NCBI GenBank assembly: GCA_016650125.1
Contig: JAENWT010000007.1
Coordinates: 96,297-139,943 of the forward strand
DNA length: 43,647 bases
From: Thermoleophilia bacterium
Lineage (GTDB): Bacteria; Actinomycetota; Thermoleophilia; Solirubrobacterales; 70-9
Reading direction: 5' to 3'
Shown here piece by piece: positions 1 through 43,647 of the stretch. Below the pieces are notes generated by a model that was not told where the DNA came from, ran no database searches, and was given only the letters and a program-made list of their open reading frames with translations. A program made the translations under genes and the position numbers. Within the stretch, counting starts at the first letter, position 1, and every line of letters begins with the position of its first letter.

Positions 1-906
1 ATTGCCACGGTGAACGTGAGCCCCGACGTGGATTTCCCCGGGCTGCGAGACCTGACCTTTCACACCTTCGGCCTGCAGGGAGCCTCGGGCCTCGTCGGCG
101 CCGGCAGCGGCCCGATCGGCTTCGGCATCAACCCGCCGATCTGGACACTTTCGGTCGAGGTCATCTTCTATGTCGTCCTTCCCCTGATCGCCGGCCTCTA
201 CTTCCGGCACCCACTGGCCGGGCTCGGGCTGGCGGCGCTGATCACGGTCGGCTGGAACTACGGATTTGAGCACATTGAGCAGGTCGCCCCCCACTTCGGC
301 GCCGAAACGACCGGGCTCGACAATCTCCGCCTCCTCGTCAATTCAACGCTTCAGTTTCCCTCGTGGGCTTTCTCCTTCGGACTCGGCATGACGGGAGCCT
401 GGGCCTTCGTGCGAATCAGCCGCGACCCACGAGCACCCGGATGGAAGCCCCAAATCCGGCTGGCCCAGCTTGTCTCTCTGATTGGCCTCATCTTTTTCGC
501 CTGGCTCGCCGGTGGATACTCGGCGGATGCCCCTTTCGAACTGGTCGCCGAATACGCCCGGCTCGATCCCGAGATCGCCCTCGGGTACTCGGGCTTTTTG
601 GCGGCTTTCATGGTGACCACCGCGCTCGGGCCGGCCTGGACGCGCGCGCCATTCGCCAACCAGCCGATCCGGCAGCTCGGCGACATCAGCTATGGCATCT
701 TCCTTTCCCACATGATCATCGCCTTCTACCTCGGCTCGCTGCTGTCGCTGCCGGAGAACGGCAGTATCAGCGCGCTGTTCATCTGGACCGTTGTCGTATT
801 GCCCGCCGCGATTCTCTACGGGTACCTGTCGGCGCGCTTCCTCGAACAACCGGTTCGCCGCTGGGCACGTCAGTTCGGACGGCGGGCCCAGCCGGGTTCC
901 AAATAG
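1..906 (+). CDS. Acyltransferase 3 (OafA/YrhL-like) integral membrane protein, 5' end missing
   Basis: The reading frame is open from the first base, so the N-terminus lies outside the window; about 301 codons remain. The visible part has the acyltransferase-3 pattern: [15 protein letters not shown] (family motif W-S-L-x-x-E-x-x-F-Y), several hydrophobic membrane spans, then [16 protein letters not shown] and a C-terminal FLEQPVRRW resembling the usual F-x-E-x-P-x-x-R ending. Members O-acylate surface sugars, lipids or antibiotics from acyl-CoA at the inner membrane. The acceptor here cannot be told. The stop codon TAG lies inside the CAAATAGACT motif before the next gene, 11 bases upstream of it. 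The family call is firm, the substrate unknown. Confidence 0.85.
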
Positions 907-918
907 ACTGCCCCGTCA
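901..918 (+). promoter_or_regulatory. Candidate -10 element for a leaderless carboxyltransferase mRNA
   Basis: TAGACT at 904-909 fits the actinobacterial -10 consensus TANNNT, lies 8 bases before the ATG at 918 and includes the upstream gene's stop codon. No Shine-Dalgarno sequence is visible. The ten bases CAAATAGACT recur before the other carboxylase subunit at 10729. I see no convincing -35 box. Confidence 0.4.
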
Positions 919-2486
919 TGCGCAAGAAGAGTCCCGAGACCCACGAAGAGAAGCTCGAATACCTGCGTGAACTGCGGGAGCAGGCGCTCAACTCAGCCTC
1001 TGAAGAGGCGATCGAGAAGCACCACGCCAAAGGCAAGCTGACCGCGCGGGAGCGGCTTGGAGTCCTGCTCGACCCCGGTTCCTTCGAGGAACTCGACACC
1101 TTTGTCCGGCATCGGACCACCGACTTTGACATGGACAAGCGCCGGCCCTGGGGCGACGCCGTGGTCACCGGCTACGGCACGATCGACGGCCGCAAGGTGT
1201 TCGTCTTCTCCCAGGACTTCACCGTCTTCGGCGGCTCCCTCGGCGAGGTGATGGCCGAGAAGATGTGCAAGGTGATGGACCTCGCGGCCAAGGTCGGCGC
1301 CCCGGTGATCGGCCTCAACGACTCGGGCGGTGCCCGGATCCAGGAAGGCGTCGTCTCGCTCGGCGCCTATGGCGATGTCTTCGCCCGCAACGTCTCGAGC
1401 TCCGGAGTGATCCCGCAGATCAGCGTGATCATGGGTCCCTGCGCCGGCGGAGCGGTCTACTCGCCGGCGATGACCGACTTCATCTTCATGGTCAAGGAGA
1501 CCTCGCACATGTTCATCACCGGCCCCGAGGTGATCAAGACGGTGACTGGCGAGGAAGTCGAGTTCGAGGAGCTGGGCGGAGCGATGACCCACAACTCCAA
1601 ATCGGGCGTGGCCCACTTCGCGGCCGACGACGAGAAGAGCTGCCTCGAAGACGTGCGTTACCTGATGAGCTTCCTGCCGCTGAACAACCTCGAGCAACCG
1701 CCGCACTTCCCCACCGGGGACGACCCCGACCGGGAAGACCCGGAGCTCGACACCTTCGTGCCGGACGACCCGAACAAGCCGTACGACATGCGCAAGGTCG
1801 TCGCCAAGGTGGTCGACGACGAAGACTTCTTCGAGGTCCACGAGCACTTCGCCAAGAACATCGTCTGCGGCTTCTCCCGCCTCGACGGCCACCCCGTCGG
1901 GATCGTCGGCAACCAGCCCGCCTTCAAGGCCGGTGTGCTCGACATCGAATCCTCGGAGAAGGCCGCCCGGTTCGTGCGCACCTGCGACGCCTTCAACATC
2001 CCGATCATCACCTTCACCGATGTGCCCGGCTTCATGCCCGGCACCGACCAGGAGTGGAACGGCATCATCCGCCACGGCGCGAAGCTGCTCTACGCCTACA
2101 CCGAAGCAACCGTGCCGAAACTGACCGTGGTCACCCGCAAGGCCTACGGCGGCGCCTACGACGTCATGGCCTCGAAGCACATGCTCGCCGACTTCAACTT
2201 CGCCTGGCCGACCGCGGAGATTGCGGTCATGGGGCCGGAAGGCGCGGTCAACATCATCTACCGGCGCGACATCGCCAACTCGCCGACCCCGGACGACCGG
2301 CGGGCCAAGCTGATCGCCGACTACAAGGCACACTTCGCCAACCCGTACGCGGCGGCCGAGCGCGGCTACATCGACGACGTGATCGAGCCGCGCCAGACCC
2401 GCCCGAAGCTGATCAAGGCGCTGCGCACCCTGCAGACCAAACGAGTCGCGCAGCCGAAGCGCAAGCACGGCAACATCCCGCTTTGA
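918..2486 (+). CDS. pccB: Acyl-CoA carboxylase carboxyltransferase (beta) subunit, probably propionyl-CoA carboxylase
   Basis: This 522-residue protein transfers the carboxyl group from carboxybiotin to acyl-CoA, giving methylmalonyl-CoA (or malonyl-CoA) in the cytosol. The ATG at 918 gives the normal N-terminus ([16 protein letters not shown], then [15 protein letters not shown]); the frame stays open upstream only because of overlap with the acyltransferase. Crotonase-fold oxyanion motifs are present: [24 protein letters not shown] and, in the C-terminal half, AYGGAYDVM. The Asp in GGAYDVM corresponds to the residue reported in Streptomyces PccB to favour propionyl-CoA. The epsilon-like gene overlaps its stop by 4 bases. 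The probable partner is the biotin subunit at 10729-12486. Family call firm; propionyl preference inferred. Confidence 0.93.
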
Positions 2487-2692
2487 GCACCCCGGAAACG
2501 ATCATTTCCGGGCCTGTCACGCCAGAGGAAGCCGCGGCGATCTCTGCGGCGATCAGCCGGTTTCAGAATGACACTGCGGTCGCGCCGCCGGCCGATACCG
2601 GTGGCATGGACCCTTGGACCAGGGCGGCCCTGACCGAGGGCGTCGGGGCAAAAACACTCTTCGGACCGGGCGGCACTGCCGATCCGTTCTAA
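2483..2692 (+). CDS. Acyl-CoA carboxylase epsilon-like small subunit
   Basis: A 69-residue protein reading from TTG at 2483, whose bases overlap the pccB stop as TTGA, a typical translational coupling. It contains [15 protein letters not shown] followed by an acidic/Ala-rich stretch and [11 protein letters not shown], matching the short actinobacterial epsilon-subunit pattern (G-x-x-T-x-E-E-x-A-A, then a Trp-centred helix). Epsilon subunits bind the carboxyltransferase core and stimulate activity in Streptomyces and Mycobacterium. No other start codon occurs in frame nearby. Its position directly after pccB supports the call more strongly than its sequence, which is short and divergent. Confidence 0.7.
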
Positions 2693-2760
2693 GGATTGCG
2701 TGACATCGCTTGACCGGGGCGTAACAATGGGGGCAAGCTGTTCACAAACAGGAGGAGTCC

Positions 2761-2970
2761 ATGGCCGTTGTCAAGATCATCGAGTTGGTCGGAAGCTCAC
2801 GGGTTTCGACCGACGATGCCGCCCAGCAGGCGCTCAAGCAGGCGCAGGATTCGCTGCGAAACATCCGCGCCGTCGACATCGTCTCGACCGGCATCCGTGG
2901 TGAGCATCTCGACGAGTACCGCGCCCATGTACGGGTCGCGTTCCTGATCGAAGGCGCCGACGTAACCTGA
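2761..2970 (+). CDS. Dodecin-family small protein
   Basis: A 69-residue protein with the dodecin pattern VVKIIELVGSSRVSTDDAAQQAL, an amphipathic helix, then strands ending YRAHVRVAFLIEG. Dodecins form hollow dodecamers that bind flavin or other small ligands. A strong Shine-Dalgarno AGGAGG (about 2751-2756) precedes the ATG. The tryptophan that stacks flavin in the Mycobacterium and Halobacterium proteins (near residue 36) is absent: the local sequence is LRNIRAVDIVS, with Ala or Val at that place. Flavin binding is therefore doubtful. It stands alone between the carboxylase genes and a rhodanese gene. Confidence 0.85.
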   Translation: MAVVKIIELVGSSRVSTDDAAQQALKQAQDSLRNIRAVDIVSTGIRGEHLDEYRAHVRVAFLIEGADVT

Positions 2971-3002
2971 ATCGCGGCGCGTCTTGCTAGCTTCCTGCAT
3001 CT

Positions 3003-3404
3003 ATGGAAGCTTCCGAAGCAGCCGAACCTGATCATCAACGAGGCGCGGCCGAGATCGAGCAGCTGATCAGTGACGGCGCCCGGCTGATCGACGTGCGCCA
3101 GGAGTACGAGTTCGACGCCGCACACCTCGCCGGCGCCGAGCGGATCGGGCTCGAGACTCTGGTCGACCGCCGGGCCGAGCTCGATCCCGCGGTGCCGGTC
3201 GTTTTCTACTGCCGCGTCGGAACGCGCTCGGACATGGCTGCCGATGCCTTTGCCGGAGCCGGCTACGACGTCAACACGCTCCAGGGCGGGATCACCGCCT
3301 GGGTCGTCGAAGGTCGTGAAATCGAGCCGGCCGACGGCTACGTGTCGGAACCCGGCGAAGCGGCCGCGATCCTCGAGGCGAAAGCCCGCACCACTCCGGG
3401 CTGA
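3003..3404 (+). CDS. Rhodanese-like domain protein
   Basis: A single-domain rhodanese of 133 residues. It shows LIDVRQEYEFDAAHLAGAERI near the start and the active loop CRVGTRS with Cys70 as the likely persulfide carrier, followed by GYDVNTLQGGITAWVVEG, the usual end of the fold. Such proteins shuttle sulfane sulfur between thiosulfate, cysteine desulfurases or persulfides and acceptors; the partner is not defined here. It lies just ahead of the sulfite reductase gene but has its own probable start region (TGCTAGCTT ending 9 bases before the ATG, no Shine-Dalgarno), so it may be transcribed separately and leaderless. Confidence 0.88.
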   Translation: MEASEAAEPDHQRGAAEIEQLISDGARLIDVRQEYEFDAAHLAGAERIGLETLVDRRAELDPAVPVVFYCRVGTRSDMAADAFAGAGYDVNTLQGGITAWVVEGREIEPADGYVSEPGEAAAILEAKARTTPG

Positions 3405-3434
3405 CCGCCAGTCCGTGAGAGGCCCCGATTCCAA

Positions 3435-3474
3435 ATACCTGAAATCCAGTCAGGTATCGGTGCTTTGCTACTAT
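3435..3474 (+). promoter_or_regulatory. Perfect inverted repeat (operator candidate) and promoter ahead of sulfite reductase
   Basis: ATACCTGA at 3435-3442 and TCAGGTAT at 3450-3457 form an exact 8-base inverted repeat with a 7-base spacer. TACTAT at 3469-3474 fits a -10 box, so the repeat would cover the -35 region, a repressor-like placement. The arms resemble sites of Rrf2-family regulators (the IscR type I site has ATA...GACT / AGTC...TAT arms). The regulator itself is not in the window. The downstream gene has a good AGGAGG at 3530-3535. Confidence 0.55.
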
Positions 3475-3541
3475 CAGGCAGGCCGGATGCTGTCTAACCG
3501 ATCCACAAAGTAAAAGCCGAAGCCACGCCAGGAGGAATCGC

Positions 3542-5428
3542 ATGGAGCCCAGCACGGCCCCAGCCAAATCGAAGCCACAGCCGAAGCCCGGAGACAAGGG
3601 TGTCGAGCAGGAGCCCGGCAAGGTCCAGGAAGGCAAAGGCAAACTCGGCACGCTGACCAATCCGGAGACGTACGACAACGTCCCGGGTCACGTTATCCCG
3701 ATCCTCGAGCACGAATTTGACGACTTCGAGAGCGAAGCGGACCAGTTCCTCGACGGAAACACTCCCGAGAACGAATTCATCGGCTTCCGCCTGAAGCAGG
3801 GCGTCTACGGACAGCGCCAGCCCGGCGTCCAGATGGTCCGCGTAAAGCTGCCCTTCGGCGGCGTCACCCCGGAGCAGATGGATTCCTTCGCTGACGTGGT
3901 CGAGGATTACGCCCCGTTGAACAAGGGCCACATCACGACCCGGCAGAACATCCAGATTCACCACGTGCCGCTCAACCAGATGGTCCACATGCTTCGCGAC
4001 ATGGCCCCCAGCGGCCTCTCCTCGCGCGAAGGCTGTGGCAACACGGTGCGCAACGTGACCGGCGACCCCTGGGCCGGCGTTGCCGAGGACGAAATCTTCG
4101 ACCCGACCACTTACGCCGGCGCCTACACCCGGTTCTTCGTCCGCCACCCCACAACCCAGCTGATGCCGCGGAAGATCAAGACCGCCTTCACCGGCTCGGA
4201 CGCCGACCGCGCCATCACCGGCATTCACGACATCGCTTTCATCAGCCGGATCAAGGACGGCATCAAGGGCTTCGAAGTCCGGGTCGGCGGCGGCACCTCG
4301 ATCATGCCGCGTGTCGCGCCCACGATCTACGACTTCGTCGAGGCCGACAACGGCGATTTCCTCAAGGTGTCCGAGGCGATCCTCCGCGTTTACGACCGCC
4401 AGGCCTGGCTGCGCCCGAACCGCGCCCGCGCCCGGATCAAGGTGCTGGTCGACAAGGTCGGCATCGACGAGGTGCGCAAGATGGTCGACACCGAGCTCGA
4501 AGGCGACTGGGTGAACGATCGCGACTACACGATCAACCACCTGCTGTTCGACGTCGACGAGGAGTCCCAGCTTCCGGAGTCGAAGCCGCCCAGCAGCTCG
4601 CCCAACGGCAACCGGGTCGAGTTCGACCGTTACCTCGAAGCCAACGTGCAGAAGCAGCGCCAGGAGGGATTCCACACGGTCGAAGTCAAGGTCGTGCGCG
4701 GCGATCTCACCCCGGAGCAGTTCCGCGGCCTTGGCCAGATCATGCGTGAGTACACCGGCGGCTTCGCCCGGATGACCGTCCAGCAGAACATCGTGCTGCG
4801 CTGGGTCCGGGAAGACGCTCTCTACGATGTCTGGAAGCGGCTCGGCGAGCTCGACCTCGACGACGTCGGTCCCCGGCGGATCACCGACGTGGTCAGCTGC
4901 CCCGGCACCGACAGCTGCAAGATGGGCATCACCAGCTCGATGGGCCTGAACAAGGCGCTCCAGCAGCGGGTCGAAGACATGGACATCACCGATCCGCTGA
5001 CCCGTCAGATCCACATCAAGATGAGCGGCTGCCCGAACGGCTGCAGCCAGCACCACATCGCCAACATCGGCTTCTACGGCGCGTCGCTCAAGGTCGGCGG
5101 ACGCACGCTGCCCGCCTACATTCCCCACCTCGCCGGCAAGTACACCGACGGCGAAGTGATTTACGGCGCCCGGCTCAAGTCCCGGCTCCCCGCCCGGCGG
5201 GTCCCGGACGCGGTCGAACGCTGGATCAGGCTCTACGAGTCCGATCGTGAGGACGGCGAGGTGTTCAACGACTTCGTCGAACGTGTCGGCACCGCCCGTA
5301 TGGAAGAAGAGGTCAAGGAGCTGACGATGCCGGTCGACTTCAACCTCGACACGATGCAGGAGTTCATCGACTGGAACCGCTCCGACCCGTACAAGGTCGA
5401 GCGCGGCGAAGGTGAGTGCGCCGTCTAA
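3542..5428 (+). CDS. sir: Assimilatory ferredoxin-type sulfite reductase
   Basis: A 628-residue siroheme/[4Fe-4S] reductase converting sulfite to sulfide in the cytosol with electrons from ferredoxin. Two ferredoxin-like half-domains are visible (VRVKLPFGGVTPEQM with HITTRQNIQIHHV; VKVVRGDLTPEQF with MTVQQNIVLRWV). The cofactor ligands are Cys453 and Cys459 (SCPGTDSC) and Cys497 and Cys501 (SGCPNGC), the standard C-x5-C ... C-x3-C arrangement. The first 45 residues are a Lys/Pro/Glu-rich tail outside the fold. The family also contains nitrite reductases; the adjoining APS reductase, 14 bases downstream, makes sulfite the likely substrate. An inverted repeat and -10 box upstream suggest regulated expression. 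Confidence 0.9.
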   Translation: MEPSTAPAKSKPQPKPGDKGVEQEPGKVQEGKGKLGTLTNPETYDNVPGHVIPILEHEFDDFESEADQFLDGNTPENEFIGFRLKQGVYGQRQPGVQMVRVKLPFGGVTPEQMDSFADVVEDYAPLNKGHITTRQNIQIHHVPLNQMVHMLRDMAPSGLSSREGCGNTVRNVTGDPWAGVAEDEIFDPTTYAGAYTRFFVRHPTTQLMPRKIKTAFTGSDADRAITGIHDIAFISRIKDGIKGFEVRVGGGTSIMPRVAPTIYDFVEADNGDFLKVSEAILRVYDRQAWLRPNRARARIKVLVDKVGIDEVRKMVDTELEGDWVNDRDYTINHLLFDVDEESQLPESKPPSSSPNGNRVEFDRYLEANVQKQRQEGFHTVEVKVVRGDLTPEQFRGLGQIMREYTGGFARMTVQQNIVLRWVREDALYDVWKRLGELDLDDVGPRRITDVVSCPGTDSCKMGITSSMGLNKALQQRVEDMDITDPLTRQIHIKMSGCPNGCSQHHIANIGFYGASLKVGGRTLPAYIPHLAGKYTDGEVIYGARLKSRLPARRVPDAVERWIRLYESDREDGEVFNDFVERVGTARMEEEVKELTMPVDFNLDTMQEFIDWNRSDPYKVERGEGECAV

Positions 5429-5442
5429 CCGGCCCGTTGCCC

Positions 5443-6171
5443 ATGGAACCGACCACCGCCATCAGCCCCCCGGTCCAGGACCTGGAAAAGGCCCAGTCGC
5501 GCTTCGACGCGGAGGCGATCGCCGACGAGCTCGAACCGCTCTCGGCTTCCGAAGTCCTCGAATGGGCCTTCAAACAGTTCGGCCAGGACATGTACATCGC
5601 CTGCTCGTTCCAGAAGACGAGCTCGGTGGTCATGCAGCTCGCCACGGCGATCAACCCGCAAGCCCGCTTCTTCTACCTCGACACCGATGTGCTCTTCCCC
5701 GAGACCTACGAGACACGGGACCGGCTGGCCGAGCACTTCAACGTCGAGTTCGAGCGCTGGCACAACATCACGATCGAGGAGCAGGCCGCGGAGTACGGCG
5801 ACAAGCTCTGGAACCGAGATCCCGACGCCTGCTGCGGCCTGCGCAAGGTCGAGCCGATGCGCCGGGCGCTTTCCTCAGTCGACGCCTGGGTCGCCGGCGT
5901 GAGACGCGCCGACTCGGCCACCCGCGCCAAGACCCGCAAGTTCAGCTGGGACAAGAAGTTCAACCTCTGGAAGCTCAACCCGCTGGCCGACTGGTCGGAA
6001 CGGGATGTGTGGAACCACCTGAACGAGCACAACGTGCCTTACAATCCCCTTCACGATCAGGGCTATCCGTCGATCGGCTGCACCCACTGCACCCGTCCGG
6101 TGGTCCCCGGACAGTCGGCCAGAGACGGACGCTGGTCCGGTTCGGGCAAGACCGAATGCGGGATCAATTAA
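5443..6171 (+). CDS. cysH: Assimilatory adenylylsulfate (APS) reductase, iron-sulfur type
   Basis: A 242-residue protein reducing APS to sulfite and AMP with thioredoxin. It has the adenine-nucleotide alpha-hydrolase core (YIACSFQKTSSVVMQL; FYLDTDVLFPETYE) and the cluster-binding pairs CC at residues 130-131 and CTHC at 213-216 that mark the [4Fe-4S] APS reductases rather than E. coli-type PAPS reductase. The C-terminal KTECGIN carries the catalytic Cys239. I chose ATG at 5443; GTG at 5416 is in frame but overlaps the sulfite reductase end and would add nine unrelated residues. It is cotranscribed with sir and followed by a terminator. Confidence 0.93.
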   Translation: MEPTTAISPPVQDLEKAQSRFDAEAIADELEPLSASEVLEWAFKQFGQDMYIACSFQKTSSVVMQLATAINPQARFFYLDTDVLFPETYETRDRLAEHFNVEFERWHNITIEEQAAEYGDKLWNRDPDACCGLRKVEPMRRALSSVDAWVAGVRRADSATRAKTRKFSWDKKFNLWKLNPLADWSERDVWNHLNEHNVPYNPLHDQGYPSIGCTHCTRPVVPGQSARDGRWSGSGKTECGIN

Positions 6172-6194
6172 GCACTGAACGGTAGCCAAGGTCT

Positions 6195-6225
6195 ACCGCC
6201 CCCGACCCGGGGCGGTCCATTTTTT
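6195..6225 (+). terminator. Intrinsic terminator after sir-cysH
   Basis: ACCGCCCC (6195-6202) pairs perfectly with GGGGCGGT (6209-6216) around a six-base loop and is followed by six T at 6220-6225. A weaker upstream pairing, GGTAG (6180-6184) with CTACC (6193-6197), overlaps the left arm and could compete with it. Confidence 0.85.
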
Positions 6226-6301
6226 CCTGATACCGGTTACCCTGCCCGCTGAACTTTTTGAACTTTCCTTGTCAACAAACACTTCATACGGAAGCGTGAA
6301 A

Positions 6302-7369
6302 ATGACCGAACTAGCATTGACCCTCTCGGAGCGGCAGACCGCCGACTTCGAAATGATCGGAAACGGCGGCTTCGCCCCGTTGACCGGATTCCAGGGATCT
6401 GAAGACTGGAGCCGCGTCTGTTCCGACATGCGCACCGCCGCCGGCGACTACTGGCCGATCCCGATCACCATGCCGACCGACCTCGAATGCTCGGTTGGTG
6501 ACGTCATCAGTCTTTCTTCCGACGAAGGCAAGGCGCTCGGCTCGATCACCGTCGAGGAGATCTTCGAGCGTGACCTGGCCCGCGAGGCCAAAGAGGTCTA
6601 CCGCACCGAGGACACGGAGCATCCCGGCGTCGCCGCGATCTACGAAGAGGGCACGCGCTGCATCGCCGGCCCGATCCAGGTCGACGCGCTGCCGGACCAC
6701 GAAGAAGCCTTCATGCGCCGTTACCTCACCCCGGCCGAGTCTCGCCAGGAGTTCGCTGACCGCGGCTGGAAGAAGATCGTCGCTTTCCAGACCCGTAACC
6801 CGATCCACCGGGCCCATGAGTACCTGACCAAGGCCGCGCTCGAGACCTGTGACGGGCTGTTCATCCACCCGCTGATCGGCAAGACCAAGGCCGGCGACAT
6901 CCCGGCCGACGTTCGTATGCGCTGCTACGAAGTCCTGATGGAGGACTACTACCCGAGTGACCGGGTCGTGCTCGGCGTCAAGCCGGCGAAGATGCACTAC
7001 GCCGGTCCCCGCGAAGCCGTCCTCCACGCGATCGTCCGCCGCAACTACGGCGCGACCCACTTCATCGTCGGGCGTGACCACGCCGGCGCCGGTGATTACT
7101 ACGGCACCTACGACGCGCAGGAGATATTCAACGACATCGACATCGACGAGCTCGGCATCGAGCCGCTGATGTTCGAACACACTTTCTGGTGCCATAAGTG
7201 CGAGGGACTTGCTTCCGGCAAGACCTGTCCTCATGACGCCGATTCCCACCTGTTCCTTTCCGGCACCAAGGTCCGCGAGATGCTGGGCAACGGCGAGATG
7301 CCGCCGCCCGAGTTCTCACGGCCCGAAGTCGCCCAAATCCTGATCGACGCTTACAAGGAGGACAACTAA
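6302..7369 (+). CDS. sat: Sulfate adenylyltransferase (ATP sulfurylase), single-chain type
   Basis: A 355-residue enzyme making APS from ATP and sulfate, the first step of sulfate activation. It contains the QTRNPIHRAHEYL nucleotide motif from residue 163, GRDHAGAGDYYG near 257, and a cysteine-rich insertion CHKC...CPHD near residues 297-312, seen in metal-binding Sat proteins. It is the homomeric Sat family, not CysD/CysN. ATG 6302 is preferred because GGAAG lies 7 bases upstream; in-frame GTG at 6296 and TTG at 6269 are less well placed. Just upstream are two direct TGAACTTT repeats (6250-6257, 6259-6266), possibly regulatory. It overlaps cysC by one base. Confidence 0.94.
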   Translation: MTELALTLSERQTADFEMIGNGGFAPLTGFQGSEDWSRVCSDMRTAAGDYWPIPITMPTDLECSVGDVISLSSDEGKALGSITVEEIFERDLAREAKEVYRTEDTEHPGVAAIYEEGTRCIAGPIQVDALPDHEEAFMRRYLTPAESRQEFADRGWKKIVAFQTRNPIHRAHEYLTKAALETCDGLFIHPLIGKTKAGDIPADVRMRCYEVLMEDYYPSDRVVLGVKPAKMHYAGPREAVLHAIVRRNYGATHFIVGRDHAGAGDYYGTYDAQEIFNDIDIDELGIEPLMFEHTFWCHKCEGLASGKTCPHDADSHLFLSGTKVREMLGNGEMPPPEFSRPEVAQILIDAYKEDN

Positions 7370-7920
7370 TGTCAGACAACAAAGGATTCACCCTCTGGTT
7401 CACCGGGCTTTCGGGCGCCGGCAAGACCACCATTTCGGAGCTGGTTTCGACCGAGCTGAAGTCCCGCGGATCGCGTCTCGAGATCCTCGACGGCGACATC
7501 GTTCGTGAGAACCTCTCGAAGGGTCTCGGCTTCTCCAAGGAAGATCGCGACACCAACATTCGCCGCATCGCCTTCGTTGCCGACCTGCTCTCGCGCAACG
7601 GCACCCCGGTGATCACCGCCGCGATTTCTCCCTACAAGGAGATCCGCGACGAGGCCCGCGCCAACATGGGCGACCGGTTCATCGAGGTCTACATCGAGGC
7701 CTCGGTCGACGCCTGCGCCGCGCGCGACGTCAAGGGTCTCTACGCCAAGGCCTTCTCCGGCGAGATCAAGGAGTTCACCGGCGTCTCGGATCCGTACGAG
7801 GCCCCCGAGAACCCCGAGGTCGTCATCCATACCGAAGAGCACGAGCCGGAAGAGTCGGCCGCCATGCTGATCACCTACCTGGAAGAGCGCGAGCTCATCC
7901 CGGCTGCGGTCGCCTCTTAG
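7369..7920 (+). CDS. cysC: Adenylylsulfate (APS) kinase
   Basis: A 183-residue kinase phosphorylating APS to PAPS. It shows Walker A GLSGAGKTT (residues 13-21), ILDGD near 40, ENLSKGLGFSKEDRDTNIRR, AISPYKEIRDEAR with the position-conserved Ser, and the C-terminal KGLYAKAFSGEIKEFTG region, so it appears catalytically complete. The start overlaps the sat stop as TAATG. Because the reductase next door is the APS type, PAPS is not needed for sulfite formation; the kinase may supply PAPS to cytosolic sulfotransferases or use PAPS/APS balance for regulation (inference). Confidence 0.95.
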   Translation: MSDNKGFTLWFTGLSGAGKTTISELVSTELKSRGSRLEILDGDIVRENLSKGLGFSKEDRDTNIRRIAFVADLLSRNGTPVITAAISPYKEIRDEARANMGDRFIEVYIEASVDACAARDVKGLYAKAFSGEIKEFTGVSDPYEAPENPEVVIHTEEHEPEESAAMLITYLEERELIPAAVAS

Positions 7921-7935
7921 GCACCAACGTTGGAC

Positions 7936-8007
7936 GAGGTGGGACGGTGAAGGTCCGCTCGGCCGGCTCCGCCGGGAGTTCCGATCGGACCTTCACCGAC
8001 CCACCTC
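7936..8007. repeat. Long imperfect palindrome (72-base hairpin)
   Basis: The arms 7937-7957 and 7986-8006 are 21 bases long and complementary except at one position; a flanking G-C pair extends the stem, and inner bases 7959-7962 pair with 7981-7984 after one mismatch. It lies between the convergent cysC and PHP genes. The stem is far longer than a normal terminator and has no T-run after it. It could be a bidirectional terminator, a structured RNA, or the remnant of a small palindromic mobile element. Confidence 0.75.
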
Positions 8008-8023
8008 TTGAAGAGATGTAGAC

Positions 8024-8044
8024 AGGGCGGCCCTTGGCCGCCCT
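8024..8044. terminator. GC-rich terminator-like hairpin
   Basis: AGGGCGGCC (8024-8032) and GGCCGCCCT (8036-8044) form a perfect 9-base stem with loop CTT, followed by TCGTCTTG. The T content after the stem is modest. It would end cysC transcription, and by symmetry could act on the opposing PHP transcript. Confidence 0.6.
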
Positions 8045-8061
8045 TCGTCTTGCAATGGGGA

Positions 8062-8107
8062 TTCTTTGCCGCGTTTTGGTCCTATATGCACCCAACGCGG
8101 CAAAGAA
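8062..8107. terminator. Perfect 14-base inverted repeat, probable bidirectional terminator
   Basis: TTCTTTGCCGCGTT (8062-8075) is exactly matched by AACGCGGCAAAGAA (8094-8107) around an 18-base loop in which GGT/ACC can also pair. Its A/T-rich outer ends give each strand a weak T-tract, suiting a two-way terminator between cysC and the PHP gene, whose stop is only 8 bases away. Confidence 0.65.
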
Positions 8108-8114
8108 CCGACGG

Positions 8115-8921
8115 TCAGGGCTTTGGGGGGACTTCTGGCTGGCCCAGATCGTATGTCTGGTAGGCGCCGAACCGGCTGAATGTTTTGTGGGTCGGGCCGT
8201 GGTAGTCGGATGAAGCGGTGGCGCTGATTCCCAGTTCTCGAGCCAGATTCAGCAGGTGTTCAGTCTGCTTCTTCGTATGCGACGGGTAGAAGACTTCGAT
8301 TCCGCCGATGTCGAGCGAGCGGATCAGGGACTCGACCTGGTCGGGGTCCTTGACGTCCCAGTAGGGGTGGGCGATCACGGCGACACCACCGGCCTCCTGG
8401 ATGATTTCGCAGGCCTGGGGGGCGGTCGGCCACTTGCGGGAGACGAAGGCCTTGGCGCCGGGCACCAGGTACTCCTCGAAGAAAGGACCCATGTTGTTGG
8501 CGGCTCCGGCCGCATGGGCGATGTGGGGGCGGCCGATCGAGTCGGCCGAGCCGGCCTCGCGGATCGCGTCGTCGATCGTGATGTCGAAACCGAAGCCGCG
8601 CAGGTTCTCGATGATCTCCTTGGCCCGCTCGACCCGCTCCTGCTGGGCCCGGTCGCAGGCCGGCTTGATCTTCTTCAGGTCGATCCAGTAGCCGCAGATG
8701 TGGAGGTCCTCAGCGAATTCGTGGACCGAGGACATTTCGATCGCCGGCACGATCTCTACTCCGAGCCGCTCGCCCTTCTCGATCGCCTCCGGCACGCCGG
8801 CCACCCCGTCGTGGTCGGTCAGTGCGAGGACCTCGACGCCCGCGGCAGCGGCCTGCTCGACGACCCCCGCCGGTTCTAGCTGGCCATCAGAGACAACGGA
8901 ATGTGACTGGAGTTCGATCAT
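8115..8921 (-). CDS. PHP-domain phosphoesterase (TrpH/YciV-like)
   Basis: A 268-residue PHP protein. Motifs in order: MIELQSHSVVSDG, ALTDHDGVAGV, IVPAIEMSS, GRPHIAHA, VIAHPYW and SSDYHGP. Relatives are trinuclear metal phosphoesterases that degrade pAp or RNA 5' ends. The first motif reads Q-x-H where most members have H-x-H, so one expected metal ligand is Gln; this may be a lineage feature rather than inactivation because all other ligands remain. The start has no Shine-Dalgarno; on the coding strand TATCCT lies 9 bases before the ATG, suggesting a leaderless mRNA. It is divergent from the multicopper oxidase gene. Confidence 0.85.
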   Translation of the reverse strand: MIELQSHSVVSDGQLEPAGVVEQAAAAGVEVLALTDHDGVAGVPEAIEKGERLGVEIVPAIEMSSVHEFAEDLHICGYWIDLKKIKPACDRAQQERVERAKEIIENLRGFGFDITIDDAIREAGSADSIGRPHIAHAAGAANNMGPFFEEYLVPGAKAFVSRKWPTAPQACEIIQEAGGVAVIAHPYWDVKDPDQVESLIRSLDIGGIEVFYPSHTKKQTEHLLNLARELGISATASSDYHGPTHKTFSRFGAYQTYDLGQPEVPPKP

Positions 8922-8973
8922 GAGCGGAAAAGGATAAGGGCCCGGGACCGGTGGTGTTCCGGTGCCAGGGGTT

Positions 8974-9001
8974 TATGCTGAATTTCGGTTGGAATACCGA
9001 A
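8974..9001 (+). promoter_or_regulatory. Candidate -10 box and inverted repeat before the multicopper oxidase gene
   Basis: TATGCT at 8974-8979 could be a -10 box. Just downstream TTCGGT (8984-8989) and ACCGAA (8996-9001) form an exact 6-base inverted repeat with a 6-base spacer, placed where an operator or 5'-UTR hairpin would sit. The regulator is unknown. Confidence 0.35.
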
Positions 9002-9016
9002 CGAAGGGCATTGCTT

Positions 9017-10681
9017 ATGCAGCACCGGGTCGGAAAGTGTTTGGTCAGGGTTTATGGCTACTCCATGGTCGGGATCAGCCTGTTGACCGGCCTGGGAGTT
9101 CTCTCCGCCCAGGCCCAGGCCGAGCGCACGGGGTGTCACCGCAATGCCCCACCGATCATCCGGGACGGCTTTCCCACGCCGCAGCTCCGTTACAGCCACA
9201 ACGGCAAGCTCGACACTTCGTTTCGGGCCGCGCTCGGACCGACGACGATCAACGGCAAGAGGGTGATCGCCCAGACCTACGACGGGCAATATCCGGGACC
9301 AATGCTGATGATCTGCGCACGGGATCAGCTGACCGTGAACGTCGAGAACGATCTGAAAGGTCCGACCAACTTCCACACGCACGGCTTCCACATCTCTCCG
9401 CGGGCCGATCACGACAATGTCTTCCGGAACATCTACCCGGGCAGGAACCTCACCTACCGCTACCGGATCCCCAGCAACAACCTGCCCGGCTCTTACTGGT
9501 ACCACCCGCACTGGCACCCCGATGTCGAGCCGCAGATCTTCGCCGGACTCGCCGGCGGCATAGTCGAGGAGGGCGGTCTCGACCGGCTACCCGCCCTGAA
9601 AAACGTGCCACAGCGCCTGATGGTCATCCAGAACACCCAGGTCAAAGCCGGGCGGATCGTCCCGGTCGGCAAATCGGATCCGGAGGACGAGCGGCTCTAC
9701 GTGAACGGGGAGATCAACCCGACCGCGAAGATCCGACCCGGCGAGATCCAGCGGTGGCGCATCTTCAATGCCAGCGCCGACCGCATATTCGTCCTGCGGC
9801 TGGCCGGACAGCCATTCCATGTGCTCGCTCAGGACGCCAACACACTGGCCCGGCCGAGAATCGTGCGGAAGCTTCACCTCGCACCCGGGTCCCGTCGCGA
9901 AGTGCTGGTGCGTGGGGGGAAGGCGGGCAAATACGTGATGCGGGCCATCCCCTTCAGGCAGTTTGCCGGCGCCAACGACCCCGATGCCGGCGGCTGGATC
10001 CCCAACCAGAAGGTGGTCACCGTCAAGTCCTCCGGTCGCCCTGGGAAGGGTCGTATTCCGCAGAAGCTGATCGGTACCCCCGAAGACCTGCGCAAGTCGA
10101 AAGTCGACCGCCAGCGCAAGATCATCTTCGGTGAAGACCAGGTTTCTTCGACTGAAACGGACTACCTGCTCAACGGGCACATGTACAACCCGGACCAGGT
10201 GCTCACCATGAAGCTCGGCTCGCTCGAACAATGGACGCTGGTCAACAAGACCTCCGAGTGGCACACCTTCCACATCCACATCAATGAGTTCCAGGTGCTC
10301 AGCGTCGGAGGGGAGAAGCGCCCCTACGTCGACTACCAGGACAACGTGATGATCCCGCCCGGCTCGAACGTCGTGATGCGGACCCGGCCCACGGATTTCA
10401 CCGGCAAGTTCGTCTTCCATTGCCACGTGACCTTTCATGAGGATCACGGCATGATGGCCGCGGTCCAGGTCAAGCGCAATCCGACCGCATCCGAGCTCGC
10501 CGCCAGCGTCGAAACGAGTGGGCCACTGACGGTCGCCTCGAACGCCCTCGGCTCGGAGGCAAAGCCTTCAGTGACCGAGTTCCCGGTTTCGGCAGGTCCG
10601 TTCGGATCCGGCCCGGGAGGTGTCCCGGTCCTTGGGCACGGCGAAGGGTTCCTCTGCCCCCTGGGCACACGCCGGACCTGA
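9017..10681 (+). CDS. Exported multicopper oxidase (laccase-like)
   Basis: A 554-residue secreted oxidase coupling substrate oxidation to reduction of oxygen to water. ATG 9017 is chosen because GAAGGG lies about 8 bases upstream and it yields a signal peptide (basic start, hydrophobic SMVGISLLTGLGVLS, cleavage near AQAQA). All copper motifs are present: HTHGFH from residue 120, HPHWH from 163, HTFHIH from 416 and HCHVTFHEDHGMM from 468, the last with the type 1 Cys469 and axial Met. The roughly 55 residues after the last copper motif form a Ser/Gly/Pro-rich tail. Possible roles are copper or manganese oxidation, phenol oxidation or bilirubin-type activity; none can be singled out. Upstream is a candidate operator. 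Confidence 0.92.
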   Translation: MQHRVGKCLVRVYGYSMVGISLLTGLGVLSAQAQAERTGCHRNAPPIIRDGFPTPQLRYSHNGKLDTSFRAALGPTTINGKRVIAQTYDGQYPGPMLMICARDQLTVNVENDLKGPTNFHTHGFHISPRADHDNVFRNIYPGRNLTYRYRIPSNNLPGSYWYHPHWHPDVEPQIFAGLAGGIVEEGGLDRLPALKNVPQRLMVIQNTQVKAGRIVPVGKSDPEDERLYVNGEINPTAKIRPGEIQRWRIFNASADRIFVLRLAGQPFHVLAQDANTLARPRIVRKLHLAPGSRREVLVRGGKAGKYVMRAIPFRQFAGANDPDAGGWIPNQKVVTVKSSGRPGKGRIPQKLIGTPEDLRKSKVDRQRKIIFGEDQVSSTETDYLLNGHMYNPDQVLTMKLGSLEQWTLVNKTSEWHTFHIHINEFQVLSVGGEKRPYVDYQDNVMIPPGSNVVMRTRPTDFTGKFVFHCHVTFHEDHGMMAAVQVKRNPTASELAASVETSGPLTVASNALGSEAKPSVTEFPVSAGPFGSGPGGVPVLGHGEGFLCPLGTRRT

Positions 10682-10710
10682 GCAGCTCCACCCGCCGTCA
10701 ACTTTAGTCG

Positions 10711-10728
10711 GCAAATAGACTCCCGCGA
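10711..10728 (+). promoter_or_regulatory. Candidate -10 element for a leaderless biotin-carboxylase mRNA
   Basis: TAGACT at 10716-10721 lies 7 bases before the ATG at 10729, with no Shine-Dalgarno between. The surrounding CAAATAGACT is identical to the sequence preceding pccB (902-909 region), suggesting shared expression of the two separated carboxylase loci. Confidence 0.45.
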
Positions 10729-12486
10729 ATGTTCTCGAAGATTCTTATCGCCAACCGGGGCGAGATTGCTATCCGGGTCGCACGGGCCTGCCGAGAGATG
10801 GGGATCACCTCGGTCGCCGTGTACTCCGACATTGATCGGGATGCACCTCATGTCCATGCCTGTGACGAGGCTTTCCTGATCGGTCCGGCGATCCCGGCCG
10901 AGAGTTACCTTTCGATCGAGAAGATCTTGAGCGCCTGTAAGGAATCCGGCGCCGATGCGGTCCACCCCGGCTACGGCTTCCTCGCCGAGAACGCCGACTT
11001 CGCCCGGGCCCTCGACGAGGCCGGCATCACTTTCATCGGCCCGCCCGCCTCGGCGATCGACGCGATGGGGTCGAAGACGCAGGCCCGCGAGATCATGAAA
11101 GAGGCGGGTGTTCCGATCGTCCCCGGTGCCACGAAGCCGGCGAAGGATGTGGCCGAGGCCCGCAAGCAGGCCAAAGATGCCGGCTACCCGGTCGCCTGCA
11201 AGGCGGTCGGCGGTGGCGGTGGCAAGGGCTTCCGCGTCGCCCTGACGCCGGACGACCTCGAAGAAGCCTTCGAAGGCTCGGCCCGTGAAGGCGAGAAGTT
11301 CTTCAGCGATGACCGCGTGTACGTGGAGCGGTACCTGGAGAACCCCAGGCACGTCGAAGTCCAGGTCCTGGCCGACAAACAGGGCAACGTGATCCACCTC
11401 GGCGAGCGTGATTGCTCGATCCAAAGGCGCCACCAGAAGGTGATCGAGGAGGCGCCGGGACCGCGCGTCGACGACGAGATGCGCGAGCGCATCGGCAAGA
11501 TCGCGACTGACGCCGCCCGGGCCGTCGGTTACTACTCGGCCGGCACGATCGAAGGCATGCAGGTCGGTGACGAGTATTTCTTCCTCGAGATGAACACCCG
11601 GGTCCAGGTCGAGCATTGCGTGACCGAGATGATCACCGGGGTCGACATCGTGCGCGAGCAGATCAAGATCGCCGCCGGCGCCGAACTTTCGCTGAAGCAG
11701 GAGGACGTGCGCCTCAGCGGCTGGGCGATCGAGTGCCGGATCAACGCCGAGAAGGCCGAGATGAACTTCGCGCCCGCCCCGGGCAGGATCACCAGCTACC
11801 GCGAGCCCTCCGGCCCCGGCATCCGGGTCGACACCGGCGTGATCAACGGCTCCGAGGTCACCCCGATGTACGACCCGATGATCGGCAAGCTGATCGTCTG
11901 GGACAACGACCGGGAAGCGGCGACCCAACGCATGCTGCGGGCCCTGGACGAATACGAGATCGGCGGACTTTCAACGCTGATTCCCTTCCACAAAGCCATT
12001 CTCGCTACCAAACAGTGGGAAAAGGGCGAGACCTGCCGTGACCTGATGGAAGACAAGAAGTGGCTCAAAACGACGGCGCCGCCCAGGACCGACCCGCCGA
12101 AGGCCGAAGAGGGCGAGGCCGAGAAGGTCGCCCGCGACTACCTGGTCGAAGTCTCCGGCAAGCGGTTCGACGTCAAAGTGATCGGTGAAGCGACCGGGGT
12201 CGCGGCAGCGGCCGCGCCGCGCGGCAAGCCGCCGAAGCGCGAGAAGAAGGCGGGCGGAGGCGGGGGATCGTCCTCCGAGGTTCTCGAGTCACCGCTCCAG
12301 GGTTCGGTCTTCAAGCTCAACGTCGAAGAGGGCAGCGAGGTCGAAGAAGGCGACCTGATCTGCGTGATCGAGGCGATGAAGATGGAGAACGAGATCACCG
12401 CTCACCGCAAGGGCAAAGTGACGGCCCTGCCGATCAAGGTCGGCGACTCGGTTGCCAGCGGGGACCCTTTGGCCACGATCAAGTAA
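10729..12486 (+). CDS. Acyl-CoA carboxylase alpha subunit: biotin carboxylase fused to biotin carrier domain
   Basis: A 585-residue protein. Residues 1 to about 445 are biotin carboxylase (KILIANRGEIAIRV; ATP-grasp loop KAVGGGGGKGFRV; EMNTRVQVEHCVTE). After a Pro/Lys/Gly-rich linker, the C-terminal carrier domain has EAMKM with Lys551 as the biotinylation site. It carboxylates biotin with ATP and bicarbonate and passes the carboxyl to the beta subunit, probably the product at 918-2486. This two-domain fusion is the actinobacterial AccA/PccA form, which often serves several beta subunits. It follows the multicopper oxidase by 47 bases but has its own leaderless-type start. Confidence 0.95.
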   Translation: MFSKILIANRGEIAIRVARACREMGITSVAVYSDIDRDAPHVHACDEAFLIGPAIPAESYLSIEKILSACKESGADAVHPGYGFLAENADFARALDEAGITFIGPPASAIDAMGSKTQAREIMKEAGVPIVPGATKPAKDVAEARKQAKDAGYPVACKAVGGGGGKGFRVALTPDDLEEAFEGSAREGEKFFSDDRVYVERYLENPRHVEVQVLADKQGNVIHLGERDCSIQRRHQKVIEEAPGPRVDDEMRERIGKIATDAARAVGYYSAGTIEGMQVGDEYFFLEMNTRVQVEHCVTEMITGVDIVREQIKIAAGAELSLKQEDVRLSGWAIECRINAEKAEMNFAPAPGRITSYREPSGPGIRVDTGVINGSEVTPMYDPMIGKLIVWDNDREAATQRMLRALDEYEIGGLSTLIPFHKAILATKQWEKGETCRDLMEDKKWLKTTAPPRTDPPKAEEGEAEKVARDYLVEVSGKRFDVKVIGEATGVAAAAAPRGKPPKREKKAGGGGGSSSEVLESPLQGSVFKLNVEEGSEVEEGDLICVIEAMKMENEITAHRKGKVTALPIKVGDSVASGDPLATIK

Positions 12487-12502
12487 CATCTCGCGGTCTA
12501 CC

Positions 12503-12519
12503 GTCGCCCCTGGGGCGGC
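12503..12519 (+). terminator. Short GC hairpin after the biotin carboxylase gene
   Basis: GTCGCC...GGCGGC pairs around CCTGG (one G-T pair) just after the alpha-subunit stop. There is no T-run, so termination is uncertain. It belongs to the recurrent TCTACCG-plus-GC-hairpin pattern also seen near 6192 and 31111. Confidence 0.4.
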
Positions 12520-12543
12520 TACAGAGAGGAACTCGTAACCATT

Positions 12544-12783
12544 ATGGATTTACTTGCATACTTGGATCCGGGCAGTGCTTCGGCTCTGCTGGCTGCTGTA
12601 CTCGCCGGAATCGCCGGTGCTGGAGCAGCGATCCGGACCTACGGAAAAAGAATGAAGGACACGTTGATGTTCTGGAAGAAGACTGAGCCGGCCACCGAGG
12701 GCGCAATCGCCCCCAAGCCAGGTGCCGCTACCGCGACCACCTCGCCGGCCGATACGACCGACGACAAGCCGGCCGAGCAGTAA
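12544..12783 (+). CDS. Small single-span membrane protein of unknown function
   Basis: A 79-residue protein: DLLAYLDPGSASALLAAV, a hydrophobic segment to about residue 28, a short basic stretch (RTYGKRMKD), FWKK, and a Pro/Ala/Thr-rich acidic tail. Similar small proteins with a YLDPGS start occur next to surface-polymer and methyltransferase genes in many bacteria, but I know no assigned function. GAGAGGA lies 13 bases upstream of the ATG, a rather long spacing. It is 4 bases from the methyltransferase gene and probably cotranscribed with it and the membrane phosphatase/sulfatase-like gene. Confidence 0.75.
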   Translation: MDLLAYLDPGSASALLAAVLAGIAGAGAAIRTYGKRMKDTLMFWKKTEPATEGAIAPKPGAATATTSPADTTDDKPAEQ

Positions 12784-12787
12784 ACAC

Positions 12788-14194
12788 GTGGCAAATGCAG
12801 AACCTGGTTCCTTCCGGGACCGAGACAGCCGTGTTGTAATAACCGACGACGCCATCCTCCGGGCCCTCAGCCCGGAAGGCGCGGGCGACTGGGACGCCCT
12901 TGCGACGAGTCCGTTGCTGGAGACCCTGGTCAACAAAGGCGAGCTGATCCCGACCAAAGAGGTCGACGTCTCGGTGCTGAACGGCTCCACCGACCTGCTG
13001 CCCACCGGGGTCACGCGGGTCCTGGAGCACCAGCGCGTGCCCTTCATCTCGTATCCCTACGAGTGGACCTTCAGCATGCTGCGCGACGCGGCACTGCTTC
13101 AGCTCGACCTCGGCATCGCCTCGGTCGACGAAGGCCTGATGCTGAAGGACGCGACGCCCTACAACGTCCAGTTCCAGGGATCCAGCCCGGTCTTCATCGA
13201 CGTCGGCTCCTTCGAGAAGATCCCGGAAGGCCTGCCCTGGGTCGGCTACCGCCAGTTCTGCATGCTTTACCTCTATCCGCTGCTCTTCCAGGCACACAAG
13301 GACATCCCGTTCCATCCCTGGATGCGCGGCTCGATCGACGGCATCCAGCCGATCGACGCGATCAAGGTGTTCTCCCTGAGGGACCGCCTGCGTCGCGGCG
13401 TCTTCCTGCACACCTCGCTTCACGCCCGCCTCGACCGCCGTGCGAACAAGTCCGGTCCGGGCGACCCCGACGCACCGAAGAAGGAACGGAACGTCAAGCC
13501 CGAGGCAGTCAAGGCTCACATGGCCAGCATGCGCCGCCTGGTCGACAAGCTGCGCTGGAAGACCGGCGAGACCTCGTGGAGCGGCTACCGCCAGCACAAC
13601 ACCTACAGCGATGATGATGACAAGCGAAAAGTGTCGTTCGTCGCCGAAGTGGCCAACAACAAGCATCCGACCCTGACCTGGGACATGGGCTGCAACGACG
13701 GTGCCTACTCGCGCATCGCCGCCGAGAACTCCGATCGCGTGGTCGCCTTCGACTTCGACCACGCCACGGTCGAAGCGCTCTACCGCTCCCTGCGGGCCGA
13801 AGGCAACACCAAGATCCTGCCGCTCGTCGGCAACCTGGCCGACCCGTCACCGGGCCTCGGCTGGCGCGGCCTTGAGCGCCGCACGTTGGCCGATCGAGGC
13901 GCCCCGGACCTGATGCTGGCCCTCGCCCTGATCCATCACGTCTCGATCTCGGCGAACATCCCCATCGCCGAATTCCTCGAGTGGGTCAAAGACCTCGGCT
14001 CGACCCTCCTGATCGAGTTCCCGAAGCGCACCGATCCGATGGTCCGCGCGCTGCTGGCGAACAAGCAGGAGGGAGCGAACCTCGACTACGACCTCGAGAA
14101 CTTCGAGCTCGAACTGGGACGGCGCTTCAACGTCGAGAAGCGTGAGGAGCTGCCTTCCGGCGACCGGGTTCTCTACCTGGCCTCGCCCCTGTAG
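12788..14194 (+). CDS. Class I SAM-dependent methyltransferase, NoeA-like
   Basis: A 468-residue protein from GTG 12788 (MANAEPGSFRDRDSR). The N-terminal 280 residues resemble the region found in NoeA-type nodulation proteins (RVLEHQRVPFISYPYEW; FIDVGSFEKIPEG; QFCMLYLYPLLFQ), and the C-terminal part is a Rossmann methyltransferase with WDMGCNDGAYSRIA (SAM loop), VVAFDFDHATVE and LMLALALIHHVS. NoeA was linked to rhizobial host specificity; the true substrate is unknown. Here it sits between a small membrane protein and a membrane phosphatase/sulfatase-like protein, which it overlaps by one base (TAGTG), so modification of a cell-surface polymer or lipid is plausible but inferred. Confidence 0.75.
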   Translation: MANAEPGSFRDRDSRVVITDDAILRALSPEGAGDWDALATSPLLETLVNKGELIPTKEVDVSVLNGSTDLLPTGVTRVLEHQRVPFISYPYEWTFSMLRDAALLQLDLGIASVDEGLMLKDATPYNVQFQGSSPVFIDVGSFEKIPEGLPWVGYRQFCMLYLYPLLFQAHKDIPFHPWMRGSIDGIQPIDAIKVFSLRDRLRRGVFLHTSLHARLDRRANKSGPGDPDAPKKERNVKPEAVKAHMASMRRLVDKLRWKTGETSWSGYRQHNTYSDDDDKRKVSFVAEVANNKHPTLTWDMGCNDGAYSRIAAENSDRVVAFDFDHATVEALYRSLRAEGNTKILPLVGNLADPSPGLGWRGLERRTLADRGAPDLMLALALIHHVSISANIPIAEFLEWVKDLGSTLLIEFPKRTDPMVRALLANKQEGANLDYDLENFELELGRRFNVEKREELPSGDRVLYLASPL

Positions 14195-16293
14195 TGAACT
14201 TCGACTGGGCGAAAGTGGCGCCGACCCGGCGCCAATGGCTTCTGGGCGGCGGCCATCTGGCCGCTCTCTGGGCCATCACTTTCGTCCAGCCGCTGCTCGA
14301 CCTGCTCGGCAAGAACCCGGACTTCTTCGTCGCCCGGGACAACAGCCCGGGTGACGTGCTGATCCTCGCGATCGGCTTCACGCTGGTCCCGCCGCTGATC
14401 ATGCTCGCGATCGAATGGGTGGCGAAGATGATCGGCCCGAAGGTCTATTACGCGGTTCACTTCCTGTTCTTCTTCGGGATCGCGACCTTCCTCTTCATCA
14501 GCATCGAAAGCAACTTCTTCGATGGTCCGACCGTCCTGATGGTGGGCCTGGCCCTGATCCTCGGCGCACTCTTCGGCTACGCCGTCTTCCGGGTGGTCTT
14601 CCTGAAGAACCTGATGGACATCCTGATCGTCGCCCCGGTGGTGATCCTCCTGCTCTTCATCTTCACCAGCGAGAGCTCCAAGGTGATCTTCCCGAAGAAC
14701 GAATCGGTCAGCATCGGCGCCTCGACCAAATCGACCACTCCCGTCCTATGGATCAGCTTCGACGAAGTCAGTACGGGATCACTGATGAACAAGAATCAGG
14801 AGATCGACGGGACGCGCTTCCCGAACTTCAAGAAGCTCGAGGGTCAGAGCACGTGGTACCCGAATGAGACGACGACTTCCTACTTCACGCCCACAGCGAT
14901 GCCAGGTTTGCTCACTGGACGCGTGCCGCCCGAGGATGCTCTTCCGACCGCGGCTGACCAGCCCGAAAACGTCTTTTCGATGCTGTCGGGCTCCTACAGC
15001 TACCACGTGATCGAACCGATCACGCAGATCTGCCCCGTCCAGCTCTGCCCCGATGAAGAATCCCAGGTGCGCCAGCTGAGCCGCCTCAAGTCGCTCTACT
15101 CGGATCTCAAGTACGTCGAGGGCCGGCTGGTGCTCCCGCCCGATGTCGCCGACACCCTTCCGGACGTCGGCACGGACTTCGCCAACTTCGGCGGTGGTGG
15201 CGGCTCGAGCAGCGGCGGAGCCAGTGGCAGTGTCGGCAACACCATCGACGACCTTTTCGTCAAGGGCCGCGGTGGCGCCAAGGCACCGTCCGAGTACACG
15301 AAATTCATCAATCAGATCCCGGCCAAGGACTCGTCCCTGACCATGATGCACGTCAAGCAGCCGCATCAGCCTTGGAAGTACGACGTGAAGGGTGAGGAGT
15401 ACAACGACTCCCCGATCAGGCAGCTTTCCGACAGCACCAATCTGTGGCTGGTCGATGAGGAAGGTGTCGCCGCCACCCAGCAGCGCCAGATCGTGCAGAC
15501 CGGTTACGCCGACAATCTCCTCGGTCAATTCATTCGGCGGATCAAGAAGAACGGCAACTGGGACAAGGCGATGGTGATCGTCACCGCCGACCACGGCATC
15601 AGCTTCCAGGGGGGCGACATCCCCCAGCGTATCGCCGACACCAGGAGCATGGGCGAGGTCGCCAACCCGCCGCTCTTCATCAAGTACCCGGGCCAGACCA
15701 AGCCGAAGGTCGATCCGATCCACAGCATGACGCTCGACGTCGTGCCGACGATCGCCAAAGAACTCGGAGTCGAGGGCATGTACGACACCGAAGGTGTGCC
15801 ACTCCAGGGTGACAATGTGCCCGACCGCGACGTCACGGTCAAGGACGTCAAGAACCAGACCTTCACCGTGTCGATCGCCGATATCAAGAAGCAGCGCGAC
15901 GCCGGGATCGCCGAGAGGGACGCGCGCTTCGGTACCGGTCCGCTCTACACGCTCGGCCCGGCACCCGAACTGATCGGCAAGGCCGTCCCGGCGGTCACTG
16001 CCGAAGCGCAGGAAGCAAAACTCGACGCGCCTTCGCTCTGGCAGAACTACAAGCCAGGGGTCGGCCTCATCCCGATGTGGGTCACCGGCGAACTGACCGG
16101 CGTCGAAACCGGTTCGGCGATCGCGGTCGGCGTCAACGGCAAGATCCACGGCACCACCAAGTCATTCGACTTCAAGGACGCCCAGCGCTTCGGCACGCTG
16201 GTCGACCCCGCTTCACTCAAGCCGGGCAAGAACGAGATCACGGTCTACGAAGTGGGCCCCGGCAACAGCCTCAAAGCGCTCGGCTCGAACTAG
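14194..16293 (+). CDS. Membrane-anchored alkaline-phosphatase-superfamily (sulfatase-like) protein, copy 1
   Basis: A 699-residue protein with about five N-terminal membrane spans (HLAALWAITFVQPLLDLLG to LMDILIVAPVVILLLFIF) and a large outer domain. Superfamily metal and catalytic sites: Asp190 (SFDEVS), Thr232 in FTPTAMPGLLTG at the nucleophile place, a histidine site in MHVKQPHQPW, and Asp466-His467 in TADHG. Thr instead of Cys/Ser in C-x-P-x-R argues against a formylglycine sulfatase and for a phospho-transfer or hydrolysis enzyme like LtaS or phosphoethanolamine transferases. A Gly/Ser run (GGGGGSSSGGASGS) interrupts the domain. The C-terminal 80 residues (SAIAVGVNGKIHGTT...) recur in all copies. 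Substrate unknown. Confidence 0.85.
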   Translation: MNFDWAKVAPTRRQWLLGGGHLAALWAITFVQPLLDLLGKNPDFFVARDNSPGDVLILAIGFTLVPPLIMLAIEWVAKMIGPKVYYAVHFLFFFGIATFLFISIESNFFDGPTVLMVGLALILGALFGYAVFRVVFLKNLMDILIVAPVVILLLFIFTSESSKVIFPKNESVSIGASTKSTTPVLWISFDEVSTGSLMNKNQEIDGTRFPNFKKLEGQSTWYPNETTTSYFTPTAMPGLLTGRVPPEDALPTAADQPENVFSMLSGSYSYHVIEPITQICPVQLCPDEESQVRQLSRLKSLYSDLKYVEGRLVLPPDVADTLPDVGTDFANFGGGGGSSSGGASGSVGNTIDDLFVKGRGGAKAPSEYTKFINQIPAKDSSLTMMHVKQPHQPWKYDVKGEEYNDSPIRQLSDSTNLWLVDEEGVAATQQRQIVQTGYADNLLGQFIRRIKKNGNWDKAMVIVTADHGISFQGGDIPQRIADTRSMGEVANPPLFIKYPGQTKPKVDPIHSMTLDVVPTIAKELGVEGMYDTEGVPLQGDNVPDRDVTVKDVKNQTFTVSIADIKKQRDAGIAERDARFGTGPLYTLGPAPELIGKAVPAVTAEAQEAKLDAPSLWQNYKPGVGLIPMWVTGELTGVETGSAIAVGVNGKIHGTTKSFDFKDAQRFGTLVDPASLKPGKNEITVYEVGPGNSLKALGSN

Positions 16294-16312
16294 AACCGGA
16301 ACCGCAGCAGGT

Positions 16313-17956
16313 CTAGCGGCCGGGAGGCGCCGGCCACTTCTCCGCCGACTCGCGGCAGGCCGCACCTTTGCAGGCGCGCAACTTGGCCAGCTCCTCGTCG
16401 AGGTAAGCCTTGACCTTGTTGTAGCGCGGATCGCCGAACCGGTTGTGGAGTTCACCCGGATCCTCGGGGATCACGTACAGCTCGCTCTCGCCGATTTCGT
16501 ACTCGATGTACTTGTACGGACCGACCCGGATGCCGACGTAGTTCTGGCTCGAAGCCTTGGCCGAGGTGTGGGCGCCCTTGCGGCTGCTGGTGACCACGGG
16601 CGCCGGATCGTCCGGATAGTCCCCCGGGATGAACCGGGTTGCCTGCTGGTAGCTGGAGAGAAGGATCGGCCGGAGTGACCGCTGCTTCGTATTCCGCCAG
16701 AACTGGATCATCGGCCGGCCGTCGATCTTGCTGCGGGCCTCGGCCCCGGTCAGCTTGAGAATCGTCGGCGCGATGTCCTGGTTGGCCACGGGCTCGAAAC
16801 TGGTCGAGCGTGGCTTGATCCCGGGACCGCGGATCACCAGCGGGACACGCAGTGCCGGTTCGTACGGCAGAAGCTTTCCGCGGTTGATCCGGTGCTGGCC
16901 GAAGAAGAAGCCGTTGTCGGAGGTGAAGAGGATGTAGGTGTTACGCAGCTTGCCGGTCTCCTTGAGCGCATCGACGATGCCTTTCACCCCGTCGTCGACC
17001 GACTGCAGCGCCTCGACCGACTTCTGGTACTCGATGGTCATCTGGGTGATCTCGTTTGTGGTCAGCCGCGGGTTGCTCCGGATGAACGAGGGCTTGTCGG
17101 ATACGTCGCCCTCGTTGTATCCGGGCGGCTTCGGGTTGGCGGTCCGGAGTGCCGTGTCGTAGTCGCGAATCGCCGGTTCGGGGCCGATCGGCGGCCGCGA
17201 ATCACCGTGGGGCGTGTGGTAGTCGACCTGGAGGTAGAACGGCTGACTGCCGGACTCGCGGATCTCGGTTTCCGCCTGGATGCTCATCGAATCGGTGTGG
17301 TAATTGCAGAGGACCGGGTTGAGGTCGGGACATCCAATCGGGTCCTTGCCGCCGGTCATGTCGTAGTACGGGTAGCCCAGCCGGCCGGTGATCGCGCCGT
17401 CGATGTTCTGCTGGTAACCGTAGAACTCGCGAGTCGAATTGTCGGTGGCGTCGGTCACCCAGCGATCCCAGCCGGGCGGTACCTCGGTCGCCACCGGTGC
17501 GTCCGGACCGCCGTAGTTGTTCATGAACTTTCCGAAGTGCGAGGTGCGGTACCCGGAGCGCTGGAGCCAGACCGGAAGGTTCTCCTGGTCGATGCGGTTG
17601 GCCCGGTACGAGTCCCAGCCGCCACGCGGGCCGCCGATCCTGATCACGCCGTGGTTCTGTGCGTACTGGCCGCTGAGCAGAGAGGCGCGTGAAGGCGCGC
17701 AGAGGGGGAACGGGGTGATGTAGTTGCTGAACTCGATGCCCTGGTTGCGAATCAGGTTCATCGTGTTCGGCATGACCTGGCGCTGGTTGTCGTAAAGGTC
17801 GCGCCAGGTGGCGTGAAAGTTGATCAGTGGCTGGTCATCGGTCTGGATCACGACCACGTTCGGGCGCACGGCCGCCTTGACCATGTCCACGGAATGGAAG
17901 GCCACGATGGTGCACGCCGCTGCGAGGCAGCTGAAAACCGCCTTCAATGCTCTCAT
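16313..17956 (-). CDS. Exported formylglycine-type sulfatase A
   Basis: A 547-residue secreted sulfatase hydrolysing an organic sulfate ester. ATG 17956 gives a signal peptide (MRALKAVFSCLAAACTIVAF). The site residues are complete: Asp40-Asp41 (IQTDDQ), Cys86 in PLCAPSRASLLSG, the residue converted to formylglycine, HFGKFMNNYG, YHTPHGDSRPP, FTSDNG and a C-terminal-side Lys in GKLLPYEPALRVP. The family resembles N-acetylglucosamine-6-sulfatase and arylsulfatases; the substrate is unresolved. No formylglycine-generating enzyme gene is in the window, so it must be encoded elsewhere. It is divergent from the arylsulfotransferase pair and ends 19 bases from the previous gene. Confidence 0.93.
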   Translation of the reverse strand: MRALKAVFSCLAAACTIVAFHSVDMVKAAVRPNVVVIQTDDQPLINFHATWRDLYDNQRQVMPNTMNLIRNQGIEFSNYITPFPLCAPSRASLLSGQYAQNHGVIRIGGPRGGWDSYRANRIDQENLPVWLQRSGYRTSHFGKFMNNYGGPDAPVATEVPPGWDRWVTDATDNSTREFYGYQQNIDGAITGRLGYPYYDMTGGKDPIGCPDLNPVLCNYHTDSMSIQAETEIRESGSQPFYLQVDYHTPHGDSRPPIGPEPAIRDYDTALRTANPKPPGYNEGDVSDKPSFIRSNPRLTTNEITQMTIEYQKSVEALQSVDDGVKGIVDALKETGKLRNTYILFTSDNGFFFGQHRINRGKLLPYEPALRVPLVIRGPGIKPRSTSFEPVANQDIAPTILKLTGAEARSKIDGRPMIQFWRNTKQRSLRPILLSSYQQATRFIPGDYPDDPAPVVTSSRKGAHTSAKASSQNYVGIRVGPYKYIEYEIGESELYVIPEDPGELHNRFGDPRYNKVKAYLDEELAKLRACKGAACRESAEKWPAPPGR

Positions 17957-18144
17957 CAGGTCTTTCCCGGCCCCGGGGCTGACTGAGGCCTCGTTGTCTG
18001 TCTGCTCTTCAGCAAAACACCTGCTTTTACAACCACACAGGGGCACGATAGGTGCGGAGGCCGTCCTATAAATTGCGTTCCGGCCCTCCGGGCCGCAACT
18101 TTCACTACCAGCCTGATGTTTACTCAAGTGATGGGAGTCCGCGC
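17957..18144. promoter_or_regulatory. Divergent intergenic region between sulfatase A and arylsulfotransferase 1
   Basis: This 188-base region should hold both promoters. TATAAA at 18067-18072 looks like a -10 box on the plus strand; a GC hairpin (GGCCC/GGGCC near 18080-18092) and the Shine-Dalgarno GGGAG (18133-18137) follow. A 9-codon frame, GTG 18129 to TAG 18158, overlaps the proposed gene start. No clear operator was found. Confidence 0.4.
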
Positions 18145-19890
18145 ATCAGAAAACTAGCCCTGCCCGCAATCGCCCTGGCGATCACCCTGACCGCATTCAG
18201 CTCGTCGGCAGCCGAAGCCCGTACCGCGCGGGCGACGGTGACCCCCGGGCCGACGGCCGAGAACGCCTCGGTCTACTCCGAGATCAGCTTTCGCGGCGTC
18301 AACCGCTCCAAGGCGGGCCACATCAGCGTGCACGGCAGCCGGTCCGGCGGTCACGCGTTCTCACGCCGCGGGCACAGCGACGGAGCCGGTTTCAGCCTGG
18401 TCATGAAGCGTCCCTTCGAAACTTCGGAACGGGTGATCGTGAAGACCCGGCTCCGGATCCCCGGCACCAAGGGCGGCAACTACAAGTTCAAGGTCGAAAA
18501 CCTCGGCGGGCCGCGCGTCAAGCGTCTCGGCAACGCCCCCCTCGAAGCCGGGGGCGACGTGCAGTTCAAGTCCCGGCCCGACCTGCGCCCATTCACCCTG
18601 CAGGTACGCAAGAACACCGGAGCCGCCGGCCACGATCCGATCTTCGTCGGCTCGAAGCAGCGTGGCAGCGTGATCTTCGACTCGAACGGCAAGCCGGTCT
18701 GGTTCAAGCCGATGCGCTCCACCGACTTCCGGACCCAGAAGTACAAAGGGAAACCGGCCCTGACCTGGTTCGAGTCGCCGACCGAAGGCTCTGGCATCGA
18801 CCGGGCCACGCTCACGATCGCCAACCGCAAGTACCGCGTCATCAAGCAATTCACGCCGGGCAACGGCTACGCGGCCGACTCGCACGAGTTCCGGCTGACT
18901 TCCCGCAACACCGCCTACGTCACGACCTACCGGACGGTCAAGCGGAACCTGCGGCCGATCGGCTTCGACAAGAACGGCCGGGTCAGTGACTCGATCGCCC
19001 AGGAAGTCGACCTGCGCACAGGCCGCGTGATCTGGGAGTGGCACAGCCTCGACCATGTGCCCGTCAAGCAAAGCTACGCCAACGGACCGCGGCGGCCGGG
19101 CAACCCGTATGACTACTTCCACATCAACTCGATCATCGACACGCCGGACGGCAACGTCATGATCTCCGGCCGCAGCACCAACGCGATCTACAAGATCAGC
19201 CGGAGCACCGGCCGGATCATCTGGACCCTCGGCGGCAAGAAGAGTGACTACAGGTTCGGACGGGGCGCGGCCTTCTCCTTCCAGCACGACGCCGAACCGC
19301 ACTCCGGCAACACGATCTCGCTGTTCGACAACGCCGATGCCCCGATCGCGGACCATCCTTTCGCCGACCAGTCCCGCGCGATTGTGCTCAAGCTCGACAA
19401 CAGGAAGAAAAAGGCGACGCTGGTGCGCGAGTTCCTCCACCCGCAGAAGCCGCTGTCACCGACCCAGGCAAATATCGAACTGCTCGGCAGCGGCAACTGG
19501 TTCATCTGCTGGGGCCAATTCCCGTTCATCTCGGAATACACCCCCGACGGCGACCTGGTCTTCGACTCCCTGATCCGCGGCGCGAGTTCGGTCTACCGCG
19601 CCTATCGCCAGCCCTGGACCGGCCGGCCTGCCGGAAAGGTGGCAATCGCCGTCACTTCCTCCGACGGCACCTCGAATGCGTGGGTCAGCTGGAACGGCGA
19701 TACCGAAGTGCGCAGCTGGAAGTCCTTCACCGGGCCATCGGCGGCGGCGCTGACTCCTTCCGATACAACGACCCGCACCGGTTTCGAAACCCGCCTCGCA
19801 CTTCCCTCCGGCGCGGCCTTCGTTCAGGTTCAGGGGCTGGATGCGGACGGCAAGACGATCGGCAGCACAGCGGTCACCAGAGCAAATTGA
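18145..19890 (+). CDS. Exported arylsulfotransferase (ASST) family protein 1
   Basis: A secreted beta-propeller-type arylsulfotransferase, 581 residues if read from ATC 18145. Family motifs: ADSHEFRLTSRNTAYVTTY, VIWEWHSLDHVP, YDYFHINSIIDTPDGNVM and FSFQHDAEPHSGN, providing several conserved histidines likely to include the sulfuryl-carrying one. ASSTs move sulfuryl groups from aryl sulfates to phenols without PAPS. Start: no ATG/GTG/TTG gives a signal peptide; ATC 18145 yields (M)RKLALPAIALAITL...AAEA with GGGAG 7 bases upstream and a length matching the next gene (580). GTG 18052 and TTG 18073 are in frame but add an unrelated N-terminus. It is a tandem paralog of the next gene. Confidence 0.88.
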   Translation: MRKLALPAIALAITLTAFSSSAAEARTARATVTPGPTAENASVYSEISFRGVNRSKAGHISVHGSRSGGHAFSRRGHSDGAGFSLVMKRPFETSERVIVKTRLRIPGTKGGNYKFKVENLGGPRVKRLGNAPLEAGGDVQFKSRPDLRPFTLQVRKNTGAAGHDPIFVGSKQRGSVIFDSNGKPVWFKPMRSTDFRTQKYKGKPALTWFESPTEGSGIDRATLTIANRKYRVIKQFTPGNGYAADSHEFRLTSRNTAYVTTYRTVKRNLRPIGFDKNGRVSDSIAQEVDLRTGRVIWEWHSLDHVPVKQSYANGPRRPGNPYDYFHINSIIDTPDGNVMISGRSTNAIYKISRSTGRIIWTLGGKKSDYRFGRGAAFSFQHDAEPHSGNTISLFDNADAPIADHPFADQSRAIVLKLDNRKKKATLVREFLHPQKPLSPTQANIELLGSGNWFICWGQFPFISEYTPDGDLVFDSLIRGASSVYRAYRQPWTGRPAGKVAIAVTSSDGTSNAWVSWNGDTEVRSWKSFTGPSAAALTPSDTTTRTGFETRLALPSGAAFVQVQGLDADGKTIGSTAVTRAN

Positions 19891-19912
19891 TCCCGCACGG
19901 CGGCCATCTCCG

Positions 19913-21655
19913 ATGACGGGGATCCGAACTTCCCGTTTCATCCTCCTGCCGATACTCGTAGTGGCAATGTGGGCGCCGGCCGGCCTGGCGTCCGCGACCA
20001 CGGTTTCGCCCAGCGCGATCTCCGCCAACGCTTCGATCTGGTCAGAGATCAGCTTTCGCGGCCTGCCCGCTTCGGAGGCCGGATCGATCGAGGTCACCGG
20101 CAGCATCTCGGGTGATCACGATTTCACCGCGCGCCGGCATTCCGACGACCGCGGTTTCAGCCTGATCATGGAACTGCCGTTCGACCCAGCCGAGCAGGTC
20201 AATATCAGCACCGACCTGGAGATCCCCGGAGCGGTCGACGGGGACTACACCTTCATCACCGAGAACATTGGATTCCCCCGTCCGAAGAACCAGCGGCGAG
20301 AAGAGGTCGTAAAAGGCGAGCGGCAACCCTTCCGCTCCCGTCCGGCCCTTCGGCCGTTTTCTCTCCAGGTGCGCGCGCGAGAAGATGAGGCGGGAGACGA
20401 CCCCGTGTTCGTCGGTTCCAAGACGTACGGCGGTGCGATCTTTTCCGCCGCCGGACGACTGATCTGGTTCAAGCCGATGCGGGCGACCGACTTCCGCACG
20501 CAGAGTTACCACGGCAAGCCGGTCCTGACCTGGATCCAGGCGCCGAGCCCCGGTGCCGGCCTTGAACGAACCTCTTACATCATCGCCGACCGCTCTTACC
20601 GGGTGATCAAGCGGATCGTCCCCGGCAACGGCTACCGCGCCGATACCCACGAGTTCCGGCTCACACCGCGCGGGACCGCGTACATCACGTCGTATCGGAC
20701 CGTCCAGCGCGACCTCCGGCCGATCGGCCTCACCGAGGACGGGCGGGTCACCGACTCGATCGCGCAGGAGATCGACCTGGACACCGGGCGTGTGATCTGG
20801 GAGTGGCACAGCCTCGACCAGGTTCCCGTCACCGACAGCTATACGGCCCGGGTCCGGCGCGAGGGGTCACCTTTCGACTATTTCCACATCAATTCCGTGA
20901 TCGACACCCCGGACGGCAACGTGATGGTCTCCGGTCGCAGCACCAGCGCGATCTACGAGATCAAACGGCGTTCCGGGCGCCCGATCTGGACGCTGGGCGG
21001 CAAAAGCAGCGACTTCGCCTTCGGGCCGGGCGCGGCATTCTCGTGGCAGCACGACGCCGAACCGCTGAATGGCAACCGGATTTCCCTCTTCGACAACGCT
21101 GATGCCTTTGTGTCCACCGGCCCGTCAGCCGAACAGTCCCGAGGCCTCGTCCTCAACATCGATGAGCCCAACATGGTGGCGACTCTGGTGACTGAGTTCC
21201 TGAATCCGGACCGAGTGCTCTCGCCTTCACAGGCCAACGTACAAGCCCTTCCCAGCGGTAACTTCTTCATCGGCTGGGGCCAGAGCCCGCTGATCTCCGA
21301 GCACTCACCGGAGGGCGGTCTGGTCTTCGACGCCCGGCTGCGAGGGACCAACTCGGCCTACCGCGCTTACCGCCAGCCCTGGGTGGGACGGCCCCGCGGA
21401 CCGGTCGCGATCACGGCAGACCGGGCCCGGGGTTTCACCAGCGTCTGGGTCAGCTGGAATGGAGACACCTCCGTACGCCGGTGGCGAATTCTGACCGGTC
21501 CCAACCGCCGGCACCTGGAGGCCTTCGGTACCCGGCCCCGGACCGGATTCGAGACGCAGATCCGCTTGCCGAATCAGGATCCGTACGTCAAGGTGCTCGG
21601 CCTCGACGCCTCGGGCCGCGTGATCGGCAGCAGCCGGACCGTCGTCGTCCGCTGA
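19913..21655 (+). CDS. Exported arylsulfotransferase (ASST) family protein 2
   Basis: A 580-residue paralog of the preceding gene, more than half identical by eye in the core and collinear throughout: ASIWSEISFRGL, PVFVGSKTYGGAIF, WFKPMRATDFRTQSYHG, ADTHEFRLTPRGTAY, VIWEWHSLDQVP, FDYFHINSVIDTP, FSWQHDAEPLNGN. ATG 19913 gives a signal peptide (MTGIRTSRFILLPILVVAMW, ending near ASA). The gap to ASST 1 is 22 bases, so they are probably one transcript. It ends 6 bases from the convergent sulfatase B. Like its twin it probably transfers sulfuryl groups outside the membrane; donor and acceptor are unknown. Confidence 0.92.
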   Translation: MTGIRTSRFILLPILVVAMWAPAGLASATTVSPSAISANASIWSEISFRGLPASEAGSIEVTGSISGDHDFTARRHSDDRGFSLIMELPFDPAEQVNISTDLEIPGAVDGDYTFITENIGFPRPKNQRREEVVKGERQPFRSRPALRPFSLQVRAREDEAGDDPVFVGSKTYGGAIFSAAGRLIWFKPMRATDFRTQSYHGKPVLTWIQAPSPGAGLERTSYIIADRSYRVIKRIVPGNGYRADTHEFRLTPRGTAYITSYRTVQRDLRPIGLTEDGRVTDSIAQEIDLDTGRVIWEWHSLDQVPVTDSYTARVRREGSPFDYFHINSVIDTPDGNVMVSGRSTSAIYEIKRRSGRPIWTLGGKSSDFAFGPGAAFSWQHDAEPLNGNRISLFDNADAFVSTGPSAEQSRGLVLNIDEPNMVATLVTEFLNPDRVLSPSQANVQALPSGNFFIGWGQSPLISEHSPEGGLVFDARLRGTNSAYRAYRQPWVGRPRGPVAITADRARGFTSVWVSWNGDTSVRRWRILTGPNRRHLEAFGTRPRTGFETQIRLPNQDPYVKVLGLDASGRVIGSSRTVVVR

Positions 21656-21661
21656 GAAAGC

Positions 21662-23281
21662 TCAGGCAGCGGGCTCGGGCCAGGGCGGCAGCGCGGCGCG
21701 GCAGCCGGAACCCTTGCAGGCGGCAACGTCGGGCAGGTGCTCTTTCATATAGGCCCGGACCGCCGAGTAGCGCGCGGAGCCGATCCGGTTGTTCATCTCG
21801 AAAGGATCACGCTTCAGGTCGTAGAGTTCGGCCCCGCCGGCCTCGTACTCGACGTACTTGTATGGACCGACCCGAAAGCCCCGGTAGTTCAGGATCGGAG
21901 CCTTGGCCGATGTCGCCGCCGGGGCGACGTGCGGCAACAGACCGAGGGCGATGCCGATCGGCCGGCGCGTGGTCCGCTTCGGGTGCTTCCAAAAGGGTTC
22001 GAGCGAACGGCCGTCGAAGTCATAATCCGGAGTCGCACCGGCGAGTTGCAGAGCGGTCGGCGCAATGTCGATGTTGCCGGTGATTTCCCCGGTGTGTCCG
22101 CCGGACGGCACGCCGGGACCGCGAACGGCCATCGCGACCGTGGCCGACTCGTCATACGGCATGAATTTGCCGTCGGCGTACCGGTGCTCACCGAGGTAAT
22201 ACCCGTGATCGGACATGAAGAAGATGTAGGTGTTGTCGAGTTCACCGGTGCGCCGCAGCGTTTTCAGGATCGCCCCGACCCCGTCATCCACGGAACGCAG
22301 CGACTCGAGCTGCTTGCGGTAGGCGTCCCGCAGGTGCCCGATGTCCTTCTTGGTCATCCGCTTCGGGGCCCGGTCCCGAAGCAACGCGGGCTTGTCGGAG
22401 GTGTCGGCCTCGTTGAAGTTCTTCGGGCGCGGCAACGGGGTCCGGCTGGCCGATCCGAGGTGCCGGGTCGCGGGCTGCGGACCTTCCGGTCCCTTGATGT
22501 CACCGTGAGGCCCCTGGAAGTCGACCTGGAGGTAGAACGGCGAGCCCTTGCTCTTCCGGATCTCCTCGACGGCCTCGTGGGCCATGACGTCGGTCAGGTA
22601 GTTGCATTTCCGGCTGGCATGAAGCTTGGTCAGCAGCTTCGCCGTGCAGGACTTCGGGTCGATCCCGGGTCCGTTCGACTTGTAGTTCGCATTGCCGAAT
22701 GGCGGGAGGGCCTGCCCGTTGTGCGAGACCGGATAGCCGTAGTACCTGGTGCCGGGGAGGTACGCGGTCGTGAACCAGTTGTCCCAGCCGGGCGGCACGG
22801 TCGTGTCGACGCGGTCGTTCTCGCCGTCGTAGTAGCCGTTGACGAACTTGCCGACGTGCGCTGTCCGGTAACCGGCGTTCTGGAGGGTGACCGGCAGGTT
22901 CTGCGTGTAACCGGGGGAGTTCTGCCAGCCCTCCCAGCCGCCGTGGGCTCCGCTGTTACCGGTGAGCTTGTCGTTCTGGGGATACTGACCGGTGAGCATT
23001 GAAGCCCGGGACGGTGAGCAGACCGGGGTCGTCGCATACTGGTTCGTAAACTCGGTGCCGCCCCGGAAGATCTTCCGGACCGTGTTCGGCATGACCAGGT
23101 GGGACCGGCCGGATTTGCCGCGGTACGTGGCCTTGGCCGTGCGCGGGCTCTGGTCGTCGGTCTGGATGACCACGATGTTCGGGCGGCTCGCCTGAGCGAG
23201 TCCGGGCAGACCGACCAGGGCAGCGCCGGTGAGGCTGCCTGCCGCGAAGACCCGGAGGAACGTCCGATTAATTGCGATCAT
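21662..23281 (-). CDS. Exported formylglycine-type sulfatase B
   Basis: A 539-residue secreted sulfatase. ATG 23281 is used: it overlaps the stop of sulfatase C by 14 bases and gives a clean signal peptide (MIAINRTFLRVFAAGSLTGA, cleavage near AQA). Active-site residues: Asp42-Asp43 (IQTDDQ), Cys88 in PVCSPSRASMLTG for formylglycine, HVGKFVNGYYDG, VDFQGPHGDIKGP and FMSDHGYYLGEHRY, with DHG where the first sulfatase has DNG. It resembles sulfatase A and C throughout, including the C-terminal FRVGPYKYVEYE followed by a Cys-containing tail. The substrate is an unidentified sulfate ester. It is cotranscribed with sulfatase C. Confidence 0.93.
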   Translation of the reverse strand: MIAINRTFLRVFAAGSLTGAALVGLPGLAQASRPNIVVIQTDDQSPRTAKATYRGKSGRSHLVMPNTVRKIFRGGTEFTNQYATTPVCSPSRASMLTGQYPQNDKLTGNSGAHGGWEGWQNSPGYTQNLPVTLQNAGYRTAHVGKFVNGYYDGENDRVDTTVPPGWDNWFTTAYLPGTRYYGYPVSHNGQALPPFGNANYKSNGPGIDPKSCTAKLLTKLHASRKCNYLTDVMAHEAVEEIRKSKGSPFYLQVDFQGPHGDIKGPEGPQPATRHLGSASRTPLPRPKNFNEADTSDKPALLRDRAPKRMTKKDIGHLRDAYRKQLESLRSVDDGVGAILKTLRRTGELDNTYIFFMSDHGYYLGEHRYADGKFMPYDESATVAMAVRGPGVPSGGHTGEITGNIDIAPTALQLAGATPDYDFDGRSLEPFWKHPKRTTRRPIGIALGLLPHVAPAATSAKAPILNYRGFRVGPYKYVEYEAGGAELYDLKRDPFEMNNRIGSARYSAVRAYMKEHLPDVAACKGSGCRAALPPWPEPAA

Positions 23282-24959
23282 TTTTCCCCGGCTTGTTCGG
23301 CTTTGGCTTGGGCTTGGGTTTCGGTTTCGGCAGGTCGCGGACGCCCTTGCGGCATTGGGCACCGGCGCAGAACTGGCGGGCGTCGAGCTCGGCATCCATC
23401 GCCTTGACGACCCGGCGGTAGCGCTTCGACTTGACCTTGTTGCTCAGTTCGTAGGGATCGACCCTCATGTCATAGAGCTCGTGGCCGCCGGGTTCGTAGC
23501 TGATGTACTTGTAGCGGCCGGCCCGCAGGCCCGTGTAATTGACGTAAGGCACCGCACCCGAAACGGCCGCGCCGGCATCCTGCTCCGTGACTTTGAGATG
23601 CTCGTTGAGGGCATCCGAGCGGAGCAGGTAGGACTCCAGGACCACCGAGCGGCCGGCCCCTTTGCCGGGGTGCCTCAGGACATTGGCGAAAGACCGGCCA
23701 TCCGGTTCGAGCCCGAGCTTCGCCCCGGCAAGATCGGCGATCGTCGGGGCGAGGTCCACGTTGCCGACGACCGCATCCGAGGTCGAATCCTTCTTGGCCC
23801 GGGGGCCGCGGACCAGCAGGTCGACGCTCGAGGCGGGTTCATGCGGCAGGAACTTCGACTTGCCGAACCGGTGCTCCCCGAGGAAGTAGCCGTGATCGGA
23901 AAAGACCATGATGTAGGTGTTGCCGAGGCGATGCGAATCCTTCAGTGCCTTCACGATGCGTCCCACCCCGTCGTCCATCGCCCGGAGGGTTTCGAGCTGC
24001 GAGCGGTACCGTTTCTCGATCCCGGCCACTTTCCGCTGGCTCAGCTGGGCGTTGCCGTTTCTGAGGACGGCCGGCTTGTCGCCGATGTTTCTCTCGTTGA
24101 AGTTCGGTGACTTGGGCAGCTTCGATTCGGCGGCCGAGCCGATGTAACGCGTGGCCGGCACCGGCCTGCCGCTGCCGAGCGGACCGTCGTGCGGGGCTTC
24201 GTAGTCGACCTGGATGTACATCGGGCCCTTCTTCGCCTTCTGGATCGTGCGAACCGCCCTGGTCGTCAGAACATCGGTGCTGTAGTTGCATTTGTGCTTC
24301 GGTGAAGGGCAGTCGACCGAATCCTTGTTCGCGGTCCGGCCGTAATTGGGGTTTCCAAAGGGCCCTTTGATCTTCCCGTTGACGTTCAGGTGGTAGCCGT
24401 AATAACGCCTGACCTTGCCCGGGGTCCAGGTGGTCGCCCACTTGTCCCACCCCGGTGGAACGGCAGTCTCGTCGTACCCGCTCTTGTTGCCGTAGTGATT
24501 GGTGAAATCTCCGAAGTGTGAGGTGAAGTAGCCGGCCCGCTGGAGGGAGACGGCCAGGTTCTCGGAGAAGACGTCGCTCAGGCTGAAACCCAGGGCCCCA
24601 CCGCGTTTGCCGCTGTTGCGCGGCAGGCCGTCCGTGTGTGCGTACTGGCCCGACAGCAGGGTGGAGCGCGAAGGGGAGCAGAGCGGGGCCGAAGCGTAGT
24701 AGTTGGAGAACTCGACTCCTCGATCGCCGATCAGGTCCAGGGTGTTCGGCATTACCCTGGCCTTCTTGCCCTTCTTGTCCACGGCGATGGCGTGCATCGT
24801 GGCCGCCGTCTGGTCGTCAGCCTGGATCAGGACGAAGTTGGGGCGCTTGGCCGAAGCCATCTCCGGAGCCCGGCAAATCGCCATTGCAAACAACAGCATC
24901 ATCAAAACGACGCCGATACACGCTGCCTGGAAGTGAGAAGAGAGTCTGGGGGTCTGCAT
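23268..24959 (-). CDS. Exported formylglycine-type sulfatase C
   Basis: A 563-residue secreted sulfatase, first gene of a two-gene leftward unit. Residues: signal segment ACIGVVLMMLLFAMAICRA, Asp48-Asp49 (IQADDQ), Cys94 in PLCSPSRSTLLSG, HFGDFTNHYG (Asp where A and B have Lys, a departure at a usually conserved site), VDYEAPHDGP and VFSDHGYFLGEHRF. The C-terminus ends in a Pro-Lys repeat (about residues 543-556) that is low complexity and perhaps wall-associated. ATG 24959 is chosen; TTG 24962 is directly before it. No clear Shine-Dalgarno precedes the start. It is divergent from membrane copy 2, 109 bases away. Confidence 0.9.
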   Translation of the reverse strand: MQTPRLSSHFQAACIGVVLMMLLFAMAICRAPEMASAKRPNFVLIQADDQTAATMHAIAVDKKGKKARVMPNTLDLIGDRGVEFSNYYASAPLCSPSRSTLLSGQYAHTDGLPRNSGKRGGALGFSLSDVFSENLAVSLQRAGYFTSHFGDFTNHYGNKSGYDETAVPPGWDKWATTWTPGKVRRYYGYHLNVNGKIKGPFGNPNYGRTANKDSVDCPSPKHKCNYSTDVLTTRAVRTIQKAKKGPMYIQVDYEAPHDGPLGSGRPVPATRYIGSAAESKLPKSPNFNERNIGDKPAVLRNGNAQLSQRKVAGIEKRYRSQLETLRAMDDGVGRIVKALKDSHRLGNTYIMVFSDHGYFLGEHRFGKSKFLPHEPASSVDLLVRGPRAKKDSTSDAVVGNVDLAPTIADLAGAKLGLEPDGRSFANVLRHPGKGAGRSVVLESYLLRSDALNEHLKVTEQDAGAAVSGAVPYVNYTGLRAGRYKYISYEPGGHELYDMRVDPYELSNKVKSKRYRRVVKAMDAELDARQFCAGAQCRKGVRDLPKPKPKPKPKPNKPGKNDRN

Positions 24960-25068
24960 CAAGTTGGTGCTGCGGTGGGTGGGCTACCACTCTGGAACAC
25001 GGCCCCGCCCTGTAGTTGCGCCCGGCAGAGCGGTTGGCAGCGCCTTCAGAAGAATAAGATCGCCGCCG

Positions 25069-27204
25069 GTGTCTGAACGAGCTGAGACAGCCAAGCCCTG
25101 GAAGGCGCCCTCGATTCTAATGGGAGGCGGGCACCTGGCCGCCCTCTGGGCACTTGCGGTGGTGCAGCCGCTGCTCAGCCTGCTCGGGTCGAACCCGGAC
25201 TTCTTCGTCGCCCGCGACAACACCGGCGGCCAGATCGTCCTCTTCGCCCTGCTGGTCACTTTGGCCCCACCGCTGATCGCCACCGGCATCGAGGCCCTGC
25301 TCAACCCGATCAGCAGCAAGGCCCGCTGGGCCTTCCACCTGGTGCTGGTGGCACTGCTCTTCGCCCTGCTCGTGATCCAGATCTTCAAGCAGTTTGCCGA
25401 CGGTCCTTCGGTGCCAATGATCATCGTCGCCGCAATCGCCGGGATCGCCCTGGCCTGGTTCTACGGCTACGGGAAGTTCCTGAGATCGCTGACCGACATC
25501 CTGATCCCGGCGCCGATCATCATCCTGGTCGTCTTCCTGTTCTTCAGCGAGGCCTCGGAGCTGACCACTTCATCAACCGACGTCGAGGCGATCAAGGCGT
25601 CAATCAACAACCCGGCGCCGGTCGTGATGATGATCTTCGACGAGTTCCCGGTGGGCTCCCTGATGACTCCGGACCACGAGGTGAACGCGAAACGGTTCCC
25701 CCATTTCGCCGAACTCGAGGCGAACTCGAACTGGTACCGCAACACGGTGACCGACGCCTCTTACACGGCGATCGCGGTGCCTTCGATCCTCACCGGAAAG
25801 TCGGCCGACCGCAACAGCCTGCCGACCGCCGCCGACCATCCGCAATCGCTCTTCACCCTGCTCGGGGACTCGTACGACGTCCACGGAGTCGAGCCGATCA
25901 CCCACGTCTGTCCGTCATCGATCTGCGAGGAGCAGAAGGAGGACGAAGTCAGCACGACCGACGCCGTCTCCGACCTGTTCACCGACCTCAAGTACGTGTC
26001 GGCCCACCTCAACCTTCCCGAGGACATGTCGGCGAGCCTGCCTGACATCTCCCAGAGCTTCCAGGGCTTCGACGCTGCGGCACCAACTGAATCGATCGAG
26101 CGCGGTCGGGCCCGCCAATTCGTGCGTAACCAGCTCGATGCTGATGACGTTGACGCTTCGCTTGACGGCGAGGGCGACGTCATCGAAATGCTGGCCAATC
26201 GCGCGCCTGAGCCCGACCACACCTTCGACTTCGTCCACGTCGAGGAGCCGCATTACCCCTGGACCCACTACCCCGACGGCCTCCGGTACTCCGAGACGAC
26301 CGAGGACTTCCGGGACTTCATCAGCGAAACGGCCTGGCTCGACGACGGTTACCCGACCGAGCGGGCCCGGCAGGCCCACCTGCTCGAGGTCGGCTTCGCC
26401 GACTTCCTGCTCGGCAAGGTGATGGACCGGGTCAAGGCAGACGGGCTCTGGGAGGAGACCCTGTTCGTGGCGGCCGCCGACCACGGCGGCGCGATGACCA
26501 AGGGGATTCATCGCCGCGAGGCGAACCCGGAGACGATGGGGCAGATCGCCATGGTCCCGTTCTTCGTCAAGGCGCCGGGGCAAAAGCAGGGCAGGACGAT
26601 CGACCGCGTCCACTGCGTCACCGACATCCTGCCGACCATTGCGACCCAACTCGGGATCGACATGCCCTGGGACTCGCCGGCCTGCAACCGCGACGGCGTC
26701 GAACTCGACAACGGATCCGGGCCGACCGTCACCCTCCCGATGGACGAAGTTCTCGAGCAGCGCGATGACTACATCGGCATCCTCACCGACCTCTTCGGTG
26801 GCGACACCGGCTGGCCGTCCGTGCTGAAGCTCGGCCCGAACCAGGACCTGCTCGGGACCGCAACCAGCTCACTCGATGTCGCGCCCCCGGAAGACGGCGC
26901 TTACGCCGAGCCCGAAGTCGGGGGTGACCTCGCGACGAACCTGCAGCCGGAGATCCCGCTCAATCCCGTGCTGCGCCAGCGCGGGGTGCTGAAGGGGGTA
27001 GACGTTGACACGCCACTGGCGGTCTCGGTAAACGGGAAGATCGCGGCGGTCGGCCAGGCCTACCGCGACCGCAACCGGACCCTCTACTCGATCCTCCTGC
27101 CCCGGAGTTCGCTCCGGGCCGGCCCCAACGAGATCGAACTGCTCCGGGTGGACCAGGACGCCGGCGAGCCGCGCCTGACTGAACTCTGGTCAAGTGCCGG
27201 GTAG
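25069..27204 (+). CDS. Membrane-anchored alkaline-phosphatase-superfamily (sulfatase-like) protein, copy 2
   Basis: A 711-residue member of the same family as 14194-16293. GTG 25069 gives MSERAETAKPWKAPS, matching the MSE starts of the following copies; the frame is open further upstream without homology. Five membrane spans (HLAALWALAVVQPLLSLLG onward) precede the outer domain: Asp191 (IFDEFPVGSLM), Thr233 in YTAIAVPSILTG, FVHVEEPHYPW and Asp471-His472 (AADHGGAM). The Asp-to-Thr spacing of 42 residues is identical in all intact copies. The C-terminal domain has TPLAVSVNGKIAAVG and SLRAGPNEIELLRV. It is first in a unit with the decayed copy, copy 4 and a GNAT gene. Confidence 0.85.
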   Translation: MSERAETAKPWKAPSILMGGGHLAALWALAVVQPLLSLLGSNPDFFVARDNTGGQIVLFALLVTLAPPLIATGIEALLNPISSKARWAFHLVLVALLFALLVIQIFKQFADGPSVPMIIVAAIAGIALAWFYGYGKFLRSLTDILIPAPIIILVVFLFFSEASELTTSSTDVEAIKASINNPAPVVMMIFDEFPVGSLMTPDHEVNAKRFPHFAELEANSNWYRNTVTDASYTAIAVPSILTGKSADRNSLPTAADHPQSLFTLLGDSYDVHGVEPITHVCPSSICEEQKEDEVSTTDAVSDLFTDLKYVSAHLNLPEDMSASLPDISQSFQGFDAAAPTESIERGRARQFVRNQLDADDVDASLDGEGDVIEMLANRAPEPDHTFDFVHVEEPHYPWTHYPDGLRYSETTEDFRDFISETAWLDDGYPTERARQAHLLEVGFADFLLGKVMDRVKADGLWEETLFVAAADHGGAMTKGIHRREANPETMGQIAMVPFFVKAPGQKQGRTIDRVHCVTDILPTIATQLGIDMPWDSPACNRDGVELDNGSGPTVTLPMDEVLEQRDDYIGILTDLFGGDTGWPSVLKLGPNQDLLGTATSSLDVAPPEDGAYAEPEVGGDLATNLQPEIPLNPVLRQRGVLKGVDVDTPLAVSVNGKIAAVGQAYRDRNRTLYSILLPRSSLRAGPNEIELLRVDQDAGEPRLTELWSSAG

Positions 27205-27216
27205 GCCCACGCTCCC

Positions 27217-28369
27217 ATGAGCGAGCCGACCAAGACCGGCGGGGGACCGGGACACGACGACCGTCGGCTCCTACACGACGATCGCGATCCCCTCGATCCT
27301 CAGCGGGCTCGACCCCGAGCGTGACTCCCTGCCCACCGCCCGCGACCATCCCGACTCGATCTTCACCCTCCCGGGCGGCACCTACCGGGTGAACGCGCTC
27401 GAGCCGATCACCCAGGTCTGCCCGGAGAGCGTCTGCAAGGCCACAGCCGAACCGAAGGAAGGGTTCACCGACGCCCTCGAATCGCTGGTCACCGACAGCA
27501 AGGTGGTCGAACAGCACCTGCTGCTGCCCGAAAAGATGGGGGTGAACTTCCCCGACATCTCCCAGACCTTCGGCGGTTTCGGTGACCCCGGCATCACCGT
27601 CGCCGGGGAAGACCCGGCACGCACCCGGGCCCGGGAGTTCGTCGCCGGACAGCATCAGGCGAAAGGCGGCGCGATGGATGCCGACGAAGAGACCGGCCGG
27701 GTGCTGGATTTTCTCGGGGCCTCCAGTGTTCAGCCAAAGTTCGACTACGGCCACATCGAGAAGCCCCACTACCCGTGGAACCACTATCCCGACGGGACCT
27801 ACTACGGCGTGACCAGCGAGGACTTCCGCGCGTTCATCCCGGACGAACTCACCTGGACCGGCAACCGCTACGTGACCGACCGGGCCACCCAGGCCCACCT
27901 GCTCGAAGCCGGGTACGTCGACCACCTGCTGGGAATGATCATCAAGCGACTCAAGAGCCTGGCGGTCTGGGACGAGAGCCTGGTCGTGGTCACCGCTGAC
28001 CATGGCGGCGCGCTGCTGACCGACGAACCGCGCCGGGCCGCGAACGAAGCGACGATCGGCGAGATCGCGACGGTGCCGCTCTTCATCAAGTCGCCCGGCC
28101 AGACCGACTACCAGCCGGGCGGCGCCGTCAACACGGTGCTGCGCCAGCGCGGCACGATCAATGGCGCCGAAGCGGGAACCCCGCTGGCGGTCGCGGTCAA
28201 CAGCACGGTCGTCGCGGTGGGGAGAGCCTTCCTCGACGCGGGTGAAATCGCCTACTCGATCCTCCTTCCGCAGAACTCGCTGCGAACGGGCCTGAACGAC
28301 ATCACGATCTTCACCGTCGACCGCACCTCCGGGGAGCCCCTCCTGTCACGCCTTGGCGGGACGGGTTAG
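27217..28369 (+). pseudogene. Decayed copy (copy 3) of the membrane sulfatase-like family
   Basis: The remnant begins with MSEPTKTGG in one frame, then jumps frame directly to TTTVGSYTTIAIPSILSG, which aligns to residue about 224 onward of copy 2. Roughly 215 codons covering all membrane spans and the DEFP metal site are missing. A second, in-frame loss of about 120 codons follows SPGQT (near 28100), joining to NTVLRQRGTINGAEAGTPLAVAVN. The Thr nucleophile codon (27275) lies upstream of the first usable start (GTG 27389), so any product would lack it and the signal anchor. HIEKPHYPW and TADHGGALL survive. Gene decay after tandem duplication is the simplest reading. Confidence 0.85.
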
Positions 28370-28387
28370 GGATAAACTCGCGCATTC

Positions 28388-30628
28388 GTGAGTGAGGCAA
28401 CGAAGGCTGTCGATCGACTGCCGCGGCCTTCCCTTCTTCTGGGAGCCGCGCATCTGGCCGCGCTCTGGGCTCTCGCGTTTCTCCAGCCGATGCTGTCGCT
28501 GCTCGGCAAGAACCCGGAGTTCTTCGTCGCCCGCGGCAACACCGCCGGCCAGATCATCATCTACTGCCTGGCCCTCGCCTTCGTACCGCCGCTCGTCGCC
28601 CTCGCGCTCGAAGCCCTCGCGCAGCTGATCAACAGGAACCTCCGCTGGGGCCTTCATCTGCTCCTGATGACCCTGGTCGGCGCCTGCTTCCTGCTCGAAG
28701 TGATCAAAGACGCCTTCGACTGGCCGGCCGGCGTCCTGATCGCGATCTCCCTGCTGCTCGCCGCCCTCGGTGTCTACGCCTACTCCCGGTGGCGCTTCCC
28801 GCGGGCCTTCATGGACATCCTGACCGTCGCCCCCGTGGTCATCCTGATCATCTTCTTCTGCTTCACCAGCACCTCGAGGCTGATCCTTCCGCGTGAGCAG
28901 CCGGACCCGGTCGACGTCACCGTGGGCAACCCGGCACCGGTGGTCATGGTGATCTTCGACGAGTTCCCGATCGCTTCGCTGATGAACGACAAGGAGAAGA
29001 TCGACGGCACGCGCTTCCCGGCCTTTGCCGACCTCGCCTCCGATTCGACCTGGTACGAGAACGCCACCGGTTCGGCCGCCTACACGCCGCTGGCCGTGCC
29101 TTCAATCCTCAGCGGTGAAACGCCCGACCAGGACAACCTGCCGATCGCCTCGGACTATCCGCACAGCGTCTTCACCCTGCTCGGCAAGTCCTACCGGCTC
29201 CGGGTCATGGAGGCCGCGACCCAGGTCTGCCCGGACGACCTCTGCCCGGACTCGGCGATCGGAACCAATGACGCCAAGCTCGGCGACCTCTTCTCCGACC
29301 TGAACGTCGTCTCCGAGCACCTGCTGCTGCCGGACTCGATGCGCCGCAATCTGCCCGACGTCTCAGCCACCTTTTCCGAGTTCACCGACGAGTCAGCCGA
29401 CCCCGAAGACTCCGGGCTCGAAACCGGCATGGCAACCGGCTCTGCCGGCGTGTCCGGCACCACGGGCGTCACCGGGCTGACGGGTCCGACCGGAGAGACG
29501 ACGATCGAACCGGCCGAGCGCACCGGGCAGGGTGCCGCCCGCAAGCTGGGACGGCTCTTCGCGGTCCGCTCGAGCGCCGACGAGTTCGAGCGCATCAACG
29601 AGTTCGTCTCCAACTTCGAACCCGGGCAGAAGGAGACGCTCGACATGATCCACGTCGAGAAGCCGCACTATCCCTGGCGCCACCTGCCGAACGGGCAGCG
29701 GTACAGCAACCTGACCGGCGAGTGGTCCGGGCTGCTGCCGAACGACGGGCCCTGGATGGCTCCCCCGAAGATCGTCGACATCGCGCTTCAGCGCCATCTG
29801 CTCGAAGTCGGTTACGTTGACACGCTGCTCGCGCGCATCACCAGCCAGCTCAAGGAAAAGGGAATCTGGGACAAGTCGATGGTCGTGGTCACCGCCGACC
29901 ACGGCGCCGCATTCCAGAGCCGGATCCCGCGCCGGGCGGCGGTCCGGGAGAACATGGGTGAGATCGCCTCGGTCCCGCTCTTCGTCAAGGCGCCGGGCCA
30001 GTCCGGCGGCGAGGTGGTGACCGAACACACCTGCGCCACCGACATCCTGCCGGAGATCGCGAAGCAGCTGAAGATCGAGTATCCATGGGACGTGCCGGAC
30101 TGCCCCGGGAAGCAGGTCACAGTCGTCAATTCGCCGACCGGCGAGTCAACCATCGGCCTCGACGCGATGCTGAAGCAGCGCCGGCGCCTGGTCAACCGGA
30201 TCCAGCGCGTCTACGGCACCGACGTCGGCTGGGGGCCGACCTACCGCTTCGGGCCGAAGAAGGACCTGATCGGCACGAAGGTCGCGGACCTCAACGACAT
30301 CGGGGACCGCCGCGGGATGCGCGCCAAGCCGATCCGCCCGAATTCGGTCAAGCAGTACGACCCGGCCTCGCCATCCCTCCAGGGACTCCTCCAGCGTGGC
30401 TATCTGGACAACATCCCCGAGAACCGCGTGCTCGCGGTCGCGGTGGATGGCGTGATCCAGGCGGTCGGCTGGACCTTCAAGGACGGCCTCGGCTACGGGC
30501 CCGGGTTCTCGATCCTGTTGCCGCCGGATTCATTGAAGCGCGGCTTCAACCAGGTCGACATCTACCTCCTGAAGGGCGGCGAGAAACTTCAGCTCGTCCA
30601 CGACGGTTCAAAACCGCTGGCCGGCTGA
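28388..30628 (+). CDS. Membrane-anchored alkaline-phosphatase-superfamily (sulfatase-like) protein, copy 4, with collagen-like insert
   Basis: A 746-residue intact copy, the longest. GTG 28388 gives MSEATKAVDRLPRPS; TAAACT lies 9 bases upstream without a Shine-Dalgarno, suggesting its own leaderless transcript. Five membrane spans, then Asp191 (IFDEFPIASLM), Thr233 (YTPLAVPSILSG), IHVEKPHYPW and Asp504-His505 (TADHGAAF). Extra length comes from residues about 335-385, which include seven Gly-X-Y triplets (351-371). The C-terminal domain has RVLAVAVDGVIQAVG. Likely an outer-face phospho- or sulfo-ester enzyme acting on a lipid or surface polymer; substrate unknown. The stop overlaps the GNAT start as TGATG. 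Confidence 0.85.
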   Translation: MSEATKAVDRLPRPSLLLGAAHLAALWALAFLQPMLSLLGKNPEFFVARGNTAGQIIIYCLALAFVPPLVALALEALAQLINRNLRWGLHLLLMTLVGACFLLEVIKDAFDWPAGVLIAISLLLAALGVYAYSRWRFPRAFMDILTVAPVVILIIFFCFTSTSRLILPREQPDPVDVTVGNPAPVVMVIFDEFPIASLMNDKEKIDGTRFPAFADLASDSTWYENATGSAAYTPLAVPSILSGETPDQDNLPIASDYPHSVFTLLGKSYRLRVMEAATQVCPDDLCPDSAIGTNDAKLGDLFSDLNVVSEHLLLPDSMRRNLPDVSATFSEFTDESADPEDSGLETGMATGSAGVSGTTGVTGLTGPTGETTIEPAERTGQGAARKLGRLFAVRSSADEFERINEFVSNFEPGQKETLDMIHVEKPHYPWRHLPNGQRYSNLTGEWSGLLPNDGPWMAPPKIVDIALQRHLLEVGYVDTLLARITSQLKEKGIWDKSMVVVTADHGAAFQSRIPRRAAVRENMGEIASVPLFVKAPGQSGGEVVTEHTCATDILPEIAKQLKIEYPWDVPDCPGKQVTVVNSPTGESTIGLDAMLKQRRRLVNRIQRVYGTDVGWGPTYRFGPKKDLIGTKVADLNDIGDRRGMRAKPIRPNSVKQYDPASPSLQGLLQRGYLDNIPENRVLAVAVDGVIQAVGWTFKDGLGYGPGFSILLPPDSLKRGFNQVDIYLLKGGEKLQLVHDGSKPLAG
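29438..29500 (+). repeat. Seven collagen-like Gly-X-Y triplets within copy 4
   Basis: Codons 351-371 read GSA GVS GTT GVT GLT GPT GET as amino-acid triplets. The run is Thr-rich, in frame, and absent from the other copies, of which copy 1 has a Gly/Ser run at a comparable place before the PHxPW motif. It is probably a flexible or trimerising linker. Confidence 0.7.
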
Positions 30629-31101
30629 TGGGACCGGAGACGCCCCTGCGCATCGCCGCACCGACCGACCTGAACACGGTGACCGGGCTGGTCGGCGGCT
30701 TCCGTGATTTCCTCGGCTCGGCCAGCCCGAACAACGCCGAGCTCGAAGTCACCGTCGGCCGGCTGCTCGTTGAGCGCACGACCGAATTCCTCCTGATCGG
30801 CGAGCCACCGGTCGGCTTCGTGCAGCTGCGCTTCCGCCTTTCGGTCTGGACCGGCACCGAAGACGCCTGGCTCGAAGACGCCTTCGTGGACGAAGCGGCC
30901 CGGGGCGAAGGCCATGGCCGGACCCTGGTCACCGCAGCGATCGAACGCGCCCGGTCACGGGGCTGCCGCCGGATCCAGCTCGACGTGAACCGGGACAATT
31001 TGCCCGCAATCAAGCTCTACGAATCGCTCGGCTTCGCCCCAATCCACAACCGGGCCAAGTTCGGCGATAGTCCTGACTTCCTGTTTACCCTCAATATTTG
31101 A
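30628..31101 (+). CDS. GNAT-family N-acetyltransferase
   Basis: A 157-residue acetyltransferase with LRIAAPTDLNTVTGLV at the start, EDAWLEDAFVDEAARGEGHGRTLV (acetyl-CoA-binding R-G-x-G-x-G/R segment) and IQLDVNRDNLPAIKLYESLGF, the standard GNAT ending. It acetylates an amine of a small molecule or protein with acetyl-CoA in the cytosol; the target cannot be deduced. The start overlaps the preceding stop (TGATG), so it is translationally coupled to copy 4 of the membrane family, a possible functional clue. It is followed by tandem hairpins and a convergent gene. Confidence 0.88.
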   Translation: MGPETPLRIAAPTDLNTVTGLVGGFRDFLGSASPNNAELEVTVGRLLVERTTEFLLIGEPPVGFVQLRFRLSVWTGTEDAWLEDAFVDEAARGEGHGRTLVTAAIERARSRGCRRIQLDVNRDNLPAIKLYESLGFAPIHNRAKFGDSPDFLFTLNI

Positions 31102-31110
31102 GGGGTCGGC

Positions 31111-31161
31111 CTACCGCGGGGGCGGGCGGCTATTCCGGTATCGATCTACCGCGAGGGCGGT
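31111..31161. terminator. Tandem repeat of two GC hairpins between convergent genes
   Basis: CTACCGCGGGGGCGG (31111-31125) is repeated with one difference as CTACCGCGAGGGCGG (31146-31160). In the second, ACCGC pairs with GCGGT around GAGG. There is no T-run; a factor-dependent or weak terminator is likely. The repeat separates the GNAT gene from the DNA methyltransferase. Confidence 0.45.
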
Positions 31162-31181
31162 GCTCTACGACATCACACGGG

Positions 31182-32396
31182 TTAGCCGAGGGGTAACAGG
31201 TGGGTCAGCTCGGTTGCTGATATTTGGGTGTTTCCTGTGAGGAGCCTGATTCGTTCGGCTGCGCTTTCGTCCGCCAGCATTTTTTGGAGTTCCTGCCACC
31301 CCACCGCCGGCCGGCCGCCCGCCCGCATCCTGATCCGGTTGACGTGGTTCTCGGCCAGGAACTCCATGCCGTCGGGGATCAGCGCCGTCCTCAGCTCCCC
31401 GCGGCCGACCGAGCCGACCACGCGGTTGACCAGGACCGCCGGCCCCCGGTCCGGCTCCCCGCCGGCCACATACTGCGGTTTATCCGCCCGCGTGCCGAGC
31501 ATGACCTCGCCCTGCCGCAGGTTGTGCGACCAGATCAGCGGCACCGCCCCGTCCGCGTCGGTCTCGCGCAGATCGGCCCGGCGCTGGTTCCAGACGACCG
31601 TGCCGGTAACCGCTTCGTAGCCGAGTTCCCAGAGGGTGCGCCTGCCTTCGAACTGGGCGGCGAACATCTCCGGCTCGGCCGAGAAGATCACTCGCCGGAA
31701 GCCGGATTCGGGGCAGGAGCGCTCGAACAGGAACGGCCCCGGATCTCCGCCCTTCCGCAGGACCAGCAGCTGAATCGCCGTGTTCGCTCCCTCGAAGAGG
31801 TCGGTGCTGTCGAGCACGATCAGATCCTCGACGGACGCCTGACCGCCGATGTGCTCGCGCAACGCCTCAAAGTAGGCCCCGCTGTTCAGCGACGGCGGCA
31901 CGATGTAGGCGAGCCGGCCGTCCGGCTCCAGCGCATCGAGACCGGCCTTGAAGAAGCAGGCGAAAATGTTGGCCCGGCCCGAGATCACTTCGGAAAAACG
32001 GGACTTCTGCGCAGCGGTGGGCCGAAACTGGAAGTAGGGCGGGTTGCCGATGACCAGGTCAAACGACTGCCCGGGCCAGGGATCGAGCGCCGATCGTTCT
32101 TCCAGATCGGCCGTCGGGACCAGGCGTGAAGCCGCTTCGAGTGCGGCCGGGTCAACGTCCCAGCCGTACAGCTCGAGCCCGTCCTGCCGCCGGGCGGCGG
32201 CGGCGAGCAGCTCACCCGTGCCGGCGCCGGGATCGAGGACCTTCATGCCCGAGGCCAGCGGAACCAGGGAAAGCAGTGCGTCGGCCAGCGGCTTCGGAGT
32301 CAGGTACTGGCCGAGCCGTTTACGATCCTCGAGCGTGGTGCCGTCGAGCCAGTCGCGGCTGACCGCGGAAAGCTCGCCTTGGACTGCGGAGCTCAG
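31182..32396 (-). CDS. N6-adenine DNA methyltransferase, solitary (Eco57I/TaqI-type)
   Basis: About 404 residues. It opens with LGQYLTPKPLADALL, then SAM loop LDPGAGTGELL, catalytic NPPYFQF (motif IV) and YIVPPSLNSGAYFEALR, followed by a long target-recognition-like C-terminal half. It would methylate adenine in a DNA recognition site. No restriction endonuclease is adjacent, so it is an orphan methyltransferase or part of a distant system. Start: no ATG, GTG or TTG lies near the conserved region; CTG at 32396 overlaps the HAD stop as CTGA, the geometry of the window's other coupled starts. Reading further upstream only runs through the HAD gene out of frame. Confidence 0.8.
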   Translation of the reverse strand: MSSAVQGELSAVSRDWLDGTTLEDRKRLGQYLTPKPLADALLSLVPLASGMKVLDPGAGTGELLAAAARRQDGLELYGWDVDPAALEAASRLVPTADLEERSALDPWPGQSFDLVIGNPPYFQFRPTAAQKSRFSEVISGRANIFACFFKAGLDALEPDGRLAYIVPPSLNSGAYFEALREHIGGQASVEDLIVLDSTDLFEGANTAIQLLVLRKGGDPGPFLFERSCPESGFRRVIFSAEPEMFAAQFEGRRTLWELGYEAVTGTVVWNQRRADLRETDADGAVPLIWSHNLRQGEVMLGTRADKPQYVAGGEPDRGPAVLVNRVVGSVGRGELRTALIPDGMEFLAENHVNRIRMRAGGRPAVGWQELQKMLADESAAERIRLLTGNTQISATELTHLLPLG

Positions 32397-33079
32397 CCGC
32401 CGGCGCCTAGCTTCTTGACGGCATCGCGGAAGGACTTGACTTCGAGCGAAGGCTTCCTGCGGCCGGCGAGCTTCTCGCCGTGACGGTTGACCCAGATGAC
32501 CGGGACCTTCATCTTCAGCAGTGGCGCCACGTCGTTGTCGTAGTTGCAGCCGATGTGGAGCCAGCCCTTCTTGCCACCGATGCGACGGGCGCATTCCTTG
32601 AAATGAACTTCGTCCGGCTTGTAGCTGCGGACCTGCTGGGCGGTGACGACGAGGTCGAGGTCGGTCCTCAGGTGCCGGCGGGAAATGCCGAGCATCTTGT
32701 CGTCGATGTTGGAGATGATGCCGATGTCGTACTTCTTGCCGAGGCGGTCCATCGCGGCGTTGGATTCCCTGAAGGGGAGCCAGTAAGCGACGCTGTCCGG
32801 CAGGAACTGGGCCCGGGACGGTTCGACCTCCCAGCCGATCTCTCCGGCGACCTTGATGATCGTGCGCCGCAGGACCTCGGCGTAGAGCTCATACGAGCCC
32901 GACATGATCTCGGCCTGCACTTCGAAGAATCGGGCCAGGAAGGGTTCATTGTCGAAACTGAACCCGTCTTTCTCGGCTTCCTTGGCACAGGCCTCGGAAA
33001 TTCCCTTCTCCCAGTCGATCAGGGTGCCGTAGCAGTCTGTAGTTACCCACGTGATGTTTTTTAGGCTCGGTAGCGGCAT
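32393..33079 (-). CDS. HAD hydrolase, haloacid dehalogenase type II-like
   Basis: A 228-residue HAD protein. Motif I TTDCYGTLIDWEKG carries nucleophile Asp15; motif II is in IGIISNID, motif III Lys in SYKPDEVHF, and motif IV in IGCNYDNDVAP. DCYGTLIDWE is characteristic of the haloacid dehalogenase type II subgroup, which hydrolyses 2-haloalkanoates or phosphate esters; the true substrate is not evident. It is divergent from sucC with 69 bases between the starts and is coupled to the downstream DNA methyltransferase by a 4-base overlap, an unusual pairing. Confidence 0.85.
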   Translation of the reverse strand: MPLPSLKNITWVTTDCYGTLIDWEKGISEACAKEAEKDGFSFDNEPFLARFFEVQAEIMSGSYELYAEVLRRTIIKVAGEIGWEVEPSRAQFLPDSVAYWLPFRESNAAMDRLGKKYDIGIISNIDDKMLGISRRHLRTDLDLVVTAQQVRSYKPDEVHFKECARRIGGKKGWLHIGCNYDNDVAPLLKMKVPVIWVNRHGEKLAGRRKPSLEVKSFRDAVKKLGAGG

Positions 33080-33148
33080 GCGCGTCGGCCATTATGTCGG
33101 ATAGTGTCCGCACCCGCGCTCACCGTCTCTCCACCGATCTGAAAAGAC

Positions 33149-34318
33149 ATGGATCTCCTCGAATATCAGGGAAAAGAACTCTTCGCCCGTCATGGCCTCC
33201 CGGTCCCGGAAGGCAGCCACGCGACCACCGCTGACGAAGCCCGCACCGCGTCAGAAGTACTTGGATACCCCGTAGCGGTCAAAGCACAGGTCCTGATCGG
33301 AGGCCGCGGCAAGGCCGGCGGCATCAAGATCGCCGCTGATGGCATCCAGGCTCACGAACACGCCGGCGACATCATCGGCATGGACATCTTCGGGCCCCAC
33401 GGCGAAGGCCCGTTCAAGGTCCACGAACTCTGGGTCGAAGCCGGTTCGGACATCGAGGCCGAGTTCTATGCCTCGGTCATCCTCGACCGTTCGGCGAAGA
33501 AGCTGATGATCATCCTCTCCCACATGGGTGGCATGGATGTCGAGGCGATTGCCGAATCCGATCCCGGAGCACTCGTCAAGGAGCACGTCGACCCCCTGAA
33601 AGAGTTCGACGTTGCTGCAGCGCAAACGATCGTCGCTAAATCGGGCATCCCCGACAAGGACGCCGCTCAGGTCGCGGAGATCCTGGTCAAAATGGTCGAG
33701 ATCGCGATCGCCGAAGACGCAATCCTGATCGAGATCAACCCGCTGATCGTCAACGCCGCGGGCGAAGTGCTCGCCCTCGACTCGAAAACGACGATCGACG
33801 GCAACGCCCTTTACCGCCATCCGGAATTCGAAGAACTTGCCGACGCGATCGAGGATCCGCAGGAAGCGATGGCCAAGGAGAAAGGCCTGACCTACGTCAA
33901 GCTCGACGGTGACATCGGCATCCTCGGCAACGGCGCCGGGCTCTGCATGTCGACCCTCGACGTGGTGGCCCAGGCCGGAGGCGATCCCGCGAACTTTCTC
34001 GACGCCGGCGGCGGCTCCAAGGCCGACGCGATCTACGACGCGCTCGAAGTGATCACCTCTGACCCCAAGGTCAAAGCGGTCATCTTCAACATCTTCGGCG
34101 GCATCACCCGCTGCGACGAAGTCGCCAAGGGCATCATCGAGGCCACCTCGAAGATGAACCTCGAGCTGCCGCTGGTCGTGCGCCTCGACGGCACAAACTC
34201 GGAGGAAGGCCTGCGCCTGCTGGCCGAAGCGGGCCTCGGCAACCTCCACAACGAAGCCACCATGCTCGGCGCCGCCAAGCGGATCGTCGAGCTGGCCGGG
34301 GAACAGGGAAAGCCTTGA
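33149..34318 (+). CDS. sucC: Succinyl-CoA ligase (ADP-forming) beta subunit
   Basis: A 389-residue ATP-grasp subunit of the citric-acid-cycle enzyme interconverting succinyl-CoA and succinate with nucleotide phosphorylation. Start MDLLEYQGKELFARHGLPVPEG, VKAQVLIGGRGKAGGIKIA (ATP-grasp loop), IEINPLIVN and GNGAGLCMSTLDVV are all standard, and the length is typical. AAAAG lies 4 bases before the ATG; a possible -10 (TAGTGT, 33102-33107) precedes it. The stop overlaps sucD by 4 bases. Confidence 0.97.
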   Translation: MDLLEYQGKELFARHGLPVPEGSHATTADEARTASEVLGYPVAVKAQVLIGGRGKAGGIKIAADGIQAHEHAGDIIGMDIFGPHGEGPFKVHELWVEAGSDIEAEFYASVILDRSAKKLMIILSHMGGMDVEAIAESDPGALVKEHVDPLKEFDVAAAQTIVAKSGIPDKDAAQVAEILVKMVEIAIAEDAILIEINPLIVNAAGEVLALDSKTTIDGNALYRHPEFEELADAIEDPQEAMAKEKGLTYVKLDGDIGILGNGAGLCMSTLDVVAQAGGDPANFLDAGGGSKADAIYDALEVITSDPKVKAVIFNIFGGITRCDEVAKGIIEATSKMNLELPLVVRLDGTNSEEGLRLLAEAGLGNLHNEATMLGAAKRIVELAGEQGKP

Positions 34319-35190
34319 GCATCATCATCGATGAAGGAACCCGGCTGGTCGTCTCCGGTCTGACCGGTCGCGAAGGAACTTTCCACGGATTGCGCAACCG
34401 CGATTACGGAACCGAGCTCGTCGCCGGCGTCACCCCTGGCAAGGGCGGCAACGACGTCGAAGGCGTACCGGTCTACGACACGATCGTGGAAAGCGTCGAG
34501 AAGGAAGGCGCCAACACCTCGATGATCTTCGTGCCGGCCAGGTTCGCCGCGGCCGCGATCAACGAAGCGATCGACTCCGGGGTCGAAACGGTCATCGCGA
34601 TCACCGAAGGCATCCCGGTCATGGACATGCTGCCGACCTACTGGCGGGCCAAGGAGAAGGGCGTGACCCTGATCGGGCCCAACTGCCCTGGCGTCCTCTC
34701 TCCGGAGAAGGCGAACGTCGGCATCATCCCGGCTCAGTTCTTCGACCGCGGCAAGATCGGCGTCGTCTCCAAATCGGGCACGCTGACCTACCAGATCGGC
34801 AACGAGCTCAAGCAGGCGGGCGAAGGCAACACCTCGATCGTCGGCATCGGCGGCGATCCGATCGTTGGCTCCGACTTCATTGACATCCTCACCCTCTTCG
34901 AAGCCGACGACGAGACTGAACTGATCGTCATGGTCGGCGAGATCGGCGGCGACGCCGAAGAACGCGCCGCGGACTTCATCGCGGAGAGCATCTCCAAGCC
35001 GGTCGTCGCGTACATCGCCGGTTTCACCGCACCTCCCGGCAAGCAGATGGGACACGCCGGCGCGATCATCTCGGGCTCTTCCGGGACCGCGCAGGCCAAG
35101 CAGGAAGCTCTGGAGGCCAAGGGCGTGCGGGTCGGGGAAAGTCCGACCGAGGCGGCCAGGATCGCCGTCGAAACACTCCGGGCGAGGTGA
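34315..35190 (+). CDS. sucD: Succinyl-CoA ligase alpha subunit
   Basis: A 291-residue CoA-binding subunit. TTG 34315 overlaps the sucC stop as TTGA. Visible: LVVSGLTGREGTFH, VAGVTPGKGG, IGPNCPGVLSPEKANVG, SKSGTLTYQIG, and MGHAGAIISG with His247 as the phosphohistidine. It pairs with SucC to form the cytosolic enzyme. The next gene, a membrane sulfatase-like protein, overlaps its stop as GTGA. Confidence 0.97.
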   Translation: MSIIIDEGTRLVVSGLTGREGTFHGLRNRDYGTELVAGVTPGKGGNDVEGVPVYDTIVESVEKEGANTSMIFVPARFAAAAINEAIDSGVETVIAITEGIPVMDMLPTYWRAKEKGVTLIGPNCPGVLSPEKANVGIIPAQFFDRGKIGVVSKSGTLTYQIGNELKQAGEGNTSIVGIGGDPIVGSDFIDILTLFEADDETELIVMVGEIGGDAEERAADFIAESISKPVVAYIAGFTAPPGKQMGHAGAIISGSSGTAQAKQEALEAKGVRVGESPTEAARIAVETLRAR

Positions 35191-37163
35191 CCGGGACTCC
35201 ACCCCGGGGCCCTGGCTCCATGCGCGAAGGGCTGCGCGCATGGGGTGAACTGACTGGAATCTGGGCCCTCGCGGTTGCCTACCCGCTGTTGACTGCGAGT
35301 GTCAGCGGCATCGACGGTCTCACCTCGGTGAGAGTCGATCGCTTCGACGTGATCCTTTTCGTCCTACTGGTGGTTTTCGCGGTTCCCGCTCTGGGCTTTC
35401 TTCTCGAGTTCGCCGCCGGCCTGATCAGCACACGGCTCCGGAAGGGACTGCACGCCGGGCTTTTGGGTCTGGCCACTTCGGTCTTCGTGCTGCGCTTCGC
35501 GGTCGATCACGGCCTGACCGACTGGAAGGGCGTCGCTCTCGCCCTGGTCGCCGCAGCTCTCCTGGCCGCCGCCTACGTCCGCTCCGACTTCCTGAAGTCA
35601 ATGGCCGCGATCCTCATGATCTCCACCCCGGTGGTCATCGTCGTGTTCGCCGTGTCCGGACCGGTCTCGGCGCTGTTCACGCCTGATTCCCCCGCCACCG
35701 CCGAACTCCGGCCGACCAGCACCCCGCCCGTGGTGATGCTGCTCATGGACGAACTCCCGCTCGCCGCGATCGAAAGCCGGCCGGGAGTGATCGACGGGAA
35801 GCGTTTCCCCAACCTCGTGCGCCTGGTCCGGCAGACCACGTGGTACCCGGGCGCTCTCAGCGCCACTGACAGCACGGTGATCGCTGCACCGACATTGCTC
35901 ACCGGAACCGTCCCCGACGACGGCGATGCGCCTCCCGGCCTGCCCGACTACCCGGACAACCTCTTCAACATCCTCGACCGCGCCGGCTACGACGTCTGGG
36001 GCGGCGAGTGGATCACTGACATCTGCCCCCACGATGTGTGTGCCCGGACCCGGGACCTGTCCTCCCGCCTGACCCGCCTGATGACCAACGGCTGGGAATA
36101 CGGCCGGCCCATTCCGCTTCCCGAAGAGCGGGACCTGGTCGAGGCGGCGCGCTTCCGCGACAGGCATGACCCGTTGCCAGCCCAGGCGAAGCGGGTGGGC
36201 GAATTCGTCAAGGCGATCGAATCCGGCGACCACTCGGCGCTGGTGCTTCACCTGATGCTGCCGCACGTGCCCTGGGAGTACCTGCCGGACGGAAAGAAGA
36301 TGAACGGTACGTCGATAACCGCCGAGCTGACCGGACCTCCGAACGAGGTCAAAGGTCAGCTCCAGCGGATGATGCTGCAGGCGGAGTTCCTCGACTCTCA
36401 GGTGGGCCGCATTGTAAAAGCGATGAAGTCCGCCGGCATCTGGAACGAGTCGCTTTTCATCGCACTCGCTGACCACGGAGCCACGATGCAGGGCGGACTC
36501 CCACGGCGATCGGCAACCGACGAGACTTCCGGTTGGCTGCTGCCGATCCCGCTTTTCATCAAATACCCCGGTCAGGAGAACGGGAAGACCGTCCACCGGA
36601 CCGTCACGACTACCGACCTCTTGCCGACCGTTCTCAACACTCTCGGTCTCGACACGGAGGATCCCTCACTCGATCCCTCGAAACGGTCCCTCGCCTCGGA
36701 CCAGCCGCCACCCACCGACATCGACGTGGTTTCGACCGTGGAGGAGCCCTTCACGATCGCCACGGCCGAGGTCAAGCGGCGATACCGCCGGGCGGTGGCG
36801 CATGTCAACGCGCTCTTTCCCGACCCTTCGCTCTACGTGAGTGGAGGTCACGGCGACCTGCTCGGCGAACGGGCCGCCCCGGCCGCAGGGGAGCTGAAGC
36901 GGCTCGGATTCACCAACAACGAGCCGGCCTTCTACGAAGAGGTGGATCCCGGGGGCTACCTGCTCCCGGCGGTCGTGAGCGGGACGGTCGAAGGTGACGG
37001 GCTGAACGAACAAACATCCCTCGCGGTTGCTGTCAACGGGACGATCGCCGGTACGGCCAGGCCCTGGACCACTGACGGCGTGACAGAATTCGCGACCGTG
37101 GTCGACCCGAGCTACTTCACGAAGGGCCCCAACGCGATCGAAGTCTTCCGGGTGACGCCGTAG
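35187..37163 (+). CDS. Membrane-anchored alkaline-phosphatase-superfamily (sulfatase-like) protein, copy 5
   Basis: A 658-residue divergent family member. The GTG at 35187 overlaps the sucD stop (GTGA); ATG 35220 is an alternative leaving all domains intact. Five membrane spans follow (WALAVAYPLL, FDVILFVLLVVFAVPALGFL, and so on). Outer-domain sites: Asp188 (LMDELPLAAI), Thr230 in STVIAAPTLLTG, LMLPHVPWEYLP and Asp429-His430 (LADHGATM). The C-terminal domain is present (TSLAVAVNGTIAGTA...KGPNAIEVFRV). The motifs are more altered than in copies 2 and 4, and it is about 4.6 kb from them, so it may have a distinct substrate. Its coupling to sucCD looks positional rather than functional. Confidence 0.83.
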   Translation: MTGTPPRGPGSMREGLRAWGELTGIWALAVAYPLLTASVSGIDGLTSVRVDRFDVILFVLLVVFAVPALGFLLEFAAGLISTRLRKGLHAGLLGLATSVFVLRFAVDHGLTDWKGVALALVAAALLAAAYVRSDFLKSMAAILMISTPVVIVVFAVSGPVSALFTPDSPATAELRPTSTPPVVMLLMDELPLAAIESRPGVIDGKRFPNLVRLVRQTTWYPGALSATDSTVIAAPTLLTGTVPDDGDAPPGLPDYPDNLFNILDRAGYDVWGGEWITDICPHDVCARTRDLSSRLTRLMTNGWEYGRPIPLPEERDLVEAARFRDRHDPLPAQAKRVGEFVKAIESGDHSALVLHLMLPHVPWEYLPDGKKMNGTSITAELTGPPNEVKGQLQRMMLQAEFLDSQVGRIVKAMKSAGIWNESLFIALADHGATMQGGLPRRSATDETSGWLLPIPLFIKYPGQENGKTVHRTVTTTDLLPTVLNTLGLDTEDPSLDPSKRSLASDQPPPTDIDVVSTVEEPFTIATAEVKRRYRRAVAHVNALFPDPSLYVSGGHGDLLGERAAPAAGELKRLGFTNNEPAFYEEVDPGGYLLPAVVSGTVEGDGLNEQTSLAVAVNGTIAGTARPWTTDGVTEFATVVDPSYFTKGPNAIEVFRVTP

Positions 37164-37184
37164 CCGTGTGATCGAACTCTCCAC

Positions 37185-37199
37185 CACGCCGTCGGCGTG
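37185..37199 (+). terminator. Small hairpin after membrane copy 5
   Basis: CACGCC and GGCGTG form a perfect 6-base stem with loop GTC, 21 bases after the stop, followed by ATTCCG rather than a T-run. Further downstream TAAGAT (37284-37289) may be the -10 box of the aminotransferase gene, leaving a leader of about 30 bases. Confidence 0.4.
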
Positions 37200-37326
37200 A
37201 TTCCGTCCGGCGGCGGTAGACGCCTTCGTCGATGGCATGCCCAATGCCCCGCGTTCGATCAGCGTGCTCCAGCTGAGCCTCGCTAAGATCGGCGCTCCGA
37301 TCCAAACGCGAAAAAGCAGGCCCACC

Positions 37327-38400
37327 ATGCCCGAAACGATCAGCTTTGCCCGTGGTGCCCCCAGTCCCGACCTGATTCCCGTCGAAGCGGTTCGTGTCGC
37401 GACGACCAAGGCCCTGGACACCGACTGGAAGAACGCGCTCTCCTACGGGGCCGGCATCGGGCACCCCGGTCTCTGTGCCTGGATCGCCGACCGGCACGAT
37501 CTGCCTGACGCGAGCCAGGTCATGGTGACCAACGGCTCGCTGGAAGCGGGGGCGATGCTCTTCCGGCACCTGCTCGAGCCCGGTGACCGCGTAATCGTCG
37601 AACAGCCCTCATACGACCGCACACTGCTGCTGCTGGAGCAGCTCGGAGTCGAATTCGTGCCCGTGGCGCTGGAAGCGGATGGAATCGACGTGGCCGCGGT
37701 CGAAGCCGCCCTGGCGGAAGGGCCGGTCAAGCTGGTCCACCTGATCCCCAACTTCCACAACCCGGCCGGCTGCACGCTGTCGGAAGCCAAACGGGTGCGA
37801 CTGGTCGAGTTAGGAGCGCAGCATAGTTTCACGATCTTCGAAGACGACCCTTACCGCGAGCTGCCCTTCGGCGATCCTCCGCCGCCGACGATGCTCTCGA
37901 TGGACGGCGCCGACCGGGTCATCCACGCCTCTTCGTTCTCGAAGACGGTCAGCCCCGGAGTCCGGACCGGCTACCTGGCCGGGCCCGCCGATCGCATTGC
38001 CGAACTGGCCAAGCTGGCCAACGAGACTTACATCTCGCCGAACATGCTCTCCGGATCACTGGTGCTCGAACTCTGCGAGTCGGGTGCGCTCGACCGGAAC
38101 ATCGAGTCGGTCAAGGCTGCGCTCCAGGAACGGCGAGACGCGCTGATCAAGGCACTCGGGGAGCACCTGCCCACGGCCGAGTTCGTGGTGCCCGGCGGCG
38201 GCTACTTCCTCTGGGCGGACCTCGGAGAAGGCTTCGACACGGTCGATCTGGCCGCGAAGGCCAAGGCGGCCGGAGCACCATTCATCCCGGGGACCGACTT
38301 CATGCTCGAGGGCGGAAGCACCAGCCTGCGCTTCTCCTTCGCTTCGGTCCCGCCGGAATTCATCGACGAAGGTGTCGCCCGAATCGCCGGCGCCGCCTGA
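37327..38400 (+). CDS. PLP-dependent aminotransferase, class I/II (2-aminoadipate/MocR-catalytic type)
   Basis: A 357-residue fold-type I aminotransferase. It has ISFARGAPSPDLIP, LSYGAGIGHPGL, VTNGSLEAGAMLFRHLL, IPNFHNPAGCTLS, FEDDPYRELPF and HASSFSKTVSPGVRTGY with Lys206 as the pyridoxal-phosphate lysine. The pattern matches the catalytic half of MocR-like and LysN/2-aminoadipate transaminases, without the GntR DNA-binding domain. The amino donor is unknown. ATG 37327 gives the natural start (MPETISFARG); the frame is open upstream without homology. It stands alone, convergent with the methyltransferase. Confidence 0.88.
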   Translation: MPETISFARGAPSPDLIPVEAVRVATTKALDTDWKNALSYGAGIGHPGLCAWIADRHDLPDASQVMVTNGSLEAGAMLFRHLLEPGDRVIVEQPSYDRTLLLLEQLGVEFVPVALEADGIDVAAVEAALAEGPVKLVHLIPNFHNPAGCTLSEAKRVRLVELGAQHSFTIFEDDPYRELPFGDPPPPTMLSMDGADRVIHASSFSKTVSPGVRTGYLAGPADRIAELAKLANETYISPNMLSGSLVLELCESGALDRNIESVKAALQERRDALIKALGEHLPTAEFVVPGGGYFLWADLGEGFDTVDLAAKAKAAGAPFIPGTDFMLEGGSTSLRFSFASVPPEFIDEGVARIAGAA

Positions 38401-38413
38401 AGAGCTCCGGGGT

Positions 38414-38428
38414 CGCGGTTTTGCCGCG
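38414..38428. terminator. Bidirectional hairpin between convergent genes
   Basis: CGCGG (38414-38418) and CCGCG (38424-38428) flank TTTTG. The hairpin fills the 29-base gap between the aminotransferase and methyltransferase stops. The stem is short and no external T-run follows. Confidence 0.4.
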
Positions 38429-38429
38429 T

Positions 38430-39011
38430 TCAGACTCGACAGTGGCCGAGCAGCCAGGGAGTAGAGCGGCGCACCACGGGTGATTCGAACCTGGTCGCGA
38501 GGAACTGCTCAAGGCTGCGGGGGTTCCAGTGGTTGACGTGCTCGAGGTGGTTGCCCCAGCCATCGAGGTATTTGCCGCGGGCGAGACTGCCCAGCCGGAA
38601 CCAGGGCTCGGACGGGACTGACAGGACCAGGTCGCCGCGGCACACCCGGGCGAGCTCGGCCAGCGCGGCGCCTGGAATGGGGATGTGCTCGAGCACCTCG
38701 AGGCAGAAGACCAGGTCGAAGCTGTCGTCGGGGAAAGGCAGGGCCAGGAGATCGGCGACCTGAAAGTCGCCGCCGGGGATGCGCTGCCGGGTGAACTCGA
38801 CCGATTCGGGGTTGAGGTCGACCCCGGTCACCGTGTCGGGAAGAAACTGCCCGAGCCGTTCCAGCGATTCGCCCTCGCCACAGCCGGCGTCGAGGACGGC
38901 GACCGGCTTCAGATCAGCGATCTCTTCGGCCACCCGGCCGTAGAACCGGTCGATCAGCCGCCGGACCACGGGGTTGCCCGTCTGAAACTTCTCGTAGTTG
39001 CTGGTATCCAC
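38430..39011 (-). CDS. Class I SAM-dependent methyltransferase (Methyltransf_11 type)
   Basis: A 193-residue methyltransferase. SAM-binding motif VLDAGCGEGESLERL, acidic strand end TGVDLNPESVEFTRQR, VADLLALPFPDDSFDLVFCLEVLEHI and VPSEPWFRLGSLARGKYLDGWGNH, the latter resembling lipid/quinone or glycosyl methyltransferases. It is complete but short, and the substrate is unknown. It lies 16 bases after the DtxR-like regulator gene, in the same leftward group as gpgS and the HAD phosphatase, so a glucosylglycerate-derived product is one possible target (weak inference). Confidence 0.82.
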   Translation of the reverse strand: MDTSNYEKFQTGNPVVRRLIDRFYGRVAEEIADLKPVAVLDAGCGEGESLERLGQFLPDTVTGVDLNPESVEFTRQRIPGGDFQVADLLALPFPDDSFDLVFCLEVLEHIPIPGAALAELARVCRGDLVLSVPSEPWFRLGSLARGKYLDGWGNHLEHVNHWNPRSLEQFLATRFESPVVRRSTPWLLGHCRV

Positions 39012-39027
39012 GTCGGGGTGTAGCCGT

Positions 39028-39738
39028 CTAGCGCCCGTAACGGTCCGGCGAAATGACCAGCTGGTCCGGCAGCGCGGCCCGCGGCGGCGGCGCGGGATTG
39101 GCCCGGACCGTGACCGTCTCGGCGACCGTGCGGGTCACTTCGTGATCGCCGTCGTCAGCCGTGACCACGACCGCCTCGGATTCGCTCGAAGTCACCTTGC
39201 CGTTCAGGCCGGGTTCAAGACCGATGTCCTTGAGGTAGTGGAGCAGGCCTTCGGCTTCGTTCTCGAACCTCAGGATCACGACGTCCGCCCCGACGTCGAC
39301 GTCGGCCAGGGGCGCACCCTGTTCGCGCACGCCGTCGATCGGATGGCCATGCGGACAGGTCTTGGCGTCACCGATCGCGGCGCGCATGCGCTCTTCGAGC
39401 ACCGGGGACATCGCGTGTTCGAGCCGCTCCGCCTCCTCGTGGACCTCGTCCCAGGGGATGTTGAGGACGTCGGTGAGGAAGCGCTCGATCATTCGGTGGC
39501 GGCGGGTGATCTGCTCGGCCTCGGCCCGGCCGTCTTCGGTCAGGTGGAGGATCTTGTCGGCGCTGCGGGTGACGTAACCGTCCCGCTCGAGGCGCTTGAT
39601 CATCTCGTGGACCGTCGGCGGTGACAGCTGCATCGCGCGGGCGATGTTGGCCCCGGTGATCGGCAGCCCGGCCTCCATCAGCCAGAAAATGGTCTGGAGA
39701 TACTCTTCTTCGGCGATCGTTGCGGTTTCGTGCGACAT
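39028..39738 (-). CDS. DtxR/MntR/IdeR-family metal-dependent transcriptional regulator
   Basis: A 236-residue regulator. N-terminal winged helix: EEYLQTIFWLMEAG, NIARAMQLSPPTVHEMIKRL and VTRSADKILHLTEDGR; then the metal-binding dimerisation region with RHRMIERFL, EAERLEHAMSP and TCPHGHPI; and a C-terminal FeoA/SH3-like domain plus an unstructured Pro/Ala tail. It should repress iron or manganese genes when metal-bound. GAGGA lies 4 bases before the ATG and TAGTAT (forward 39768-39773) may be its -10 box. No DtxR-type palindrome was noticed nearby, so self-regulation is unsupported. Confidence 0.92.
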   Translation of the reverse strand: MSHETATIAEEEYLQTIFWLMEAGLPITGANIARAMQLSPPTVHEMIKRLERDGYVTRSADKILHLTEDGRAEAEQITRRHRMIERFLTDVLNIPWDEVHEEAERLEHAMSPVLEERMRAAIGDAKTCPHGHPIDGVREQGAPLADVDVGADVVILRFENEAEGLLHYLKDIGLEPGLNGKVTSSESEAVVVTADDGDHEVTRTVAETVTVRANPAPPPRAALPDQLVISPDRYGR

Positions 39739-39778
39739 TGTCCTCAGTCGGCTCGGGGGTTCATCTGATACTAAATGG

Positions 39779-40591
39779 TCAAGTGCGGCCCATGAGGGAG
39801 GTCACGACGGCTTCGTGGAACCCGTCGCCGCTGCGCCCCTCGGTGACCGTCACGTTGTCGAAGCCGGCCATCGCCGACTTGACGCCCGGATCGTGCTCGG
39901 GACCGTTGGCGACGACGAAAAACCGTCCGACCGAAGGTGCCACTTCGAGGTCCTCGACCGAGTCCCCGATCGCGATCGTCTCCTCTTTTCCGTAACCCCG
40001 GGCCTGCGCGTGCGCGGCGACGGCCCGGGCCTTGGAAACTCCCCGCGGGACCAGGTGGTAGGCGTGGGCGATCCCGACCCCGGGCATCTGCCGGTTGATC
40101 GCGCCGTTGTCGAGCAATCGCAGATCGCCGTGCCCTTTTTCCTCGAGCACCAGGTTGACCTCGACGGTGTCGACCTCGCCCCGGAAGAGGTGGGACATCT
40201 CGCGGCCGGTGTGCCAGGGCTCGTGGAACTCGAGCTTTCCGGGATAGGCCTCGAACAGCATCTCGGGCACCCCACGGCCCGACATCTGTTCAACCACGTT
40301 CAGCTCGGAGTGGAGTTCGAAGTCGCCGGTCATCATGGTCAGTTCACGATCGATCTCGAAAGCGGAGCCCGCCTCGAAGATGTAGGAGGTCTGGCCGATG
40401 ATGCGCGCGTCCTCATGCACTTGCGCCCGCCGGCGGCCGGACATGATCACGACCTCGATCCCGGCCCTGGAACAGGCCTCCAGCGCCCGCGCCTGCATCA
40501 TCGAGAAGTTGCCGTCGTGGTCGGTGAAAAGCGAGGCGCCCTGGCCGAGCAGGGTGCCGTCCAGGTCGGTGTAGACGCAGCGGAGGTCCAT
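39779..40591 (-). CDS. HAD-IIB phosphatase, probable glucosyl-3-phosphoglycerate phosphatase
   Basis: A 270-residue HAD-IIB enzyme. Motif I YTDLDGTLLG (Asp9, Asp11), motif II VVIMSGRRR, the Lys region VPRGVSKARAV and motif IV AIGDSVEDLEVA. It resembles mannosyl-3-phosphoglycerate phosphatase and Cof-type proteins. It lies 4 bases after gpgS, so dephosphorylating glucosyl-3-phosphoglycerate to glucosylglycerate is the likely role. Mycobacteria use an unrelated histidine phosphatase for this step, whereas some bacteria and archaea use HAD-type GpgP. The specific substrate is inferred from context. Confidence 0.78.
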   Translation of the reverse strand: MDLRCVYTDLDGTLLGQGASLFTDHDGNFSMMQARALEACSRAGIEVVIMSGRRRAQVHEDARIIGQTSYIFEAGSAFEIDRELTMMTGDFELHSELNVVEQMSGRGVPEMLFEAYPGKLEFHEPWHTGREMSHLFRGEVDTVEVNLVLEEKGHGDLRLLDNGAINRQMPGVGIAHAYHLVPRGVSKARAVAAHAQARGYGKEETIAIGDSVEDLEVAPSVGRFFVVANGPEHDPGVKSAMAGFDNVTVTEGRSGDGFHEAVVTSLMGRT

Positions 40592-40595
40592 GCCG

Positions 40596-41489
40596 TCAGA
40601 CGCTACCGTCGCCCGAGCCGAGGCGCGGCGCCGTCTTCCGGGCGGGCCTCACGGTCAGGGCTCCGGTGGTGCCCGCGGCCGGGGTGATCGAGCCGAGGTC
40701 GGCCCGGTCCAGGTTCGCCAGGGTCGAAGCGAGGGCTTCGATCACCTCGTTGGCCATGCCGCCGAGCGAGTCCAGCGACTGGTGGGCGTTGCGCTTGGTC
40801 CCGAGCCCGACCTGGGCCATCGCCTCGAGCCCGACCATGGCCCAGACTTCGACCAGCATCGCGATCTCAACGCCGTAACCGGTGAAGAAGGGGATCGACT
40901 CGAGCAGTTCACGCCGGGCCGCGACCTCGCCGGCGAGCGGCTGGTCGAACCAGGTGAGCTCGGGCACCGTCCTCGCCAGCAGCGGCCGGGCCGTGAGCTC
41001 GGTCACCCGCCCGCCACCGGCCGGTTGCTCGCTCTCCTGTTGGCGGAACGGACGGCGGTAGGAGCCCTTGACGAACTGCTTGCCGGTCTCACCGCAAAGC
41101 GGTCCCAGCAGACCGGTCACGTAATGACGCCCGAAGTCGGCGATGTCGCCGTCGACGAACACGACGATGTCGCCGGTCACGGCCTCCAGCGAACGCCACA
41201 TCGCGTCACCCTTGCCGCAGACCGGGCCGGACTCCGGCGAGAGCGCGTTCTCGGAGACGACTTCGGCGCCGGCGTCCTTTGCGGTGACCGCGGTGCCGTC
41301 GGGGGAATCGGCGTCGACGACCAGGATCTGGCTGACCACCCCGGCGGCGGCGAGGATCCGGAGCTCGGCCACCGTCTGCGCGATCGTGCCCGCGGTGTTG
41401 CGCGTCGGCACGACCACGGAAACCGGGCCGGGCAGTCGTGCCGCCAGTTCGGCCGCGGCGAAGTCCGTGTGGTCGTAGGTGTCTAGCAT
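40596..41489 (-). CDS. gpgS: Glucosyl-3-phosphoglycerate synthase
   Basis: A 297-residue family GT81 glycosyltransferase joining glucose from NDP-glucose to 3-phosphoglycerate. It shows PVSVVVPTRNTAGTIAQTV, ILVVDADSPDGTA, GKGDAMWRSL, DIVVFVDGDIADF (metal-binding acidic motif) and FFTGYGVEIAMLVEV, matching the mycobacterial GpgS pattern. The product is a precursor of glucosylglycerate (a stress solute) and, in mycobacteria, of methylglucose lipopolysaccharide. ATG 41489 is chosen; longer frames read antisense through folP. Its start is only 7 bases from the divergent folP start, and no Shine-Dalgarno is seen. Confidence 0.9.
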   Translation of the reverse strand: MLDTYDHTDFAAAELAARLPGPVSVVVPTRNTAGTIAQTVAELRILAAAGVVSQILVVDADSPDGTAVTAKDAGAEVVSENALSPESGPVCGKGDAMWRSLEAVTGDIVVFVDGDIADFGRHYVTGLLGPLCGETGKQFVKGSYRRPFRQQESEQPAGGGRVTELTARPLLARTVPELTWFDQPLAGEVAARRELLESIPFFTGYGVEIAMLVEVWAMVGLEAMAQVGLGTKRNAHQSLDSLGGMANEVIEALASTLANLDRADLGSITPAAGTTGALTVRPARKTAPRLGSGDGSV

Positions 41490-41496
41490 CGTCGGT
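41484..41496 (+). promoter_or_regulatory. Candidate -10 box of a leaderless folP mRNA inside the gpgS start
   Basis: TAGCAT at 41484-41489 ends 7 bases before the GTG at 41497, and its last three bases are the complement of the gpgS ATG. The two genes thus appear to share start signals back-to-back. No -35 box is evident. Confidence 0.35.
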
Positions 41497-42411
41497 GTGA
41501 CTGAAAAGAACTCAAGACTGCGTGGTGCTGCGGGCGAGATTAACGTAGAGCGGCCGATCGTGGTCGGCGTCGTCAACGCCACCCCGGACTCTTTCTCCGA
41601 TCGCGGCGACCGTTCGACGGCGGCTTCGGCGGCCCAGGTCCACGAGCATCTCGAGGCGGGAGCCGACGTGATCGAAGTCGGTGGCGAATCGAACGTGACC
41701 AACCGTCCCGCCGTCTCCGCCAACGAAGAGATCGACCGGGTGCTGCCGGTGGTCGAAGCCGCGGTGTCCGCCGGAGCCGTCGTCTCAATCGACACCTATA
41801 AGCCCGAAGTTGCCGAGTCCGCTCTCAAAGGCGGGGTGTCCATCGTCAACGACATCAGCGGCAGTGGCAGCGAGGAGATGCTGGGGGTCTGCGCGGCCCG
41901 CGGCGCGGCGATGGTCGTCATGCACACGGAAGTCCCGCCGAAGACGCAGAAGTGGGACGAGTCGTTATATCCCGACGGCGTGGTCAGCCGCCAGGTCGAG
42001 TTCTTCGAGTCGCGGCTGGCGAGCCTGGCCGCGGCCGGCATCTCGCGCGACCAGGTCGTGATCGACCCCGGCCCGGACTTCGCCAAGACGCCCGCCCAGA
42101 CCGTGGAATCGCTGCGCGGACTCGATCGCCTGAACGAACTCGGATGCCCCCTGATGCTGGCGATCTCTCGCAAGGACTTCATCGGCGCCCTGACCGGCAG
42201 GCCTCCGGGCGAGCGCGCCGCCGGCACCTTCGCCGCGCTGGCCTTCGGGCTGGGGCACGGCGCGAAGCTGCTTCGCGTCCACGACGTGCGCGGCACTGTC
42301 GACTTCCTCAAGGTCTGGCACGCGCTCCAGGGCGAGGATCCGGTGCCGGCGGGACTTCGCATCGCCGAGGAGATCCGCCGGGAGCCGACCGCCGGGAACG
42401 GGCTTGGCTGA
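41497..42411 (+). CDS. folP: Dihydropteroate synthase-like protein
   Basis: A 304-residue TIM-barrel protein of the pterin-binding family, nominally joining p-aminobenzoate to hydroxymethyldihydropterin diphosphate. Conserved: VGVVNATPDSFSDRG, VIEVGGES, SIDTYKPEVAESALKGGVSIVNDIS, VVMHTEVPPKTQKW, IDPGPDFAKT, ISRKDFIGALTG and LLRVHDVRGTVDF. The p-aminobenzoate loop normally reading G-G-E-S-T-R-P-G is instead GGESNVTNRPAV, lacking the usual Thr-Arg directly after Ser. In Mycobacterium folP2 also sits beside gpgS and does not behave as a normal synthase; this copy may be equivalent. GTG 41497 is the preferred start; GTG 41479 overlaps gpgS. Confidence 0.82.
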   Translation: MTEKNSRLRGAAGEINVERPIVVGVVNATPDSFSDRGDRSTAASAAQVHEHLEAGADVIEVGGESNVTNRPAVSANEEIDRVLPVVEAAVSAGAVVSIDTYKPEVAESALKGGVSIVNDISGSGSEEMLGVCAARGAAMVVMHTEVPPKTQKWDESLYPDGVVSRQVEFFESRLASLAAAGISRDQVVIDPGPDFAKTPAQTVESLRGLDRLNELGCPLMLAISRKDFIGALTGRPPGERAAGTFAALAFGLGHGAKLLRVHDVRGTVDFLKVWHALQGEDPVPAGLRIAEEIRREPTAGNGLG

Positions 42412-43647
42412 ATCTCTGCTCAGCTCCCGCTGGGCGGTGGCGATCGATCCCGCCCGCCGCGACGGCCGCATCCTGAAGACGCGCCACGAGGACGCGGCGG
42501 CGGGCGAGACCATGCCGTTGCCGCCCGATCTCGATCCGAACCTCGCCCGGGCACTCGCGGCCCAGGGCATCGAATCGCTCTACGGACACCAGACGGAAGT
42601 CTGGAACGCCAGCCGCGACGGCAGTGTGATCATCACCACTGGCACGGCCTCGGGCAAGTCCCTCGCCTTCAACCTGCCGGTGCTCGATTCGATCGCCGCA
42701 GCGCCCAAGGCCCGGGCGCTATACCTCTACCCGACCAAAGCGCTCGCACAGGACCAGGGCCGTTCGTTGGCCCGGCTGGGAGCGCCGAACCTGCGCGCGG
42801 CGATCTACGACGGTGACACCCCGAAGGACGAAAGGCCGGCGATCCGGCGCCGCAGCAACCTGGTCCTGACCAACCCCGACATGCTGCACGTCGGCATCCT
42901 GCCCCACCACCGGAACTGGGGTGACTTCCTCAGCAACCTCGAGTGGGTGGTGATCGACGAGGCACACACCTACCGCGGCGTCTTCGGCTCGAACGTGGCC
43001 AACGTGATCCGCCGCCTGCGGCGCATCAGCCGGGCTTACGGCGCCGAGCCGAAGTTCGTGCTCGCTTCGGCGACGATCGCCAACCCGGGCGAGCTCGCCG
43101 ACCGGCTGGTCGGCGAAGAGTTCACGCTGGTCGACCGGGACACCGCCCCACGGGCGAAACGGGAGATCAACGTCTGGAACCCGCCGCTGATCAACCCGGC
43201 GATCGGAGCGCGCCGCTCCGCCCTGGCCGAAGCGGCCGACCTCCTGGCCGAGCTGGTCAGCCACGACGTGCGCACGATCTGTTTCCTCAAGAGCCGCCGG
43301 GGCATCGAACTGATCCGCAAGTTCGCCGCCGAGAACCTCCAGCGCCGCGGCCGGCCGGAACTCGCCGAAAAGATCGCGCCCTATCGCGCCGGCTACACCC
43401 CCTCCCAGCGACGCGGCATCGAAGCAGATCTGGTCGAAGGGCGCCTGCTCGGAGTGGTCTCGACCGACGCGCTCGAGCTCGGCATCGACATCGGCTCGCT
43501 CGACGCCGCGATCTGCGTGACGTTCCCCGGCACCGTCGCCAGCCTGCGCCAGCAGTGGGGCCGCGCCGGACGCCGCGGGCGGGGCCTGGCGGTCTACGTC
43601 GCGGGCGAGGACGCGCTCGACCAGTTCTTCTGCCGCCACCCCGACGA
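42404..43647 (+). CDS. DEAD/DEAH-box helicase (YprA/MrfA/Hrq1-like), 3' end missing
   Basis: At least 414 residues; the frame is open at the window end. TTG 42404 overlaps the folP end by 8 bases; GTG 42437 is an alternative. Helicase motifs: LYGHQTEVWNASRDG (Q-like), TGTASGKS (Walker A), YPTKALAQDQ, TNPDMLH, VIDEAHTYRG (DEAH), LASATIANP, CFLKSRRGIELI, STDALELGIDIGSLD and QWGRAGRRGRG. The arrangement matches the superfamily 2 group that includes B. subtilis MrfA (DNA repair of crosslinks) and Hrq1, which carry a C-terminal DUF1998/zinc module not visible here. Function in DNA repair is inferred from the family. Confidence 0.88.
   Translation, partial: MAESLLSSRWAVAIDPARRDGRILKTRHEDAAAGETMPLPPDLDPNLARALAAQGIESLYGHQTEVWNASRDGSVIITTGTASGKSLAFNLPVLDSIAAAPKARALYLYPTKALAQDQGRSLARLGAPNLRAAIYDGDTPKDERPAIRRRSNLVLTNPDMLHVGILPHHRNWGDFLSNLEWVVIDEAHTYRGVFGSNVANVIRRLRRISRAYGAEPKFVLASATIANPGELADRLVGEEFTLVDRDTAPRAKREINVWNPPLINPAIGARRSALAEAADLLAELVSHDVRTICFLKSRRGIELIRKFAAENLQRRGRPELAEKIAPYRAGYTPSQRRGIEADLVEGRLLGVVSTDALELGIDIGSLDAAICVTFPGTVASLRQQWGRAGRRGRGLAVYVAGEDALDQFFCRHPD

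What the first reader, a model, noticed from the sequence alone, without database searches (positions are those of the whole stretch)
7936..8107. Three stacked hairpins including a 21-base-arm palindrome
Within 172 bases between convergent cysC and the PHP gene lie a 72-base palindrome with a single mismatch in 21-base arms, a perfect 9-base GC stem, and a perfect 14-base inverted repeat. This far exceeds what termination needs. The first could be a palindromic mobile element or structured RNA, the others terminators for each strand.
Basis: seen in the sequence. Interest (0 to 1): 0.5.

Follow-up and report, generated by a model that had tools for sequence, protein, structure and literature searches.

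The report
Spreading palindromes beside and inside genes
A stack of three DNA hairpins behind a sulfur gene turns out to be one ordinary stop signal plus two different repeated palindromes, and the biggest one belongs to a family that, in sister species, sits inside essential genes and is read as part of their proteins.

Summary
The three hairpins are real, but they are three different things.
(1) 7936-8007 belongs to a palindrome family of this Solirubrobacterales genus: fixed tip GGCCGG(A)CTTCGCCGGGAGTTCC and a long stem whose sides change together (24 of 31 pairs with a change on both sides). A covariance model finds 51 places in 15 of 18 genomes; 38 lie in frame inside genes: dnaX, nuoG, nuoC, nuoF, a 2-oxoacid dehydrogenase E2, ribosomal S5 and one unidentified. 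Both orientations occur, each in one reading frame, 27 of 27 tested. The window copy is intergenic, 15 bases after the cysC stop.
(2) 8024-8044 is the cysC terminator; 12 of 17 sister genomes have a GC stem with T-rich tail there.
(3) 8062-8107 is one of 26 dispersed copies in this genome, none in 17 sister genomes; it lacks a terminator's T tract.
Best reading: (1) is a non-autonomous palindromic repeat that works like the protein-coding palindromes of Rickettsia and Wolbachia; (3) is a separate REP-like repeat. No clean empty site and no transposase were found, so mobility is inferred from dispersal.

The parts
7936..8007 (+). Hairpin 1: 72-nt palindrome, intergenic member of the genus-wide coding-palindrome family (model R1)
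   Evidence: arms; R1 hit G000:C7:104230-104305, E 1.3e-13; covariation of the family
7961..7982 (+). Conserved tip GGCCGGCTCCGCCGGGAGTTCC of hairpin 1, which sets its orientation
8024..8044 (+). Hairpin 2: cysC terminator-type GC stem; tail TCGTCTTG has 4 T in 8
   Evidence: a GC stem with T-rich tail within 160 nt behind cysC in 12 of 17 sister genomes. The pattern scan (5 T in 8 asked) does not list it.
8062..8107 (+). Hairpin 3: 46-nt palindrome, one of 26 dispersed copies in this genome
8078..8091 (+). Conserved asymmetric loop core GGTCCTATATGCAC of hairpin 3
7369..7920 (+). cysC (APS kinase), flanking gene
8115..8921 (-). PHP-domain gene, convergent flanking gene

Best explanation
Hairpin 1 is the intergenic member of a family of short palindromic repeats (model matches mostly 73-107 nt) found, as far as tested, only in one genus of Solirubrobacterales. 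The family is non-autonomous and has dispersed within genomes. It is kept as a hairpin: the stem sequence drifts, but its two sides change together around a fixed asymmetric tip. It lands where a long hairpin does little harm: within a few bases behind a stop codon, as here, or in linkers and C-terminal tails of proteins. There its GC-rich arms are read through in one preferred frame as Gly/Pro/Thr-rich peptide in either orientation (VG.P.GRTSPGVP.GPPT or VGG..GTPGEVRP.GPPT). Shown: family, covariation, in-frame coding copies, presence/absence between orthologues, copies that do not follow their host gene, forward-reverse doublets. Inferred: transposition or templated copying as the route, and absence of a cellular function. 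Hairpin 2 is the cysC terminator (by position, sequence and conservation; termination not measured). Hairpin 3 is an unrelated, species-restricted REP-like palindrome (26 copies), presumably mobile too.
For: Covariation: 24 of 31 pairs with a change on both sides, 140 double-change cells against 40.8 in shuffles, 0 of 500 shuffles as high; slid structures score far lower (27 of 31 rows). Model R1: 67 rows = 51 places after merging strands, in 15 of 18 genomes. Context: 38 of 51 in frame inside genes, 13 intergenic; 7 of the 13 within 18 nt behind a stop codon (three of these seven are weak model hits, E 8e-6 to 7e-4). One example each by Pfam: dnaX, E2, nuoG-type, nuoC, nuoF, rpsE. One frame per orientation: 13 of 13 forward and 14 of 14 reverse, though in 20 of 31 rows (forward) all three frames are open; codons of the element fit the window's usage worse than the rest of the gene in 25 of 25 scored. 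Orthologues with and without it: dnaX, nuoG and E2. Adjacent pairs among R1 hits are forward then reverse in 8 of 8. Copies do not follow their host gene: best match in another gene for 18 of 24 coding copies; same genome/different gene 75.5% identity (27 pairs) against same gene/different genome 70.3% (50 pairs); label shuffles 0.0155 (genome) and 0.21 (gene). Hairpin 3: 26 places, 0 in 17 sister genomes, 0 in exact scans of genome contigs and viral contigs. Hairpin 2.
Against: No clean empty site or target-site duplication: linkers of the orthologues are too diverged. No enzyme found; Y1/RAYT transposase (PF01797) is absent from the window's own genome (sister genomes not searched). Copies at the same gene in different species could be old insertions plus gene conversion rather than fresh jumps, and 6 of 24 do have their best match in the same gene. 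One frame per orientation and the repeated use of a few genes hint at some protein-level or mRNA-level use. In G011 dnaX the neighbour of the intact copy is a decayed copy in the SAME orientation, against the forward-reverse rule. The genomes are in many contigs and the named relatives are MAGs; genes were called with my own codon-usage caller trained on the window.
Confidence: 0.7

Rival explanations
1. A selected cis-acting RNA hairpin: the family is an mRNA element (stability, pausing, or, in dnaX, gamma/tau frameshifting) whose stem is kept by selection.
For: Strong covariation; G-U type mismatches occur; copies recur in the same few genes and just behind stop codons.
Against: Sits in both orientations, in genes and spacers, absent from many orthologues. 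Strand test by wobble mismatches is weak: 46 against 22, and these are not independent.
Confidence: 0.15
2. No selection on the hairpin at all: old insertions kept palindromic by quasi-palindrome correction (template switching between the arms; mechanism recalled, not looked up), which makes both sides change together.
For: Arms covary while the protein may only need a loose Gly/Pro linker; orientation at the nuoG site differs between species, as flipping between arms would give.
Against: Does not explain the fixed tip shared between unrelated genes nor dispersal to several genes and spacers. It may act together with the best explanation.
Confidence: 0.25
3. The three hairpins are simply a stack of terminators for two convergent genes.
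For: Convergent genes; hairpin 2 has counterparts behind cysC in 12 of 17 sister genomes; hairpin 3 ends 7 bases from the PHP stop.
Against: Hairpins 1 and 3 lack T tracts. The pattern scan lists no terminator in the interval at all, but it also misses hairpin 2, so it counts for little. Hairpins 1 and 3 belong to repeat families found in other settings.
Confidence: 0.1

Closest known systems
Rickettsia palindromic elements (RPE) and Wolbachia palindromic elements
   Same: Palindromic repeats found both in spacers and in frame inside conserved protein genes, tolerated as inserts; several families.
   Different: Other phylum (Actinomycetota, Solirubrobacterales), shorter (about 75 nt against 105-146), GC-rich, here in linkers and tails, forward-reverse doublets. 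RPE facts from passages of PMC2229807 and PMC10969869; the RPE papers themselves were not read (one tried, not held). No RPE sequence was compared.
Small enterobacterial and neisserial repeats fused in frame to genes (ERIC/RU-1, RU-3, Correia)
   Same: Short repeats that form hairpins and can be read in frame inside genes (passages of PMC2229807).
   Different: Those described there are about 100-170 bp; no relation by sequence was tested.
REP / BIME / REPIN with RAYT transposase
   Same: Short dispersed palindromes, inverted doublets, species-specific families, some reported inside genes (PMC3733652 abstract passage); mosaic clusters around hairpin 3.
   Different: No fixed GTAG or CGTC tag at the ends, stems of 14 to about 27 bp, no PF01797 transposase in the own genome.
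MITE
   Same: Non-autonomous, short, inverted repeats.
   Different: No parent transposon, terminal TA or target duplication was shown.

Membership tests
RPE-type protein-coding palindromes | Palindrome inserted in frame inside otherwise conserved protein genes | tested here: met
   38 of 51 places; Pfam domains on both sides of the insert in the nuoG and E2 examples, beside it in the dnaX, nuoC, nuoF and S5 examples
RPE-type protein-coding palindromes | Also present in spacers | tested here: met
   13 of 51 places, the window copy among them
RPE-type protein-coding palindromes | Sequence homology to the Rickettsia families | not tested
   no RPE sequence was compared; different phylum and GC content make it unlikely (inference)
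RPE-type protein-coding palindromes | Host protein still made and active | not testable with these tools
   needs proteomics
REP (GTAG/CGTC-tagged) | Fixed unpaired GTAG or CGTC tag at one end of the stem | tested here: not met
   hairpin 3: GTAG in the 8-nt flanks of 0 of 26 copies, CGTC of 6 of 26; hairpin 1: GTAG in 2 of 31 and CGTC in 18 of 31 rows anywhere in the 32-nt arms, which are mostly paired stem, so not a fixed end tag. Definition from PMC3733652 passages
REP (GTAG/CGTC-tagged) | RAYT/Y1 transposase in the genome | tested here: not met
   PF01797: 0 matches in G000, while 5 of 14 control genomes ring; sister genomes not tested
MITE | Target-site duplication and parent transposon | tested here: inconclusive
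   no clean empty site among orthologues; no parent transposon was searched for beyond PF01797
Intrinsic terminator (hairpin 2) | GC stem followed by T-rich tail at the end of an operon, conserved | tested here: met
   perfect 9-bp stem, tail TCGTCTTG (4 T in 8); GC stem plus T-rich tail within 160 nt behind cysC in 12 of 17 sister genomes, none such in L062, L066, L073, L077, L078. The stricter scan does not list hairpin 2.

The most novel reading that the evidence does not exclude
Solirubrobacterales carry an evolving set of palindromic elements, with different tips in different species, that write orientation-blind Gly/Pro linkers into essential proteins (DnaX, complex I, E2, ribosomal S5), often as forward-reverse doublets: an independent origin of Rickettsia-type protein-coding palindromes in Actinomycetota, spread by an unknown, non-RAYT route. 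The own genome's nuoG holds two palindromes with a different shared tip (GGAGCCG[A/C]CGTCCCGGCGGA) and unrelated arms, as this predicts.
Probability: 0.5. Interest if true: 0.75.

Novelty: new variant of a known kind. Interest (0 to 1): 0.62.

Why it matters
Palindromes read in frame inside many conserved genes are best known from Rickettsia and Wolbachia, with scattered cases among enterobacterial and neisserial repeats (PMC2229807, passages). [quoted passage not shown] A dense case in a distant phylum, in essential genes, with strong stem covariation, would let one ask how such repeats spread, why they are tolerated, and whether short repeats are a general source of protein linkers.

Tried and rejected
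Rfam: no family at gathering score in the window; with the lax threshold 40 hits, 31 of them microRNA precursors, all below their families' gathering scores (E down to 1.5e-4), taken as chance for any long hairpin. Strand polarity of hairpin 1 from wobble mismatches: inconclusive. Terminator role of hairpin 3 from gene orientation: of 26 copies, 12 convergent, 7 tandem, 5 divergent, 2 with one neighbour off the contig; convergent spacers make up about 38% of classed intergenic bases in a 400-kb sample, so no clear enrichment. Two of the 26 (L005, L152) overlap the called 5' end of a neighbouring gene, which I put down to start choice. Hairpin 3 as a base-paired RNA: most arm changes among its copies are not compensated (position 5 is G in 12 of 26, with C opposite in only 2), so stem selection is not supported there. 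A hairpin in G013 at the same cysC-PHP place (12 matches in G013, one of them the query itself, and 1 in G009) shares CTATATG in its loop with hairpin 3; a common superfamily is possible but was not tested. Literature: searches for Solirubrobacter/Thermoleophilia palindromic repeats or actinobacterial coding palindromes found no paper or showed nothing on the subject in the 10 rows listed (145, 24 and 321 papers held enough terms); most subscription papers are not in that library.

Full report
Observation. The three inverted repeats exist as described. Hairpin 1 extends to 27-nt arms with two mismatches. The interval folds far better than shuffles (z -9.9), and a scan of the whole window for strong inverted repeats returned only hairpins 1 and 3.

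Setting. The window is on contig 7 of a 2.83-Mb, 41-contig genome. Of 31 named loci that encode a relative of the PHP protein in genome contigs, 20 are titled Solirubrobacterales and the others Actinomycetota, Thermoleophilia or the like, so this is very likely a member of that order; 17 further genomes of its genus are held without names. cysC and PHP stand convergent in many relatives with very different spacers between them.

Hairpin 2. Within 160 nt behind cysC, 12 of 17 sister genomes carry a GC stem of at least 9 pairs with a T-rich tail, most of the type AAGGGCGGGCC-loop-GGCCCGCCCTT; five do not (L062, L066, L073, L077, L078). Hairpin 2 has the matching place and a similar sequence, with a weaker tail (4 T in 8), so I read it as the cysC terminator. 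The stricter pattern scan does not list it.

Hairpin 3. A search of the own genome gave 24 places; a pattern with up to 2 mismatches added two (C5:71072 and C3:211938), 26 in all. The backward control pattern gave 0, and 17 other genomes of the genus gave 0. Exact scans of genome contigs and viral contigs gave 0 (records near the own genome may be left out there). The copies share both arms and an asymmetric loop, GGTCCTATATGCAC; the right arm is nearly invariant, the left arm varies more, and most arm changes are uncompensated. 24 of 26 lie clear of called genes; L005 and L152 overlap a called gene start. In many of the 26 loci the flanks hold other shared repeats, several palindromic themselves: 24% of flank bases overall, from 1% to 64% per locus. 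A Y1/RAYT transposase is absent from the own genome. I read hairpin 3 as a species-restricted REP-like repeat.

Hairpin 1, family. Hits in sister genomes share the tip, with arms that differ but remain complementary in most; two copies in L011 and one in L010 have little or no arm pairing. A 23-nt tip pattern was found in 11 of 18 genus genomes and in 0 of 32 other genomes of the family; that pattern misses the 22-nt tip variant, which the own genome has, so the count is a lower bound and the absence outside the genus holds for that pattern only. On 27 of 31 rows, 24 of 31 pairs show a change on both sides, with 140 such cells against 40.8 in shuffles, none of 500 shuffles as high on any measure, and no slid version close. 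Related rows can exceed shuffles without structure, but the slid controls keep relatedness and also fail.

Hairpin 1, where it sits. Model R1 gave 67 rows in 15 of 18 genus genomes, 51 places after merging the 16 rows that are the other strand of a listed place; only 150 candidates per genome were scored, so copies may be missed. I classed all 51 with my own codon-usage gene caller: 38 in frame in genes, 13 in spacers. One E2 copy in G015 is probably counted twice because the gene is broken over two contig ends (C143 and C23). By gene: nuoG 12, dnaX 8, nuoC 7, E2 7, rpsE 2, nuoF 1, unidentified 1 (my assignment). Pfam confirmed one example of each named gene, with domains on both sides of the insert in NuoG and E2; in NuoF and S5 the insert is in a C-terminal tail. 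The rest are named by similarity to these. The own genome's three copies are all in spacers, 13 and 18 nt behind a stop for two and 3 nt for the third by model coordinates; 7 of 13 spacer copies lie within 18 nt behind a stop.

Reading frame. In the coding copies whose tip lies within 4 mismatches of the 23-nt form, the tip starts at a codon boundary in 13 of 13 forward and 14 of 14 reverse cases, although many elements are open in all frames; the element's codons fit the usage learned from the window worse than the rest of the gene in 25 of 25 scored. Since the same DNA tip is read in two different registers, its conservation is at DNA or RNA level, while the single frame per orientation suggests selection against bad peptides. 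Relatedness between orthologues means these cases are not all independent.

Presence and absence. dnaX: copies in G010, G009, G011, G012 and G006; no palindrome seen in the linkers of G001, G008, G014, G015, G013, G007, G016, G017, G003 and G000; G002, G004 and G005 could not be read by my script. nuoG: 15 of 16 loci readable; R1-type copies in 10 genomes, none in G001, G007, G016; G000 and G005 hold palindromes with another tip; G017 was not spanned, and G004 and G011 gave no nuoG locus. E2: copies in G009, G010, G011, G014 (and G015 over contig ends); no R1 copy in G000, G001, G004, G005, G007, G012, G016, G017; 8 of 20 loci were not spanned (G015, G006, G013, G002, G008, G003 and second loci of G011 and G009).

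Dispersal. Among 24 coding copies, 16 have their best match in another gene of another genome, 2 in another gene of the same genome, 6 in the same gene of another genome. Copies in one genome are more alike (75.5%) than copies in one gene (70.3%); genome labels beat shuffles (0.0155), gene labels do not (0.21). So the copies do not simply descend with their genes. Pairs closer than 160 nt within a gene are forward then reverse in 8 of 8 R1 pairs, 84-141 nt apart; a ninth pair, in G011 dnaX, has a decayed second copy in the same orientation and was not in the R1 list.

Mechanism. What is shown: a hairpin kept while its sequence changes, spread over unrelated genes and spacers, in both orientations. 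What is inferred: that it moves as a non-autonomous element, perhaps through single-stranded hairpin DNA, and that it survives where a stem is tolerated. Template switching between arms may add to the covariation and may flip the tip, since orientation at the nuoG site differs between species.

Known kinds. It works like RPE and the Wolbachia elements; sequence membership was not tested. It is not a GTAG/CGTC-tagged REP by the end-tag test. Passages only were read of PMC3733652, PMC10969869 and PMC2229807; other papers were seen as search listings.

Noticed in passing
L268 (own nuoG, G000:C5 near 124486-126495): The own genome's nuoG linker holds two in-frame palindromes with a shared tip GGAGCCG[A/C]CGTCCCGGCGGA and unrelated arms; G005 nuoG has a similar tip. 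Possibly a second coding-palindrome family.
   Followed up: partly
L110, L113-L123 (G013) and L111 (G009): Another 46-nt palindrome family (TTGAAGAAT...GAGCGCTATATGGCCG...ATTCTTCAA) next to the PHP stop in G013 and elsewhere; its loop shares CTATATG with hairpin 3, and some arms show paired changes.
   Followed up: partly
L002, L003, L025, L029 around hairpin-3 copies: A mosaic of further palindromic repeats, for example GAAGTGACC...GGCCAC[A/G]TAGCGGCC...GGTCACTTC (49 nt), resembling BIME clusters.
   Followed up: partly
L155 13193, L170 5774, L171 19503 (own genome): Palindromes with a constant outer arm GGCAGTGAAAT and variable inner part, the reverse of hairpin 1's layout.
   Followed up: no
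dnaX loci L224, L228, L229, L209, L198: In five sister genomes a long hairpin lies between the gamma and tau parts of dnaX, where other bacteria make gamma by frameshifting (recalled); whether it affects gamma/tau was not tested.
   Followed up: no
L244 1010-2026 (G014): Ribosomal protein S5 of 339 aa with a long C-terminal tail that holds two palindrome copies.
   Followed up: partly
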